Source: Prochlorococcus marinus str. MIT 0918 (GTDB taxonomy: Bacteria; Cyanobacteriota; Cyanobacteriia; PCC-6307; Cyanobiaceae). From it: a stretch of DNA of 64,000 nt. The position numbers and the translations under genes were made by a program. Within the stretch, counting starts at the first letter, position 1, and every line of letters starts with the position of its first letter. The notes under the pieces are model-generated. The model was not told the DNA's origin and ran no database searches. It saw nothing but the letters and a program-made list of their open reading frames with translations. Location: assembly GCF_027359415.1 (NCBI RefSeq), contig NZ_CP114780.1:1054001-1118000 (forward strand). Direction: 5' to 3'. Positions 1 through 64,000 of this stretch are shown here, one piece after another.

Positions 1-45
1 ACGTGCACCCTTATTTGATTTTAAAGATTCAAGTTTAAAAGTCAT
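1..45 (-). CDS. rplO: 50S ribosomal protein L15, N-terminal 15 codons (cut by window edge)
   Basis: Only the first 15 codons are inside the window, read from an ATG at 45. They give MTFKLESLKSNKGAR, which resembles the start of bacterial L15, a large-subunit protein that assembles on 23S rRNA. It follows rpsE after 5 nt on the same strand, the normal cyanobacterial order, in which L30 is absent between S5 and L15. The identification rests on position and this short N-terminus. Confidence 0.85.
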   Translation of the reverse strand, partial: MTFKLESLKSNKGAR

Positions 46-50
46 GGTTT

Positions 51-677
51 TCAAGAATAAATCTGTTCTAGGGATATACCCCGTTCTTTTGCAGTGGCTT
101 TATGAGTACGCAATTCCCCCAATGCAACCATTGCAGCCCTTGCATTATTCAAAGGTGTTTTACTACCTAATCTCTTAGCTAAAACATTTTTTATTCCAGC
201 AAGTTCTAAAACTGTACGAATAGAACCTCCAGCAATAACACCTGTACCAGGGGCAGCAGGGCGGATCAAAACACTAGCTGCCCCATCTCTTCCATTAGAA
301 AGTGTAGGGATAGAACTACTAGAGGTTAAAGGAACTCTAACAAGATTCTTTTTTCCATCTGCAACACCTTTTCTTACGGCTCCTATAACATCTCCTGCCT
401 TTCCTACTCCAACTCCTACTTGACCTTTTTCATTGCCCACTACAACAATTGCTCTAAAACTCATCTTTTTACCACCTTTAACAGTTTTAGAAACTCTGCG
501 AATCTGAATAACTCTTTCCTGCCATTCAGAATCCCTTTCCTGATTCCTCCTGTCAGAACGTCTTCCTTTGCGGTCTCCACGATTACTTTTTCTTTGCTCT
601 TGTTGCTGTCCTTCTGCAGCAGAAGGGGCTGAAGCACCTTGTTCTTTTGTTTTGCCTTTTGATTTAGTATCGGTCAT
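51..677 (-). CDS. rpsE: 30S ribosomal protein S5
   Basis: S5 belongs to the small subunit and contributes to decoding accuracy and mRNA entry. The conserved part begins near residue 50 with [20 protein letters not shown], followed by the [20 protein letters not shown] region and the C-terminal domain with [18 protein letters not shown]. At 208 aa it is longer than a typical S5 of about 165 aa. The extra 45-50 residues form a charged, Gln/Arg/Ser-rich N-terminal tail. It lies 14 nt downstream of rplR in the ribosomal operon. Confidence 0.97.
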
Positions 678-691
678 TTGTAAAACAATAA

Positions 692-1060
692 TCAGAATGT
701 AAGACCTGCTTGACGCGCAGCCTCTGCTAGAGCCTTAACTCTACCGTGATAAATACTGCCCCCTCTGTCAAAAACAACTTGCTTTATACCCTTTTCGAGA
801 GCACGCTGTGCAAGAAGTTTTCCGACAGAAGAAGAAGCAGCACAAGTACCTGGATTAACTTTACTATCCGCACGGAGCTCCTTCTCAAGTGTTGAAGCGG
901 CACAAAGAGTGTTTTGAGCTAAATCATCAATAATCTGAGCATAAATATGGTTGTTAGAACGAAAAACAGCAAGCCTAGGACGCTGCTCTGTTCCACTCAA
1001 AAAACGACGAAGACGTTTATGCCGCTTTTGAGTTTTCTGTTTTCTAGAAAGAGTTGTCAT
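692..1060 (-). CDS. rplR: 50S ribosomal protein L18
   Basis: L18 binds 5S rRNA in the central protuberance of the large subunit. The 122-aa product has the basic N-terminus [16 protein letters not shown], then [19 protein letters not shown] and the C-terminal [20 protein letters not shown] block, all characteristic of L18. It sits between rplF and rpsE as in other cyanobacteria and is surely cotranscribed with them. Length is normal. Confidence 0.97.
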
Positions 1061-1090
1061 AATTAAAAAAGAAAATGGAATAGAGATAAA

Positions 1091-1630
1091 TTATTTTTTA
1101 CCTGACTTACCAGCTTTTCTAATAATACGTTCACCATCATATTTAATTCCTTTACCTTTATAAGGCTCTGGAGGACGAATACTGCGGATTTTGGCAGCTT
1201 CATTGCCAACCAATTCTTTATCGATACCACTAATTAATACACTAGTATTATTTTCAACTTTAAATGTAATTCCAGAAGGAGGAATAACCTCAACAGGGTG
1301 GCTATACCCTGCACTCACAACAAGATTCTTACCCTTTACCTGTGCTCTGGAACCTACTCCGACAATCTCTAACTTCTTTGAATAACCATTGCTTACCCCT
1401 TCAACCATATTGGCAATTAAAGTTCTAGAAAGTCCATGAAGTTCGCGAGATTTTCTCTTATCACTCTCTGCAGAAACAACTATAGAGCCTTGATCCTGAC
1501 TAATCAGGACTCCTTCAGGAAGAGTTCTACTTAATTCTCCTTTAGGCCCTTTAACGGTTACTAAAAGCCCATCTAATGTGACAGCAACCTTTTCAGGGAC
1601 AGGAATGGGTTTTTTACCAATGCGAGACAT
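1091..1630 (-). CDS. rplF: 50S ribosomal protein L6
   Basis: L6 lies near the factor-binding site of the large subunit. The ATG at 1630 gives the canonical N-terminus [17 protein letters not shown] and a 179-aa protein. An in-frame opening extends to 1705, but that would overlap the rpsH 3' end, so the shorter start is chosen. The C-terminus carries the L6 signature [15 protein letters not shown] with the basic tail [11 protein letters not shown]. It is 16 nt downstream of rpsH. Confidence 0.97.
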
Positions 1631-1646
1631 AATAAAAAGCTCCTGA

Positions 1647-2048
1647 TTAATAGACGTAGCAGAGAACTTCTCCGCCAATGCCCTGTTTACGAGCATCTCG
1701 ATCACTCATGACCCCTTTAGAAGTAGAAATAATTGCAACTCCTAAACCACCTAAAACCTTTGGCAAACCACGATTATTTTTATAAATTCTCAATCCAGGT
1801 TTACTTACTCTTTTCATCGAACGAATGGTTGGATGACGATGCTTACCGCTGTACTTCAATTGGAGAATAAGATGTTTCTGCACACCTTCTCCTTCTTCAC
1901 TAATTTGAGAGATAAAGCCTTCATTCTGAAGGACTTTTGCAATACTCCTAGACATTCTAGAAGCAGGAACACGAGTGTTTTCGTGTCGTTTTTCACTCGC
2001 ATTTCTAATACGAGTAAGCATATCTGAAATCGGATCGTGATTAGCCAT
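1647..2048 (-). CDS. rpsH: 30S ribosomal protein S8
   Basis: S8 is a primary 16S rRNA binder and in many bacteria a translational repressor of its own operon. The ATG at 2048 gives [17 protein letters not shown], the classic N-terminus. An AGGAG about 9 nt upstream supports this start over a TTG two codons earlier. The C-terminal S8 signature is [20 protein letters not shown]. It begins 2 nt after the rplE stop. rpsN (S14) is missing between L5 and S8, as usual in cyanobacteria. Confidence 0.97.
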
Positions 2049-2050
2049 AA

Positions 2051-2590
2051 TCAATTACTCCTGAAAGGCATTCCCATCTCCTTGAGAAGAGCGCGGCCCT
2101 CCTCATCGGTATTGGCACTTGTAACTATCGTGATATCCATACCTCTAATTGCATCTATTTTATCAAACGAAATTTCAGGGAAGATGAGCTGCTCCTTTAC
2201 CCCTATCGAAAAATTTCCACGCCCATCAAAACTTCTAGGACTAACACCTCTAAAGTCTCTAATTCTTGGTAAAGCAAGATTAATCAATCGCTCAAGAAAT
2301 GCATACATTCTTTCACCTCTCAATGTAACCGCACAGCCGATTGGCATTCCTTGACGAATCTTAAATCCAGCAATGGCTTTTTTGGCCCTCGTCACAAGAG
2401 CTTTCTGCCCGGTTATTGTTGACATTTCAGAAAGAGAAGCTTCTAAAGATTTTGAATTTTGAGCAGCTTCACCTAAGCCTCTATTAACGTTGATTTTGAC
2501 AACCTTAGGGACTTGATGAATATTAGAAAATCCTAAATCTTTCAATAATTTAGGCCTAATAGTTTCTCGATAACGATTTTTTAGTGACAT
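2051..2590 (-). CDS. rplE: 50S ribosomal protein L5
   Basis: L5 binds 5S rRNA and contacts P-site tRNA. The ATG at 2590 yields [20 protein letters not shown] and 179 aa, the normal length. A longer in-frame opening to 2665 would run almost to the rplX stop and adds non-conserved residues, so it was not used. L5 features include [20 protein letters not shown] and a C-terminal [20 protein letters not shown]. It is part of the operon, downstream of rplX. Confidence 0.97.
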
Positions 2591-2674
2591 GATTGATTGG
2601 TAGTTAATTCTGGTCTTTGTCAGAATTGAGATGAGCTTGGTGTAAACAGAAAACACACTGGCCAAACAGATGAA

Positions 2675-3031
2675 TTAATCAAGCAATTCACCAGTTTTTT
2701 TGAGTCGCCTTTTTTTTGTGCCATCTTTATCAACAAAAACTTCAAGACGACTAGCGACTTTTTTCTTAGTTGAATAAACCATGACGTTAGATGCATGCAA
2801 TGATGCTTCCTCGGTCACGATTCGACCTGATTCTCCTTCTTGAGTTGGCTTCTCATGACGAGTTCTTAAATTCACACCTTGAACAATTACACGGTTTTGA
2901 ATCGGTAAGGTTTTTAAAACCTCTCCTGTTTTTCCTTTCTCTTTACCATTGATAACCTGAACTGTATCTCCCTTACGAATTCGCATCTTGATAGGTAAAG
3001 CTGGTTTTTTGGTTTGTTTAACGTTGAACAT
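2675..3031 (-). CDS. rplX: 50S ribosomal protein L24
   Basis: L24 is an assembly initiator for the large subunit. The 118-aa product has a KOW motif early ([20 protein letters not shown]) and the L24 core [18 protein letters not shown]. Its ATG directly follows the rplN TAA with no gap (rplN stop at 3032-3034), suggesting tight translational coupling. About 15 N-terminal residues before the KOW motif are present; I believe other picocyanobacterial L24 proteins share them. Confidence 0.96.
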
Positions 3032-3397
3032 TTAAATAACCTCCGGAGCAAGGGAAACAATTTTCGTGAAGTTTCTTTCTCGCAACTCACGGGCAACTGG
3101 GCCAAAAACCCTTGTTCCCCGAGGATTTTTATCCTCGTTAATCAATACAGCCGCATTATCATCAAAGCGAATAGAGTTACCAGAATTTCTTCGCAGAGTT
3201 GCTTTTGTGCGAACAACAACTGCCTTAACAACATCTGATTTTTTAACGCCCATATTAGGAACTGCATCCTTCACCGCAGCAACTATCACATCTCCAACAT
3301 GAGCATATCGACGATTGGAGCCAAGCACACGAATGCACTGCAGTCGTCTTGCTCCACTATTGTCAGCAACAGTAAGATAAGACTCTTGTTGAATCAT
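3032..3397 (-). CDS. rplN: 50S ribosomal protein L14
   Basis: L14 helps form the intersubunit bridge. The 121-aa product begins [20 protein letters not shown] and contains the L14 signature [20 protein letters not shown] and a [14 protein letters not shown] block. Its first codons overlap the rpsQ stop by 4 nt, a coupled arrangement. Length and order are normal. Confidence 0.98.
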
Positions 3398-3660
3398 TTT
3401 GCTGCCTCCTGTTCTTGCTTAGTGGATTTAACAACTTCAGCAACAGTCCATCTCTTAGTTGCACTAAGAGGACGAGTTTCAGTAATTCGAACTCTGTCAC
3501 CAATTTTGCAATTATTTTCAGCATCATGAACTTTATACCGAGTGGTTCTACTAACTGTTTTTTGATAGATGGGATGAGGGAAGCGATTAACTACCGCAAC
3601 AACAACTGTTTTGTCCATCTTGTCACTAACAACAGTGCCTAACCTTTCCTTAAGAGCCAT
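3394..3660 (-). CDS. rpsQ: 30S ribosomal protein S17
   Basis: S17 is an early-binding small-subunit protein with an OB fold. The 88-aa product has [17 protein letters not shown] and the S17 signature [18 protein letters not shown]. It lies between rpmC (14 nt upstream) and rplN (4-nt overlap). Nothing unusual was seen. Confidence 0.97.
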
Positions 3661-3674
3661 GGTTTTAAAAGATT

Positions 3675-3887
3675 TTAGGTTTTAGATGTTGAGCGACTTC
3701 GCTCGCTCTGAATCGTTAGTAGCTGAGCCAATTGGACACGAGCTTTCTTAAAACGATGAGTTTCTGTTAACTGCCTGGTAGCAAGCTGAAATCGAAGATC
3801 AAACAGCTCACGTCGTGTGAGGTCAATCTTTTCTTTGATTTCACTATCAGAAAGCTGATTAACATCTGATTTTTCTAATTCAGCCAT
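3675..3887 (-). CDS. rpmC: 50S ribosomal protein L29
   Basis: L29 sits at the polypeptide exit tunnel. The ATG at 3887 gives [20 protein letters not shown] and a 70-aa protein. A longer opening to 3938 would overlap the rplP coding region and adds unrelated residues. The helical hairpin [18 protein letters not shown] is the L29 hallmark. It starts 4 nt after the rplP stop. Confidence 0.96.
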
Positions 3888-3891
3888 GAAT

Positions 3892-4437
3892 TTAAGACTC
3901 CAAAGTAGAAACTGATGTACTCCCAGGGGTATTAACACTCTCTTCAGAAGCTTTTATATCTTCATTAGAGGTTGAAATTTCTTGGCTAGAAGATGGCTTG
4001 CCCATTTGAGAAGGTTTTTGACCTTCTTCCAAAGCCAGAAATTTTGTTTTTATTGGAAGTTTGTACTGTGCTAATCGCATTGCCTCCCTAGCAATTGATT
4101 CAGTAATTTCCTCTCCACCCATTTCAAAAAGGATTCGTCCAGGCTTAATTACTGCAACCCAGAATTCAGGGTTACCTTTACCAGAGCCCATCCTGGTTTC
4201 CGCAGCCCTCATGGTGACAGGTTTATCTGGAAAAATTCGAATCCAGATCTGACCTCCCCTTTTTACATAACGAGTCATCGCTCGTCTACTTGCTTCTATT
4301 TGTCTAGAAGTAATCCAGCCACATTCTTGGGCTTGCAAAGCAAACTGACCAAAAGCAATTTTATTGCCTCTAGTAGCAATACCTCTCATTCGGCCACGTT
4401 GTTGTTTGCGGAATTTAGTTCGTTTTGGACTAAGCAT
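3892..4437 (-). CDS. rplP: 50S ribosomal protein L16 with a long Ser-rich C-terminal tail
   Basis: L16 organises the A-site region of the large subunit. The core (residues 1 to about 137) is standard: [19 protein letters not shown] at the start, and the signature [19 protein letters not shown]. The protein is 181 aa, about 40 longer than usual. The extra C-terminus is a low-complexity stretch rich in Ser, Glu and Thr ending STSVSTLES. It is in frame and ends just before rpmC, so it is coding and not readthrough. Its role is unknown. Confidence 0.96.
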
Positions 4438-4449
4438 GTTTATACCTCC

Positions 4450-5181
4450 CTATTTACCTTCATTAGATCTATCCTCAAATTGTTGAGGCCTACGATTACC
4501 TTTCCTGCGAGGACTTGCGCCAACAGGTAAAGGCTGCTCTTCTTTTGAAAGAACTTCACCTTTGAAAACCCATACTTTAATTCCAAGAACTCCATAAGTA
4601 GTATTTGCAGTCTTATTGGCATAATCAATCTCAGCTCTTAGTGTATGAAGTGGGACACGACCTTCCCTAGTCCATTCCGATCGGGCAATTTCTGCGCCAT
4701 TTAAACGTCCACCAACTTGGATTTTAAGTCCTAGCACGCCTGCCCTTTGAGCTCGTTGAACAGCCATCCGAATAGTTCTACGAAAGGCTACTCTCTTCTC
4801 CAATTGTTGAGCTATATATTCAGCCAAGAGATGAGCGTCGGCATCAACTCGCTCAATTTCAACAACATTAATTCGAACCTGTCTATTGCGATCACCAATT
4901 GTTTTTTGAATTCCAGACCTGAGTTCTTCAATACCACTGCCCTGCCTACCAACTATTACACCTGGTCGAGCAGTCTTTAATTCAACTTCCAATTGATCTG
5001 CTTTTCGCGCTATTAAAACATCACTGATACCAGCCGCTCCATATTTCTTCTGAATAAAAACTCTAATCCTATCGTCTTCTTGTAGAAGTAATGGATAAGT
5101 CTTACTGGATGCATACCAACGAGAACGATGCTCCTGAGTAATTCCTAAACGCAATCCATTCGGATGAATTTTGTGTCCCAT
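4450..5181 (-). CDS. rpsC: 30S ribosomal protein S3
   Basis: S3 lines the mRNA entry channel. The 243-aa product begins [20 protein letters not shown] and has a KH domain containing [19 protein letters not shown]. The C-terminal domain includes [13 protein letters not shown] and ends in a basic tail. Its ATG overlaps the rplV TAA by one base (TAATG), indicating translational coupling. Confidence 0.98.
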
Positions 5182-5564
5182 TAGTTTGAAGCCTCCGAGG
5201 TTATTGATTCAGTAGCAGGAGCCACAACAATACTGATATGGCAAGTTTGTTTTTTAATCGCAAATGCTCTGCCCTGAGCTCTTGGCCGATAACGTTTCAT
5301 TGAAGGTCCCATGTCTGCAGAAGCAGTTTTAACAATTAATGATGAAGGATCTAACCCAAGATTATTCTCAGCATTTGCTACTGCAGATCTAAGGACTTTG
5401 GTAATAGGTCCGGTAGAACGATAAGGCATGAACTCAAGCATTATCAAAGCATCACGATAAGTTCTGCCACGAATTTGATCTAAAACTCGTCGAACTTTAG
5501 ACACTGATCCTCGAATGAAACGTCCATGCGCCTTAGAAATAGAAAGTGATGAATCAGTCATCAT
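5181..5564 (-). CDS. rplV: 50S ribosomal protein L22
   Basis: L22 extends a loop into the exit tunnel. The 127-aa product has [20 protein letters not shown] and the C-terminal [20 protein letters not shown] signature. Two adjacent ATG codons (5564 and 5561) could start it. The first overlaps the rpsS TAA by one base, as the rpsC start does with the rplV stop. Expression should be coupled to rpsS. Confidence 0.97.
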
Positions 5565-5839
5565 TAACGGCCTCCTTTTTTATCTTTCATATGACCTCTG
5601 TAAGTCCTAGTAGGAGCAAATTCGCCCAATTTGTGACCTACCATTTGTTCCGTAATAAAGACAGGTATATGGGTTTTGCCGTTATGTACAGCAATTGTAT
5701 GACCTATCATCATTGGAAGAATCGTAGAAGATCTTGACCAAGTTTTAATGACTGATTTGTCATTATCATCATTTTGTTTTTCAACCTTTTTAAGTAGGCT
5801 GTCGGCAATGAAAGGGCCTTTTTTAAGTGAACGTCCCAT
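5564..5839 (-). CDS. rpsS: 30S ribosomal protein S19
   Basis: S19 lies in the head of the small subunit and contacts S13. The 91-aa product begins [20 protein letters not shown] and has the signature [13 protein letters not shown] at its C-terminus. It follows rplB after 35 nt and precedes rplV with a one-base stop/start overlap. Confidence 0.98.
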
Positions 5840-5874
5840 GGAGAATTAAGAGAAATACATGACGATGAAGAAGA

Positions 5875-6738
5875 TCAAGAATCACGCCCTCCTCGACTAC
5901 GTTTGGAGACTCGACGACGTTTCCTTAGAACAAACTTATTACTAGGTTTGTTACGCTTGCGGGTCTTTAATCCAAGAGCTGGCTTACCCCAAGGAGTTAC
6001 AGGACCAGCTCGACCAACTGGTGCTCTACCCTCACCTCCACCATGTGGGTGATCACAAGGATTCATTACACTGCCGCGAACCTGAGGCCGTCTACCTAGC
6101 CAACGTCGTCGGCCAGCTTTGCCCAAACTTGTATTCCTAATTTCTGAATTACCAACTTCTCCAAGAGTTGCATAGCATTCCGATCTAACAAGCCGAACTT
6201 CTGTGGAAGGAAGCTTTAAAGCTACATAATCGCCTTCTTTTGCCATTACTTGAGCACTTGCACCTGCTGAACGCACCATTTGAGCCCCTCTGCCTGGATA
6301 TAACTCAACACAATGAACACTTGATCCTAAAGGAATTGAAGACAGAGGCATTGCATTCCCTACTTCTATAGGAACCTTCTTGCCGGATATTAATTCTTGA
6401 CCAACAAGAATCCCTGCAGGGGCAAGTATATATCTTTTTTCACCATCTCTATAAAATAGTAATGCCAAACGAGCATTGCGATGTGGATCATAATGAATAG
6501 CTGCCACCTTGGCCGCTATGTCATGTTTATTTCTACGGAAATCAACGATCCTATATTGCCTCTTATGACCACCACCACGATGCCGACAAGTAATAACACC
6601 TCTATTATTTCTTCCTTTCAAACGATGTTTAGAAACAACTAAAGAACGTTCGGGCTTTCGACTAGTAACCTCATTGAAATCGGTTACAACTCGTGTACGG
6701 GTGCCAGGCGTATAGGGACGGAAAGTACGGATTGCCAT
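5875..6738 (-). CDS. rplB: 50S ribosomal protein L2
   Basis: L2 is required for subunit association and peptidyl transfer. The 287-aa product begins [20 protein letters not shown]. It contains [20 protein letters not shown] and the C-terminal signature [20 protein letters not shown], which includes the conserved His near the active site. It lies 2 nt from rplW. Length is normal. Confidence 0.98.
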
Positions 6739-6740
6739 TT

Positions 6741-7049
6741 TTAACTTTCAGAATCAGGGAATAATTTGATTGAATTACCTTCAGCCAATCTGACAACAGC
6801 CTTCTTGATTTGGGCTCTTTTACCAGAAAAACGACCGACTCTTCGGCTGCGTCTTGGGGGATTCATTGTACTAATACCTATTACCTTTACATCAAAAAGC
6901 TGTTCTATTGCAGCCTTGATATCAGGTTTTGCAGCACGTGGATCAACTTCAAAAGTGTACTGATTAATATCCAGAGCTTTGGTAGCTTTCTCAGTGATCA
7001 GCGGACGACGAATCACATCTGCAAGTCTTTGATTAAACATTTCAGTCAT
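6741..7049 (-). CDS. rplW: 50S ribosomal protein L23
   Basis: L23 is the docking site at the exit tunnel for trigger factor and SRP. Three in-frame ATGs exist (7055, 7049, 7040). I chose 7049, giving [20 protein letters not shown], because this N-terminus best fits what I recall of picocyanobacterial L23. It overlaps the rplD 3' end by 8 nt. Core motifs are [17 protein letters not shown] and [20 protein letters not shown]. Length is 102 aa. Confidence 0.95.
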
Positions 7050-7677
7050 CTCCATATACCTCTTGAATTTTTGCTATGGCATCCTCGCCAATAATCAAGG
7101 AATTCGCATTTAATAAATCAAAAACGTTTAGATGTTCTGCAGAAATCAACTTAACTTTTTCTAAGTTCCTAACAGATCGTCTAATAATCTCAGAAGGTTG
7201 ATAGAGGATAATCAGCACTTTCGACTCAGAAGAAATACCCAAACGCAAAAGGAAATCTTTTATTTCCTTAGTTTTAGGGACGGAAAGTTCGGCTCCAAAA
7301 TCTTTAACAGCTTTGACCTCATTAAATCTTGCCATTAAAGCAGTCCTTAAAGCCAAACGCCTCTCTTTACGATTCATACCAAGATTGTATTTTCTTGGTT
7401 TAGGACCAAAAATTATTCCACCTCCTGGGCGTAAAGGAGTTCTTATCGAACCTTGCCTAGCTCGTCCAGTACCTTTTTGCTTATAAGGCTTGCGGCCACC
7501 TCCTCTAACCTCAGAACGAGTCAAAGTACTTGCATTACCTTGGCGAGAATGTGCTTGTTGACGTAAGACCGCCCTGTGCATCAAATCACGTGCAGTACTT
7601 TCTTTTGCAACTTTCAAATCAAGGCTTGCCTTTCCAGTTTCTTTACCTTGCCAATCGAGAAGCGAACACTTGGTCAT
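7042..7677 (-). CDS. rplD: 50S ribosomal protein L4
   Basis: L4 lines the exit tunnel and in some bacteria represses its own operon. The 211-aa product has the basic loop [20 protein letters not shown] and [13 protein letters not shown]. It overlaps rplC by 4 nt and rplW by 8 nt, as expected for a tightly packed operon. Confidence 0.97.
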
Positions 7678-8333
7678 GACTTACCTCCTGTTGACACATT
7701 TAACCCCACTCGATTTGCAGGCCGAATATTAAGTAAAGAACCAGGTTTTCCTGGAACAGAACCCTTGACTACTAAGAGGTTGTGATCACTATCAATTTTC
7801 ATAATCATAAGGCCTCTCGTTGTAATCTTTTTCCCTCCATACCTACCTGCCATTCGCTTGCCTGGATAAATCCTTCCAGGTGTTGTACCAGCACCAGTAG
7901 AACCAGGCTGGCGATGATTTTTTGAACCATGACTCATTGGTCCTCGACTAAATCCATGCCTTTTTTGATAACCCGCAAAACCTCTACCCATACTTGTTCC
8001 ACTAACATCTACTTTTTGACCAGTCTCAAAATTAGACACTGTTATTTGATCTCCTAATTCATATTTACCCAAATCTTCAACTCTATATTCACGGAGATAA
8101 CGAAGAAGATCCTGGCCTGATTTTGATAAATGACCCTGAAAAGGCTTATTTACAAGCTTTTCTCTAACAGCACCAAAAGCAATCTGAACAGCAGAATAAC
8201 CATCAGTAGCTGCGGTTTTAATTTGTGTGATGCGACATGGGCCAGCTTGTATCAAAGTGACTGGTATAGCCATGCCAGTATCATCAAAAAATTGGGACAT
8301 TCCCAACTTTTTACCTAGGATGCCAATTGACAT
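7674..8333 (-). CDS. rplC: 50S ribosomal protein L3 (first gene of the operon here)
   Basis: L3 nucleates large-subunit assembly. The 219-aa product begins [20 protein letters not shown] and has the conserved loop [20 protein letters not shown], including the Gln that is methylated in other bacteria. It is the promoter-proximal gene of this cluster, because S10 (rpsJ) is not upstream. The 400-bp region before it should hold the operon promoter. Confidence 0.98.
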
Positions 8334-8735
8334 AAAACAAATAAAGCCAGCTGGTTAAATTCCCATAATTGAGAATTGAATGGATTATTTGGCTAAATTA
8401 CACACCCTTGGAAAAAGCTAAAAAATTAGCCTAAAAAATTAGGAACTTAAAATTCTTCTTCGTATAGGGCTAGCAAAAAACCAACTGGTGGAGACTTAGT
8501 CAAATTAAAAAATAATTCGATTAGTTTCTCGACAGCAAGGAGTAAACCTTTCTGTTCTAACCAAATAGAACCAACGCAAACGCTGGAACCACACTATTTA
8601 CTGGAGGCCCGGCTAGCATACGGGCACAGAAAAATACTGCGATTAACTAGGATACACCAATGCCCCCCTTTAAAGATTTCCAAATAACTGCAAAACTATA
8701 TATATATAGATATAAATAAAATCCATTTAAATAAA
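8334..8735. promoter_or_regulatory. Divergent intergenic region between rplC and ndhN
   Basis: These 402 bases hold no plausible gene, only ORFs below about 20 codons. They must carry the promoter and leader of the ribosomal operon (leftward) and the promoter of ndhN-ldpA (rightward). Visible items are a small hairpin with arms GCCCG/CGGGC around 8610-8630, an AT-only run TATATATATAGATATAAATA just before ndhN that could supply its -10, and a near-direct repeat AAAAAATTAG near 8420-8443. I could not assign start sites. Confidence 0.5.
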
Positions 8736-9197
8736 ATGCCTCTTTTGCTAACTGGTCAAAAATTTAGAAAAGAACTTGAGGCTTATGGCTGTCTTGCAAT
8801 AAAAACCCCCTTAGAAGGTGGATCTGAAACAAGATTATTAAGACGTCTTAAAATAGCTGGCTATCGAACGCAGATCCTCTCCGTAAGAGGTTTGGGGGAT
8901 CCAGAAGTTTTTCTCTTGAAACTACATGGAATAAGGCCACCTCATTTAGGGCATCAAAACGTAGGACGCAATGGGGCATTAGGAGAAGTTCAACAAGTTA
9001 TACCTCAAGTCCATGAATTACTAGCAACAAAACAACCTGTTGTACTTTGGTTGCTAGAAGGTCAAGTCTTATCTGATTCTGAATTGCTTTCCTTATGTGA
9101 TGTATGTGAAAAAGATTCTAAATTGAAAATGGTAGTAGAAATGGGAGGTGCAAGAGCATTGGAATGGCAATCAATGCGGAACTTTATCAATCAATAA
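8736..9197 (+). CDS. ndhN: NAD(P)H-quinone oxidoreductase subunit N
   Basis: NdhN is a peripheral subunit of the cyanobacterial and chloroplast NDH-1 complex, which runs cyclic electron flow and respiration at the thylakoid. The 153-aa product matches the family along its length: [20 protein letters not shown], then [20 protein letters not shown] and [11 protein letters not shown]. It is first in a two-gene transcript with ldpA. The upstream region is very AT-rich, and no strong ribosome binding site is visible. Confidence 0.94.
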
Positions 9198-9207
9198 TTC
9201 CCAACAA

Positions 9208-10236
9208 TTGAACCAAAATTATTGCTCTAATGAAATAGCGCTTCGTCATGGGAACTGGGTCAAACTCATTTGTGGGGCAAGCAATGAAGACCTGCCTTCC
9301 ATTACGGACTTATGTGCTATTTATGCAGCTGCAGGAGTGAACTGTGTAGATGTAGCAGCGGATTTAGCAGTTGCAACAGCTGCCAAAGAAGGACTGGAAT
9401 GGGCAAAATCTAAATTAGGCAATAAGCCCTGGTTAATGCTTTCTATAAGCGATGGTAAAGATCTTCATTTTAGAAAAGCTTTTTTTAATCCAGAATCCTG
9501 TCCCCCAGAATGTTCAAAACCATGCATAAAAGTATGCCCAGCTAACGCAATTGAAGAAGATAAAGGAATCATTCCAGATCGTTGTTACGGCTGTGGCCGT
9601 TGTTTACCAGTCTGTCCTTTAGATCTCATCCAAGAAAAAGATAATCTGTTGCAAATTCAAGACTTGGGCCATCTAATCTCAAAAACAAACCCAGATGCCA
9701 TTGAAATTCATACTGCTCCAGGGCGAATAAATGAATTTGAGGATGCCGTAAAAACAATTGTTCAATCAAATATTGACTTAAAAAGAATTGCAGTTAGTTG
9801 CGGCTTGGAAGGCCATGGGATTACAGCCTATGACCTCTCACAAGAATTATGGTCCAGGCATGAATGTTTAAGGCGTTACAAACAAAAGCCCCTCTGGCAA
9901 CTAGATGGACGACCTATGACAGGAGATCTAGGACGTAGCAGTGCCAAGTCAGCAATTTCACTATTCAAAAAAATTCATGCATTAGCACCGCCTGGACCTC
10001 TTCAATTAGCTGGGGGGACAAATGCATATACCATTGATTATCTTGAGAACCAAAATGGAATTGCAGGAATCGCTTTTGGTGGAATAGCTAGAAAATTAAT
10101 TCAACCTTTCTTAACAGAAGCTAAAGCTCAAAATAAAAAGCTGATTGAATGGCCAGAGGGTTGGGAAAAAGCACTCAAATTAGCCAAGGAACTCATAAAC
10201 CCATGGCTAAAAAATCAATATTCGACCACGCATTAA
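9208..10236 (+). CDS. ldpA: LdpA-like Fe-S protein (circadian input, light-dependent period)
   Basis: LdpA carries Fe-S clusters and tunes the circadian clock to redox and light in Synechococcus elongatus. Two ferredoxin-type Cys clusters are visible: PECSKPCIKVCPANAIEE and CYGCGRCLPVCPLDLI. The N-terminal WVKLICGASNEDLPSITDLC and the C-terminal TIM-barrel-like part, ending in GIAGIAFGGIARKLI, match the family. The start is uncertain: a GTG at 9148 would overlap ndhN by 50 nt, while the TTG at 9208 used here begins 11 nt after the ndhN stop. Prochlorococcus lacks KaiA, so a clock role here is inference. Confidence 0.85.
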   Translation: MNQNYCSNEIALRHGNWVKLICGASNEDLPSITDLCAIYAAAGVNCVDVAADLAVATAAKEGLEWAKSKLGNKPWLMLSISDGKDLHFRKAFFNPESCPPECSKPCIKVCPANAIEEDKGIIPDRCYGCGRCLPVCPLDLIQEKDNLLQIQDLGHLISKTNPDAIEIHTAPGRINEFEDAVKTIVQSNIDLKRIAVSCGLEGHGITAYDLSQELWSRHECLRRYKQKPLWQLDGRPMTGDLGRSSAKSAISLFKKIHALAPPGPLQLAGGTNAYTIDYLENQNGIAGIAFGGIARKLIQPFLTEAKAQNKKLIEWPEGWEKALKLAKELINPWLKNQYSTTH

Positions 10237-10310
10237 CTCACACGGCTGATCAAAAAGCCCCATAAACAGAACCAAGCTAATCAATTGATGAAAATCATGT
10301 GGTGATGAGA

Positions 10311-10344
10311 TGCACGTTGTTAATCCACAATGTGCAATTATTTT
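10311..10344 (+). terminator. Probable rho-independent terminator after ndhN-ldpA
   Basis: A 10-bp stem (TGCACGTTGT pairing with ACAATGTGCA, one G-U pair) closes a 6-nt TAATCC loop and is followed by ATTATTTT. It lies 75 nt past the ldpA stop and before tRNA-Gln, the right place to end that transcript. The T run is imperfect, so strength is uncertain. Confidence 0.55.
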
Positions 10345-10387
10345 GTATAACTAGAGAGTAGAGTTTACTCAAAGACTCAACCCTCAA

Positions 10388-10459
10388 TGGGGCGTCGCCA
10401 AGCGGTAAGGCAGCGGGTTTTGGTCTCGCCATTCCTAGGTTCGAATCCTAGCGCCCCAG
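10388..10459 (+). tRNA. tRNA-Gln (anticodon TTG)
   Basis: The cloverleaf is complete: acceptor TGGGGCG/CGCCCCA, D arm GCC/GGC, anticodon stem GCGGG/CTCGC with loop TTTTGGT, and T arm CTAGG/CCTAG around TTCGAAT. Anticodon UUG reads CAA and, by wobble, CAG. The CCA end is not encoded. The HAD-like gene starts 16 nt downstream. Confidence 0.97.
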
Positions 10460-10475
10460 TTTTATTAATCTTTTT

Positions 10476-11249
10476 GTGACACTGCAACCAATTTTGGTTT
10501 TCGACTTTGATGGAGTCATTGTCGATGGACTTCTGGAATATTGGAGTAGTTCTAGACAGGCCTGCCTGCAAATGCTGGAAGGAAATCATAACTTTAAATT
10601 ACCTCATGATATTCCTAATGCTTTTAAACAAATACGGCCTTGGGTCAACCATGGTTGGGAAATGGTTCTACTTGCAGCAGAGCTAATGGACTTAAATAGT
10701 TCATTAGTAATTAATGGTGCAAAAAGTTTTACCGATGAATATAAAAAAAATTGTGATAATGCCCTCAGCAAATGGGGATGGAATCCACAAGAATTACAAA
10801 AATCTCTTGATAATGTAAGACAACAAGCTCTGAAAGATAACAAAGAGAAATGGTTAGCTAGTCATAAAGCATTCTCTGGGGTAGTAGATAGACTAAATTG
10901 CCTCAAAGATGAAAATATTGCTTTTGCTATCTTGACAACTAAAAGTGCAGCATTTACTTCAGAACTATTAATACATTTAAACCTGCACCCTACACTTTTA
11001 TATGGTTACGAATCAGGCACAAAGTCTGAGGTCTTATTTCATATTTCTAAAGAACATCTTATAAAAGGATTCATAGAAGATAGAAGAGTGACTCTAGAAA
11101 CAATTTTGAACACTCCAGGAATAAATTCAATACCTTGCTATTTAGCTAATTGGGGGTATCTAAAACCTAATGATTCAATCAACCTTCCTTCAGGAATCCA
11201 TTTACTCAAAACAAAAACTTTAATGTCCCCATTAGCAAACTGGCCTTGA
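10476..11249 (+). CDS. HAD-superfamily hydrolase-like protein
   Basis: The 257-aa product opens with the HAD motif I, ILVFDFDGVIVDG (nucleophile Asp plus the second Asp two residues on). A motif II-like AILTTKS follows near residue 150, then a probable motif III Lys. It looks like a soluble phosphatase or phosphoglycolate-phosphatase relative with a helical cap (about residues 30-120). Substrate is unknown. It starts at GTG with no obvious ribosome binding site, 16 nt after tRNA-Gln. The terminal HAD acidic motif is weak, so catalytic activity is not certain. Confidence 0.8.
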   Translation: MTLQPILVFDFDGVIVDGLLEYWSSSRQACLQMLEGNHNFKLPHDIPNAFKQIRPWVNHGWEMVLLAAELMDLNSSLVINGAKSFTDEYKKNCDNALSKWGWNPQELQKSLDNVRQQALKDNKEKWLASHKAFSGVVDRLNCLKDENIAFAILTTKSAAFTSELLIHLNLHPTLLYGYESGTKSEVLFHISKEHLIKGFIEDRRVTLETILNTPGINSIPCYLANWGYLKPNDSINLPSGIHLLKTKTLMSPLANWP

Positions 11250-11257
11250 CTCATTAG

Positions 11258-11271
11258 CGTACGTCTGTACT
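11258..11271 (+). promoter_or_regulatory. Candidate LexA (SOS) operator upstream of recA
   Basis: CGTACGTCTGTACT matches the cyanobacterial/Gram-positive-type LexA consensus RGTACNNNDGTWCB at every position but the first. It is centred in a longer TTAG...CTAA-like palindrome. It lies about 90 nt before the recA ATG and just after the preceding gene, where an SOS operator would be expected. A TATACC at 11306-11311 could be the -10. Confidence 0.65.
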
Positions 11272-11361
11272 AATAGAGGGGGTAGATGGAAAATCGATGG
11301 TTCTGTATACCATTCTCATTCAAATTTACAACTTATCTCTTAATTCACACAAGTAATCACA

Positions 11362-12501
11362 ATGTCAGCTGAAGTCAAAACAACCACATCTTCTGGTTCT
11401 GATTACCGTTCAAATGGTACGCAGTCCGGAGAAAGAGACAAAGCATTAAGCCTCGTTCTTGGCCAAATAGAACGGAATTTTGGCAAAGGGTCAATCATGC
11501 GACTTGGAGATGCTTCTAGGATGCGTGTGGAGACCATCTCAACTGGCGCTTTAACGCTTGATCTAGCACTAGGCGGAGGATATCCAAAAGGAAGGGTTGT
11601 GGAAATTTATGGGCCAGAAAGTTCAGGGAAAACAACACTCACTTTGCATGCTATAGCGGAAGTTCAAAAGCGAGGTGGTGTAGCAGCTTTTGTAGATGCT
11701 GAACATGCTTTAGACCCTGTATATGCAGCTTCTTTAGGAGTTGATGTTGAAAATCTTTTAGTCTCGCAACCCGACACAGGGGAGATGGCACTAGAAATTG
11801 TTGACCAATTAATCAGATCAACAGCTGTCGATTTAGTTGTTGTAGATTCTGTGGCAGCACTAACCCCTAGATCAGAAATTGAAGGGGAAATGGGGGATCA
11901 TGCAGTGGGAAGTCAAGCCAGATTGATGAGCCAGGCAATGCGAAAAATTACTGGGAATATAGGTAAATCCGGATGCACAGTAATTTTTCTCAACCAACTA
12001 CGTTTAAAAATAGGTGTCACCTATGGGAACCCCGAAACAACAACAGGAGGTAATGCTCTCAAGTTTTATGCCTCTGTACGCCTCGACATTCGCAGAATTC
12101 AAACACTTAAAAAAGGGACCGAAGAATATGGCATACGCGCTAAAGTGAAAGTTGCCAAAAACAAAGTTGCTCCTCCCTTCAGAATTGCTGAATTTGATAT
12201 TTTGTTTGGAAAAGGAATTAGCACATTAGGATGTTTACTTGACATGGCAGAAGAAACCAATATTGTCACTCGAAAAGGTGCTTGGTATAGCTACGAAGGT
12301 GATAACATAGGCCAAGGGCGAGACAATACAATTATTTGGCTTGAAGAAAATACAACCGCAAAAGAAACCATAGAGAAATTAGTCCGTCAAAAACTAACAG
12401 AAGGTTCTGAAGTTAGCGCTAATTCCATGCGACCCCTTGCTGCCGCCGCTCGTACAGCAGCAGCAACACCAGTGATGAAAAAGGTTTCTAACGCTGCCTA
12501 A
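11362..12501 (+). CDS. recA: Recombinase RecA
   Basis: RecA is the DNA strand-exchange ATPase and SOS co-protease. The 379-aa product has the Walker [15 protein letters not shown], Walker [13 protein letters not shown], the loop L1 [20 protein letters not shown] and the L2 region [20 protein letters not shown]. The N-terminal extension of about 25 residues is low-complexity and polar. A LexA-like operator lies upstream. The gene converges on a DUF2839 gene 23 nt away. Confidence 0.98.
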
Positions 12502-12524
12502 AAGCGCGAATCTCTACCAATAAG

Positions 12525-12770
12525 TCACAAATCAGCCGGAATCCACCATCCGGCTGCAGGTCCAACGATACGTACTGTTAGCCAAATCAAAATTAGTATA
12601 GCTATACCTACCCAACCAGCTTTAATAGTAAAATCTATAAACTGAGTTCTTTGATTCTCTGTAACGGAGAGCCAAGGAACAATCCGTGGAGAGTCATTTT
12701 TACTAGTTTTTTTTGTTTTAGTATTTCGTGGTGGGAGTCCCTCAAAAGATCTCCTTCGTGCCTCTCCCAT
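12525..12770 (-). CDS. DUF2839 family small membrane protein
   Basis: The 81-aa product begins MGEARRRSFEGLPPR, the hallmark start of the cyanobacterial DUF2839 family. A basic linker follows, then one hydrophobic segment near the C-terminus (GWVGIAILILIWLTVRIVG) that should span the membrane. Function is unknown. The last codons contain a perfect 8-bp hairpin (CAGCCGGA/TCCGGCTG, 12533-12556) that could slow transcription arriving from either recA or this gene. Confidence 0.85.
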   Translation of the reverse strand: MGEARRRSFEGLPPRNTKTKKTSKNDSPRIVPWLSVTENQRTQFIDFTIKAGWVGIAILILIWLTVRIVGPAAGWWIPADL

Positions 12771-12840
12771 GTCAATAATTGCAATTATCTAAAATTGATA
12801 TGAACAGTCTATCTATAACCACGAAAATTAAACATTATTA

Positions 12841-14271
12841 TTAATCAGGCAATAAACGGTCTACTGGAATCCATGGCTCAAGAGCATCCAAAACTTTTTC
12901 ACCCCAAACCCTTGCACGCAAACGTCCATCTAAAATAGCAATACGTCCATGATTTTTTCTAACTGGTAGTACTAATTTTGGCAAAAGCGTTAGGAGATCA
13001 GGTAAAAGCAAATCTCGAAACCAATCCAATCCTTGTTTCTTAAATGCTTCAACTCTAGCTGAAGTTAAAGGTGATTCTAAACTACTTATTGGTAATATAA
13101 CAACTACTAATTGTTCTGGAGAAGGTAGTTGATCCTGAGAAGTCAACCACCAATAAGAGCTGCAGCAAATAACTCCATTAGAATCAGGAGCTGTAGATTG
13201 ATAAATAACTCTTTTACCAAATTCTGCAGCCAACTCAGCAGTTAATTTCCTAAGCAATTGATCATCATCCAAGATAATAATGGTCAGTCCCTGTCTTCCT
13301 AGAATCAATCGACGAGATTGAACTAATACATGTTCTGCAAAACATTCGGCATTCGGCAAAGGTTGTCTTAAAGGTGCAAATAATTTCAATGGTTCTTGAT
13401 GTATTTGAGCGCCTAATTGAACATTCACATTAATAATTTCAGATAAAAACTCAAATTCATTGGATAATGAGTCACTCAAAATAATGAATGAACTGTCTAC
13501 AAAAAGTTGGTTAAGGATTTGCAATGGTTCAAGAGGTTGTAAATGCCAAGTCCAATCAAGAACCTTATGATTAAGTTCAGTCCAACTAGCCCAACCTTGA
13601 CCAATAGCATCAAATACTGTCGACCATGGCGAAGGAGGTTGGCCCATTAAACCACATAAATCATTCAACACAAAAACATCCTGTAAATCCAATCGCACGA
13701 CTCCATCTAATCGAACAGATTGTGCAAATAATTTCCTAGTTAAGCGTTCATGTAAATCAATTAAGGCAAGTGAAATGGAGGGATATGCCCTGCGAAGAGT
13801 ATCCCAATTAGCAGAAGAAATTTGCATAGCCATTGCCTCCCTTAATCTCTTACTTAACAGTTCTGCCTCAGGAATAATTAATTGCTTTCCCTTGAGATAT
13901 TTTTTACGATGAGCAGTCAATAATTCCTTATGATCAACCAACCAAACCTGTCCATCCAATGGGGGGGTATTGCCTTCCCATATAGAAAGATTTACTCCCT
14001 CATCTTTTAGTCTTGGGATCTCAACTTGAAATAATCGCTGTTTTTGCTTTGCTGTTAAAAGCAAGACAACATCAGAGCTATACCAGCAAAGAGGGATAAG
14101 TAGACCTAACCAATAATCATCGTGATGATTAACTTTAAGTTTAAATATAGATCGATCTCTTCTCCGCAAGCTTCTTGCCACTAATCTACTCAAAGTCAAA
14201 TTATGAGGCCAAACCAAAGAATCCTTCTTAAGAAGTTTTTTTATGAAATTATGAGCATATGCCTCAATCAT
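12841..14271 (-). CDS. DinG/XPD-like helicase relative with decayed ATPase motifs
   Basis: The 476-aa protein aligns by eye with the DinG type of superfamily 2 helicases, especially its C-terminal ILPISSLESPLTSARVEAFK, a DWFRDLLLPDLLTLL block and GRIAILDGRLRARVWG. The expected Walker A (GTGKS) is replaced by VNHHDDYWLGLLIPLCW, and the DEAH box reads IIPEAELL. It is therefore probably not an ATP-dependent helicase. From memory, related proteins in picocyanobacteria are annotated simply as helicases. It may bind nucleic acid or a partner. It diverges from tyrA. Confidence 0.6.
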   Translation of the reverse strand: MIEAYAHNFIKKLLKKDSLVWPHNLTLSRLVARSLRRRDRSIFKLKVNHHDDYWLGLLIPLCWYSSDVVLLLTAKQKQRLFQVEIPRLKDEGVNLSIWEGNTPPLDGQVWLVDHKELLTAHRKKYLKGKQLIIPEAELLSKRLREAMAMQISSANWDTLRRAYPSISLALIDLHERLTRKLFAQSVRLDGVVRLDLQDVFVLNDLCGLMGQPPSPWSTVFDAIGQGWASWTELNHKVLDWTWHLQPLEPLQILNQLFVDSSFIILSDSLSNEFEFLSEIINVNVQLGAQIHQEPLKLFAPLRQPLPNAECFAEHVLVQSRRLILGRQGLTIIILDDDQLLRKLTAELAAEFGKRVIYQSTAPDSNGVICCSSYWWLTSQDQLPSPEQLVVVILPISSLESPLTSARVEAFKKQGLDWFRDLLLPDLLTLLPKLVLPVRKNHGRIAILDGRLRARVWGEKVLDALEPWIPVDRLLPD

Positions 14272-14352
14272 TGAGCAACACCCACTAATTCACCAAAATT
14301 CCATTCTATATTGAAGTGAAAATAAAATGACAAAGGAGCACTCTCTAGAATA

Positions 14353-15204
14353 ATGGGGTTAGAACGCGTTGGAATAGTAGGGCTAGGTCTAATTGGAGGT
14401 TCTATAGGACTTGATCTTCAAAAATTAGGTTATGAAGTATATGGTCTTGTGAATCGATCACAAACACTTGAACAAGCAAAAAAAAGAAACTTAGCCCAAT
14501 TTATCAGTCTGGACCCCCAAATAATTTCTAATTGCTCATTAATAATTCTGGCATTACCTCTCTCTCAACTAATCAAACCAACAACAGACTTAATTCATGC
14601 ACTACCTCCAAATGCAGTAATTACAGATGTGGGGTCAGTGAAGACACCTGTAATAACAACATGGAAAGAGTTACACCCTAAATTCATCGGCAGCCATCCT
14701 ATGGCTGGAACAACTGATTCTGGCGTAAATGCTGGTAAGAAAAATTTATTTCAGAATCGTCCTTGGATTGCAACACCTGACCGCACAACTGATCCAGAAG
14801 CATTAGAAGTTGTCTATAAGTTGGCACTTGCTTTGGGAAGTAACTGGATTACAGCCGATGCTCAATTACATGATCAAGCAGTAGCCCTCATCTCTCATTT
14901 ACCGGTATTTATAAGCGCCGCATTACTAAAAGCTGTTAATCGACAAGAGGATACTGCTTTACTGGAACTAACTAAATCAATTGCATCAAGTGGTTTTGCA
15001 GACACTACTCGAGTCGGAGGGGGGAACCCTGAACTTGGTTTAGCTATGGCGGAAACTAATACTGCATCACTGCTAGAAGCACTACATACATATAACTCAT
15101 CAATTACGGAACTGACAGCAATGATTCACTCTAAACAATGGGAAGCTTTATATAAAGAACTGAAATCCACTCAACTAAATAGGCCAGATTTTATTTCTAA
15201 TTAA
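14353..15204 (+). CDS. tyrA: Prephenate/arogenate dehydrogenase
   Basis: TyrA makes the tyrosine precursor; the cyanobacterial enzyme usually uses arogenate and NADP. The 283-aa product starts with a Rossmann glycine motif VGIVGLGLIGGSIGLDL. It contains ITDVGSVKTPV and the catalytic GSHPMAGTTDSGVNA with its conserved His. There is no chorismate mutase domain. It ends 4 nt before the convergent crtD-like gene. Confidence 0.93.
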   Translation: MGLERVGIVGLGLIGGSIGLDLQKLGYEVYGLVNRSQTLEQAKKRNLAQFISLDPQIISNCSLIILALPLSQLIKPTTDLIHALPPNAVITDVGSVKTPVITTWKELHPKFIGSHPMAGTTDSGVNAGKKNLFQNRPWIATPDRTTDPEALEVVYKLALALGSNWITADAQLHDQAVALISHLPVFISAALLKAVNRQEDTALLELTKSIASSGFADTTRVGGGNPELGLAMAETNTASLLEALHTYNSSITELTAMIHSKQWEALYKELKSTQLNRPDFISN

Positions 15205-15208
15205 ATAA

Positions 15209-16720
15209 TTATCGAGGTAAATGTAATTCTCGACCTTTCATAGCCATCAATTGTCTACAAACCATTAAAGATGATTGACTTACTCCTGCAGTCCCTTCTC
15301 CTGGATAAATTGAATCTCCACAAAGCCAAAGATTCTTCATAGGAGTTCGACTAGATAAACCAAAAGGGCCAAAATTACTTGGTGTTTGACCTAATCCTCC
15401 AACAATACCCTTTGGACGACCTGTCCATCTAGCAAAACTTTTTGGTGTCGCCAACTCCTTATGCAACCAGCATCGAAGATCAATATTCAAGGTTGAATGT
15501 AAAGCTTGAAGAATATTATTTAAGGTAATTTCTTTATGTTTTTGGTAGTCAATATCAATGCAAGAAGTCCAAAAATCTGAATCTGCAAAAGTACTGGCAA
15601 TCACAGTCGCTTGACCTAAAGGAGCACGACCATCTCCATCTTGGCTAATTGAGATAAACAATGGTCCTGGATTATTTAGCATCAATTGCAAATGACTAGA
15701 ATGATGTAATGGAAGATGCCTACGCTCAAGTGCTCCATAAAAAACAATCGCTCCACTAGGTTGTGATAATTCTTGAATTCTCTGCTCATATTCTTTTGGT
15801 AAACATGAGTTCCTGGACATCAAATTCAAAAGGCACTGAGGCGGTAGTGTACAAATCAAATGTTCCGCTTGAAAACGCAATGTAGTGCCTTTATGCTTTC
15901 TAACATCTACCTGCCATAGCTTTGAAGTAGCATTCAATTCTAACCCTACAACCTTATGACCTAAAAGTAAGCTGCCCCCATCTCGTCTAAAAGGAGTCAA
16001 CAAGTTGTCACTAAGTTTTTGCATAGATCCCTTCAGATGCCATAAACCAAGAGGGGCCTGAGCCATTTGAAGGACAGTCGCTCCATATAAAGCTGCTGTA
16101 GAGTCTGCAGGTTGTTGTGAATAAAGCTTTAACTGCAAGTCTAAGAATTTTCTTAATCGTTGATCATGAGCACAAGAACATAGCCAAAGGAGGTCAGCCA
16201 TAGAGGATTTACTAAAAATTCCACTCACGAAATTCATCAATCGGCTAGCCTTAAAAAATTGTTTTAAATCCCAAAAAGTTTGCCAAGGTAATACAGGGTC
16301 ATTAGCTGCAAAAGACCAATTACTCTTATGTAATGCACTACATAAAGACCAAAAAAGTTGGCTATCGGGAAAGTGTTTTTCGCGTTCGTTTTCCCATTTT
16401 TTTTGACTATGCCAAAGCACAATTGATTCACTATCATCACCAAGATTTACAACACATGCTGGATCGAGAATTGTCGCAACAGGTGCAGGAGACTTTAGAT
16501 ATCTAAATATTCGATCATGAATACCACCATGTTCGAGTCCAGCAACTTGTGTGGCTCCTACATCAAAAATATAGGGCCCTCGTCTAAAGGTTCCAGCACA
16601 TCCTCCTGGTTGCAAATGAGCTTCTAAAATAATTACCTTCTGGCCTTCATGAGCCAATAAGGCGCCCGCTGTTAAGCCAGCAATACCCCCACCAATTACA
16701 ATGACTGATTGAGTAGACAT
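15209..16720 (-). CDS. crtD: CrtD-type carotenoid desaturase/isomerase (FAD-dependent)
   Basis: This 503-aa flavoprotein has the dinucleotide motif VIVIGGGIAGLTAGALLAHE and the CrtI-family signature near the C-terminus, LWLCGDSIYPGEGTAGVSQS. The stretch PGGCAGTFRRGPYIFDVGAT is typical of the cyanobacterial C-3',4' desaturase CrtD subgroup, rather than of CrtH, which usually has a different motif there. Substrate assignment in a Prochlorococcus-like cell, where myxoxanthophyll is not reported, remains open. It converges on tyrA and diverges from the fructosamine kinase gene. Confidence 0.75.
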   Translation of the reverse strand: MSTQSVIVIGGGIAGLTAGALLAHEGQKVIILEAHLQPGGCAGTFRRGPYIFDVGATQVAGLEHGGIHDRIFRYLKSPAPVATILDPACVVNLGDDSESIVLWHSQKKWENEREKHFPDSQLFWSLCSALHKSNWSFAANDPVLPWQTFWDLKQFFKASRLMNFVSGIFSKSSMADLLWLCSCAHDQRLRKFLDLQLKLYSQQPADSTAALYGATVLQMAQAPLGLWHLKGSMQKLSDNLLTPFRRDGGSLLLGHKVVGLELNATSKLWQVDVRKHKGTTLRFQAEHLICTLPPQCLLNLMSRNSCLPKEYEQRIQELSQPSGAIVFYGALERRHLPLHHSSHLQLMLNNPGPLFISISQDGDGRAPLGQATVIASTFADSDFWTSCIDIDYQKHKEITLNNILQALHSTLNIDLRCWLHKELATPKSFARWTGRPKGIVGGLGQTPSNFGPFGLSSRTPMKNLWLCGDSIYPGEGTAGVSQSSLMVCRQLMAMKGRELHLPR

Positions 16721-16758
16721 ATCAATAATGATCTATATACACCAATAGCAAAGAGAAC

Positions 16759-17643
16759 ATGCAAAAAATCACTATAGAAGAAATTTTTCGCACAGAAAGT
16801 CCTCTAAAAGGAGAAAGAGTCACAAATGTAATTCCTGTAAATGGAGGGTGTATTCATGATGCTTGGTGCCTTGACTTAGAAACAGGTAGACAATTATTCG
16901 CCAAAACTACATCTGTCAAAAACTCATCAATGCTTCAATTTGAAGCAAAAGGTCTTGATGTATTAAGCCAAGCAGTGAATACATCCTATATAAAAGTTCC
17001 TAAACCATTATCTATCCAAGAAATTAAAAATACTTCAATACTAATACTACCTTGGTTTAATTTATTGGAAGGCGATGAAAAAAAACTAGGTCATGGCCTT
17101 GCCTTACTTCACAAAGAAACCTCAAAAAATAATACAGAAGGATTTGGATGGGGTGAAGATGGATTTATAGGAAATAATCCTCAAATAGGAGGATGGGAAT
17201 CAACTTGGGGAGAATGTTTTGTCAATCTTCGTTTAATACCACAAATGAAAATTGCAACAAAATGGGGCCTAAATTTTGATAACAAAAAGGTCTTATCTAA
17301 AATAACTAATTTTTTGAATGAACATGAACCTTTACCATCACTGGTTCATGGAGATTTATGGAAAGGAAATGCTGCTACTAATAAAACAGGTGAAGGGGTT
17401 CTATTCGACCCAGCTGTCTGGTGGGCAGATAGAGAAGTTGACATAGCTATGACTAAACTATTTGGTGGTTTTTCGAAGCAATTCTATTCTTCATACGAAG
17501 AAGTATTCCCTTTAAGTTCTTCTTTTCATCAAAGAATTGAAATATATAACCTTTACCATTTACTCAATCACGCTAATCTTTTTGGTGGTTATTACAAACA
17601 TGAGTGTCTATCAATATTGAAAAGACTTGATAATATACTCTAA
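16759..17643 (+). CDS. Fructosamine-3-kinase family protein
   Basis: The family phosphorylates sugar adducts on protein amines (fructosamine, ribulosamine) so that they fall off, repairing glycation. The 294-aa product has the kinase-like fold markers LVHGDLWKGNAA (catalytic loop with Asp) and FDPAVWWADREVDIAM (metal-binding Asp), plus the N-terminal VNGGCIHDAW. Length is normal for the family. It diverges from the crtD-like gene with only 38 nt between, so both promoters must be compact. Confidence 0.9.
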   Translation: MQKITIEEIFRTESPLKGERVTNVIPVNGGCIHDAWCLDLETGRQLFAKTTSVKNSSMLQFEAKGLDVLSQAVNTSYIKVPKPLSIQEIKNTSILILPWFNLLEGDEKKLGHGLALLHKETSKNNTEGFGWGEDGFIGNNPQIGGWESTWGECFVNLRLIPQMKIATKWGLNFDNKKVLSKITNFLNEHEPLPSLVHGDLWKGNAATNKTGEGVLFDPAVWWADREVDIAMTKLFGGFSKQFYSSYEEVFPLSSSFHQRIEIYNLYHLLNHANLFGGYYKHECLSILKRLDNIL

Positions 17644-17667
17644 TAACTAATGACTAAATTAATCTAA

Positions 17668-18033
17668 TTAATCGATATATTCTTTACGAAGATTTTGAAC
17701 TTTCTCTACTACTGCATTCCGTTTTTCGCTAGTAGTCAGATTTTGCCAACTCCACTGACCCACAACAACAATTCCCAAAAGTTCTAATAATCCAGGCAAT
17801 AAAGGGAAGAAATTCACTGTGTCAACTACAACCTTAATAATGATTTGAGCAATAATGACAACTGCAATAATCCCAGCAGCCTTGCCATATTTACCCATTT
17901 GCGACCAATCAACTTTTCCAAGAATTTCATTTGCTTGACCCATAAAGTCAGTAGCACGTTCTGAAATACTTGGCCCATCAGGGGTAGTATCAGTGGTTGA
18001 GTCTTGGTTTGACTCTGGACTTACATCAGACAT
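17668..18033 (-). CDS. CAAD-domain thylakoid membrane protein
   Basis: The 121-aa product has an acidic N-terminus (MSDVSPESNQDSTT), an amphipathic segment and two hydrophobic helices (GIIAVVIIAQIIIKVVVDTV and LPGLLELLGIVVVGQW). It ends with SEKRNAVVEKVQNLRKEYI. This fits the CAAD family, found fused to some cyanobacterial aminoacyl-tRNA synthetases, alone in others, and related to plant CURT1 proteins that bend thylakoids. ATG 18033 was chosen over a TTG two codons earlier. Confidence 0.85.
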   Translation of the reverse strand: MSDVSPESNQDSTTDTTPDGPSISERATDFMGQANEILGKVDWSQMGKYGKAAGIIAVVIIAQIIIKVVVDTVNFFPLLPGLLELLGIVVVGQWSWQNLTTSEKRNAVVEKVQNLRKEYID

Positions 18034-18154
18034 TACCAAGTTCTTACATTTGAATGTTGAATTGAGTGTATCTAAATAATCTTTTAAGTGCCAACATTGA
18101 TTTAGAGATAATGCCGAACCCTGATAGAGAGAGGACCGAACACAACAAAGTTCA

Positions 18155-18664
18155 ATGACAATACCAACTCATATTGAATTTCAAGAAGACTTGAAACAAA
18201 TTCTTCTTTACAGCCTTCTAGCGGTGAGTCCAGAGGAAGGTTGCGCCTTATTACTAGGAAAATCATTGAAAATAAGACATAATCAAAAAGCAAATATCTA
18301 TCAAGTTCAATTAATTTGGCCCTGTTGCAATGTCTGGGAAGATAAAATAAATAATAATTTTGAGTCAACTTTTTTATATGAAGAGATGCGTCAAAAAACA
18401 TTATCCAAAAAGAACCGATTTGCTTTAGACCCAAGAGAACAACTCTTTGCTCAAAAATGGGCTAGATCTAAAAGGTTAAAAGTTCTAGGTACTGCGCATT
18501 CACATCCAATCAATTCCACAATCCCATCAAAAATTGATATTTCCTGTATCTTTTCTCCTAATTTAATGATTATCGTAAATGGGGAAAATGAAATGAGCGG
18601 ATGGTGGGTAAAAAGTCCACAAGATTCTAATCCAAAACAAATACCACTATTGAATAAAAATTAA
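18155..18664 (+). CDS. JAB1/MPN (Mov34) metalloprotease-like protein
   Basis: The 169-aa product has the JAMM zinc-site pattern. There is a conserved Glu in EEGCALLLGK near residue 27, then the H-x-H-P motif TAHSHPINS near residue 115, followed by a Ser and an Asp (SKIDI). Bacterial JAMM proteins beside ThiF/MoeB homologues often process ubiquitin-like sulfur carriers. The next gene (27 nt downstream, same strand) is such a homologue, so the pair is likely an operon. No sulfur-carrier gene lies between or beside them. Confidence 0.85.
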   Translation: MTIPTHIEFQEDLKQILLYSLLAVSPEEGCALLLGKSLKIRHNQKANIYQVQLIWPCCNVWEDKINNNFESTFLYEEMRQKTLSKKNRFALDPREQLFAQKWARSKRLKVLGTAHSHPINSTIPSKIDISCIFSPNLMIIVNGENEMSGWWVKSPQDSNPKQIPLLNKN

Positions 18665-18691
18665 ACGGCGTAAATTAGATTTTCTTAAATA

Positions 18692-19852
18692 ATGGAAAAA
18701 ACCAATTCAATTAATTCAGAACTAAATTCAGATGACCTAGAAAGGTATTCTAGGCATCTTGTTCTTCCAGAAATAGGTCGTAAAGGACAAGAAAAATTAA
18801 AAAGTAGTTCTGTTTTATGTATTGGATGTGGCGGACTTGGTTCTCCATTATTAATGTACCTTTCAGCAGCTGGTGTAGGCCATATTGGTCTTGTTGATTC
18901 TGATTTAGTAGAAAAATCAAATCTTCAAAGACAAATCATTCATGGATCAGATTGGATTGGAAAAGAAAAGACTTTTTCGGCAAAATCGCGAATTCATTTA
19001 ATCAATCCAAATTGTAAAGTTACCATATATAATACTATTCTTGATCAAGACAATGCTTTAAAAATTATAGATCCATATGATGTTATTTGTGATTGCACAG
19101 ATAATTTTAAAAGTCGATATTTAATTAATGATGCCAGTGTCATTCTTGGGAAACCAAATATTTATGGTGCAATTCAAAGATTTGAAGGACATTCAACAGT
19201 ATTTAACTTAACCAAAGATAGCCCTAATCTTAGAGATTTTCTCCCTAGCCCACCACCAAATAATTTATTACCATCATGTAGTGAAGCAGGTGTCTTAGGA
19301 ATACTTCCAGGCATAATAGGATTAATCCAAGCTACAGAAACTATTAAGATTATTACTAATATAGGTGAGCCATTAGATGGAAGAATAGTAATATTTGATG
19401 CCTTAAGGATGAAATTTAAGGAACTAACATTATATAAAGATAATACAAGAAAGCCTATAAAAAAACTAAGCGAATATAAAGAAATGGATATCAATCTTAA
19501 ACATAATCAAGGTGAATCTGTAGATTTTATAATTGAAAGAGTCTCAGCAAAAGAGCTCAAACATCAACTGAAAATAAATCCTAGTAAGATTCTTCTAGTT
19601 GATGTCAGAACAGATCATGAATTCCAATTAAATTCTATTAAAGAATCTACTTTAATACCACTAGAAAATATTAGAAATGGAAAAGATATTGAAAAAATTA
19701 AAAAGCTTTCGGCTAAGAAAAAAATCTATATTTACTGCGAGAAAGGAACAAGATCGATAAAAGCTATTCTCTTATTAAAAAGATATGGGATAAATGCGAT
19801 AAATGTTGATGGAGGTATTTCAGCATGGAGCAAAGAGGAATTTCCTAATTAA
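18692..19852 (+). CDS. moeB: MoeB/ThiF-type adenylyltransferase with C-terminal rhodanese domain
   Basis: The 386-aa product joins an E1-like adenylation domain (residues 1 to about 265: GCGGLGSPLLMYLSAAGVGH, then CDCTDNFKSRYLINDA) to a rhodanese domain (about 280-386) with active-site IYCEKGTRS. Such proteins activate and sulfurate ubiquitin-like carriers such as MoaD, ThiS or CysO. The usual zinc-binding CxxC pairs are absent (PNLRDFLPSPPP where PCYRCLFP is common), which I believe is general in cyanobacteria. It overlaps cobO convergently by 4 nt. Confidence 0.88.
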   Translation: MEKTNSINSELNSDDLERYSRHLVLPEIGRKGQEKLKSSSVLCIGCGGLGSPLLMYLSAAGVGHIGLVDSDLVEKSNLQRQIIHGSDWIGKEKTFSAKSRIHLINPNCKVTIYNTILDQDNALKIIDPYDVICDCTDNFKSRYLINDASVILGKPNIYGAIQRFEGHSTVFNLTKDSPNLRDFLPSPPPNNLLPSCSEAGVLGILPGIIGLIQATETIKIITNIGEPLDGRIVIFDALRMKFKELTLYKDNTRKPIKKLSEYKEMDINLKHNQGESVDFIIERVSAKELKHQLKINPSKILLVDVRTDHEFQLNSIKESTLIPLENIRNGKDIEKIKKLSAKKKIYIYCEKGTRSIKAILLLKRYGINAINVDGGISAWSKEEFPN

Positions 19853-21054
19853 TAATCTACTCCTTTTTTAAGATGAACTCCTTTTTCTGCATAATGTTTA
19901 TGGCAAACCATCTCAGAATGTACACTTGCTAAATCAAAATAAGGAGGGTGATTTTTACACCGACCTGTAATAATGACTTCTGTTTCAGTGGGTTTACGAA
20001 GTAAGGTTTCTACAATGGGTTCAACAGGAATAAGCTCTAAATCAACTGTAGGGTTAAGCTCATCCAAAATCACTGTTTTATAAAGACCACTACTAATAGC
20101 AGCTCTAGCAATTTCCCAAGCTCGTTCTGCTTCAACATAGTCAATTGACTGTTGCTGGCCTCGCCAAACAATAGCATCCCTACCTGAACGAAGATGATCA
20201 ACTAAATGAGGATAACTTTCACGAAGAGCTGCAATTGCAGCATCTTCTGTATATCCATTCCCTCCTTTAAGCCATTGCAAAATTAAAACTCTATGACTTT
20301 TATCTTGGCTAATGCCTTTACCAATAGCCTGCAAAGCCTTACCTAAAGCACTAGTGGACTTACCTTTACCTTCACCTGTATAAATTTCTATACCACCAAT
20401 TAAACTCGGTGGAGAATGTTCTAATTCATTAGCTTTTGGTCTGCGATGAGCTCTCATTTCAGAATGTAATTCTGCTATTTGAATTAGAGGTTGGGGGGCA
20501 GCACGGCCTGTAACAATAATCTCCATGCCATCAGGCCTAGAAGCAATAGTTTGGACAACCTCTGCCACCGGAAGCAATCCTAAATCTAGAACAGGATTCA
20601 ACTCATCTAGAACAACTACTGAGTAAAGAGCACTCGCTATTGCTCCTTTTGCTATATCCCAACCTCGTTTTGCTTCGCTTTTGTCAAAAGCAATTGATTC
20701 TTCTGCAGTAAAAAAGTCTCCTCTCCCTGTTCGAACCTGATCAATTAAATGCGGAAACCCCTGTTGTAATGCCTCTATAGCAGGATCTTCGTCATAAGAT
20801 CTGCCAGGACCTTTAAGAAACCTAAGAAGTAAAACTCTGGTTCTTCTTTTTTCACAAATTCCTAAGCCAATAGTTCTTAAAACAACTCCTAATGCGGCCT
20901 GACTCTTTCCCTTCCCCTCACCATCATAAATATGTAATTGGCCATGAATCCTTTCTTTGCTATGAGCAGCTGTAACTATCCCTATAGAATTCTTACTCTT
21001 ACGAGAAGAAGAATGCTGTTGAGATGAATCCTTCAAATGGTTATTATTTGACAC
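19849..21054 (-). CDS. cobO: Tandem-domain cob(I)alamin adenosyltransferase, CobO/BtuR type
   Basis: CobO adenosylates the corrinoid during coenzyme B12 synthesis. The 401-aa protein contains two full CobO-like units in a row. The first has P-loop GEGKGKSQAALGV (from residue 45) and VVLDELNPVLDLGLL; the second has GEGKGKSTSALGK (around residue 230) and VILDELNPTVDLELI. A single CobO is usually about 200 aa. The halves are clearly homologous but diverged. A polar, Ser-rich segment of about 35 residues leads the protein. Confidence 0.88.
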   Translation of the reverse strand: MSNNNHLKDSSQQHSSSRKSKNSIGIVTAAHSKERIHGQLHIYDGEGKGKSQAALGVVLRTIGLGICEKRRTRVLLLRFLKGPGRSYDEDPAIEALQQGFPHLIDQVRTGRGDFFTAEESIAFDKSEAKRGWDIAKGAIASALYSVVVLDELNPVLDLGLLPVAEVVQTIASRPDGMEIIVTGRAAPQPLIQIAELHSEMRAHRRPKANELEHSPPSLIGGIEIYTGEGKGKSTSALGKALQAIGKGISQDKSHRVLILQWLKGGNGYTEDAAIAALRESYPHLVDHLRSGRDAIVWRGQQQSIDYVEAERAWEIARAAISSGLYKTVILDELNPTVDLELIPVEPIVETLLRKPTETEVIITGRCKNHPPYFDLASVHSEMVCHKHYAEKGVHLKKGVDY

Positions 21055-21127
21055 CTGTGAATAATTCCATCATAAAAGAGGTTAACTAATGCATGTATTG
21101 AAGATAATCTTCAATAGGGCTTAAATC

Positions 21128-21976
21128 ATGATGCTTAAGCTACAAGATCACCTTAAAAAGTCAAACCTTCAACAACTGAATCTCTTAAGAGATTTCATTA
21201 AAAGCTATAAAAAAGCTTGTGTTGCTTATTCAGGAGGTGTCGATAGTTCTTTGATTGCTGCAATTGCTCAAGAACAATTAAATACTAATGCTATTGCAAT
21301 TACAGGTGTATCTCCTTCATTAGCCCCATATCTACGAAAAGAAGCTCGCCAACAAGCAAAGTGGATCGGTATAAAACATAAAGAATGTCAAACACATGAG
21401 CTAGAGAATCCTAACTACAGTAATAATCCAAGCAATCGATGTTTTGCATGTAAAAACGAACTTCATACTCATTTATCGCAAATTGCTAAAACTTTTAAAG
21501 GAGCAAAAGTAATAGATGGAGTTAATTTAGATGACCTAGGGGATTATAGACCTGGTATTGAAGCTGCTCGTCTAGCAGGCGTAGGTTCTCCTCTAGCAGA
21601 ACTAAAAATCAACAAACAATCCATTCGAGAAATATCAAAAGCACTTGGCTTCCCTTGGTGGGACAAACCTTCACAACCTTGTTTAGCATCTCGCTTCCCC
21701 TATGGAGACACTATTAGTTCCGAAAGGCTACAACAAGTAGCCAAAGCAGAGCAATGGTTAATTGAAAAAGGTTTCAGAAATGTAAGAGTAAGAATTCAAG
21801 GTTTTGCAGGCAGAATAGAAATACCCTCTGAGCAAATTGATGAATTAATATTAAAATTAAATCGTGAAGAACTTATCGACTATTTTTCATCGATCGGATT
21901 TACGTCAATTAGTATTGATCTTGAAGGATTAGTTAGTGGAAAATTAAATAGAGATAAGAATTATTTTAAAAATTAA
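21128..21976 (+). CDS. larE: LarE-type ATP-dependent sulfur transferase
   Basis: LarE gives sulfur to the nickel-pincer nucleotide, the cofactor of lactate racemase LarA. The 282-aa product has a PP-loop SGGVDSS at 35-41 and the family motif QPCLASRFPYG, whose Cys185 corresponds to the sacrificial cysteine of the Lactobacillus enzyme. An extra CxxC pair is present (Cys105, Cys108). No larA, larB or larC lies in the window, so the physiological substrate is unclear. It converges on speD. Confidence 0.88.
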   Translation: MMLKLQDHLKKSNLQQLNLLRDFIKSYKKACVAYSGGVDSSLIAAIAQEQLNTNAIAITGVSPSLAPYLRKEARQQAKWIGIKHKECQTHELENPNYSNNPSNRCFACKNELHTHLSQIAKTFKGAKVIDGVNLDDLGDYRPGIEAARLAGVGSPLAELKINKQSIREISKALGFPWWDKPSQPCLASRFPYGDTISSERLQQVAKAEQWLIEKGFRNVRVRIQGFAGRIEIPSEQIDELILKLNREELIDYFSSIGFTSISIDLEGLVSGKLNRDKNYFKN

Positions 21977-21993
21977 TTTACCAATAGAAACTA

Positions 21994-22422
21994 TTATTTG
22001 GAGTAAGGATATCTTGGAATAATATTCACTTTCTTAGGAGTATTTCTGATAAAACTTTTTAAATCATGATTACTTGCACCTAGCTCTTTAACTAAAAACT
22101 CACAAGCTTTTTCAGGAAGAGTTTCTTGACCACAAGTAAATACATCAATTGCTGCATATTTAATTTCTGGCCAAGTATGAATAGAAAGATGGGATTCTGC
22201 TAAAAGCGCTAAACCTGTAACACCTTGTGGGTGAAACTTATGAGTAATCATATTTAACAATTTTGCCCCTGCAACTTGCGCAGCTAGCATCAAACTGGTT
22301 CTAATAAACAATTCATCATTCAACCGTGACGAGTCGCAATGGAACAACTCAAGCATACAATGCTTTCCATGCATTTCATCTGGGCCAACATGAGAGTCTT
22401 CTATTAGGTTCTTATATGACAT
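21994..22422 (-). CDS. speD: S-adenosylmethionine decarboxylase proenzyme (polyamine synthesis)
   Basis: This small pyruvoyl enzyme makes decarboxylated SAM for spermidine. The 142-aa product has the self-cleavage site [13 protein letters not shown], where the Ser becomes the pyruvoyl group, and the downstream [12 protein letters not shown] 22422 is preferred over a TTG one codon upstream. It is 18 nt from the convergent larE and downstream of recF on the same strand. Confidence 0.94.
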
Positions 22423-22481
22423 CAAGCTTGATACGTAGCAATAGAGTTGGATTAATAATCAGATATTAAACCGTAATTAGA

Positions 22482-23603
22482 CTACATGAGTTCCCATACT
22501 CCTTTCTGTTGATCATGTAGATCTATCAACTGAGAGTTTTTGGTCCAATCACCTTCAAAAGCATTTATGTGAGTAGCACTAATTAAACATTGATGATCTT
22601 CTCCTACTGCTTCCAAAAGCAACAGTTGCCTCATAGGATCCAATTCTGCAAAAACATCATCTAAAACTAACAAAGGAGGCTGATTATAAATGTCTCTAAC
22701 CAGTTCTAATTCTGCCAATTTTAAAGCTAAAACAAGAGTTCTCTGCTGACCAGCCGAGCCAAATTTACGTGCTGGCAGACCATTAATTAAAAAACACACT
22801 TCATCCCGATGCGGTCCGACTTTACAAAGTCCTAACTTCTCTTCATTTGGCCTTTGTTCTAAAAGCTGCTTTTCAATCAATGTTCTCCATATAAATTCTT
22901 CCTCTTCCCCTTCCAACAAACTCCCTGGCAGATACTTTAATTCTAAAGATTCTCGCTCCTTACTAAGTTTTTTTTGCCACCTTAATGCATGAGGCTCCAA
23001 ATGCTTAAGTGCTCTACTCCGACGACGATGAATGCGGGTACTCACTAATGCCATCTGAGAATCAAAAGTATCTAATAAGGCATGATGATCTGAATATGAA
23101 ACATCATTCCTTTGCCTCCATAATTGATTTCTTTGACGTAATAACCTATTAAATCGAGTTATTAAGTCTCCATAAATCGGTTCAAGTTGCTGAATAACTC
23201 TGTCCAGCCAATTTCTTCGAAGAGAAGGTTCTCCGCGAACCAAAGCTAAATCAAAGGTACTAAAACCAACACATTTAATAGTTCCCAATAAATCTAACTG
23301 TCGAGATAATAATTTCCCATTCCTATATGCTTTTCTTGCTCCACTATTTTGAAATTGCAATTCAATTTTCTCCTCATCGCTAGTAATAGCTCGAATGAAT
23401 GAACTATCTTGCCCCCAAGAAATCAAATCCTTATCATTACTACAACGATGTGAACGTAAACTACCCAATAATTCAACTGATTCTAAAAGGTTCGATTTAC
23501 CTGATCCATTAGGACCAATCACCAAAAGGCGTTGTTCAGTTAATTTCAGCCGTAGCCGTTTGTAACTGCGGAAATGTTGTAGTTCTAGTTGATGAAGGAT
23601 AAT
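22482..23603 (-). CDS. recF: DNA replication/repair protein RecF, apparent AUU start
   Basis: RecF loads RecA at gaps and resumes stalled forks. Walker A is [14 protein letters not shown], and the ABC signature and Walker B occur as [18 protein letters not shown] and [14 protein letters not shown]. The first ATG/GTG/TTG in frame is a TTG at 23525, right before Walker A, which would delete the first beta strands. The conserved N-terminus ([19 protein letters not shown]) is intact upstream. It begins with ATT at 23601-23603, 10 nt after AAAGGAG, and an in-frame TAA sits five codons before it. I therefore place the start at ATT, giving 373 aa. Confidence 0.85.
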
Positions 23604-23680
23604 CTTTCTTTTGCTCCTTTAGCTAAGCTAGGTGTATTGAGACTCTAATAGGTCTCATGATTGGCAGACAGCCAATTAGT

Positions 23681-23754
23681 GGGCATGTAGCTCAGTTGGA
23701 TAGAGCATCAGATTCCGGTTCTGAGAGTCGGGGGTTCGAGTCCCTCCATGCTCG
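23681..23754 (+). tRNA. tRNA-Arg (anticodon CCG)
   Basis: The cloverleaf is complete: acceptor GGGCATG/CATGCTC (one G-U), D arm GCTC/GAGC, anticodon stem TCAGA/TCTGA with loop TTCCGGT, and T arm GGGGG...TCCCT around TTCGAG. Anticodon CCG reads the rare codon CGG. It lies between the divergent recF gene and the GNAT gene, both on the other strand. Short hairpins of 5-6 bp lie just upstream (about 23640-23678). Confidence 0.96.
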
Positions 23755-23772
23755 TAAAAAGATATTTATCAA

Positions 23773-24222
23773 TTAAATTTTATAAGCCATTGTTCTTATC
23801 CCACCTGGATCAATAATAAATCCTGAATCTTCCAATAATTGAATCGCCATAGATGGTGATGCAATTGAAATACTGCATCCAGGCAAATTTTTGCGAATAA
23901 TTGACAATGCACTATTAATTAAAAAGGCTAACAAGTGATGTTGATTCTTACCTGGTTCAGCTACAAGGTCCCAAAGATTAGCATTTAACCCCTGATCAGT
24001 AGTGATCCTAACGAATCCTGACAATTTCAAAGTCTTTTCTTGCAATATAGACAAGTTACAAAAACTATTATCAAAGGCTTTGCCTAATTTTTTAGGCGAA
24101 TAAATGTCTGCATTACATTTATAAAGTAAACGATTCAGCTCCTTAGGCGAAGGAGGCTGTTCCTTTTCCAAAAGAAAGCCTAAAGGAAGTTGGTAAGATT
24201 TTGTATTATGAAATGTAAACAA
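23773..24222 (-). CDS. GNAT-family N-acetyltransferase-like protein
   Basis: The 149-aa product fits a GNAT fold. Strand 4/5 is LSGFVRITTDQGLNANLWDL, followed by VAEPGKNQHHLLAFLINSAL as the acetyl-CoA binding turn and helix, and the C-terminal AIQLLEDSGFI. The acyl acceptor is unknown. It starts 3 nt after the ppc stop on the same strand, so it is probably the last gene of gshA-ppc-GNAT. Confidence 0.8.
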   Translation of the reverse strand: MFTFHNTKSYQLPLGFLLEKEQPPSPKELNRLLYKCNADIYSPKKLGKAFDNSFCNLSILQEKTLKLSGFVRITTDQGLNANLWDLVAEPGKNQHHLLAFLINSALSIIRKNLPGCSISIASPSMAIQLLEDSGFIIDPGGIRTMAYKI

Positions 24223-24225
24223 AAT

Positions 24226-27200
24226 TTAACCTGTATTTCTCATACCTGCTGCAATGCCATTGATAGTTAATAAGGCTCCTCTAAGTAACTCACTACGACT
24301 ATAAGTACGTTCAGAATCCCCTTGTGTTAATAACGTCTCACTAATTGGTGGCTGACGATTTTGATCACGAAGCCTGCGTAATAATGCAACTTGAATAAAG
24401 CCTAAAGGTACTATTGTTCGATTTCTTAAGCCAACGGACAATTGCAATGCAGGATCAGCACTTAATAATCTTGATTTGCCAGTTATTTCTAAGACTAACT
24501 TTTTTGTTAATTGATATTCTTTAGCAATGATTTCAAAAATCACTTTAAAAGCTGCTCGATTTTGATCACTACCCAAACTAGTCATATAATGGTGGGCTAC
24601 CTGCAAGTCAACCTTAGAAAGAGTCATCTCGACTTTAGAAATTAACATGCGAAAAAATGGCCAACGCTGATGCAGCATTCTTAATAATTCAATTTGTTCT
24701 GGGGAAGTATTAAGCTCTTCTTCTAAAGCTGTCCCAACTCCAAACCAACTAGGCAAAAGAAAGCGACTTTGTGTCCAACCAAAGACCCATGGAATAGCTC
24801 GCAAACTAGAAAGATCTTTAGCACCTGCTTTTCTTCTTGCAGGACGACTAGATATTTGTAATTTACTAATTTCTTCTATTGGTGTTACCTCTTGAAAAAA
24901 GGCAACAAGATCTGGATTGTCATGAACAAGTGCACGATAATGCTGCCTTGAGCGTGCAGCCAAACGACTCATTAACTGATTCCACTTAGGTGTAGCATCT
25001 AATTGATTGGTTACTAAGCTATTCTGAAGAACAGCAGTTGTTACAGTCTCAAGATTATATAATGCAAGTTCAGGAAGACTATATTTAGAAGCAAGAACTT
25101 CTCCTTGCTCAGTAATTTTTATTCGGCCTTTTAAAGTACCACTTGGCTGAGCAAGTATTGCTTGATACGCAGGTCCTCCTCCTCTCCCAACAGACCCACC
25201 TCGACCATGAAATATGCGCAACGCAATACCATTATTACTAGCAAGGTTTTGGAGAGCAATCTGAGCTTGATGAATTTCCCAATTACTTGATAAAAACCCA
25301 GAATCTTTATTGCTATCTGAATAGCCAAGCATAAGCTCTTGCAATGGCAAGAGCTTTTCACCTACTCGAGGCATAGATTTCCTATATATCTTCAAATTGA
25401 AAAGCTCCTCCATCACAGATGGTGCATGTTGAAGATCTTCTACAGTCTCAAATAATGGAACAACCAAAAAGTCAAAGGTTGCTGACTCTAAAGCAATGTC
25501 GACAAGTCCAGTCTCTTTAGCCAATAAGAGAACTTCCAATAAATCAGAAACTGTATGACTCATCGAAATCACATAGGAACGACATATACGACTTCCAAAT
25601 TCTTTCTGCAAACGATCAAGCATTCTAAATACAGAAAATGTTTCTTGAGTCGCTGGCGACCATCTAACTCCAGAAGGAATTAATGGTCTTAATGTTTGCA
25701 ACTCCTCCTTTAACCAGTCCACTTTTTCCTCTTCTGTCATATCTGAATAAGACCTAGACAGATTCAAGTATTTAGTTAATTCATCTATTGCGTCACTATG
25801 CCTAATACTTTCCTGTCGTATATCAAGACTCGCAAGAGAAAAACCAAAAATATGAACCTGAGTTAAAAGAGTATCAAGATGTTCACAGCTCAAATTAGTT
25901 GCAACCAAGCTATCCCTAATAAGTTCCAGATCATTTCTAAATTCATCAATGGAACAATAATGGAGGCCTTCAAAAGACTGATTTAAATTATTTGATGAAT
26001 TCGTTCTTTCTAAAGATGTCTCCCAACCAACATCAGCTAGTTCTTGATTTCGTTCTTGGGTAAAACGTAGTCTCTCAAGAGTATAACTAAGTTTTAATCT
26101 ATAAGGCTCTAATCTATATCTAGCTGCTCTTTCTTCATACACATTGGGAAATCTTACTCTATCCATCTCTAAAGATTCCAGCAATTGAGAACTAACTTGA
26201 CTCCATTGCATAGAAATACTCAATTGATCTCTTAATTCTTGAACCGAATGAATATAACGCTCCAACATCAATTGCCTCTGATAACAAGCTGTGCGCCAGG
26301 TAATCTCAGGAGTTACAGATGGATTTCCATCTCTATCAGAACCGACCCAAGAACCAAATGTACAAAATGCTTCTTGAGGAACATCTACATCTGGATAATG
26401 AGTTGATAAAGCAGAGCAAAGTCGGCGACGCAATTGTGGCATTGCATCAAATAAAACTTGTTGAAAGTAATGCAATGCATAATCAACTTCATCCAATACA
26501 GTTGGCTTGAATTGATGTAATTCATCAGTACGCCACCAGAGTCTTATTTCTTCCTCGAGATGTAATCGAAGACTATCCCTATCAGATGCTGCAATTATTT
26601 GATCTGACTGTAGTTGTTGCAACAAACTAGCCACACGTCTTTGTTTATGCCGAACTGTATGCCTCACAATTTCTGTTGGATGTGCTGTAAAGACTAGGCG
26701 TATATCCATTTCTCTTAATAAATCTTCCAGTTGGCCAGGAGGTACATTTAGATGCCGAAGCCGATCAAACAATTCACTAAAAGTCGCTGGGGCTGATTGA
26801 CTGGCTAAAGGAGGTTCAAAAGGATCTATGCTCCTAGTATTTTTTTCCGTTTTTCCACTGCTAATGCTTTGTAAATAACTGTCTTCCTCAATTCTTTGTT
26901 CAAGAATATTAACCAATTGAAAATAAAGCGAAAATGCTCTTGCTGCAGAAATGGCTTCTGCTAAATCCATTTCACTAATCAAATTGACAATCTCATTGAT
27001 TTGATTAGTTACTTCTCCACCTTTTACAAAACTAGGATTACTAAATTTTTTAAGTTGCAGAAGCCTTTCAGCCTGCTCTAGAGGACACTCACTACGAACA
27101 ACGGTTTCCCATAGGTCTTCAACTAATTCCAAACGCTCCTTTAATAATCTTCCAGAAAAATGATCAGCTAAAATCTGATTAGAATCATTCTGAGCAGAGG

Positions 27201-27255
27201 CTTGAGAATCCGCTTTAATTGATAAATTGTCTTTAGTCGATTTAGTCATAATCAT
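24226..27255 (-). CDS. ppc: Phosphoenolpyruvate carboxylase
   Basis: PEP carboxylase fixes bicarbonate onto PEP to make oxaloacetate, the main anaplerotic step in cyanobacteria with their modified TCA cycle. The 1009-aa product has the catalytic His motif [18 protein letters not shown], the Gly-rich loop [14 protein letters not shown] and the C-terminal [13 protein letters not shown]. The ATG at 27255 overlaps the gshA TGA (ATGA), indicating coupling; a second ATG two codons later is also possible. Confidence 0.98.
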
Positions 27256-28397
27256 GGATAATTCACAGAAATACTGTTCACAAAGTTTTCTTTTTCTTCA
27301 GCCTCCATTTCTTGAATAGTTTGTTGCAAAAGATCAGATAAAGAAATTCCATTCGTATAACCATTAAGCCATCTCATTGACTGGTTACCTTTGTTCAGCA
27401 CTTCTTTAATCGGTTCAAGTAAATAGAGCACATTCAGTTCAATTGCTAATGGTGTCACTTCTAAGATTAATTCTTCGATCCAATCACGACAAAAAACCGT
27501 TTTACCTGTCTGCCAATCATGCAATGTTGCATTCAAACTATTCTTTGCTACCTCTTGCTCATTAATATCACTTAAATCAGAAAGTTCATCGGGGGTAAGC
27601 GTACTTCCTTTCAACGGATCTAATTTTTCAGGATTGTTAATTAGGCTAATTACTCTTAATTCAAGCAATGCTGTAATAGCTAAGAGCAAATCACAATTAG
27701 TGATCAAATCGCAAATGCGAAGTTCTAAACGGTTTAATTCATAAGGCCTCCTAACACCATTTGGCCGGACAGCTGTCCACAAATGGCGTTCATTACACAT
27801 AACCCCTTTACCCAATTGGTCTTCTATCCAATCGACATAATGCAAATGATTTAAAAACAAAGGTACTTTGGCTGGCGTTTTGGGAAATTGGTTCCATCTT
27901 TGTGAATGAAAACCTGTTGCAGAGCCATCTAAGAATGGCGAACTTGCACTTAATGCTAAAAAAAGTGCCGCTTCACATCTGACCAAGCGTAAAGCGGAAA
28001 AAATTAAATCTAAATCTTCAATCCCCAAATTGATATGTATGCTAGCTGTAACTACTTTGGTTCCATAATTCAATTCAATAAACTCATGATAAGAATTAGT
28101 CAAATCAGATCTTTCAAAGTTCGAACTATCTCCTAATGACAACGTACTTCCAGGTAAAATAGTTAAATCTTTTTGAGCCAACCATTTCCGCAATCTTCTA
28201 CGAGGTTCTAAAAGTAATTCTTTAATACTTTGATAATTTCTTTCTGGTTTTGTAATATATTCTAAATTCCTTTGATCAGGTTCTTTAACAAAATCAGAGA
28301 AGTTATTAGCAACCTGTTCGGAAACACCTATATGTTTACCTGTGTATAAACCAGTAAATAGTTCAACTTCAAAACCTTTAAGTAAAAATAGATTCAT
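27252..28397 (-). CDS. gshA: Glutamate-cysteine ligase (cyanobacterial type)
   Basis: GshA makes gamma-glutamylcysteine, the first step of glutathione synthesis. The 381-aa product matches the cyanobacterial GCS2-like family: [20 protein letters not shown] at the start, [20 protein letters not shown], and [21 protein letters not shown]-type residues around 215-235. It lies 3 nt after the trpE stop and overlaps ppc by 4 nt, so trpE-gshA-ppc are likely cotranscribed. Confidence 0.92.
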
Positions 28398-28400
28398 AAA

Positions 28401-29918
28401 TCAAATTAAAGCGTCTAAACATCCCAAAGCTGTAAGCATTCCTTTAGCTTTGTTGACAGTTTCTTTAAATTCATTGGAAGGAATAGAATCTGCAACAACT
28501 CCTGCACCAGCCTGAACTTCCACTCTATATTCTCCGTTTGATTGTCGATTTACTATCATAGTACGAATAGTGATTGCAGTATTTAATGCTCCATTTAAAT
28601 CCATAGATCCATAGACACCTGAATAAGGGCCTCTTTTATCTGACTCTAATTCATTAATTAATTGCATTGCTCTTATCTTTGGAGCTCCAGAGACAGTGCC
28701 AGCAGGAAATGTTGCCATCAACAAATCCCAAACATCCATTTCAGAATTTAATAATCCTTCTACCTCACTAACGATATGCATTACATGCGAATATTTTTCT
28801 ATACACATCAAGTCTTTCACAGAAACAGTTCCAGATTGACATACTCTGCCCAAATCATTTCGCCCTAAATCAACAAGCATTACATGCTCTGCAAGTTCCT
28901 TGGGGTCAGCCAACAAGTCCTTTTCTAATTTGAAATCTTCTTGCTCGGTATTTCCTCTCGGTCTTGTCCCTGCAATTGGTCTCACAGTAGCTAATATCTG
29001 ATTCCCAACCGGTTTTGCTTGGACCATGACTTCTGGACTTGAACCTATAAGTTGCCAATCACCGAAATCATAAAAAGCCATAAAAGGTGAAGGATTAACA
29101 ATCCTCAAACTTCTATACAAATCCAAAGGTGCATGCTTTACTTTAGCGCTGAATTTTTGACTTAAAACAAGTTGAAAGACATCTCCTTGAGCAATATATT
29201 CTTTAGTTTTTTTCACAGCACCTTCAAAATCTTTTTTGGCCCAATTACTTTTTACAGAGTCTGGAATATTAGTTGGAGGGTTCCATTTCAAAGGTTCCAT
29301 AGATGGTAAAGATTCTGACATACGCCTCTGAATTTCTTTCATGCCAGACAATGCTTGGTCATAGGCACTGTCTACTGATTTCTCACTAGTTAAATCCCCA
29401 TAAGAAATTGCTGTAATAAGCCTTTTTACTTGATCAAAAAGCACAAGCCTATCCATAAACATCCAAATGCCATCTGGAAGTTTATTTTCATTACGAGAAT
29501 GAACAGATACTTTTGGTTCTATCCATTTGATCAACTCATAACCCCACATTCCATAAAGTTGGCCTAAAGATGGCAAGCCAGGAATAACCTCAGAGTGATA
29601 TGGAGATAAAAAACTCCTTAATAAAGAAAAAGGATTACCAGTAAATTCTTCAATAACAGAGTTTCTCCAAGTTCTAGTAATTTTATCTCCTCTTACAGTT
29701 ACTACCCATAACGGATCTGAAGCCACTACACTCCAACGTCCTAGTGTATCTCCACCTTCAACAGACTCCAGTAAGACGCCTGGGGGCTTACCTTCTCCAA
29801 TTTTCAGCCATGTACTAAGAGGCGTCTCAAGGTCAGCAGGCCAACTACCAACTAGTGGTATATAGGTTAAACCTCTTGAAGCAGCTCCTATGAAAGACTC
29901 ACGATCAGATATAGACAT
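28401..29918 (-). CDS. trpE: Anthranilate synthase component I
   Basis: TrpE converts chorismate to anthranilate, first step of tryptophan synthesis, using ammonia from TrpG. The 505-aa product has a chorismate-binding domain with RNDLGRVCQSGTV, the FPAGTVSGAPKIRAM motif, PYSGVYGSMDLNG and a C-terminal GAGVVADSIPSNEF. The N-terminal LLESVEGGDTLGRWSVVASD holds the tryptophan feedback-site pattern (LLESV). No trpG is adjacent. Confidence 0.95.
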   Translation of the reverse strand: MSISDRESFIGAASRGLTYIPLVGSWPADLETPLSTWLKIGEGKPPGVLLESVEGGDTLGRWSVVASDPLWVVTVRGDKITRTWRNSVIEEFTGNPFSLLRSFLSPYHSEVIPGLPSLGQLYGMWGYELIKWIEPKVSVHSRNENKLPDGIWMFMDRLVLFDQVKRLITAISYGDLTSEKSVDSAYDQALSGMKEIQRRMSESLPSMEPLKWNPPTNIPDSVKSNWAKKDFEGAVKKTKEYIAQGDVFQLVLSQKFSAKVKHAPLDLYRSLRIVNPSPFMAFYDFGDWQLIGSSPEVMVQAKPVGNQILATVRPIAGTRPRGNTEQEDFKLEKDLLADPKELAEHVMLVDLGRNDLGRVCQSGTVSVKDLMCIEKYSHVMHIVSEVEGLLNSEMDVWDLLMATFPAGTVSGAPKIRAMQLINELESDKRGPYSGVYGSMDLNGALNTAITIRTMIVNRQSNGEYRVEVQAGAGVVADSIPSNEFKETVNKAKGMLTALGCLDALI

Positions 29919-29969
29919 TCACTTATCATTGCAGCCCTAGAAAAGAAAAGATAGTAAAAACTTTTTTCT

Positions 29970-30395
29970 TCAGGAGTCGAAAGTATTTTTTCCAGTAAAT
30001 TTAATACTTGCTGGATTTGGATTTTGACCAATTCTCCTAGCGTTATGATTGATTATTGAACGTCCCTCATTAACTTTTTCAGGAAACACTCCATCTTTAG
30101 GATGAAGATACTCTGTATCTCCACCAGGGAAAATTCGATAAATTTTATAATCTTCTATTCTTGGTTTAAATCCTCTTAATTGAGTACCAAGCGCTAAGCA
30201 TTGCTCTTTACGCGCGAAATACATTATGTTTTCGCCCTCATTCATCTTTGCTGCTCCCCCTGTAGGAAGCTCAAAGGCTTGAGATTTCTTGCTGGTCCAG
30301 GTTATGGCGTATTTTTCTTCTGTCTCAGCAGAATTAAGTAAACCACCGGTACTGCCGATGTTTTGAGGAAGGGTACCTTTTAAAACTTCTGTCAT
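29970..30395 (-). CDS. psaD: Photosystem I subunit II (ferredoxin docking)
   Basis: PsaD sits on the stromal side of photosystem I and docks ferredoxin. The 141-aa product starts [21 protein letters not shown] longer opening to 30416 adds MPNCKRS and is not supported. Conserved blocks are [31 protein letters not shown] and [20 protein letters not shown]. The last is followed by FPEKVNEGR and the C-terminal [14 protein letters not shown]. It is expressed at high level in related organisms. Confidence 0.97.
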
Positions 30396-30502
30396 TGATC
30401 TTTTGCAATTCGGCAATCAATTACTTGTTGAAAGTAGCACTATCTTTTGTACCTTTTATCACTTCGTTGGTAGAACCTTCACACGAGTCAACATTCATGT
30501 GA

Positions 30503-31882
30503 TTATTGCTGTGTTTCAGCTATAGGAAAAAAGACAGTTATTCCACTATCTTTTCTGCTTGTCAACCTGCCTCCAAGACTAGCCAATAACCTTTGAGTAG
30601 CTGCTTGGCTCAACTGCAAACTACCTGTATTTGGATTCCAACTTAGAACAGTACCTAAGTCAGAATTGTTATTCATTCCAATTTTTCCAAGCTCCCTAGA
30701 ATTAGAAGAATTACTTGTGATTTTCAATTTCAAACGATGTCCAGCTGGTTGCAGCTCTAAATAAAGGGTTCCTCCAGGAGGAATTCCTCGAGTATTTCGA
30801 TCTATTAGTCCGCCTAACATCAATTCCAGTCGTTCAGGGTCACTTAATACATGTGGCAAGTCAGGTGTGATATTTAAACAAAGATTCACTCCTCTACGCT
30901 CAAGCTGTTTTTCCCAAACTGGAAAAAGGATTTTTAATATTTTTCCTAAATCAGTACTAGCTAAATTGGATTTTTTAGTTTGATTCCTTTCAAGTTCTAC
31001 CGCATTGAAAATCAACCCAAACCTATCAATTTGCTCAGTGCATTCATCATCTATTTGCTTTAATCTTGAAAGAACTACCTTTGACAAATCCTCTTTGCGA
31101 AGAAGAGAACGAATTAAGGTTCTTATAGTTGCTAAAGGAGTACGAATCTCATGTGTCAAAGCTTCTAATAAAGAGATCTCACCATTCGTTTGATTGTTTA
31201 AATTTCCTTCTTGTTCTATATCTCTATATGTCTGAATATTTAGGCTTGGTGCAATGCCAGCAAGTCTTGAAGAAATAAGCGGCCAAAAGATTTTTGAAAT
31301 ATCTTCATTACTTTTCAAACTCCCTAAATCTGCTAACGAATCACGAATTTGTTTCGAAAATTGAGGCTTTTCAAAATTCAACCTATGGTCCAAAATATTT
31401 AATACATCAGTCAAAGTTTCCGGATCTGATCTCATCAAAAGGTTTCTTTCACCAGGCTTTCCTTGTAAAGCAAGTGCTATCTGTACATCTGGAGTGATTA
31501 CGATTAACAAAGGATCATGACCATCTTCTTGAAGTAAAGGCAACCTAGTGAAATGAGGTGAGACGGAAACATTTTCGGCAGCAATTGATCTCAAAGAAGC
31601 CGGAGGTAGTAATGCTGTATTAAGAAAGTTTAATCTTGATAATTCATCAGGAGCCCATACCCATCCCTTTAATCTATTTAACAACTTAGGTTCATAAAGA
31701 GCTGGCAATGGAGAAGCAAGCCACAAACCTTTCTTAAGATTCATGGGTAACAAAATCTCATCTTGAAGCGTATCCAAAGCAGCCCACCATAATCTTCTAA
31801 CAATTTCCTCATCCACTCTTCCAACAGGAACACCTTCAGCCATTCGCTGTTGGATTGAACTAATTGTGAACTGATTTACCAC
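30503..31882 (-). CDS. Sensor histidine kinase with degenerate ATP-binding domain
   Basis: The 459-aa soluble protein has a long N-terminal region with no obvious membrane segment, then a typical dimerisation/phosphoacceptor motif ALTHEIRTPLATI (His244) and a C-terminal HATPase-like region. In that region the N box reads RLELMLGGLIDRNTRGIPPG, without the usual NLLxNA. No DxGxG box is present; SDLGTVLSWNPNTGSLQL stands in its place. It may be a weak or non-autophosphorylating kinase. Its GTG start overlaps the rodA stop by one base, so it is coupled to rodA. No response regulator is adjacent. Confidence 0.75.
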   Translation of the reverse strand: MVNQFTISSIQQRMAEGVPVGRVDEEIVRRLWWAALDTLQDEILLPMNLKKGLWLASPLPALYEPKLLNRLKGWVWAPDELSRLNFLNTALLPPASLRSIAAENVSVSPHFTRLPLLQEDGHDPLLIVITPDVQIALALQGKPGERNLLMRSDPETLTDVLNILDHRLNFEKPQFSKQIRDSLADLGSLKSNEDISKIFWPLISSRLAGIAPSLNIQTYRDIEQEGNLNNQTNGEISLLEALTHEIRTPLATIRTLIRSLLRKEDLSKVVLSRLKQIDDECTEQIDRFGLIFNAVELERNQTKKSNLASTDLGKILKILFPVWEKQLERRGVNLCLNITPDLPHVLSDPERLELMLGGLIDRNTRGIPPGGTLYLELQPAGHRLKLKITSNSSNSRELGKIGMNNNSDLGTVLSWNPNTGSLQLSQAATQRLLASLGGRLTSRKDSGITVFFPIAETQQ

Positions 31883-33162
31883 TAATTCTTGTTAAAAGAT
31901 CTTGATCTACGCTCTACAGAAAGACAAAGCCCCAAAGCCATAAAACTAACTAACAATGCTGTTCTCCCATAACTCATAAATGGTAATGGAATTCCTGTTA
32001 TTGGACCCAGTCCAATAGTCATAAAAATATTAATTACCATTTGAAACATAATCATAGTCGCGACTCCTATTACTACTAAAGACTCAAACCTTGTGTATGC
32101 ATTTCTAGCAATTTTTAAAAGGCTAAAAATTAACAAAAAGAACACACCAGAAACAAACATAGTACCAATAAATCCAGTTTCTTCTCCCAAAGCACTAAAA
32201 ATAAAATCCGTATGTTGCTCTGGTATAAATCGTAATTTTGTTAATTGCCCTTGTAGTAATCCAGTGCCAAAAAGCCCGCCTGATCCGATACCAATAGTAC
32301 TTTGAATAAGATGATAACCCCCACCAAGAGGATCCTGCGCAGGGTTTAAAAATAAAATCAACCTATCTCTTTGGTAATCCTTTAAAGCATTCATCCAAAG
32401 CCAAGGAGTAACCCATGCAATTACAGTTAGACTACTCACTGTAAAAAAAGCACTAAAATATTTTTTTGGTAATGAGCGATACGCCAAAAATCCCATAATT
32501 GGAATCCATAAAAACAGGCCAAAATTCCAAATTCCTACCAAAATAGCTGTAAAAATTCCTGATAAAAAAAGCAAGAGCCATTCCAGAGGCATACCTGCCC
32601 AAAAAAGCATCACTAAAAGGACTGCGCCAAAAACTAAAGATGTTCCCAAATCAGGCTGAATAAAGACCAAGAACCATGGAATTGCAATCACGCCAAAAGG
32701 CTTCCAGAGCTGCTTTGGAGTATGAAATTTTTGACGCTCAAGAATTGACGCAAGAACAAGGATCACAATAAGTTTTGCAATTTCAGATGGCTGAATATTT
32801 ACGCCTCCAATACTTAACCATCGCTGAGCTCCTAAAGCTGATACTCCTAAAAACCGTACAGCTATCAGGCTTAAAATACTCAAGGTATATAAAGGCAATA
32901 ATAAATAGCGCAATCTTGCTAGATGTATTTGAGAAATTATCAATGCAAGCAGAATTCCAACACCAGCTGTAATTAAATGTTGGTACCATGCTACAAAAGC
33001 TAACTGTCGTTGTGTACTTGCAATCAAGACACTCGATAAAACGACTAAGCTAATAGGAGCTATTAATAATACTGAATTAAAATCTTTGAATTGTTTCCCA
33101 CTAAATCTGGTTCTCATTGATAGTCTTTGGTTTTTGAAGCATGAATAAAAAACATTAGACAT
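31882..33162 (-). CDS. rodA: RodA/FtsW-family peptidoglycan glycosyltransferase
   Basis: RodA is a SEDS-family enzyme that polymerises lipid II during cell elongation. The 426-aa product is highly hydrophobic, with about ten membrane spans. It carries the SEDS signatures GVSALGAQRWLSIGGVNIQP, FIPEQHTDFIFSALGEETGF and the C-terminal LPFMSYGRTALLVSF. Two ATGs are possible (33162 and 33117); the second removes 15 non-conserved residues. It follows mrp by 6 nt and is coupled to the histidine kinase gene. Confidence 0.94.
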   Translation of the reverse strand: MSNVFYSCFKNQRLSMRTRFSGKQFKDFNSVLLIAPISLVVLSSVLIASTQRQLAFVAWYQHLITAGVGILLALIISQIHLARLRYLLLPLYTLSILSLIAVRFLGVSALGAQRWLSIGGVNIQPSEIAKLIVILVLASILERQKFHTPKQLWKPFGVIAIPWFLVFIQPDLGTSLVFGAVLLVMLFWAGMPLEWLLLFLSGIFTAILVGIWNFGLFLWIPIMGFLAYRSLPKKYFSAFFTVSSLTVIAWVTPWLWMNALKDYQRDRLILFLNPAQDPLGGGYHLIQSTIGIGSGGLFGTGLLQGQLTKLRFIPEQHTDFIFSALGEETGFIGTMFVSGVFFLLIFSLLKIARNAYTRFESLVVIGVATMIMFQMVINIFMTIGLGPITGIPLPFMSYGRTALLVSFMALGLCLSVERRSRSFNKN

Positions 33163-33168
33163 TAATCC

Positions 33169-34245
33169 CTATAGTTCTTTAAAATTTTGTAAGAAGGAGC
33201 GTACAAGATTATTAAAAGCTTTTGAGGTCTCAGAATTTGGATACTGAATAACGATCGGAATTCCTTCTTGTGGATTCTCTAAAGAGTTTATTTCAAGAGG
33301 CAGTTTTGCCAATAAGGGAACACAGTTTTCTGTCGCCAAAGTTTCCCCCCCGCCATTTCCAAACAACTCATATTGACGTCTTGGTTCATCAGGAGTGATA
33401 AAAATAGACATGTTTTCTATTACGCCAAGTATTGGTACATTCATTTGCTTAAACATAGCTAAGCCTCTTCTAGAATCTTGTAGTGATACTTTCTGAGGTG
33501 TTGTTACTATTAACACTCCACTCATCGGTACTGCTTGCGCGAGAGAAAGCTGAGCATCTCCAGTCCCAGGCGGTAAATCAACGATCAGAAAATCTTTTTC
33601 TCCCCAATTTGCTTGATATAAAAATTGTCTAATAATCCCATTCAACATTGGACCACGCCAAATAACTGGCTGATTCTCATCAATTAGTAATCCCATAGAA
33701 ACCATTCCAATTCCATATATCTCAATCGGAATAATTTTCTGATCTGCACCACTACCAATAACTTCTGGTGTCTTCTCCGTAACTCCAAGCATGATTGGAG
33801 TATTAGGACCATATATATCTGCATCTAATAAACCAACTGTATATCCATTATTAGCCAAAGAACATGCAAGGTTTACAGCAACTGTACTTTTACCAACACC
33901 ACCTTTTCCACTACTCACTGCAATAACATTCTTAACTCCTGGAATTCTTTGCAATGGTGCCATTTGTCCATGACCAGCACTGCCAATTTCTGAATTACTA
34001 GAAGCTGTATTGCTTAATTCAATCTGAACTTCTGAAATTTCATTAAAATTCTCAACAATGATTTTAATTTCATTAGCAATTCTCTCTCTTTGACTTTGAG
34101 CAAAGCCTGGCAAATTTAATCTAACAATTGCTTTTGGTGGAATTACTCGAACTTGATCAATCCATTTAAGTTCTACTATTGAATGATTACTTCCAGAATC
34201 CTTAATGGAAGACAATTCATGAATAACTCTCTCTTCAGTCAGCAT
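33169..34245 (-). CDS. mrp: Mrp/ApbC-type iron-sulfur carrier ATPase
   Basis: Mrp proteins carry and deliver Fe-S clusters. The 358-aa product has an N-terminal MIP18/DUF59 domain (residues 1-95) and a MinD-like P-loop ATPase starting with IAVSSGKGGVGKSTVAVNLA. Also visible are DADIYGPNTPIMLG, LIVDLPPGTGDAQLSL and the C-terminal GGETLATE. A CxxC cluster motif near the C-terminus, found in many ApbC proteins, is not evident. It diverges from hemF. Confidence 0.94.
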   Translation of the reverse strand: MLTEERVIHELSSIKDSGSNHSIVELKWIDQVRVIPPKAIVRLNLPGFAQSQRERIANEIKIIVENFNEISEVQIELSNTASSNSEIGSAGHGQMAPLQRIPGVKNVIAVSSGKGGVGKSTVAVNLACSLANNGYTVGLLDADIYGPNTPIMLGVTEKTPEVIGSGADQKIIPIEIYGIGMVSMGLLIDENQPVIWRGPMLNGIIRQFLYQANWGEKDFLIVDLPPGTGDAQLSLAQAVPMSGVLIVTTPQKVSLQDSRRGLAMFKQMNVPILGVIENMSIFITPDEPRRQYELFGNGGGETLATENCVPLLAKLPLEINSLENPQEGIPIVIQYPNSETSKAFNNLVRSFLQNFKEL

Positions 34246-34321
34246 AATTTTAAATCATCTTTCACTAATCTTAAGAGGGTAATCCAATGAATTAGCCTCT
34301 TAGAGAAAAATAAAAAAAGCT

Positions 34322-35365
34322 GTGGCATCTAAGATAAAAACCGCTCAACCTCCTTCAGATTCCAGAGAGAGAGCTAAAGCTTTATTATTAGGTTTACAAG
34401 ACAAAATTTGCAATGGATTAGAGCAAATAGATGCGGAAGGAAAGTTTCAAGAAGAATCTTGGGAAAGAGAAGAAGGTGGAGGAGGCAGATCAAGAGTTAT
34501 GCGTGAAGGGAGAATATTTGAACAAGGTGGAGTGAACTTTTCGGAAGTACAAGGAGAAGAATTGCCTCCATCAATAATTAATCAGAGACCAGAAGCTAAA
34601 GGGCACAATTGGTTTGCAACTGGAACTTCTATGGTTCTACATCCACAGAACCCTTATATACCAACGGTTCATTTAAATTATCGCTACTTTGAAGCTGGTC
34701 CTGTTTGGTGGTTTGGAGGGGGGGCTGATTTAACTCCTTATTATCCTTACTTAAATGACACTCGTCATTTTCATAAAATTCATCAAGAAGCCTGCGATTC
34801 TATTAATCCATCTCTTCATAAAGTTTTTAAACCTTGGTGTGATGAATATTTTTACTTAAAGCATCGAAATGAGAGTAGAGGAGTAGGAGGGATTTTTTTC
34901 GATTATCAAGATGGCTCAGGACTGCTGTATAAAGGCCAAAATACAGATAGCAAAGCTGCAATTACTTCAAAAGAAATAGGAGAGCAAAGCCTTACATGGG
35001 AAAAATTGTTTTCTTTAGCTAAGGCCTGTGGAGAATCATTTTTACCAGCATTTATTCCAATCATTGAAAAGCGACATCATCAAACATATGGTGACCGTGA
35101 AAGAGAATTCCAACTTTATCGAAGAGGAAGATACGTAGAATTTAATTTAGTCTGGGATAGAGGAACTATTTTCGGGTTGCAAACTAATGGAAGAACTGAA
35201 TCAATCCTGATGTCTCTGCCACCTCTAGCAAGATGGGAATATGGGTTTAAAGCACCACCGGAATCAAGAGAAGCACTATTAACCGAAGTATTTACACAGC
35301 CACAAGATTGGTTTACTGATAAGAGTCTTGAAGAAAAATGTAGTCCTCTTTCAGCTGTGGATTAA
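34322..35365 (+). CDS. hemF: Coproporphyrinogen III oxidase, oxygen-dependent
   Basis: HemF converts coproporphyrinogen III to protoporphyrinogen IX in heme and chlorophyll synthesis, using oxygen. The 347-aa product has the conserved [35 protein letters not shown] and [20 protein letters not shown] blocks. It starts at GTG. Its last 53 nt overlap the convergent amidase-like gene, an unusually large overlap between two apparently intact genes. Confidence 0.96.
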
Positions 35366-36137
35366 ATGAATTCCTGGAATTTATACCTTCCAAAAATGCA
35401 TTAACAATATATTCTGCAATTTTTTCTATTGTTTGATCTCTAGAATCAATATTTCTCAAGTTCTTCTCAAGTTCCCCTTCTAATTTACCTATCTCTAAAA
35501 TCCTAATATTTCTTCTTGGAGCTCCTAAACCTCCTCGAAAAAAAAGAGGATAACGACCAAAAGTTCGTGCAAGTGATTCATCAATATTATTTAGTTTTTT
35601 CGACAAAGGAGGAATTAAACCTGAACCTAAACCATATGCTCCATAAGAATCAAAATGTATCTCCAAAACATATCCTCCTTTAGCCGCGAATTTTGAGCCT
35701 ACCGACCAATTAGTATTGAAATCATTTTCATCGACTATTGTCCTAACCCTCGAATCATAAGAACTAATGTTTAAGCCTTTTTTTTTACCTAATCTAACTA
35801 CAGCTTTCATAACTTTTAAATTCCAAAACAACTCATCACTGACTGAATTATCCATAGGAGGCAAGCCATTTACACCTACTGCCTCCCCTGGAGTACCAGA
35901 CCCTTCAATACCTTGTGAATCTGCATGACCAGCCATAACTAAAATGGGTATAGAACTCGATACAGTTCGATTACCTTTCCAAATAGTTTTTTTATGAAAT
36001 CGTGGGCCAAGAAAAATGTCTAATGGTTCAGCAATAGAAAATAAATGCAAAGAAAAAATTGATAAAAAAATAAAAAATAAAAAATAAAAATTTGCAAAAG
36101 TAAATTTCTTAATTAGAAAAAAACTTCTACTATTCAT
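35313..36137 (-). CDS. N-acetylmuramoyl-L-alanine amidase-like exported protein
   Basis: The 274-aa product begins with a hydrophobic segment (residues 12-36, [20 protein letters not shown]) that should be a signal peptide or anchor. The rest resembles a zinc amidase: [10 protein letters not shown] (zinc His), [12 protein letters not shown] (second His) and [15 protein letters not shown], where a conserved catalytic Glu is expected. This fold cleaves peptide from glycan in peptidoglycan; the match is by pattern only. It overlaps hemF convergently and follows the CCB gene after 5 nt. Confidence 0.55.
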
Positions 36138-36142
36138 ATTGA

Positions 36143-36697
36143 TTAAATTGGGGAAGAAGTTAATGAACCATCAGTAGTTAATTTAAGACTATTAGAAAGC
36201 TCTAGATCTATAGCAATCAACTCATCTCTATGAGCTCTTACTCGTAACAGACTTCCTGCTTGATTAACAGAATCTATTAGTTTTATCTCTAAATATTCAA
36301 TTCTAGAAGCTCTACTTCGATAATATAAGCCTGCCAAAGGTCCTATAGTTATAAACATCAATGGCCACCAACCTACGTTAGAATAAAGTTGGCAAATAAC
36401 AAGTCCTAAACAACAACCTCCAAGTCCACAAAGTATTGATAAAAATACAGCTAATACTCTACTATATGAAACATTTCCATTAAATCTCAGCACTTGTTTT
36501 TCTGCATCACCTCCATCTCTTCTCCAACCTCTTTTTTCTAACCAATCACTAATTCCATTTAACACATCTATTGGAGGCAAAGGTGAAGAAACATCTACAA
36601 CTGTTGTCCTGTCTTTACTAGCTGCACGCAAAAAGAAGCCTAGACCAATAGCCAATAAAATTGTTAAAATAAATGTTGAATAATATGAAGATTGCAT
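36143..36697 (-). CDS. CCB-type cofactor assembly protein of cytochrome b6f (complex C subunit B family)
   Basis: The 184-aa membrane protein has an N-terminal anchor (YYSTFILTILLAIGLGFFLR) and a central pair of helices (YSRVLAVFLSILCGLGGCCL and GWWPLMFITIGPLAGLYYRS). A soluble C-terminal part contains LEIKLIDSVNQAGSLLRVRA. This layout and motif set fit cyanobacterial homologues of the plant CCB factors that attach heme c(i) to cytochrome b6. Family naming is from memory. The promoter region contains a 17-bp inverted repeat. Confidence 0.7.
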   Translation of the reverse strand: MQSSYYSTFILTILLAIGLGFFLRAASKDRTTVVDVSSPLPPIDVLNGISDWLEKRGWRRDGGDAEKQVLRFNGNVSYSRVLAVFLSILCGLGGCCLGLVICQLYSNVGWWPLMFITIGPLAGLYYRSRASRIEYLEIKLIDSVNQAGSLLRVRAHRDELIAIDLELSNSLKLTTDGSLTSSPI

Positions 36698-36738
36698 CTA
36701 TACAATAATGAAAAGGTTTGAGTGTAAATAATCTAAAA

Positions 36739-36776
36739 TTTTTATTGATTAAATAGAGCTATTTAATCAATAAAAA
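36739..36776. repeat. 17-bp perfect inverted repeat in a divergent promoter region
   Basis: The left arm TTTTTATTGATTAAATA (36739-36755) and right arm TATTTAATCAATAAAAA (36760-36776) are exact reverse complements around a GAGC spacer. It lies 41 nt upstream of the CCB-like start and 42 nt upstream of the RNase D start, so it is nearly central between two genes that diverge. A terminator is not expected there. It could be an operator for a dimeric regulator, a cruciform, or a stem at both 5' leaders. Confidence 0.9.
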
Positions 36777-36818
36777 GCATTTTTCTATCTCATTGATTCT
36801 AATCTACTTTTTGAACGT

Positions 36819-37463
36819 ATGACAAGCGTGGATAAAAAACCTGCAAGTTTTAGAGTCTTTAAACAAGATCTAAACGAAGAAACCAAGCAGAATTTTTCGA
36901 AAAAAGGTGCCCTAGCTATCGATACAGAAGCTATGGGATTAATACATGGTCGAGACAGGCTATGCTTAGTCCAAATTTGTGATGATGAAGATAACGTCGC
37001 TTGTATAAAAATCGATCAAGGGCAAAAAAGTGCTCCTAATCTAAAAGAACTCTTGGAAAATAGTTGTATTGAAAAGGTATTTCATTTCGCAAGGTTTGAT
37101 GTCGCTGCACTTGCAAGTAATCTTCGCATATCAGTAAACCCTATATTCTGTACAAAAATTGCCAGTAAAATTGGTAGAACTTATTCTCCCAGGCATGGCT
37201 TAAAAGAAGTAATTTTAGAACTTGTTGGAGTAGAACTTGACAAACAAGCTCAAAGCAGTGATTGGGGACGAACAGAAGACCTCTCTGAGAAACAACTTGC
37301 ATATGCCGCTAATGATGTTCGCTATTTGCTTTCAGCTAGAAATCAACTTGAAAAAATGTTAATTCGAGAAAAAAGATGGGAACTAACGCAAAGATGTTTT
37401 CAATGTATCCCAGTGATTTGTGATTTAGATCAAATGCGCTTCCATAATATTTTTGAACATTAA
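36819..37463 (+). CDS. rnd: Ribonuclease D-type 3'-5' exonuclease
   Basis: The 214-aa product carries the DEDD exonuclease motifs: ALAIDTEAMGL (Exo I, Asp and Glu), EKVFHFARFDVAALA (Exo II Asp) and LAYAANDVRYLLSAR (Exo III, Tyr and Asp). It lacks the HRDC domains of E. coli RNase D, giving a short form like those of other cyanobacteria. The likely job is tRNA or small-RNA 3' trimming. Confidence 0.88.
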   Translation: MTSVDKKPASFRVFKQDLNEETKQNFSKKGALAIDTEAMGLIHGRDRLCLVQICDDEDNVACIKIDQGQKSAPNLKELLENSCIEKVFHFARFDVAALASNLRISVNPIFCTKIASKIGRTYSPRHGLKEVILELVGVELDKQAQSSDWGRTEDLSEKQLAYAANDVRYLLSARNQLEKMLIREKRWELTQRCFQCIPVICDLDQMRFHNIFEH

Positions 37464-37473
37464 AAATCAACTT

Positions 37474-37743
37474 TCAATCCTCCACCATAAAATTTTCTTC
37501 ATCTGCAAGAGCCTCCAATAAATTGTCCAACTGATTATTTCTTGTTTTTCCTTCTATTTCAGAAACTGAACGAATTTCATTTAAAAGATTTATTGCCACA
37601 TCTTTTCTAGAAGAAAGATCCTTAGCACCTTTAGAAGCAGCTACAAGATCTATTTTCTTTTTTGCAGCAGAGATACTGATACTGAGACAAGAAGCCAATT
37701 CAGCACAAACTTTTAAATAATCATGTTCTTTGATACCTGACAT
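37474..37743 (-). CDS. Conserved hypothetical protein, small helical
   Basis: I do not recognise this 89-aa protein. The ATG at 37743 (MSGIKEHDYLKVCAELASCL) is preferred over an opening to 37782 because the added residues look non-conserved. It is predicted to be all-helical and soluble, with an acidic C-terminus (LADEENFMVED). It begins 45 nt after the LpxB-like stop on the same strand and converges on the RNase D gene 10 nt away. Confidence 0.6.
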   Translation of the reverse strand: MSGIKEHDYLKVCAELASCLSISISAAKKKIDLVAASKGAKDLSSRKDVAINLLNEIRSVSEIEGKTRNNQLDNLLEALADEENFMVED

Positions 37744-37788
37744 ACGGAAAAGACTAAAGCTTAAGTATCTCTCTTCTTGCAACCAAGC

Positions 37789-39069
37789 TCAAATCTTGAA
37801 ATCTTCTCTAAACAATAATTCTGAAATTAAATTAGCAATGGCTGCACTTCCCCCGGCATCCCCCATGCGCTTTTTTCCTATATGAGCTAATGAATCCCTA
37901 AGCCGAACATTTTGAAGCAATAAAGTCACTATTTGAGAAAAGTTCTTGCTGTTTTTGCAAGGAATTACAGCTCCACCAAGCAATCTACTCTGTCTCAGGG
38001 CAAAACCCTTTTTAAACTGAGGTCCATTCCCTGGCAATGAAACACAAGGCACACCAAGTCCTACAAGCTGCTCAGTTGCAGTCCCTGCATTTGCGAGGCC
38101 AACCTCAGCAAATTGTGCCCATTGATAAAACTTTCCTATTCCAATAAAGATTTTCATCGAATCTTTTTCAAACAAAGCATTGGCTAAAAATTCTTGCTTA
38201 GCAAACAATTTCTTTGTAAACCCTGCATTAATTAAATACTGCTCAAGATCATCAATAGAAGGTTCGGAGCCAATCGCTACCAATATTGCTAAAGGAATTT
38301 TACTTTCAATAAGTTCAAGAGAACTGAGTAATCTTTTGAAATTACTCAAAGATTCAGGCATTCTACTTCCACAAAGTAATAGTAAGCGTCTATATCCAAT
38401 CAAAGTAGAAGGCATTTGCTTACTTTCAAAGCCATCCATCATTGGATTACCAGGTGCTAAGGCTTTTATATGATTTTTAGCTAGAGAACGAGCCGTTAAT
38501 TTATCTCTAACAACAATAATTTTGGATCGAGGTGATCTCATTAAGAGCATCTCCCAAGGATCCCATTCTGTCCCCTTTATTCGATGATACAAATCACCAA
38601 CAAAAGACTTTGGATATGTTTTCCATGTGTAATCACTTTTTGGAGTCCCCATAAATCCAAAAGAGCCTCCACTACTCCATGCAAAAACAAGAGGCAGTAA
38701 ATCGCCTACAGCAAAAATAAAACTCCCACTCTTCGCAGCATTCTTTACAGATATCCAATTTCGCCAAGTAACGCACAAAAGGCCTGCAAGAATATCTGCT
38801 ACAAAACCTCTAAAACTTTGATTACTAAAGCCGCCACTAGGCAAGCGTAAAGAAGTGCCTATTTTGACCAACCACCGTTTTGAGATCGCCTCTGAAAAAG
38901 TTTTCCCTTCTCCTACTAAAGGCAAAATTTGCAGCCTTAATTCTGGTCGTAATTCATGAAGAGACTCTAGAATTCTTAAAGCAATAAGGTCTTCTCCATG
39001 ACCATTGGAAAGAACTAAAACTTTTTTACTCTGCTGACTGATACGATCCAAAGGTGAGGTTTTTCTCAC
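37789..39069 (-). CDS. LpxB-like (lipid-A-disaccharide synthase-related) glycosyltransferase
   Basis: The 426-aa product begins VLVLSNGHGEDLIALRIL a few residues in, and has GSFGFMGTPKSDYTWKTYP, ALAPGNPMMDGF and the donor-site block EVGLANAGTATEQLVGLGVP. These fit the cyanobacterial/plant family annotated as lipid-A-disaccharide synthase related. The open frame runs on to 39204, but that stretch is antisense to tRNA-Cys. The GTG at 39069, preceded by GAGGGT and lying 6 nt past the tRNA, is the more credible start. The true substrate is unknown. Confidence 0.82.
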   Translation of the reverse strand: MRKTSPLDRISQQSKKVLVLSNGHGEDLIALRILESLHELRPELRLQILPLVGEGKTFSEAISKRWLVKIGTSLRLPSGGFSNQSFRGFVADILAGLLCVTWRNWISVKNAAKSGSFIFAVGDLLPLVFAWSSGGSFGFMGTPKSDYTWKTYPKSFVGDLYHRIKGTEWDPWEMLLMRSPRSKIIVVRDKLTARSLAKNHIKALAPGNPMMDGFESKQMPSTLIGYRRLLLLCGSRMPESLSNFKRLLSSLELIESKIPLAILVAIGSEPSIDDLEQYLINAGFTKKLFAKQEFLANALFEKDSMKIFIGIGKFYQWAQFAEVGLANAGTATEQLVGLGVPCVSLPGNGPQFKKGFALRQSRLLGGAVIPCKNSKNFSQIVTLLLQNVRLRDSLAHIGKKRMGDAGGSAAIANLISELLFREDFKI

Positions 39070-39075
39070 ACCCTC

Positions 39076-39146
39076 GGCGGCATGGCCAAGCGGTAAGGCA
39101 GAGGATTGCAAATCCTTTATCCCCAGTTCGAATCTGGGTGCCGCCT
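39076..39146 (+). tRNA. tRNA-Cys (anticodon GCA)
   Basis: The cloverleaf is complete: acceptor GGCGGCA/TGCCGCC, D arm GCC/GGC, anticodon stem GAGGA/TCCTT with loop TTGCAAA, T arm CCCAG/CTGGG around TTCGAAT, and discriminator T. It is transcribed against the LpxB-like gene and borders the small-gene pocket. No duplicated 3' end indicating an attachment site was seen nearby. Confidence 0.96.
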
Positions 39147-39324
39147 TCTTACCTTTCCTGAACATCAGTTGCAGGAACTCAATTATCAGGTCTCTCTTAC
39201 GCATTCACGTTGATCGGTGACTGGTCGATATCAGGGACACTTCGATGCCTTTGCTTGCATCCCCTTCTTTGATTGTGTCAATTACCGACCAAGATGCCAC
39301 ATGGGATTTGAGTTTCATCTGAAA

Positions 39325-39450
39325 TTACCTCTTTAAACAATCATCACCAGTTATCCCAACTAATGGATCATCTTCAAGAGTCAGAAGAAATATAGTGGAA
39401 CACTGCATGTATTCACGTTGGAAATCTGACAAGAATGATTCAAAAGACAT
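39325..39450 (-). CDS. Possible 41-aa small protein
   Basis: An ATG at 39450 with AAAGGA about 9 nt upstream opens a 41-codon frame beginning MSFESFLSDFQREYMQCSTI and ending DDCLKR. The acidic LTLEDDPLVGITGDD stretch looks like real protein sequence, but I know no family for it. It lies downstream of the Yfr1-like RNA on the same strand. A second frame (39205-39318, 37 codons) follows after 6 nt and is weaker. Comparison with related genomes would decide. Confidence 0.4.
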   Translation of the reverse strand: MSFESFLSDFQREYMQCSTIFLLTLEDDPLVGITGDDCLKR

Positions 39451-39538
39451 TGACAGAAATCCTTTCTTTGAAGTGATAGCAGCCCAATCATGATTAACCT
39501 AATCAACCGAAAATATGAGCTTTCATCCAAGAATCGAA

Positions 39539-39569
39539 TAAAAAAAAGGCGCCCTCAACGAGCAGCGCC
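39539..39569 (-). terminator. Rho-independent terminator of the Yfr1-like RNA
   Basis: On the minus strand GGCGC pairs with GCGCC, and inside it CTC pairs with GAG around a GTT loop. Eight T follow directly. The T run exists only on this strand, which fixes the direction of transcription. Confidence 0.8.
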
Positions 39570-39600
39570 CTATTGGACAAGTGTGTGAGGAGTGTCCTTT
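39541..39600 (-). ncRNA. yfr1: Yfr1-like small regulatory RNA
   Basis: The minus strand contains the exact 11-nt ACTCCTCACAC that defines cyanobacterial Yfr1 (39584-39594). It is followed within about 15 nt by a strong terminator hairpin and 8 T. A -10-like TATAGA lies at about 39606-39611, which would start an RNA of roughly 60 nt, the right size for Yfr1. It differs from the classical form in that short arms GGACA/TGTCC flank the motif, so the motif sits largely in a loop. The usual location near guaB-trxA is also not seen. Known Yfr1 pairs with porin-type mRNAs. Confidence 0.6.
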
Positions 39601-39869
39601 ATCACTCTATACCAAGAAAAAGACTTTTCAGGAAATTCTTAAAAAGACTTGCCGCATTAACTTGTTTCTTAGCAAAAAGAAACCTTGCACCATTTCAAAG
39701 AACCTATAGGGGACTAGTTGAAAACCGCGAAAATCGGAAAAAATACCAATCTCTAATAAAAATTAAATGCAATATAAAATAAAAATCTTAAGTCTTACAA
39801 TTATTAAGATGTTTAGCGTTCTTTTCAACAAGATTATAAAGTTATCAAATTAAAAAATCTATTGAATCA

Positions 39870-39998
39870 ATGGAAAAAACACAACCCCAGTCATTTCTAT
39901 ACTCTCTTTTCTGGGTCGTTCAAATTTCTGCGATTATCATAGCTTCCCTCGGAGCACTAATAGGCTTTGAAAAAGTATTCTTTCCTTTTGCAAATTAA
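39870..39998 (+). CDS. 42-aa single-helix membrane protein
   Basis: The ATG at 39870 gives 42 aa: a polar start MEKTQPQSFLYSLFW, one hydrophobic helix (VVQISAIIIASLGALIGF) and the tail EKVFFPFAN. This looks like the tiny one-helix proteins attached to photosynthetic or respiratory complexes in cyanobacteria, but no family can be named. It stands alone on the plus strand in the small-gene pocket. The upstream 90 nt are AT-rich without a clear ribosome binding site. Confidence 0.6.
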   Translation: MEKTQPQSFLYSLFWVVQISAIIIASLGALIGFEKVFFPFAN

Positions 39999-40066
39999 AG
40001 GATCCAAATTAGAATTGATAACTGGAAATCCGTAGGGAAGGAAGTGCATTATTTTGAGTTTTATAT

Positions 40067-40234
40067 TTAATATTCACTATCAGCAACACACTTACCAATA
40101 CAAGCTACTCTATTAATTTTAGTTCTTTTGCAATGGATACATAGTATTTTATTTATTTCTATTTCTTTGTCTAAATTCAATTTACATATATTATTTTTAT
40201 TATTATTTAATGAATCGAAAAGAGAATCATTCAT
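40067..40234 (-). CDS. 55-aa four-cysteine protein, probable metal binding
   Basis: The ATG at 40234 opens 55 codons, starting 8 nt after the stop of the 203-aa gene. The N-terminus is Asn/Lys-rich (MNDSLFDSLNNNKNN). The C-terminus is compact and cysteine-rich, CIHCKRTKINRVACIGKCVA (Cys32, 35, 45, 49) followed by DSEY. CxxC plus CxxxC with a conserved-looking tail suggests a zinc knuckle or redox-active small protein. The spacing implies translational coupling with the gene before it. The function is unknown. Confidence 0.6.
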   Translation of the reverse strand: MNDSLFDSLNNNKNNICKLNLDKEIEINKILCIHCKRTKINRVACIGKCVADSEY

Positions 40235-40242
40235 TATCGAAA

Positions 40243-40854
40243 TTAATCAGTAGTAACCACTGATGCTGAATTAGAAGAAGGTGGTAAATCAACTATTTGC
40301 AAAGGGAGTGAACTCTCTCTTGGTGGTTCTTTAGAGGGTGAATTTTTTTCAATTTCTTCTTTAGCACATGCTTCCAGAGCCTCTCTTAATAAAGAATCAA
40401 AAGTAGCACCTGGAAGTCTATGTCTAGCAATCTCAAGGAATGTTCTAGGCAAAGATTCTGTAGCAGCATCTTTTAAAGCTGGATTATTCCTTCTATGTTC
40501 TTGTTCACCTTCAATTGCTCTAATAAATCTGAGTGTAACTTCATGCTTAGTTGATGCTTTTATCAAAGTGTCATTATCTTTATTTGCATTCTCACCTTCT
40601 AAATCATTAATTCTTCTTTCAAGACTATCTAGAACCTCCTCAGCCTCTTTAAAAATATGGGCCAATTGGCCATCAGAGAGATTAGGTAAATCAGCAACAT
40701 ATACCTTCCCATGATCCCTCAATGTTAAAAATGTAGGCCTTGGGCCTTGTCTATTATCCATTTGAGAAGTGCTTCCGCCTAAAGGCCTTCTAGGAGGGAC
40801 AGGCCCTGCAGAACTACGTCTACGTGTTAAACGAGGTTGATTTTCAGATGACAT
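40243..40854 (-). CDS. Conserved hypothetical protein with Pro/Arg-rich N-terminus
   Basis: The 203-aa product has a basic, Pro-rich start (TRRRSSAGPVPPRRPLGG), a central helical part with LPNLSDGQLAHIFKEAEEVL and SLERRINDLEGENA that could form a coiled coil, and a Ser/Pro-rich acidic end. I recognise no named domain; it seems specific to picocyanobacteria. It is followed after 8 nt by the four-cysteine protein gene, and the two may act together. Confidence 0.8.
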   Translation of the reverse strand: MSSENQPRLTRRRSSAGPVPPRRPLGGSTSQMDNRQGPRPTFLTLRDHGKVYVADLPNLSDGQLAHIFKEAEEVLDSLERRINDLEGENANKDNDTLIKASTKHEVTLRFIRAIEGEQEHRRNNPALKDAATESLPRTFLEIARHRLPGATFDSLLREALEACAKEEIEKNSPSKEPPRESSLPLQIVDLPPSSNSASVVTTD

Positions 40855-40995
40855 TGAACTAATTCAAGATCTAACTTCGCAGCTTCCGAAAGAATATTCG
40901 GTTTGCATTATTAGAATTTTAGTATCTAACATCTTAAACATTAGGTCAAGAGTAATTGTTTTTTAATAAGGCAAAAAAACTTTTCCACATACAAA

Positions 40996-42033
40996 TTAAA
41001 TAGGCACTCCTCTAATTACAGATTCTTCATTACGTCTTTCCTCTTCTATTTGGCCGATATGCCATGCAGAAAAGCCATTGTCATGACAAATATCCAGGAT
41101 TCCTTTTAGGTAGTCAGGTGAAACAATTAAACAAAAGCCAATACCTAAATTAAAGGTATTCCATAAATCAGCTTCTGGAATCTGACCTTTGTTTTGTAAC
41201 CATTGATAAAAATAAGGAATTTCCCATGAGTTTCGATTAATTGCGGCTTTTAATCCTTTAGGTAGAATTCTCGGCAAATTTTCTGGCAGACCTCCTCCAG
41301 TTATATGAGCCATGCCATTAAGAGGTATTTTTTCTTGAAATATGGATTGAATTAAACGAACATAAATCAAAGTGGGTTGAAGCAAAAAATCAATCAGAGA
41401 AATTTTATCGGGACCAAAAGGCATATTTTTGTCAAATTCAGTCATGGACAAGACCTTTCGAACTAGGCTAAAACCATTGCTATGAACGCCAGAGCTTGCA
41501 ATTCCCACAAGACAATCACCTGGCTTGATATATTTGCCATCCACAATTTTCTTTTCTTCAACTACTCCTACACAAAACCCTGCCAAGTCATATCTTCCAT
41601 CTGGGTAGAAACCTGGCATCTCAGCTGTTTCACCACCCAATAAAGAACAATTAGCCTGCTTACATCCTTCCGAAATCCCACCTATTACCTCTACTAGAGC
41701 TTCAGGGCACAATTTACCAGTAGCGACATAGTCAAGAAAAAACAATGGTTCTGCACCACTAGTAATGACATCATTGACACACATTGCCACCAAATCGACT
41801 CCAACTCCAAAATGAGAATGCTCTTCTTGAGCTAATTCAAGTTTCGTGCCAACTCCGTCTGTACCAGAAACCAAAACAGGTTGATCAAAACCTTTCGGTA
41901 AACGCATGAATCCTCCAAAACCACCTATTCCTCCAATAACCTCAGATCTAGAAGTTTTATCTACACTTGATTTAATTCGATGAACAAAATCTCTTCCTGC
42001 CTCAACATTGACACCTGCAGATTTGTAATCCAT
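40996..42033 (-). CDS. purM: Phosphoribosylformylglycinamidine cyclo-ligase
   Basis: PurM makes AIR in purine synthesis. The 345-aa product begins [20 protein letters not shown] and shows [47 protein letters not shown] and [17 protein letters not shown], all typical. Length is normal. It diverges from panC/cmk across 132 nt. Confidence 0.97.
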
Positions 42034-42165
42034 GGTTTTAATAAATTATGCTTTTGCTTGATCTCTGATCTTCATTGCTAGTCAAAGATTTAGCCAGTGT
42101 CTCACAAATACTTTGCTTTCAAAAGAGACTGCGAAAAGGAGATTACAAATTATTGGTATTAAATC

Positions 42166-43725
42166 GTGGAGAACTTAACCATCTTACGCAGCAATAAGGA
42201 TTTACAAGATTGGCAAAAAGACAACAATCTTGGAATTAACTTCGTTCCTACGATGGGAGGATTACACAAAGGTCACCAAGAATTAATTAAATCCGCCAAA
42301 AATTATTCTGAGAAACAAATCAATACTCAGGTATTGTTAAGTATATTTGTTAATCCTCTTCAATTTGGAATTAACGAAGACTTTACCAAATATCCCAGAA
42401 ATCTTGATCATGACTGTGAATTGGCATATGAGGCTGGAGCAAATATTATTTGGGCTCCATCTTTAGAAGATATTTTTCCAGGAGGAAAAGAATCTCATTT
42501 CACAATAAAAGCACCTTTAAAGCTACACAAACAATTATGTGGTGCCTATAGAGAGAATCATTTTGATGGAGTCGCAACAGTAGTACTAAGACTTTTAAAA
42601 CTTATAAAGCCAAAAATGCTTTTTCTAGGTGAAAAAGATTGGCAACAACTATTAGTTTTACGCCAATTAATATCTGATCTTGACTTAGAAGTGAAAATCA
42701 AATCAATTCCAACCATTAGAGAGGAAGATGGGCTTCCATTTAGTTCTCGCAATTTATACCTAAGTCAACAAGAAAGAGCAAACGCCTTGCTTTTACCTTC
42801 ATTGATGGCAAAAGCATCTAGAGATTTTAAATCTAATATATCGATTGACCTCAACCAGATGAAGTCATATTTAGAACAAAATAATTTAAAAGTTGAATAT
42901 ATAGAAACAGTAAATTGCAAAAATCTTACTAAAGTGAATCATCGTGAAAGTAAGCTTTGCTTATTGGCTGCAGCTATCCAATCAGGAAGCACGCGATTAA
43001 TAGACCACACATTTTTAATGAAAAGAAATCCTATTGTTGCTATTGATGGGCCAGCAGGAGCAGGCAAAAGCACAGTCACTAAAGCATTTGCAAAACAATT
43101 AGGTTTAATTTATTTAGATACGGGCGCAATGTATCGTGCAGTTACATGGTTTATCCAGAAAGAAAACATAGATATTGGAAACCATAAAGATCTGGTAATG
43201 GCTCTAGAGAATATAAATCTTGACATTCACCTATCTCAATCTGGCGCACAGCATGTTTTGCTAAATAATGAAGATATTACTCATGAAATTCGTTCTCCAA
43301 AAATTACTTCACAAGTTTCTTTAATAGCTGCAAATAAAGAAATCAGAAATAAATTAACCAAGCAACAACAAAAATTAGGCCAAAAAGGAGGCCTTGTAGC
43401 CGAAGGCAGAGATATTGGAACAGCAGTATTCCCAGATGCCGAGTTAAAAGTTTTTCTAACAGCAAGTCCTAAAGAAAGAGCAAAAAGAAGAGCTCATGAC
43501 TTAAAAAATCAAGGTTTTGAAGTGCCAAATTTATTAGATTTAGAAGAGCAAATTAAAGAAAGGGATAAACTTGATAGCACAAGAGCAATAGCACCATTGC
43601 TTAAAGCTAAGGATGCACAAGAATTAAAAACTGATGGAATGAATGTTGATGAAGTTATAGAGACCTTAATATCTATGTTTAGAGAAGAAATACCAGAAGA
43701 AGTATGGTCAACTAAAACTTTCTAA
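42166..43725 (+). CDS. panC/cmk: Bifunctional pantoate-beta-alanine ligase / cytidylate kinase
   Basis: The 519-aa protein joins PanC (residues 1 to about 283), which makes pantothenate from pantoate and beta-alanine, to Cmk (about 287-519), which phosphorylates CMP and dCMP. PanC motifs are VPTMGGLHKGHQELI and LFLGEKDWQQL. Cmk has P-loop IDGPAGAGKSTVTKAFA and AEGRDIGTAVFPDAELKVFL. This fusion is known in cyanobacteria. The start is GTG, supported by the aligned N-terminus. The last 14 nt overlap the convergent phosphatase gene. Confidence 0.96.
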   Translation: MENLTILRSNKDLQDWQKDNNLGINFVPTMGGLHKGHQELIKSAKNYSEKQINTQVLLSIFVNPLQFGINEDFTKYPRNLDHDCELAYEAGANIIWAPSLEDIFPGGKESHFTIKAPLKLHKQLCGAYRENHFDGVATVVLRLLKLIKPKMLFLGEKDWQQLLVLRQLISDLDLEVKIKSIPTIREEDGLPFSSRNLYLSQQERANALLLPSLMAKASRDFKSNISIDLNQMKSYLEQNNLKVEYIETVNCKNLTKVNHRESKLCLLAAAIQSGSTRLIDHTFLMKRNPIVAIDGPAGAGKSTVTKAFAKQLGLIYLDTGAMYRAVTWFIQKENIDIGNHKDLVMALENINLDIHLSQSGAQHVLLNNEDITHEIRSPKITSQVSLIAANKEIRNKLTKQQQKLGQKGGLVAEGRDIGTAVFPDAELKVFLTASPKERAKRRAHDLKNQGFEVPNLLDLEEQIKERDKLDSTRAIAPLLKAKDAQELKTDGMNVDEVIETLISMFREEIPEEVWSTKTF

Positions 43726-44188
43726 GCTCTACAAGTAATTGTTCAATCGCATCATCAAGAAGGTCCAAAACATCCTCAAAACCTTTTTCTCCGCCATAAT
43801 ATGGGTCTGGAACTTCCAGAGAATCTGTATTGTTTGAATATTGAAGTAAAGGTTGAATCTTTGCTTTAAAAGGCATCTTTAACTCCCTTGAGAGAGACTC
43901 AACATCGGCGAAATTTGAATTATCCATAGTTAAAATTAAATCAAAGGCATTAAAATCATCTAATGTTATTTGTCTAGCTCTACTTTCAATAATAATTCCT
44001 CTACTTAATGCTGCTGATCGCATTCTCGAATCTGATTTTTTCCCGACATGCCAAGCACCAGTACCAGCAGAATCAACTTCACAATAGTTGTTTAATTGAT
44101 ATTTTTTCAGTTTATAAGAACAAATTGCTTCTGCTGCTGGGGAACGGCATATATTTCCTAAACAAACAAATAAAAGTTTTTTTTTCAT
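43712..44188 (-). CDS. Low-molecular-weight protein-tyrosine phosphatase
   Basis: The 158-aa product has the LMW-PTP P-loop LFVCLGNICRSPAAEAI (Cys nucleophile and Arg of C-x5-R) and the general-acid motif VPDPYYGGEKGFEDVLDLL. Such enzymes dephosphorylate tyrosine kinases of polysaccharide export, or arginine-phosphate in some bacteria. No partner kinase is nearby. It starts 85 nt beyond the pebB stop on the same strand. Confidence 0.92.
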   Translation of the reverse strand: MKKKLLFVCLGNICRSPAAEAICSYKLKKYQLNNYCEVDSAGTGAWHVGKKSDSRMRSAALSRGIIIESRARQITLDDFNAFDLILTMDNSNFADVESLSRELKMPFKAKIQPLLQYSNNTDSLEVPDPYYGGEKGFEDVLDLLDDAIEQLLVELRKF

Positions 44189-44273
44189 TGCTCTAATAGA
44201 ATAAATTAAACTAACTATTGCATCATATAAGAGAAGTATTACATAAATTTAGATTGGATTTGAATTTAATGCT

Positions 44274-45053
44274 CTATATTTTAAAAAGGACTTGATGAAT
44301 ATATTCCTCGGTCCATTTCTTACCATAAAAACGTGTCAACATACTTCTAGCAGGATCCTTAGTAGCTCTATAATCAAAATATGACTTTTGACCTTTAAAA
44401 ATAATACGAGAGCGATCTTCCGATACAATTTCAGCTTCTTGAATTAATTCCAAATAAAGAGAAAGATATTCTTTAAATGCTCTTTGAAGAATATTAGATA
44501 TTATTAGATCACTTTCTTGATCCAAAGGTAGTCTTGTCCATAAAAAACCAGGCGAGAAAAATGGTTCAGCATCTTTCGGTAAAGGACCACCATCTGGAAG
44601 TAATGACTGCCATCGTTCATGCAGCGGAATTAAACGAGGCCATACATTCCTTGTATGTAAATCATCCATCTTTAGTGCAGGTTGCAAATCTAACGCCAAT
44701 AAATGTCCATTAGGCAAAGTTACAAAATCAGCCCCAAAAAATGGCAAGTCATATTGATGAAAAGGGTTTATAAGCAAATTAAAAACAGATATATCACTCC
44801 CTTTGCCTGCTTGCAAACAAGCTGCTCGAATTAATCTAATCTTTTTTGTTTTAGAGGCCCAAGTCGAAGTAGTAACTTCAAATGGGTTTAATTTCGTGCC
44901 AGTTAGAACTTTTCTATATAAAAAGTCTTTGGGGATTGGATAAGGTTCTATATCAAGTACAGATAATTCTTGTTCCAAATGACTTAAAAAAGGAGCCCAC
45001 CTCCATTGAGGTAAATGTAATGGTGACAAACTATTAACACGGATTTCTTGCAT
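44274..45053 (-). CDS. pebB: Phycoerythrobilin:ferredoxin oxidoreductase
   Basis: PebB reduces 15,16-dihydrobiliverdin to phycoerythrobilin with ferredoxin electrons. The 259-aa product has WASKTKKIRLIRAACLQAGK, the substrate-side FGADFVTLPNGHLLALDLQP, and the C-terminal PARSMLTRFYGKKWTEEYIH, all FDBR-family features. It lies 11 nt after pebA, in the known pebA-pebB order for metabolic channelling of the intermediate. No phycoerythrin structural gene is in the window. Confidence 0.95.
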   Translation of the reverse strand: MQEIRVNSLSPLHLPQWRWAPFLSHLEQELSVLDIEPYPIPKDFLYRKVLTGTKLNPFEVTTSTWASKTKKIRLIRAACLQAGKGSDISVFNLLINPFHQYDLPFFGADFVTLPNGHLLALDLQPALKMDDLHTRNVWPRLIPLHERWQSLLPDGGPLPKDAEPFFSPGFLWTRLPLDQESDLIISNILQRAFKEYLSLYLELIQEAEIVSEDRSRIIFKGQKSYFDYRATKDPARSMLTRFYGKKWTEEYIHQVLFKI

Positions 45054-45064
45054 CTATTTTAAAA

Positions 45065-45766
45065 CTAAATACTTTTAGGGAAAAGAAAATTTTTTACAAA
45101 TTCGTCTGCCCACTCCTCTCCAAAATAACTCTTAAATAATCCATGAGCAGGGTCTCTTTCTGCATTATATTTATCATAATTAGAATGACAATACTCAACT
45201 TCTGTAGAACTAAGTGGAATATAATTCTCAACTATATTTGTATTTATATTCCAATACATTTCTAAAAAAAGGTCTAAGGTATTTGGTAAAGATATTTTCA
45301 AGCTATCAGAACAACCACTATATAAAAGTACCCATGGAGAAAAAAACTTATTTGAATCGTAAATATGCATATTATGTTTTTGATTAAATTCCTTTAAATC
45401 ATTTTTTAAAGATTTGAGACCTTGTAAATATCTCAAAAAATATTTATCATTTTGAACTAAAGGTTGAAAATCTAATACTGCTACTAACTTTTGTTTTACC
45501 CCAAACCAAAGCAAATCCATACCGAGAATTGGTTGATCATTTATATACTCTGGATAAGCCACTGAATTTAGAACCTGCAATTTTTCACCTGCATCCATTC
45601 TGGTAACTCTCCATCTTCTAAATCCAGGAACATCCCAAAGCCAACTTCTTATAACTGCTTCTTTTCTTTTAGAAAAACATTCTTCGAAACCATTTGGCAC
45701 ATCAACTGATTTACCACCATGTAAAAGAATACTTTTATCAAGCTGTTTCAAAAGTTGATCAAACAT
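45065..45766 (-). CDS. pebA: 15,16-dihydrobiliverdin:ferredoxin oxidoreductase
   Basis: PebA performs the first two-electron reduction of biliverdin IX-alpha. The 233-aa product has VIRSWLWDVPGFRRWRVTRM, the FDBR core GMDLLWFGVKQKLVAVLDFQ and the C-terminal AERDPAHGLFKSYFGEEWAD. It is upstream of pebB and downstream of ho1 on the same strand, so all steps from heme to phycoerythrobilin are clustered. Length is normal. Confidence 0.95.
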   Translation of the reverse strand: MFDQLLKQLDKSILLHGGKSVDVPNGFEECFSKRKEAVIRSWLWDVPGFRRWRVTRMDAGEKLQVLNSVAYPEYINDQPILGMDLLWFGVKQKLVAVLDFQPLVQNDKYFLRYLQGLKSLKNDLKEFNQKHNMHIYDSNKFFSPWVLLYSGCSDSLKISLPNTLDLFLEMYWNINTNIVENYIPLSSTEVEYCHSNYDKYNAERDPAHGLFKSYFGEEWADEFVKNFLFPKSI

Positions 45767-45869
45767 TATAATCTACCTACTGTATAATATTGCTTCCAAA
45801 GGTAATAAAGAGTTAATGCAAAATCCTTCATTTAAATTTCAAACATAAAAATTATAATCATAACAAAAT

Positions 45870-46583
45870 TCAAACACTTTCCGTACTTCCTCGACGTGAC
45901 TTTTGTGTGAAAAAAGAAAATAATAACTTACCAATCGCTGCAATAAGACTACCTTCAAGCTCCTGAAACATATCCATATTATACTTAAAAGCAAGATTAG
46001 CTTCTTCAACAATTAAATCAGCTGTTTCTTGATCTATTGGTAACAAATTAAGAGTCTGACTATACTTTAATTTAAATTCTTTTTGATCATTTATTTGATC
46101 AAAATCATAAAATTTTAAACCATTTTCACCAGTTATGTTCATAGCTTTTTGAGCAATTCTACGGAGAATTTGACCTCCTGACAGATCCCCTATGTATCTA
46201 GTGTAATGATGGCCTATTAATAATTCAGGCTGTGTATTGGCTATAAACCTTATCCTTTCGCCATAAGCCTTAGCAGAAGAAGAAACCTTAAATACATTTA
46301 ACCAGTCTTGCCCAAAATAAAAGGCTAAATCTTGTTCAAGCGTTTCACGTCGATTAAGTTCCTTAAAACCAATTAAAGAAATAACAGGGTGACCCTCCTT
46401 AGAAAGCCGACTTATTTCATCTTCCATTGCAGAATAAACAAAATACAAATCTGCAATCAACTCTCTATACGTAGCCTTATCGACTACACCTTTTAAAAAA
46501 CAACTTACAAAGCCAGTATTCTCTGCCATCGTATGAGACTTTTTTGTCCCCTCTCTAAGTTGTGATGCAAGAGCTACTGTCAT
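45870..46583 (-). CDS. ho1: Heme oxygenase (biliverdin-forming)
   Basis: HO opens heme to biliverdin, CO and iron with ferredoxin electrons. The 237-aa product has the proximal-ligand motif EGTKKSHTMAENTGFVSCFL (His near residue 16) and the distal-helix signature RYIGDLSGGQILRRIAQKA. It provides the substrate for PebA and PebB downstream (104 nt to pebA). Confidence 0.96.
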   Translation of the reverse strand: MTVALASQLREGTKKSHTMAENTGFVSCFLKGVVDKATYRELIADLYFVYSAMEDEISRLSKEGHPVISLIGFKELNRRETLEQDLAFYFGQDWLNVFKVSSSAKAYGERIRFIANTQPELLIGHHYTRYIGDLSGGQILRRIAQKAMNITGENGLKFYDFDQINDQKEFKLKYSQTLNLLPIDQETADLIVEEANLAFKYNMDMFQELEGSLIAAIGKLLFSFFTQKSRRGSTESV

Positions 46584-46671
46584 TGGGAAACTTGCAAGAG
46601 AATTGATGAAAAGAACTTCTTTACTCTAATGAGCTTTTGAAAGAAAAAATTAGAGGGAGAATTATTTAAAC

Positions 46672-47094
46672 TCAATCTAAAGGAAAAAGAATAAATAATT
46701 CACGGCATATTGAATGCAACTGTGACATAACAAAAGATTCTGGCAAATGAGATCCAGTAGCTTTCCAATCACCTACTGTTGCTAAACGCCATTTTTCTCC
46801 ATCAAAGTTCATTCCTCTCATAATTACACCTAACAATTTAGGCAAGGCTGATGATTCATCTTTGACAACTTTTAGTTGTATCAAAAGACTCCTGCATTGA
46901 AGAGGAGGGCTCCATCCAGGGAAATATAATGCAAAGTCCAGGCTATCCTCTTCAAACCAAAATTTGGTATAAGGATCATCCCTCCAAGGACTGAAGTTAA
47001 TAGAAGCAGAAGGGAAGTAATTCTTCACAAGCCCTCCTACAGAAGCAAGAGCTTGTGCACAACCCAAAGTGGTTACCTTGTCCGCAGCATTCAA
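46672..47094 (-). CDS. Conserved cyanobacterial protein of unknown function
   Basis: The 140-aa product contains FSPWRDDPYTKFWFEEDSLD and FALYFPGWSPPLQCRSLLIQ. It is soluble and Trp-rich, and resembles a cyanobacteria-specific family that I recall as DUF1817, though I cannot confirm the number. The only start for the full frame is a TTG at 47094, without a clear ribosome binding site, so the N-terminus is uncertain. It diverges from icd and lies downstream of no other gene. Confidence 0.7.
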   Translation of the reverse strand: MNAADKVTTLGCAQALASVGGLVKNYFPSASINFSPWRDDPYTKFWFEEDSLDFALYFPGWSPPLQCRSLLIQLKVVKDESSALPKLLGVIMRGMNFDGEKWRLATVGDWKATGSHLPESFVMSQLHSICRELFILFPLD

Positions 47095-47254
47095 GTAAAA
47101 AGTCCCTAATTAGAACTGAAGATGACATGCCAATCGCTAAATTGCACGTATCAATTGCAACTATTAATATCCGTTCTGAAATGCAAACTTTGTCAAAGAC
47201 GAGCAAAAAAGTCATATTCTCTATAGATAGTGCATAGATTCAAAGTCAAAGGCA

Positions 47255-48679
47255 ATGAGTAAATTTGAAAAAATCTCGGTACCAAATAAAGGTGAGAAAA
47301 TCCAATTTATAAATGGTCTCCCTATTGTTCCTAACAATCCAATTATTCCATTTATAAGAGGCGATGGAACTGGGGTAGATATTTGGCCTGCAACACAAAA
47401 AGTTATTGATCAAGCAGTCAAAAAAGCCTATGGAGAACAAAAAAAAATAGAATGGTTAAAAATTTTTGCAGGGGACGAAGCTTGCGAATTATATGGGGCC
47501 TACCAATATCTACCAAATGACACCATTGAGGCAATAAGTGAATATGGTGTTGCAATAAAAGGTCCATTAACAACACCTGTAGGGGGTGGTATTAGATCTT
47601 TAAATGTTGCTTTAAGGCAAATATTTGATTTATATAGTTGTGTTCGTCCATGCCGTTACTACCAAGGGACACCCAGTCCTCATAAACATCCTGAAGACCT
47701 TGATGTAATTGTATATAGAGAAAATACTGAAGATATTTATATCGGAATTGAATGGGAAGCAAATGATCCTATTGGAATCAATTTGATAGAAAATCTGAAT
47801 CAAAAAATTATACCCTCCAGTTCATCAATCAAAAACCGTAAAATACCAGAAGGCTCTGGCATTGGTATTAAGCCTGTAAGTAAAAAGGGAAGTCAAAGAC
47901 ATATTAGAAAAGCAATACAGCACGCCTTGAAACTTAATGAAAAAAAACGACATGTAACATTAGTGCATAAAGGTAATATTATGAAATTCACAGAAGGTGC
48001 ATTTCGTGACTGGGGATATGAATTAGCAACTACTGAATTTCGTCAGAATTGTATTACTGAAAGAGAAAGTTGGATTCTTCAAAATATAGAAAATAATCCT
48101 GAATTAAATATTGAAAATAATGCAAAAATGATTGACCCTGGATTTTCTGCTTTAACTATTGAAAAAAAAGAGATTATTTGTAAAGAAGTGCAATTAGTAA
48201 TCAATAAAATTCAACAAACTCATGGCAACGGTAATTGGAAAAAGATGGTTCTAATAGATGACAGAATTGCAGATAGTATTTTTCAACAAATTCAAACAAG
48301 GCCTCATGAGTATTCTATCCTGGCAACACTAAATTTAAATGGAGACTATATTTCAGATGCTGCAGCTGCAATTGTTGGAGGTTTAGGGATGGCTCCAGGA
48401 GCAAACATTGGAGATAAAGCTGCAATATTTGAAGCGACTCATGGAACTGCTCCAAAGCATGCAGGTTTAGACCGTATCAATCCTGGCTCATTAATTTTAA
48501 GTGGTGTAATGATGCTCGAATATCTAGGTTGGCAAGAAGCGGCTGAATTAATTACGAAAGGATTAAGGCAATCTATTCTAGATAAAAAAGTAACTTATGA
48601 TCTCGCAAGGCTTCTGGACCCTCCAGTTAAATCGTTGAAGTGTAGCGAATTTTCGAATGCCATAATTGAAAGATTCTAA
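47255..48679 (+). CDS. icd: NADP-dependent isocitrate dehydrogenase
   Basis: Icd makes 2-oxoglutarate, which in cyanobacteria feeds nitrogen assimilation and signals nitrogen status. The 474-aa product has PFIRGDGTGVDIWPAT, the substrate loop VYRENTEDIYIGIEWEA, NIMKFTEGAFRDWGYELA and EATHGTAPKHAGLDRINPGS. It is longer than E. coli Icd through an insertion near residues 270-310, as I recall for cyanobacteria. A GTA-N8-AAC at 47148-47161 is a poor NtcA-like match. Confidence 0.96.
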   Translation: MSKFEKISVPNKGEKIQFINGLPIVPNNPIIPFIRGDGTGVDIWPATQKVIDQAVKKAYGEQKKIEWLKIFAGDEACELYGAYQYLPNDTIEAISEYGVAIKGPLTTPVGGGIRSLNVALRQIFDLYSCVRPCRYYQGTPSPHKHPEDLDVIVYRENTEDIYIGIEWEANDPIGINLIENLNQKIIPSSSSIKNRKIPEGSGIGIKPVSKKGSQRHIRKAIQHALKLNEKKRHVTLVHKGNIMKFTEGAFRDWGYELATTEFRQNCITERESWILQNIENNPELNIENNAKMIDPGFSALTIEKKEIICKEVQLVINKIQQTHGNGNWKKMVLIDDRIADSIFQQIQTRPHEYSILATLNLNGDYISDAAAAIVGGLGMAPGANIGDKAAIFEATHGTAPKHAGLDRINPGSLILSGVMMLEYLGWQEAAELITKGLRQSILDKKVTYDLARLLDPPVKSLKCSEFSNAIIERF

Positions 48680-48697
48680 AAGAAGTTTTTTATTAAA

Positions 48698-50047
48698 TTA
48701 ACGCATTTCCATCATTTTCCATACTTGAACAAGAGTTGTTCTATCTCCCAAATTACCTGGAAAAGTAATAACAGGTAACTGTTCTTTATCATTATCATTT
48801 GAACAAACTACTGATAAACCAGGCAAAATTTGTCCTTTTAAGCATACGGATTTCAATTTCAAACCCTCTGATAAAAGAATATGCGTAGTAATACCACCTT
48901 TACTTATAATATATCCAATCTTATCTGAAAATTTACATGCTAAGCGAGCCATTAATCTTGCTAAGATAATTCCAAATTCCATTCTTTTTATATTAGTCTC
49001 AAAAGAGATCTCTCCTCTACTTGTATACAAAACTGGGGTTTTATTTAAAGCTAAAATATCTCTAATTTCTTGAACATAATTTAACTCTAAAATAGAAATT
49101 TCTTCCTGCATATCTCTATTTAGTATCTTAAGAAGTTTAGAAACATTTAATTCTAGTCCTAAACAAGATTCTTGAGCTAATAAACAACTTAACTGATCAT
49201 CAGCTAGTTTTACATGCGAACCAACAACAACAAGCCCAGGAAAACTTATACCTGATTTATCTTTCAAACTCAATCTAGAAAAATCATTTATTGGATTATA
49301 TTTAGAGTGAATACATGACAGCGAATTAATTAAACTTGCGGCAGAGCGGAAGAGAAATCGTTTTCGTTTTAATAAAGATTTAATTGCAAATGAAAATGAA
49401 TCTAAATGATCAGAGCTTGTTGCATCAACAACAACAAATTTATTCCCAGATAATTGTAATAAGTAATCAATTAAAGTGTTCATTCCTTCTTTGCTTTTGC
49501 TAGCATTTTCTAACTGTTGAATTCCAATTAAAGAAACACTACTTGCTTTAATCTGTCCATTACTTTTTTCCTGTAACCAATCAGCTAATTTGCTTGTTGA
49601 ATATCCAAACAATCTATCCTTAGCATAGGCTGTTTGGTGCACTGGTATTCCATTTAAAAAGTGTGTTCCGTCAATAGTGTTTCTACCACCTTCAAAAAAT
49701 GCAGGTACATGAAAAGTTGCATCAAAAGGACCTAATTCTTCATTAATTAATTTCGGTTCTAGTACTCCATAACCTCTCAATGTAGAATCTCCCCTGCTAA
49801 CAAAAATAATATCTTCCCAGTTAATACTACTCTTATTAATTACCTGCTTTAATTGTCTACAAACATGTCTAACTCTCTTCTCGACAAGATTAGAAGGTAA
49901 TGATCTGGTATTTGTGAGTAAGAATAATAATTGAGAAGGGTTTTTAAGTTCCTCTTTCAGGGTGTTTTGATCCCATTGAAAGAGCAGATTACAACCGTAA
50001 ACTGTTTGAGAACCTGTAGGGTCATCATCGAATATAACAATCTTCAT
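48698..50047 (-). CDS. DUF1537 family (four-carbon acid sugar) kinase
   Basis: DUF1537 proteins are ATP-dependent kinases of D-threonate, D-erythronate and related four-carbon acids. The 449-aa product starts MKIVIFDDDPTGSQTVYGCN, the family N-terminal motif with the acidic substrate site. It contains VSRGDSTLRGYGVLEPKLIN, AFFEGGRNTIDGTHFLNG and the nucleotide-side C-terminus IISKGGITTHILLSEGLKLK with FPGNLGD. ATG 50047 follows a TTG that could also initiate. It lies 43 nt after the lldD-like stop. The exact acid is unknown. Confidence 0.85.
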   Translation of the reverse strand: MKIVIFDDDPTGSQTVYGCNLLFQWDQNTLKEELKNPSQLLFLLTNTRSLPSNLVEKRVRHVCRQLKQVINKSSINWEDIIFVSRGDSTLRGYGVLEPKLINEELGPFDATFHVPAFFEGGRNTIDGTHFLNGIPVHQTAYAKDRLFGYSTSKLADWLQEKSNGQIKASSVSLIGIQQLENASKSKEGMNTLIDYLLQLSGNKFVVVDATSSDHLDSFSFAIKSLLKRKRFLFRSAASLINSLSCIHSKYNPINDFSRLSLKDKSGISFPGLVVVGSHVKLADDQLSCLLAQESCLGLELNVSKLLKILNRDMQEEISILELNYVQEIRDILALNKTPVLYTSRGEISFETNIKRMEFGIILARLMARLACKFSDKIGYIISKGGITTHILLSEGLKLKSVCLKGQILPGLSVVCSNDNDKEQLPVITFPGNLGDRTTLVQVWKMMEMR

Positions 50048-50090
50048 CAATAAACTATGAGGCCATTTTCAACAAATGTCTAACAAATAA

Positions 50091-51281
50091 CTACTGCCAA
50101 TCACTAGGAATACTAACATAAGAACTATCCAACTTCTTCACAGAATCACACCCTAATAGTTTCATTGTGCGCAAAACATCTGTTTTAATAATTTCAATTG
50201 CTCTCGCCACTCCTGCACCCCCCGCAGCTCCCAATCCATAAGCATAAGCTCTACCAATTAATACTCCCTTAGCCCCTAGACATAAAGCTTTTACAACATC
50301 ACTTCCTCGTCTAATTCCACCATCTAATAACACATCTACCTGAGCATTAACAGCTTGTACTATCTCAGGTAAAACTTGAATAGTAGGAGCTACACTATCT
50401 AACTGTCGTGCACCATGATTAGAAACCACAAGAGCATCTACACCTAAGTCAACAGCTTTTTTTGCATCATCACCAATATGGACACCCTTTACAACTATTT
50501 TTCCTCCCCATGCTTCTCTAATCCATTGAAGATCATCCCAAGTGACAACTGATGCTTCTAAAGCAGGTCCAATTTCTGTATAACCCATTGGGCCATCATC
50601 AAGTTCAACATTAGGGAAACTCATTAAGCCTCCATCGCCCAACCATTGAGTCATCCAACAAGGCTTAATTAGTATTTGAGAAAGGTATGGCCACATCTTT
50701 ATTGGATTTCTTGATAGCAATTCTTTTGTACCATTACGTAAATCGCGCTCTCGCAAGCCTGAGACAGGAGTATCTATCGTTACAACTATTGCTGAAAAAC
50801 CTGCTCGCTTAGCTCTTTCGATTGTTTTCAAGGCAACATCTCTTCCGCCAAGTAAATACAATTGATACCAGGCAGGATAATTAGTTGCTTGCTTAACATC
50901 TTCTAATCGACATCCAGATAAAGTAGAAAGCGTATATCCTGTACCTGCAATACCCGCTTCTTTAGCCGCAACAACTTCTCCTTGAGGGAAGAATAAACGA
51001 CTACTTCCTACAGGAGCAAGCAAAAAAGGCAATTGAAATTCTTGATTGATAACTGAAGTAGTGAGATCGCATGAGGGAGTTGCTACAGCACAACGAGGCC
51101 TAAATAAAATTTTATTAAATGCAGTGCAATTCTCTGATAGTGTTTGCTCTCTATCGGCACCACTATCTATATAATCAAACACCATTCGTGGAAGCCTCGC
51201 CTTAGCTAATACCCGAAGGTCACTTATATTTACTACATTTGGAGAAGAAACATTAACTAACATATGAAAAAGACTGTTCAT
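50091..51281 (-). CDS. lldD: FMN-dependent L-2-hydroxyacid (lactate/glycolate) dehydrogenase
   Basis: The 396-aa product is a full-length member of the glycolate oxidase/L-lactate dehydrogenase family. Key elements are MVFDYIDSGADREQTLSEN (N-terminus), PAWYQLYLLGGRDVALKTI, the catalytic His-Arg motif LVVSNHGARQLDSVAPTIQV and VLLDGGIRRGSDVVKALCLG (FMN phosphate site). Whether it prefers lactate or glycolate cannot be told by eye; cyanobacterial relatives have been reported as L-lactate oxidising. It is between the DUF1537 kinase and dld genes on one strand. Confidence 0.88.
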   Translation of the reverse strand: MNSLFHMLVNVSSPNVVNISDLRVLAKARLPRMVFDYIDSGADREQTLSENCTAFNKILFRPRCAVATPSCDLTTSVINQEFQLPFLLAPVGSSRLFFPQGEVVAAKEAGIAGTGYTLSTLSGCRLEDVKQATNYPAWYQLYLLGGRDVALKTIERAKRAGFSAIVVTIDTPVSGLRERDLRNGTKELLSRNPIKMWPYLSQILIKPCWMTQWLGDGGLMSFPNVELDDGPMGYTEIGPALEASVVTWDDLQWIREAWGGKIVVKGVHIGDDAKKAVDLGVDALVVSNHGARQLDSVAPTIQVLPEIVQAVNAQVDVLLDGGIRRGSDVVKALCLGAKGVLIGRAYAYGLGAAGGAGVARAIEIIKTDVLRTMKLLGCDSVKKLDSSYVSIPSDWQ

Positions 51282-51398
51282 TTTATATCTATGTATATAT
51301 TCTAAGATATGAAGTATCTGGATTTATAAAGTAATTGAAGAATAAGAATTTTCTCGCAATAGATCTTTACTCTAAACAATCATTCCACTGATATACAA

Positions 51399-53099
51399 CT
51401 ATTCATAGTTTTTTTTCTTCGAAGTTTGACCAATCCCAGAGTTAAAAGTATTAGTTGGATCAAGTTTACGATAGAATCTATCTAGATCATTTTCTGCCTT
51501 ATATAAATGTCCAACATTATGTTCTGCTGGATATTTGGCATTATTTTGATCTAAAATAGAAAATATCTTTTCCTTAATTAAAATAATATCAGCACCATCC
51601 TTCAAAACAAAATCCCAATGGAAAACCATACATAAGAAATGTCCCATTTGAAAAGTCTCTGCCATTTGAGAAAGTATTTCTTGAGGTAATATTTCATACC
51701 ATGATTTGCAATTCCTAGGCAAAGCAACATCCAAAGCAAGAAGTTCACCTGATTTGGAAGAATGAATTTTTTTATACCTAGATGGGGCTGATCCTGCCAC
51801 ATAACGATGCAAAAGGGCATCATCCCCTTCTCTTTTTGTACATTTTATATATTCATAATCTTCTTTCTCAAAAGTTTCATCAATTAAAAGTTTTTCCATT
51901 AACTCTATAGATTGATCACTAGATAGAAATAACATATAATGTTCAAACCTATTTCGGTAAGATCGAATTCTATTCGGGATATGATCAGGAAGCTTACTAG
52001 CAAAAAATTGCAAAAATTTATCAGTTAAATACTTTGGTAAAAAATTAAATTGATTTGTAAATTCATCAATTAATCTTTTAAAGTAAAGTACTTTTGGTAA
52101 AAATTTAGTTCCAAAATACTTAATAAATAGGAAGTTATCCTTACAGTATTTATCTGCACCATCAAAATAACTTCTATGCATGTATTCACCCATATCAGGC
52201 AAATAATCATGTCCTAAAAGAATTTTATGACGTAAATCATTAAAATTATCTGGGCTATTTGTACCTACAAAAAAAACCTGTTCTTGTTTTGGAAGTGGGA
52301 AAGTATCAAGTCTAACTGCAAAAACAGCTATCTTACCAGCACACCCACTAGCCTCATATAGTCGACGGGAATCTGCATTGAATCTTGCAGGAGAATCTGA
52401 ATTAACATCTCTTACACGGGTTTTATACTCTATATCAGAAGCTATCTTGTCAGAACTTTCAACATGATGATTATTAAAATTAATTGATTCAAGATTTCGC
52501 AAAATCTCTTCAGGAGAATTTCCTAAATCAATACCCAAGTGATTTATTAACTCCAACTGGCCACGTTGATTTAACCTTGCAAATAACGATAGTTCTGTAT
52601 AAGCAGGGCCACGGTTAACTAGATTTCCTCCAGAATTATTACATACCCCACCAACCACTGATGCTCCTATACAAGAAGATCCAATCTTAGAATGAGGGCC
52701 TCTCCCTAAAGGTAATAATTTTTCCTCTAATTGATATAAAGTAGTACCTGGAAAAGAAATAGTTTGAGATCCATTATTAATAATAATTAACTGATTGATC
52801 TTCAAGGTATTGATAATAATTACATCTCGATCGTAATCATCTCCACATGGAGTAGAACCACCAGTCAAACCTGTATTAGCAGCTTGAACTATGATTATTT
52901 TTTGAAAAGATATACAGGCTACTAGGACTTTCCAAAACTGTACCAAGTTCTCAGGTAATACAACCATACAAGCTTGACCATTACCAAATCTTATTCCAGT
53001 TCTATAAAAATGAGTTCGCTTTTCATCTGTTAATATTTTCTTCTTGCCAACAATAGCAACTATCTCCTCATATAAATCTAACAGACGATAATTTTTCAT
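51399..53099 (-). CDS. dld: FAD-dependent D-lactate dehydrogenase (quinone type, Dld family)
   Basis: E. coli-type Dld oxidises D-lactate to pyruvate and passes electrons to quinone from the membrane surface. The 566-aa product has the FAD-binding VQAANTGLTGGSTPCGDDYD and CIGASVVGGVCNNSGGNLVN. It also shows the large Dld membrane/cap domain with DMGEYMHRSYFDGADKYC and the C-terminal AEHNVGHLYKAENDLDRFYR. Length matches the E. coli protein. It is upstream of lldD on the same strand (117 nt gap). Base composition is very AT-rich. Confidence 0.88.
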   Translation of the reverse strand: MKNYRLLDLYEEIVAIVGKKKILTDEKRTHFYRTGIRFGNGQACMVVLPENLVQFWKVLVACISFQKIIIVQAANTGLTGGSTPCGDDYDRDVIIINTLKINQLIIINNGSQTISFPGTTLYQLEEKLLPLGRGPHSKIGSSCIGASVVGGVCNNSGGNLVNRGPAYTELSLFARLNQRGQLELINHLGIDLGNSPEEILRNLESINFNNHHVESSDKIASDIEYKTRVRDVNSDSPARFNADSRRLYEASGCAGKIAVFAVRLDTFPLPKQEQVFFVGTNSPDNFNDLRHKILLGHDYLPDMGEYMHRSYFDGADKYCKDNFLFIKYFGTKFLPKVLYFKRLIDEFTNQFNFLPKYLTDKFLQFFASKLPDHIPNRIRSYRNRFEHYMLFLSSDQSIELMEKLLIDETFEKEDYEYIKCTKREGDDALLHRYVAGSAPSRYKKIHSSKSGELLALDVALPRNCKSWYEILPQEILSQMAETFQMGHFLCMVFHWDFVLKDGADIILIKEKIFSILDQNNAKYPAEHNVGHLYKAENDLDRFYRKLDPTNTFNSGIGQTSKKKNYE

Positions 53100-53117
53100 T
53101 ATTTTGTATATAAAATA

Positions 53118-53978
53118 TTAATTAATTAAAAAAGAACATTTAATCCTTTTTATTTCCCCAGGAGAAAGCAAGACAATTTTATTACCATTAATGAAAGAAT
53201 TTCTTGGGCTAGTCCATGGCTCTAAACAAATCATATCCCTAGGAGGATCAGTCCAAATTACAACAAAATTGAACGGATCCTCTGCTTTTAATTCTATAGA
53301 TATATTATTAGCATTATCAACAAGAGTAGTAGTAGTAGAGCCAATTGAATCAGAAATAAAGTCTACTCCTTTTGAAAGGTTATTCAACTGAGAATTAGTG
53401 TTACTAGAACTCATATCTTGATGATTAATACATTGTCCATGCAAACCTTTTATAATTACCTTAGAAAGATCTTTAACTAAAAAATAAGGATGCAATCCAA
53501 AGGAAAATGGCATGATAATCTTGCTATTATTTTTTACTCTCGTAAGTACTTGTAATGAATTCTTAATTAAGCTAATTTCCATTTCTAAATTAAATTCGAA
53601 TGGATAGGAAATAAGTGTAGACTTATTTTGATTTAATTGGAGAATAATTGATTTTTTAGTATCAGTTAGATTTATTTGCCAACAAGAATCTCTTGCAAAA
53701 CCATGCTGTTTAATATAATACTCCTTATTTTTTAAATTATATTTATCTCCTGGTAAATCTCCACATATAGGGAAAAGAATAGGTATCCCTCCTCTAACAC
53801 TCTTTGAAGCATCTTTAAAGCGAGGCTCATCAAAATACAACATTTCTCTATCATTACAAATCCAACTAGTAATCAAGCCCCCACGATCTGGAACAATTTT
53901 TAAACTATCATCAGTTTCTACATTTCTAATTTCCCAATGTTGATACGGTAAATATTTTTTAGCTAATGTTAGGCACAT
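53118..53978 (-). CDS. Aldose 1-epimerase / hexose-6-phosphate mutarotase-like protein
   Basis: The 286-aa product has the GalM-like fold markers SVRGGIPILFPICGDLPGD, QHGFARDSCWQI (His), PFSFGLHPYFLV (His) and ICLEPWTSPRNSF (catalytic Glu). It could interconvert anomers of glucose or glucose-6-phosphate, which fits a glycogen-storing cell with glgP nearby. It follows the alpha/beta hydrolase after 5 nt and precedes dld on the same strand. Substrate is inferred from family only. Confidence 0.82.
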   Translation of the reverse strand: MCLTLAKKYLPYQHWEIRNVETDDSLKIVPDRGGLITSWICNDREMLYFDEPRFKDASKSVRGGIPILFPICGDLPGDKYNLKNKEYYIKQHGFARDSCWQINLTDTKKSIILQLNQNKSTLISYPFEFNLEMEISLIKNSLQVLTRVKNNSKIIMPFSFGLHPYFLVKDLSKVIIKGLHGQCINHQDMSSSNTNSQLNNLSKGVDFISDSIGSTTTTLVDNANNISIELKAEDPFNFVVIWTDPPRDMICLEPWTSPRNSFINGNKIVLLSPGEIKRIKCSFLIN

Positions 53979-53983
53979 ATAAT

Positions 53984-54937
53984 TTAATTATATTTTTGCA
54001 GCCAACTCAATACTTCTGAATTAACCCTATCTGGAACTTCATCATGAGGACAATGTCCTGCATTTAAAAGCACCTCTGTAACTTCTAAAGAAGCCTTTTG
54101 AGCAAATAGGCGGAATTTTTCTTGTTTTGCTTTTGCATTTCTCAACCAAGGGTCACTGCTACCCCACAACAACAAAAGTGGTGATTGCAAATCCTTAAAC
54201 AATTCATCTATCGGTTTACCTTTAAGACCTCGTGCCTGAAATACTTTACGAAAAACTTGAAAAGCTCCTGGGTCTAAGGAAGGTCGTCTAATCGACTCAA
54301 TTAAATAATCATCTACATTAGTTGGATCAATATAAACTTGTTTTAATGTATTTCGAATAACACCTGGTCTACGCAAATTCTCAAAAATCAATCTCTGCAT
54401 TAATGGATAAATTAAACCTTTAAATAAAAAATCTCGAGAAATCCCCTTACCAATCTCCTGCCTAATTTTAGTGCCCAAATCTTGTGATTCGGCAACAAAG
54501 TTCTCATCACTAAAATATCCAGCGGCATTAAGTAAAACTACTCCAGCTGATTGAGATGCTAAGGAGGCTCCAGCAGCAAGAGCTGCATAGCCGCCTAATG
54601 AATTGCCAATAATGACAGTTGGTTTCTGAATACGCTCTTGAACATATGCAACTATTTGTTCTTTCCAAAGCTCACCACCATAATCTAATTCTGAGGGCTT
54701 AGCGCTACGGCCAAAGCCAAGTAAATCAATAGCATGTACCTCATGACTTTTAGCAAGTTCAGGAATGTTATACCTCCAATGATCTGTTGAAGCTCCAAAA
54801 CCATGCACAAGTAAGACAACTGGGTTTTGCTTGGAGATTATGTTGTTAGATACATCAATAGAATTGCTACTTACTGAATAAACGTTGTGACCTAAATGGC
54901 TCCAAGGAGCATTTGGTTTAGCAGCTAAAGCAGACAT
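53984..54937 (-). CDS. Alpha/beta hydrolase fold protein
   Basis: The 317-aa product has the oxyanion motif VVLLVHGFGASTDHWRYNIP, the nucleophile elbow IIGNSLGGYAALAAG (catalytic Ser), an Asp-bearing LLLLWGSSDPWLRNAKA and the catalytic His NAGHCPHDEVP. It is a soluble esterase- or lipase-like enzyme; related cyanobacterial proteins have no firmly assigned substrate. ATG 54937 is preferred over the preceding TTG. Confidence 0.88.
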   Translation of the reverse strand: MSALAAKPNAPWSHLGHNVYSVSSNSIDVSNNIISKQNPVVLLVHGFGASTDHWRYNIPELAKSHEVHAIDLLGFGRSAKPSELDYGGELWKEQIVAYVQERIQKPTVIIGNSLGGYAALAAGASLASQSAGVVLLNAAGYFSDENFVAESQDLGTKIRQEIGKGISRDFLFKGLIYPLMQRLIFENLRRPGVIRNTLKQVYIDPTNVDDYLIESIRRPSLDPGAFQVFRKVFQARGLKGKPIDELFKDLQSPLLLLWGSSDPWLRNAKAKQEKFRLFAQKASLEVTEVLLNAGHCPHDEVPDRVNSEVLSWLQKYN

Positions 54938-55065
54938 CAAAAGTTAGGTTTAAAGAAGAACGATCTAGGGTGAATAGATGTTCAGGGTGTATCAATTGTT
55001 TGTTTATTATTTATGTTCATTTGCTCTTAGTCAAAGAAATATCTTCTTTAAGGTAATAAGAAATT

Positions 55066-56454
55066 CTAAATAAGCCCAACCGGATCAGCCGCCACATCAT
55101 CAGGAATTGAATTACCCCCTCCAGGTTTTTTATCTTTCAGCACAATTCTTAGAAGAACTGGAGCAAGAAAAGTAGTACCAATTACCATCAGCAAAATTGC
55201 CGCTTCTAAGGAAGGTGTTAGCAATCCTGCACTAGTTCCCAGGCCTAAAAAAATCAAACCCACTTCTCCTCTAGGCATCATCCCTAATCCAACAACTAAA
55301 CGATTAGTAGGCTTATCAATAACAAAAGACCATCCTGAGGCTATCTTTCCAATAATTGCTACAACTAAAAGGAATCCTGCAACAACTAAAGCTGAACGAC
55401 TCGCTGGATCTAAAGGATTGATTACTGAAAGATCCATTCCAGCACCAACCAAAACAAAGAAAATTGTTGCAAATAAAGAAACTAAAGGGAGAACAGACTG
55501 CTGAATAGCATGATTATTTTTGGAACTACTCAATATTAAGCCAGCTGCAAAAGCACCAAGAGCTGCTTCTAACCCAATAGCTGTGGCAACAAAACAACTT
55601 AAGACAAGAATTACAAACGAAGCTACTACTACTGCACCAGGAGCTTTAAGTCGCTCTAATAGCCAATCAAAAGCTGGTGCTGCTGTTCTGCTTAATGCTA
55701 TGGCAGCAATTACAAAAACAGTTGCTGCTAAAACCAATTTGACAATAGGAGCTATTTCTAAGGATCCACCTGTCGCCAAGGCAACTACAACAGCAAGAAT
55801 AACAATGCCAAGAATGTCATCTAAAACAGCTGCTCCGATAACTATCTGCCCTTCTCTCGTTTTGAGATAACCTAGTTCACCAAATACACTTGCCGTAATA
55901 CCAATACTGGTAGCCGTCATTGAAGCACCTGCAAAAATAGCTGGAATCAAATCAACATGAAAGATAAACATCAGTCCAACAGTGCCAAAAGCAAAAGGCA
56001 AAATCACTCCTGCCATTGCGACAGTGAAAGCTTGAGCTCCAACAGCAACTAATTCTTCTAATTCACTTTCTAATCCTGTTAAAAATAGCAATGCATATAA
56101 ACCAAGTGTTGCAACTGCTTGCAACGAAGGAAACGTCTCAAAATATAAATCAGGTACTGCTTCTTTTGGTATAGATGCCAAAGAACTAATGACATTAACC
56201 AAGGATTGATTCAAAGCGACATGGGCAGTAGGGGGAATCAATAAATGCAGGCCAGAAGCCCCGATCAAAACCCCAGCCAAAAGCTCTCCTACAATAGTCG
56301 GCAAACTCAGTCTCACTAAGACTTCTGCTAAAGCTCTTGCGGCTACAAAAATCAAAAGAAATCTAATAACTCCAATCAAGGTTTCTGCAACTTCAATATC
56401 GTGAGTACTTAATACAGCAATTACTGGTGAACAAAACATCATAAAAATATTCAA
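55066..56454 (-). CDS. Na+/H+ antiporter, NapA/CPA2 family
   Basis: The 462-aa membrane protein has about 12 predicted helices and CPA2 landmarks: LPTIVGELLAGVLIGASGLH in the first helices, AGASMTATSIGITASVFGEL, AAVLDDILGIVILAVVVALA (the membrane Asp pair of the ion site), and MMPRGEVGLIFLGLGTSAGL. It exchanges Na+ or K+ for H+ to set pH and salt balance. Several in-frame ATGs at the start leave residue 1 uncertain by about six residues. It diverges from glgP. Confidence 0.92.
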   Translation of the reverse strand: MNIFMMFCSPVIAVLSTHDIEVAETLIGVIRFLLIFVAARALAEVLVRLSLPTIVGELLAGVLIGASGLHLLIPPTAHVALNQSLVNVISSLASIPKEAVPDLYFETFPSLQAVATLGLYALLFLTGLESELEELVAVGAQAFTVAMAGVILPFAFGTVGLMFIFHVDLIPAIFAGASMTATSIGITASVFGELGYLKTREGQIVIGAAVLDDILGIVILAVVVALATGGSLEIAPIVKLVLAATVFVIAAIALSRTAAPAFDWLLERLKAPGAVVVASFVILVLSCFVATAIGLEAALGAFAAGLILSSSKNNHAIQQSVLPLVSLFATIFFVLVGAGMDLSVINPLDPASRSALVVAGFLLVVAIIGKIASGWSFVIDKPTNRLVVGLGMMPRGEVGLIFLGLGTSAGLLTPSLEAAILLMVIGTTFLAPVLLRIVLKDKKPGGGNSIPDDVAADPVGLI

Positions 56455-56601
56455 TTATTTTTAAAAAGCATAAATTATTAGATGACCAAGTTTAAAACCA
56501 TTCCTTAATAAAAAATTTAAAAGCAAGTGTTGATCTGAAGGTACTGAAGATATCAAACCAAAAGTTTTGGCTAATGTCCGTCAATATAAAAGACACCTTA
56601 T

Positions 56602-59124
56602 ATGAGCAGTTCACAGCCTCAAGATCTGCGTCTGCCCACTCCAGGGTGCTATGCAGACCCAATAAAAGCAGGTATTGATGCAGATGCAGTCTTCGATGGA
56701 ATGACCGAGCATCTATTCTTTACCCTTGGAAAACTAGCAACTACAGCAAGTCTCAGAGATCTTTATATGGCATTGAGCTATGCCGTCAGAGACAGATTAA
56801 TGACAAGATATCTTGCTTCTCAAGAAGCTATAAGAGCAAAGCCACAAAAAACTGTTGCATATTTTTCGGCGGAATTCTTAATAGGGCCTCAACTCAATAA
56901 TAATTTACTGAATCTTGGAATAACAAACGAAGCAGAAGAAGCAGTAAAAAGATTTGGCATAGAATCATTAAGCCATATTTTAGAAGTAGAGGAAGAACCA
57001 GGCCTAGGTAATGGTGGATTAGGAAGACTTGCAGCCTGTTATATGGAATCCCTTGCAAGCTTGCAAGTGCCAGCAATTGGATACGGAATTCGTTATGAAT
57101 TTGGTATTTTTAATCAATTAATTCGTGATGGTTGGCAAGTTGAGGTTACAGATAAATGGCTAAAAGGTGGTTGGCCTTGGGAATTGCCCCAACCCGATGA
57201 ATCCTGCTTCGTAGGATTTGGAGGACGTACAGAAAATTATATGGATGACAAAGGGAATTATCGCTCTAGATGGATTCCTTCTGAACATGCCATTGGAGTG
57301 CCTCATGATGTTCCAATACTTGGATATAGGGTAAATAATTGTGATCGCCTCCGTCTCTGGCGAGCAGATGCGACTGAAAGCTTTGATTTTTATGCATTTA
57401 ATATCGGTGACTATTATGGAGCTGTTGAAGAAAAAGTAGCTTCCGAAACATTATCCAAAGTTCTATATCCAAATGATGGAACAGATGAAGGTAGGCGCTT
57501 AAGACTAAAACAACAGCACTTTTTTGTTAGTTGTTCTCTACAGGATATGTTGAGGAGCCTTGATAAAAGAGGAATTAATGTTGAAGATTTCTCAGAACAT
57601 TGGACAGTCCAATTAAACGATACACACCCTGCCATTGCAGTTGCTGAGTTACTACGATTACTAATTGATATTTATCATTTGGAATGGGAAAATGCTTGGA
57701 ATATAACTATCAATTCAGTTGCTTATACCAATCACACTTTATTACCAGAAGCACTGGAAAAATGGGACTTAAATTTATTTAAAAGTCTTTTACCAAGGCA
57801 CCTAGAACTAATATACGAAATAAACAGAAGGTTTTTACAAAAAGTTCGCCTACGTTACCCAGGGAATGATGCGATTTTAAGAAAACTATCAATAATTGAT
57901 GAAGAAGGTGGTAAAGCAATAAGGATGGCTCATTTAGCAACAATTGGAGCACATCATGTTAATGGTGTTGCTGCATTACATTCTGATCTAATAAAAAGAC
58001 AATTAATGCCTGAATTCTCAGAATTATGGCCTGAAAAATTTACAAATATAACTAATGGTGTAACTCCAAGAAGATGGGTAGGGTTATCTAATCCAGAACT
58101 TTCCTCACTACTTGATAAAGAAGTAGGAAAAGATTGGATTACCAATATGGAATTACTAAAAAAACTTGAAGAGAAGGAAAATGATACTGAATTTCTTGAG
58201 TTATTTTCCCAAACAAAACTTTCAGGGAAACGAAAACTGGCTGGATATATTCATCGGCAAACTGGTGTACTAGTGGACCCATCAAGCCTGTTTGATGTCC
58301 AAGTAAAAAGGATCCATCAATATAAACGTCAACACTTAAATGCATTGCAAATAATTGCACAATACCTCCGTATAAAAAATGGCACGGCTAAAAATATTGC
58401 TCCCAGAACTGTAATCTTTGGGGGTAAAGCAGCACCTGGATATTTCATGGCAAAATTAATGATCAGATTCATTAACGGTATTGCTGATGTTGTCAATGCT
58501 GATCCAGATATGGATGGTCAACTAAGAGTGGTATTTCTTCCTGATTATAATGTAAAGCTTGGCGAGCAAGTATATCCTGCAACTGACTTATCGGAACAAA
58601 TATCTACAGCAGGAAAAGAAGCTTCAGGGACAGGAAATATGAAGTTTGCAATGAATGGTGCACTTACAATTGGTACACTTGATGGGGCAAATGTAGAAAT
58701 TAGAGATCAAGTTGGCTTAGAAAATTTCTTTTTGTTTGGTCATACAGAAAATGAAATAATGAAACTTAGAGAAAATGGTTATTCGCCTAAAAAATATATA
58801 GAAAATTGTCAAGAATTATCTGAAGCAATGAGATTAATTGAATTAGGACATTTTAGTAATGGTGACAGTGAACTTTTCCTACCATTAATTAATAGCCTTA
58901 GTGGAAATGATCCATTTTTTGTAATGGCAGACTTTACTGATTACCTTCGGGCTCAAGATGATGTAAATAAGGCTTGGCACAATCCTAAAGAATGGAATCG
59001 AATGGCTCTTCTTAATACTGCTAGATCTGGTTATTTTTCATCAGACAGATCAATCAGAGAGTATTGTCAATCAATTTGGAAAGTAAATCCATTAAATGTA
59101 GAAATAACTTGTAATCTTAATTAA
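56602..59124 (+). CDS. glgP: Glycogen phosphorylase
   Basis: GlgP releases glucose-1-phosphate from glycogen. The 840-aa product has YFSAEFLIGPQLNNNLLNLG, EEEPGLGNGGLGRLAACYME, and the pyridoxal-phosphate site STAGKEASGTGNMKFAMNG with its Lys. Length is typical. The upstream region holds a small palindrome CCAAAAGTTTTGG (56558-56570). It abuts the convergent 155-aa gene with no gap (59124/59125). Confidence 0.98.
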   Translation: MSSSQPQDLRLPTPGCYADPIKAGIDADAVFDGMTEHLFFTLGKLATTASLRDLYMALSYAVRDRLMTRYLASQEAIRAKPQKTVAYFSAEFLIGPQLNNNLLNLGITNEAEEAVKRFGIESLSHILEVEEEPGLGNGGLGRLAACYMESLASLQVPAIGYGIRYEFGIFNQLIRDGWQVEVTDKWLKGGWPWELPQPDESCFVGFGGRTENYMDDKGNYRSRWIPSEHAIGVPHDVPILGYRVNNCDRLRLWRADATESFDFYAFNIGDYYGAVEEKVASETLSKVLYPNDGTDEGRRLRLKQQHFFVSCSLQDMLRSLDKRGINVEDFSEHWTVQLNDTHPAIAVAELLRLLIDIYHLEWENAWNITINSVAYTNHTLLPEALEKWDLNLFKSLLPRHLELIYEINRRFLQKVRLRYPGNDAILRKLSIIDEEGGKAIRMAHLATIGAHHVNGVAALHSDLIKRQLMPEFSELWPEKFTNITNGVTPRRWVGLSNPELSSLLDKEVGKDWITNMELLKKLEEKENDTEFLELFSQTKLSGKRKLAGYIHRQTGVLVDPSSLFDVQVKRIHQYKRQHLNALQIIAQYLRIKNGTAKNIAPRTVIFGGKAAPGYFMAKLMIRFINGIADVVNADPDMDGQLRVVFLPDYNVKLGEQVYPATDLSEQISTAGKEASGTGNMKFAMNGALTIGTLDGANVEIRDQVGLENFFLFGHTENEIMKLRENGYSPKKYIENCQELSEAMRLIELGHFSNGDSELFLPLINSLSGNDPFFVMADFTDYLRAQDDVNKAWHNPKEWNRMALLNTARSGYFSSDRSIREYCQSIWKVNPLNVEITCNLN

Positions 59125-59592
59125 CTAAGTAAGATTAGAATTTTTATCCGGTAAATCTGGCGTCTGATGCAATAAACGATTTAATCTTAATCGATCTGGA
59201 TTTAATGGATCCGGGGCTAATTCACCAGCCATCTCCTTAAATTTATCCTCTATATTTTCTGGCACTTTCACATCAAATATTTTTTCCATTAATACTTCAA
59301 TAGAAAAAAGATGTGCATTAATATTTTCCAGTTCAACTAGTGCTTGTTGCAAATCTTCTGCTTCCTTTTCATCTAAATTTTCTAAAGGATTATCTTCATT
59401 ATCTTTGGAACCGTATTGTTTCTGTAAAACCTCCAACACTTTGCCAGACAAAGTTCTAAAAGATTGCAAAGCTGCCCAATTCAACTCTTGCTGTTGACCA
59501 AGGGTCGGATATTCGCGAACCAATCGATCATGTTCTCTATAGAACCTGAGGCAGTCATCACATTGACAAGGCTCTTCGGGCACCTTAGTCAC
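59125..59592 (-). CDS. Conserved hypothetical protein with N-terminal cysteines
   Basis: The 155-aa product begins at GTG and has an N-terminal cysteine group (PEEPCQCDDCLRFYREHDRL, Cys9, 11, 14) that could bind metal. It is otherwise helical and acidic, with an Asp/Asn/Pro-rich C-terminus (LAPDPLNPDRLRLNRLLHQT). I recognise no named domain. It ends exactly where glgP ends and lies upstream of no gene on its strand for 60 nt. Confidence 0.75.
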   Translation of the reverse strand: MTKVPEEPCQCDDCLRFYREHDRLVREYPTLGQQQELNWAALQSFRTLSGKVLEVLQKQYGSKDNEDNPLENLDEKEAEDLQQALVELENINAHLFSIEVLMEKIFDVKVPENIEDKFKEMAGELAPDPLNPDRLRLNRLLHQTPDLPDKNSNLT

Positions 59593-59655
59593 ATATAGCT
59601 ATAGAACCATCATGACATCATGAAGGACCTTCGAGGGAAAAGCAACTAAATATAT

Positions 59656-59952
59656 TTAAACCTGCTCTGCTTCATCAGAACTTTCTGGGATAGGGACTTC
59701 GATGCTGGTAACAACCTGAATTACATCTCTTAACCTCATTGAATCTGCAAACCAACCCATAGCTTGCTCTGCATCCCCTCTAGATTCCGCCTCAGTTGCC
59801 TGATCTTCATGGGTCTCTGCCAATAAAGCCAACCAACACAAACACCTAGCTTGAACAATTGAAAGATCTAAGTCTGTTGGCTGAGATTTAGCAATTTGCT
59901 CACTCTCCTGTTGCACCAATAAACGAAGTCTTAAATCGTGAAGTTGTGTCAT
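59656..59952 (-). CDS. Conserved small acidic helical protein
   Basis: The 98-aa product starts at a clear ATG (MTQLHDLRLRLLVQQESEQI). It has a helical core QARCLCWLALLAETHEDQAT and a second helix AMGWFADSMRLRDVIQVVTS, ending in an acidic tail IPESSDEAEQV. It looks soluble; I do not recognise the family. It lies 64 nt upstream of the 155-aa gene on the same strand and may be cotranscribed with it. Confidence 0.72.
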   Translation of the reverse strand: MTQLHDLRLRLLVQQESEQIAKSQPTDLDLSIVQARCLCWLALLAETHEDQATEAESRGDAEQAMGWFADSMRLRDVIQVVTSIEVPIPESSDEAEQV

Positions 59953-60043
59953 CTATTGTCGTGCTGCATTCACACGCTAGCGAAAGAGTTCAGGTTTTGG
60001 CCACCCACTACATGTAGCTTATGCAACTTTTTTAAAATCTTAA

Positions 60044-60117
<74 letters not shown>

Positions 60118-60155
60118 ACTGGAAGAAATACCTCCTTCAAGGCATTATGGAATTA

Positions 60156-60567
60156 GAAAGCAGGAGAGGTGATCGCAATCAACATTTGTGGCTATTACCA
60201 CAATAATTTGTTGATTGAGGAAAGTCCGGGCTCCCTAATGGTCAAGCTTGCTGGGTAACTCCCAGTGCGGGCGACCGTGAGGATAGTGCCACAGAAACAC
60301 ACCGCCGATGACTTCTACAAGGCAATTTCCTTGCTTGAAGAACAGGTAAGGGTGCAAAGGTGCGGTAAGAGCGCACCAGCAGTATCGAGAGGTACTGGCT
60401 TGGTAAACCCCGGCTGGGTGCAAGGGAAAGGATCTAGGTCGACCATTTTTGCCTATTTCCTAAAAAAAAACCGCTAGAGGCTATCGGAGACGATAGTCCC
60501 AGACAGATGATCACCCACTAACCTAATTTATGGATAGTGAACAGAACCCGGCTTACGCCCTGCTTTC
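60156..60567 (+). ncRNA. rnpB: RNase P catalytic RNA
   Basis: The RNA begins GAAAGCAGG and ends CCTGCTTTC, which pair as helix P1. The conserved core is present: AGGAAAGTCCGGGCTCC near the 5' side, CAGTGCGGGCGACCGTGAGG, AGTGCCACAGAAACACACCG, and near the 3' end GACAGATGATC and ACAGAACCCGGCTTACG. It is bacterial type A, about 412 nt. A CATTAT at 60143-60148 could be the -10. Two open frames inside it are spurious. Confidence 0.97.
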
Positions 60568-60618
60568 ATTTAATCTTAAATATAAACATATAAATAACAA
60601 AATTGCCTTGCAATAAGA

Positions 60619-61344
60619 ATGATTTCAAAAAAAAGAGAGGATCAGATTTATTTTTTACTTAACAAAATTAAATTAAAAGATTCAGATATTAAATTAATCA
60701 AAAAAAATGAACCCTTAAATTTAGAAATTCTTAATGAGGCCTTAACTCACTCATCTGTTAACCCTAAAAAAAATCATGAAAGATTAGAATTTCAAGGAGA
60801 TGCAGTATTAAGACTTGCTGCTTCAGAATATATTCAAAACAACTTCCCTACATTATCTGTTGGTGAAAGATCAGCATTAAGATCGCAAATGGTAAGTGAT
60901 GAATGGCTTGCAAAAATTGGATCGCAAATCAATATTAAAGACATCATGCTGATTGCCCCAAAAGTTCTTAAAGATAGTTCAGCTACCAAAACTATTTGTG
61001 CAGAAGCAACAGAAGCCTTAATAGGAGCAATGTATGAATGTTTAAGGAATATCGATTCGATCCAATCGTGGCTCGCTCCTCATTGGGATCAAGAAAGCAA
61101 GAAAGTACTGGAAGATCCATATAAACAAAATCCAAAATCTGCTCTTCAAGAATGGAGTCAAGGTCAAGGATTAAATAAGCCTATGTACACAATAAAAGAA
61201 GTTTCCAAACTACATGGTGATTTAAAAAGGTTCTATTGCAAAGTTCATATAAAGGAAAAACTGATGGGAGAAGGTTGGGGTAGTTCAAGAAAAAAAGCAG
61301 CAAAAGAAGCCGCAAAAGCTTCTCTAAACAAACTTAATACTTAA
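60619..61344 (+). CDS. rnc: Ribonuclease III
   Basis: RNase III cleaves double-stranded RNA in rRNA and mRNA processing. The 241-aa product has the catalytic signature HERLEFQGDAVLRLAASEYI, the second acidic motif CAEATEALIGAMYECL and a C-terminal dsRNA-binding domain (from about residue 168, with NPKSALQEWSQGQGL and GEGWGSSRKKAAKEAA). It starts 51 nt after rnpB, a neat pairing of two RNA-processing ribonucleases. It overlaps ndhS by 4 nt. Confidence 0.96.
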   Translation: MISKKREDQIYFLLNKIKLKDSDIKLIKKNEPLNLEILNEALTHSSVNPKKNHERLEFQGDAVLRLAASEYIQNNFPTLSVGERSALRSQMVSDEWLAKIGSQINIKDIMLIAPKVLKDSSATKTICAEATEALIGAMYECLRNIDSIQSWLAPHWDQESKKVLEDPYKQNPKSALQEWSQGQGLNKPMYTIKEVSKLHGDLKRFYCKVHIKEKLMGEGWGSSRKKAAKEAAKASLNKLNT

Positions 61345-61538
61345 ATCAGTTCCAAATCAGTAATAGGAAAGGTTAATAACTTGTCCCAATTACCTCCTTC
61401 AAATAGTACAGCAGCTTTTTTTTTAGTTATACGTTGAACAAATCCCTTATATCCATTGTAAATGGAACTAGAATTGTTCACTATGACAGATGAACCTGGC
61501 AGAATGATTCCGTCTGTATTTTTCACGGCATAAATCAA
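61341..61538 (-). CDS. ndhS: NAD(P)H dehydrogenase subunit S
   Basis: NdhS has an SH3-like fold and forms the ferredoxin-docking site of NDH-1 in cyclic electron flow. The short product (up to 65 aa) has ILPGSSVIVNN, then GYKGFVQRITKKKAAVLFEG and GNWDKLLTFPITDLELI, which fit the family. The start is uncertain: a TTG at 61538 gives 65 aa and a GTG at 61526 gives 61 aa. It is the second ndh gene in the window and is convergent with rnc. Confidence 0.87.
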   Translation of the reverse strand: MIYAVKNTDGIILPGSSVIVNNSSSIYNGYKGFVQRITKKKAAVLFEGGNWDKLLTFPITDLELI

Positions 61539-61571
61539 ATCATTAATAGTCTAATCCGTTGCAAACTAAGC

Positions 61572-62102
61572 ATGTGTGAAAAAAATCTATGGTTAACAGT
61601 AGGAGAAGTTGTTGCCCCACAAGGTCTCCATGGTCAAGTAAGAATCAACCCCAGAAGTGATTTTCCAGAAAGGTTTATCGAACAAGGAGAAAGGTGGTTG
61701 CAAAAAGGCAAGGAAAAACCTTACAAAATACAATTAGTTTCAGGAAAACGTATTCCAGGAAAATCTATATACATAGTTTCTTTCTCAGGAATAGACGACA
61801 GAAATAAAGCAAAGGACTTAGTAGGACATAAATTTCTAGTGAAATCAAATCAAAGGCCTAAGCTTGCACAAGGTGAATTTCACTTTCTGGACCTAATTGG
61901 ATTAAAAGTTAAGTTAAGTAATAAAGAAAATGAAATAGGAGAAGTAATTAATTTATCCAGTGCTGGAAATGATCTATTAGAAGTAAAATTACTAGAAGGG
62001 AAAAAAGTCTTAATTCCTTTTGTAAAAGAAATTGTTCCAGAAATCCATATTAAGGAAGGCTGGTTAATAATTTCTCCTCCTAAAGGTCTATTAGACCTTT
62101 AA
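61572..62102 (+). CDS. rimM: 16S rRNA-processing protein RimM
   Basis: RimM matures the 30S head with S19. The 176-aa product has the N-terminal barrel TVGEVVAPQGLHGQVRINPR and the PRC-barrel domain with FHFLDLIGLKVKL, EIGEVINLSSAGNDLLEV and VLIPFVKEIVPEI. Length is normal. It lies 18 nt before manC on the same strand. Confidence 0.95.
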   Translation: MCEKNLWLTVGEVVAPQGLHGQVRINPRSDFPERFIEQGERWLQKGKEKPYKIQLVSGKRIPGKSIYIVSFSGIDDRNKAKDLVGHKFLVKSNQRPKLAQGEFHFLDLIGLKVKLSNKENEIGEVINLSSAGNDLLEVKLLEGKKVLIPFVKEIVPEIHIKEGWLIISPPKGLLDL

Positions 62103-62120
62103 AAATTCATTCAACTATAG

Positions 62121-63578
62121 ATGTATAACTTAGATAACAAAAAAGTGACTAACAAAAAATTAATACCAGTAATTCTGTGTGGAGGGACAGGGACAAGGTT
62201 ATGGCCTTTGTCACGAGCTAGTTATCCAAAACAGTTTTGGGCGCTCAATAGCAAGAAAACCTTATTGCAAGAAACTCAACTGCGTCTTCAGAGCATCAAA
62301 GGAATACATGACCCTTATCTAATTTGCAATGAAGATCATAGATTCATAGTTGCAGAACAGATGAGAGAAATAAATGTGAAGACTGGAGCGATATTTCTTG
62401 AGCCAACTGGAAGAGACACTGCTGCTGCAATAACAATTGCAGCCCTCAAAGCTAATGAAGAAGAACAAGATCCTTTATTACTTGTTCTATCAGCAGATCA
62501 TCAAATTATGAATGAAGGAAAGCTAATTGAAGCTATCCAAGCAGGTTCAAGTGCAGCAGAAGCAGGTAGATTAGTAACTTTTGGTATATGCCCAACTAGT
62601 CCAGAAACTGGATATGGATATATAGAAGCCGAAGAACAAACAAGCAACAATCCATTAATAGCAAAGTCAATTAAGAGATTTGTCGAAAAGCCCGATAAAC
62701 TAACTGCCGAAAAGTTTTTACAAGACAAGCGTTTTACATGGAATAGCGGAATGTTTTTATTTAAAACAAGTGTGATTCTAAAAGAACTGGAAAAGTTCGC
62801 ACCTGAAATAGTTTCTTGTTGCAAACAAGCATTATCAAGAGAAATGAAAGATCTGGATTTTCTCAGACTAGAGAAAAAATCATTTAATCAATGTCCAAAA
62901 ATCTCGATTGATGTAGCAGTTATGGAAAAAACTAAACTAGGTTCTGTCCTGCCTCTAAATGCTGGCTGGAGTGATATTGGAAGCTGGAAAACCCTTTGGG
63001 AGACAGCCGATAAAGACGAAAATGGGAATGTTATAAGAGGCAAGGTAATTGCACAATCAAGTCAAAACTGCTATTTCCGTAGTGAACAACGTCTGGTTGT
63101 TGGACTGGGGGTGCAAGATTTAGTAATAGTAGAAACTGATGATGCAATCCTCATAGCAGATCGTGAAGAATCTCAACTGGTTAAAGATATAGTTAAAAAA
63201 CTTGAAAAAGATAATACTTCTCAGGCACTAACCCATTCAAAAATTTATCGGCCTTGGGGGCATTACACTTCGATCATTGAAGGAAAGAGATGGCAAGTAA
63301 AAAGAATTGAAGTTAATCCAGGAGCAAGTCTTTCTCTACAAATGCACCACCATAGAGCAGAACATTGGGTTGTGGTACGTGGCACTGCCTTAATTGAAAA
63401 AGATGGTATAGAAGAAATATTAGGAGAAAATCAAAGTACATATATACCCCTAGGTTGTACACATAGACTTTCCAATCCTGGCAAAATGACTTTAGAGTTA
63501 ATAGAAATTCAAAGTGGGGCCTATATTGGAGAAGATGATATTGTTAGATTTGAAGATAAATATGGTAGGAAAAATTAA
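62121..63578 (+). CDS. manC: Mannose-1-phosphate guanylyltransferase / mannose-6-phosphate isomerase
   Basis: ManC makes GDP-mannose for polysaccharide and lipopolysaccharide. The 485-aa product has the nucleotidyltransferase motif VILCGGTGTRLWPLSR, FVEKPD (active-site Lys) and GWSDIGSWKTLWE. Its C-terminal type II isomerase cupin has RPWGHYTSIIEGKRWQVKRI and LSLQMHHHRAEHWVVVRGTA (metal His). Length is standard for the bifunctional enzyme. It converges on glmS 15 nt away. Confidence 0.95.
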   Translation: MYNLDNKKVTNKKLIPVILCGGTGTRLWPLSRASYPKQFWALNSKKTLLQETQLRLQSIKGIHDPYLICNEDHRFIVAEQMREINVKTGAIFLEPTGRDTAAAITIAALKANEEEQDPLLLVLSADHQIMNEGKLIEAIQAGSSAAEAGRLVTFGICPTSPETGYGYIEAEEQTSNNPLIAKSIKRFVEKPDKLTAEKFLQDKRFTWNSGMFLFKTSVILKELEKFAPEIVSCCKQALSREMKDLDFLRLEKKSFNQCPKISIDVAVMEKTKLGSVLPLNAGWSDIGSWKTLWETADKDENGNVIRGKVIAQSSQNCYFRSEQRLVVGLGVQDLVIVETDDAILIADREESQLVKDIVKKLEKDNTSQALTHSKIYRPWGHYTSIIEGKRWQVKRIEVNPGASLSLQMHHHRAEHWVVVRGTALIEKDGIEEILGENQSTYIPLGCTHRLSNPGKMTLELIEIQSGAYIGEDDIVRFEDKYGRKN

Positions 63579-63593
63579 ATCAGATTTTCAAAC

Positions 63594-64000
63594 CTATTCT
63601 ACTGTGACACTTTTAGCTAAATTTCTTGGCTGATCAACATCTAATCCTCGATGAGCTGCAATATGATAACTCAATAGTTGCATAGGAATGACTGTTAATA
63701 AAGGGCTAATTAATTCATTAACTTCAGGAATTGGAAGCAAATGATCAAAGATTTTAGTATCAGGACTTCTAGGAGCAATCCCAATTAAATTTGCATCTCT
63801 TGCTTTTGCTTCTTGTGCATTACTCAAAACTTTATCAAAAACAACGCCCTTATTTGCTATAGATATAACTGGAACTCTCTGATCTAATAAAGCAATCGGA
63901 CCATGCTTCATTTCTCCTGCTGGATATCCCTCTGCATGAATATAACTTATCTCTTTAAGTTTTAATGCTGCTTCAAGTGCAATTGGATAATTAATACCTC
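63594..64000 (-). CDS. glmS: Glutamine-fructose-6-phosphate aminotransferase, C-terminal part
   Basis: GlmS makes glucosamine-6-phosphate for peptidoglycan. The last 135 codons are present and the gene continues beyond the window. The isomerase-domain motifs NYPIALEAALKLKEISYIHA and YPAGEMKHGPIALLD, and the C-terminal AHRGLDVDQPRNLAKSVTVE, are diagnostic. The final Glu is conserved in the family. Confidence 0.95.
   Translation of the reverse strand, partial: GINYPIALEAALKLKEISYIHAEGYPAGEMKHGPIALLDQRVPVISIANKGVVFDKVLSNAQEAKARDANLIGIAPRSPDTKIFDHLLPIPEVNELISPLLTVIPMQLLSYHIAAHRGLDVDQPRNLAKSVTVE

Follow-up and report, generated by a model that had tools for sequence, protein, structure and literature searches.

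A conserved small RNA gene of the Yfr10 type at a fixed locus in Prochlorococcus genomes lacking Yfr1

Introduction

Yfr1 is regarded as a near-universal small RNA of cyanobacteria, except that it is missing from low-light II/III Prochlorococcus. Another small RNA, Yfr10 of Prochlorococcus MED4, is reportedly due to Steglich in 2008; in MED4, it accumulates as a discrete RNA and rises in darkness. The two RNAs differ in the placement of the motif, which is unpaired between two stem-loops in Yfr1 but lies in a loop atop a stem in Yfr10 (PMC6778093, PMC2190773). In MED4, Yfr1 represses the porin gene PMM1121, and Yfr2 relieves this repression; Yfr10 binds the ppa mRNA via UCCU, also binds Yfr2, and has hundreds of enriched mRNA targets; and, in vitro, Yfr2 outcompetes ppa for Yfr1/Yfr10 (PMC6778093). 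The porin target has been shown for Yfr1 in this strain, and the targets that are not shared amount to almost half of those of Yfr1 and two thirds of those of Yfr10. The Yfr1 motif is also present in Yfr104 of MIT9313 (PMC6778093).

Low-light II/III strains without yfr1 have been described (PMC6778093). In one of these strains, SS120, a 2007 motif survey detected two exact matches, neither of which it considered related to Yfr1 (PMC2190773). Subsequently, a Yfr10 signal was obtained in SS120 by Northern blot (Lambrecht 2019; PMC6778093), and the idea of a stand-in for Yfr1 in this strain was raised in the same work.

Results

A conserved small RNA gene with the Yfr1 motif

Judging from the sequence, the window (the entire 64,000-nt stretch of Prochlorococcus marinus MIT 0918 DNA analyzed here) carries a real, conserved small RNA gene of the known Yfr10 kind, denoted copy A, the transcription of which is predicted (Table 1). 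On the minus strand, ACTCCTCACAC at 39593-39583 is the sole exact or one-mismatch match to the motif in the whole window, and dinucleotide shuffles yield 0.01 exact undecamers per window, close to the chance expectation of about 0.03 in the initial annotation. That annotation had also correctly delineated the other elements of the locus, namely, a TATAGA hexamer upstream of the 5′ end, motif-enclosing GGACA/TGTCC arms, a strong terminator with 8 T, and an RNA of about 60 nt. The sequence upstream of the seed, TTGGTATAGAGTGATAAAGGAC, includes TATAGA at 39611-39606 (minus strand) directly preceded by TGG, that is, an extended -10 element. The predicted RNA runs from about 39600 to about 39543 (about 58 nt), with the 3′ end in the T run, and its predicted fold (-19 kcal/mol, z -2.36) consists of a 5′ hairpin, in which GGACA pairs with UGUCC and the 13-nt loop holds the seed, and a terminator stem at 39571-39547 followed by 8 T at 39547-39540.

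Table 1. Features of the small RNA locus, its neighbors and its paralogs. Positions are those of the window unless a contig is named; R1 is a covariance model built from 28 relatives, with copies A, B, and C among its training members.
Feature	Position	Strand	Evidence
Small RNA gene copy A, Yfr10-type, GAC-stem subfamily	39540..39600	-	fold, covariance model (R1 86.1 bits), conservation, synteny
Extended -10 promoter element TGG-TATAGA (predicted)	39606..39614	-	sequence; conserved in orthologs
Seed undecamer ACUCCUCACAC	39583..39593	-	exact match; shuffle expectation
5′ hairpin (predicted)	39575..39597	-	GGACA 39597-39593 pairs with UGUCC 39579-39575; covarying outer pair
Intrinsic terminator AGGGCGCU-G-CUC-GUU-GAG-GGCGCCUU + 8 T	39540..39571	-	fold; compensatory changes
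h203, conserved hypothetical protein, 203 aa, upstream syntenic neighbor	40243..40854	-	no NCBIfam or Pfam match
purM, upstream syntenic neighbor	40996..42033	-	TIGR00878, 420 bits
tRNA-Cys(GCA), downstream neighbor, opposite strand	39076..39146	+	
Lipid-A-disaccharide synthase-related protein, downstream neighbor	37789..39204	-	TIGR03492, 450 bits, residues 63-463
Copy B	C1:1290074-1290138		R1 79.9 bits
Copy C	C1:1286961-1287025		R1 78.5 bits
Copy D, strict-Yfr10-like	L124:4632-4700 (source genome C1, about 1286631-1286699)	-	R1 23.5 bits

Across 12 same-genus orthologs, identity reaches 0.80-0.98 between positions -30 and +50 relative to the motif, compared to about 0.5 over most of the flanking sequence, and is highest over the promoter, RNA and terminator of copy A. 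In the alignment of 28 sequences, seed bases 1-10 are invariant and the last base is variable; two same-genus orthologs changed this last base of the 11-mer (CACAT, CACAG). The predicted structure is maintained as well: 94.3% of the alignment cells pair, with double changes at five pairs and covariation in both stems. The outer pair of the 5′ hairpin is changed from G-C to C-G in 6 of the 28 sequences (GGAC/GUCC to CGAC/GUCG), and the terminator contains compensatory changes at three pairs, for example, G-C to A-U and C-G to U-A. Altogether, there are 31 double-change cells, compared to 8.8 in shuffles and 0-9 with slid partners; because the alignment rows are related, the shuffle counts are not to be read as probabilities.

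The upstream element TTG[GC]TATA precedes 17 of the 18 copies A of the Yfr1-less clade, compared to 0 of the 35 other collected Yfr10-type RNAs, which include copies B of the same genomes and A-locus copies of Yfr1-bearing genomes. These occurrences are not independent, and the pattern would be accounted for by a single change in the ancestor of the clade. A second conserved block is located outside the small RNA, at window positions 39803-39843 (minus strand), some 210-250 nt 5′ of the seed, with identity of 0.73-0.80; in the relatives, it reads GACTATATAAG...CTAAACATCTTAACAATT, and it might represent a promoter, another RNA or a short ORF.

Affinity with Yfr10

At this locus, the best small-RNA match in the cmscan search is Rfam Yfr10 (RF02362), with the motif aligned in the loop. 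The score, 24.0 bits, is below the gathering cut-off of 43 bits, as are the scores of all same-genus members. Because copy A has the Yfr10 layout but scores below the Rfam threshold, we refer to it as Yfr10-type rather than as a member of Rfam Yfr10. PyrR and other weak Rfam matches over the locus fall far below their respective cut-offs.

Copy A shares with Yfr10 the small size, the occurrence in low-light Prochlorococcus, the exact undecamer in a 5′ hairpin loop, and its own Rho-independent terminator hairpin directly downstream; furthermore, its paralogs B and C precede Yfr2-type RNAs, an arrangement also seen in high-light strains. In contrast, the stem is [GC]GACA/UGUC[GC] rather than AUCAGAA/UUCUGAU, the terminator is of the form GCGCU-R-CUCGNNGAGGGCGC, and copy A is fixed between purM-h203 and tRNA-Cys, with no adjacent Yfr2 homolog; a location upstream of a Yfr2 homolog has been described for Yfr10 in high-light strains and is not universal. 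The similarity to Yfr1 (RF01116) includes the identical undecamer, similar length, a terminator of its own, and complementarity to porin leaders and Yfr2. However, the Yfr1 seed is unpaired between two hairpins and the gene is located between guaB and trxA, whereas copy A has neither this arrangement nor this position, nor a match to RF01116. The search with the Rfam Yfr1 model that had been proposed at the outset gave no match in the source genome at E ≤ 1.

Fixed synteny and absence of Yfr1

The locus had been placed between tRNA-Cys and purM; this context is right, except that h203, which has no match in NCBIfam or Pfam, intervenes between the RNA and purM. The order purM-h203-RNA-tRNA-Cys/lpxB-like is found in 12 of the 12 same-genus genomes with intact h203. 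The same order recurs in six more Yfr1-less genomes (G028, G105, G132, G079, G117, and G142) as far as the contigs or the fetched stretches reach, so that the synteny, which had been proposed as a check across low-light genomes, holds at 18 of the 18 Yfr1-less loci read. We take G002, G117, and G110 to be SS120, MIT9211, and MIT9313, respectively. The downstream lpxB-like ORF probably starts near 39070, given that the TIGR03492 match begins at residue 63 and that the N-terminal part of the ORF (AAPRFELGIKDLQSSALPLGHAA...) corresponds to tRNA-Cys translated in antisense. The interval between h203 and tRNA-Cys/lpxB widens to about 3-10 kb in other low-light genera (L212, L218, L222, L224, and L231), where it often contains Yfr10-type RNAs, in one case together with a neighboring Yfr2; this region resembles an insertion hotspot.

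RF01116 has matches in 158 of the 201 family genomes and no credible match in the source genome, its 13 genus mates or the six further genomes. In the source genome, SS120, MIT9211 and the other relatives checked, the guaB-trxA interval is intact without Yfr1, and the trxA leader is kept. The interpretation of the locus as a gene for a small RNA that bears the Yfr1 seed, in a genome devoid of Yfr1, is supported. In G016 and G014, both RNAs are present, Yfr1 at guaB-trxA and copy A after h203; this coexistence indicates that copy A predates the loss of Yfr1 and is not a moved Yfr1, in contrast to the initial suggestion of a diverged or relocated Yfr1. In the h203 tree, which is based on one gene and a short alignment, the Yfr1-less genomes fall on one side of a branch (support 94/92, present in 96% of bootstrap trees), which is consistent with a single loss.

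The initial annotation also considered a new RNA with the same seed, and it suggested that motif searches had missed a diverged or relocated Yfr1. The former idea comes close, but the kind had already been described as Yfr10; the notion of a miss by motif searches is half right, considering that the 2007 survey saw both SS120 matches and set them aside. One of these matches is the copy A ortholog and the sole one outside a long reading frame; the other, at 48572, lies inside a long open reading frame. Hence the Northern signal in SS120 most likely comes from the copy A ortholog.

Paralogs and related RNAs

In the source genome (G000), R1 finds three copies and a weak fourth, D. Copies B and C are located directly upstream of Yfr2-type RNAs on the same strand, the Yfr10-Yfr2 arrangement described in high-light strains. 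Copy D is downstream of Yfr2 and combines the stem AUUAGGA/UCCUAAU with a decayed motif, ACTCTTCACAT; it aligns with the strict Yfr10 RNAs of G016 and G029. The strict Yfr10 ortholog in the source genome thus seems to be copy D rather than copy A, so that two subfamilies, strict Yfr10 (D) and the GAC-stem type (A, B, and C), coexist in this genome. The seed of copy D in G011 and G013 reads ACTCCTCACAT.

Elsewhere, G010 (L126, L127, and L119) carries at least four Yfr10-type RNAs, each at a locus of its own, and the stem of some of them is CGAC/GTCG; MIT9313 has two matches of the copy A RNA type, one of which may be Yfr104. Both tandem loci have a palindromic TGTCACATGTGA-like element that separates the Yfr10-type RNA from Yfr2 (L114:1600-1640 and L002:1415-1440), possibly the GntR (CGRE1) site that has been described upstream of yfr2. 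Several other candidates were discarded: low-scoring Rfam Yfr10 matches in same-genus genomes (22-27 bits) are mostly ordinary terminators without the motif; motif matches at other places in G009 and G011 come without the hairpin; and 3 of 20 genome-contig matches (Nonomuraea, Lentisphaerae, and Ruminococcus) have no terminator and were attributed to chance. RF01117, tried as a Yfr2 model, is an unrelated microRNA family, Yfr2 being RF01701 (Cyano-1). Viral contigs contain no exact match to the two patterns for the copy A RNA type. A low-light Prochlorococcus genome also contains a match to the IsrR antisense RNA (128.9 bits; L018:2344-2527, plus strand).

Predicted targets

The leaders of porin (OprB family) genes contain UGUGAGGA or GUGUGAGGA, fully complementary to the seed, 14-16 nt upstream of the AUG, a pairing with porin mRNA starts that the initial annotation had proposed to check; the leaders compared are those of the source genome, SS120, G079, and MIT9211 (two genes). 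Because the seed includes an anti-Shine-Dalgarno-like CUCCU, some complementarity to any ribosome-binding site is automatic. The predicted pairing energies with the porin leaders are -13.2 to -16.7 kcal/mol; of 50 gene starts in the window, 4% and 0% are as good. The best motif complement among the gene starts of the window (34498) lies inside a longer ORF that starts upstream. The porin site, 8-9 bp long, is kept in the Yfr1-less genomes, and the predicted co-folding of copy A with the porin leader changes from -11.4 kcal/mol in the wild type to -1.8 kcal/mol when UCCU is changed.

Two Yfr2 homologs of the source genome show near-perfect complementarity to copy A (-15.9 and -17.1 kcal/mol). 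A third Yfr2-like RNA, adjoining copy B, co-folds with copy A at -3.1 kcal/mol, barely unlike the seed mutants. By analogy with MED4, copy A most likely pairs with the porin mRNA and with Yfr2.

Discussion

Taken together, these observations make it quite probable, in our assessment, that copy A encodes a Yfr10-type trans-acting RNA that pairs with porin mRNA and Yfr2 and supplies Yfr1-motif activity in a Yfr1-less clade. Under this scenario, an RNA of about 58 nt would be transcribed from its own extended -10 promoter to its own terminator and would present the seed CUCCUCACA in a hairpin loop. The seed would pair with the translation start region of the porin (som) mRNA, blocking ribosome binding, and with Yfr2-family RNAs in their 5′ part; the latter pairing would titrate copy A away from its mRNA targets. 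Several points weigh against this scenario: the Yfr10 score of copy A is well under the Rfam cut-off, copy D seems to be the strict ortholog, part of the seed complementarity to ribosome-binding sites is automatic, the porin target in MED4 was demonstrated for Yfr1 and many targets of Yfr1 and Yfr10 differ, and two same-genus orthologs have another last base in the 11-mer. We infer transcription of this copy, pairing in the cell, porin repression and the stand-in role; the motif, structure, terminator, conservation, covariation, synteny, complementarity and the absence of Yfr1 are read from the genomes themselves.

Among the alternatives, we consider it rather unlikely that copy A is mainly a regulator of Yfr2, a sponge or antagonist with little direct control of mRNAs. 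The near-perfect complementarity to Yfr2 homologs of the same genome, the position of copies B and C directly upstream of Yfr2-type RNAs, and the ability of Yfr2 to outcompete ppa in vitro (PMC6778093) are all compatible with such a role, but copy A itself has no neighboring Yfr2, the porin leader retains its 8-9-bp site in Yfr1-less genomes, and Yfr10 of MED4 has hundreds of enriched mRNA targets (PMC6778093). Copy A might also be the 3′ end of a purM-h203 transcript, that is, a readthrough terminator or a processed 3′ UTR, given that it is encoded on the same strand as both genes and that the nearest upstream gene ends about 640 nt away. This appears very improbable because a promoter-like element directly upstream is conserved, whereas most of the spacer is not, and because paralogs with the same RNA and terminator are present at unrelated loci.

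Finally, the identical 11-nt seed, the similar size, the separate terminator and the disappearance of Yfr1 from its usual place could be taken to mean that copy A represents Yfr1 after a move away from guaB-trxA and a change of fold. We find this hardly credible, in view of the coexistence of the two RNAs in G016 and G014 with copy A at the same locus, the location of the motif in a hairpin loop rather than between two hairpins, and the lack of an Rfam Yfr1 match.

The Yfr10 kind and the signal in SS120 were known before, and copy A belongs to an Rfam-missed subfamily of this kind, with an unexpectedly fixed synteny. The new findings are this synteny, the subfamily, which the Rfam Yfr10 model overlooks, the promoter change seen only in the Yfr1-less clade, and the motif-complementary site kept at the porin start. 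Every readable genome of the Yfr1-less clade, including both strains called Yfr1-less in 2007, carries at a fixed locus a conserved RNA that shares the Yfr1 seed, and the porin mRNA in this clade keeps the matching site. Copy A may thus do part of the work of Yfr1 in deep-living Prochlorococcus, which turns the loss of Yfr1 into a testable case of substitution of one small RNA for another.
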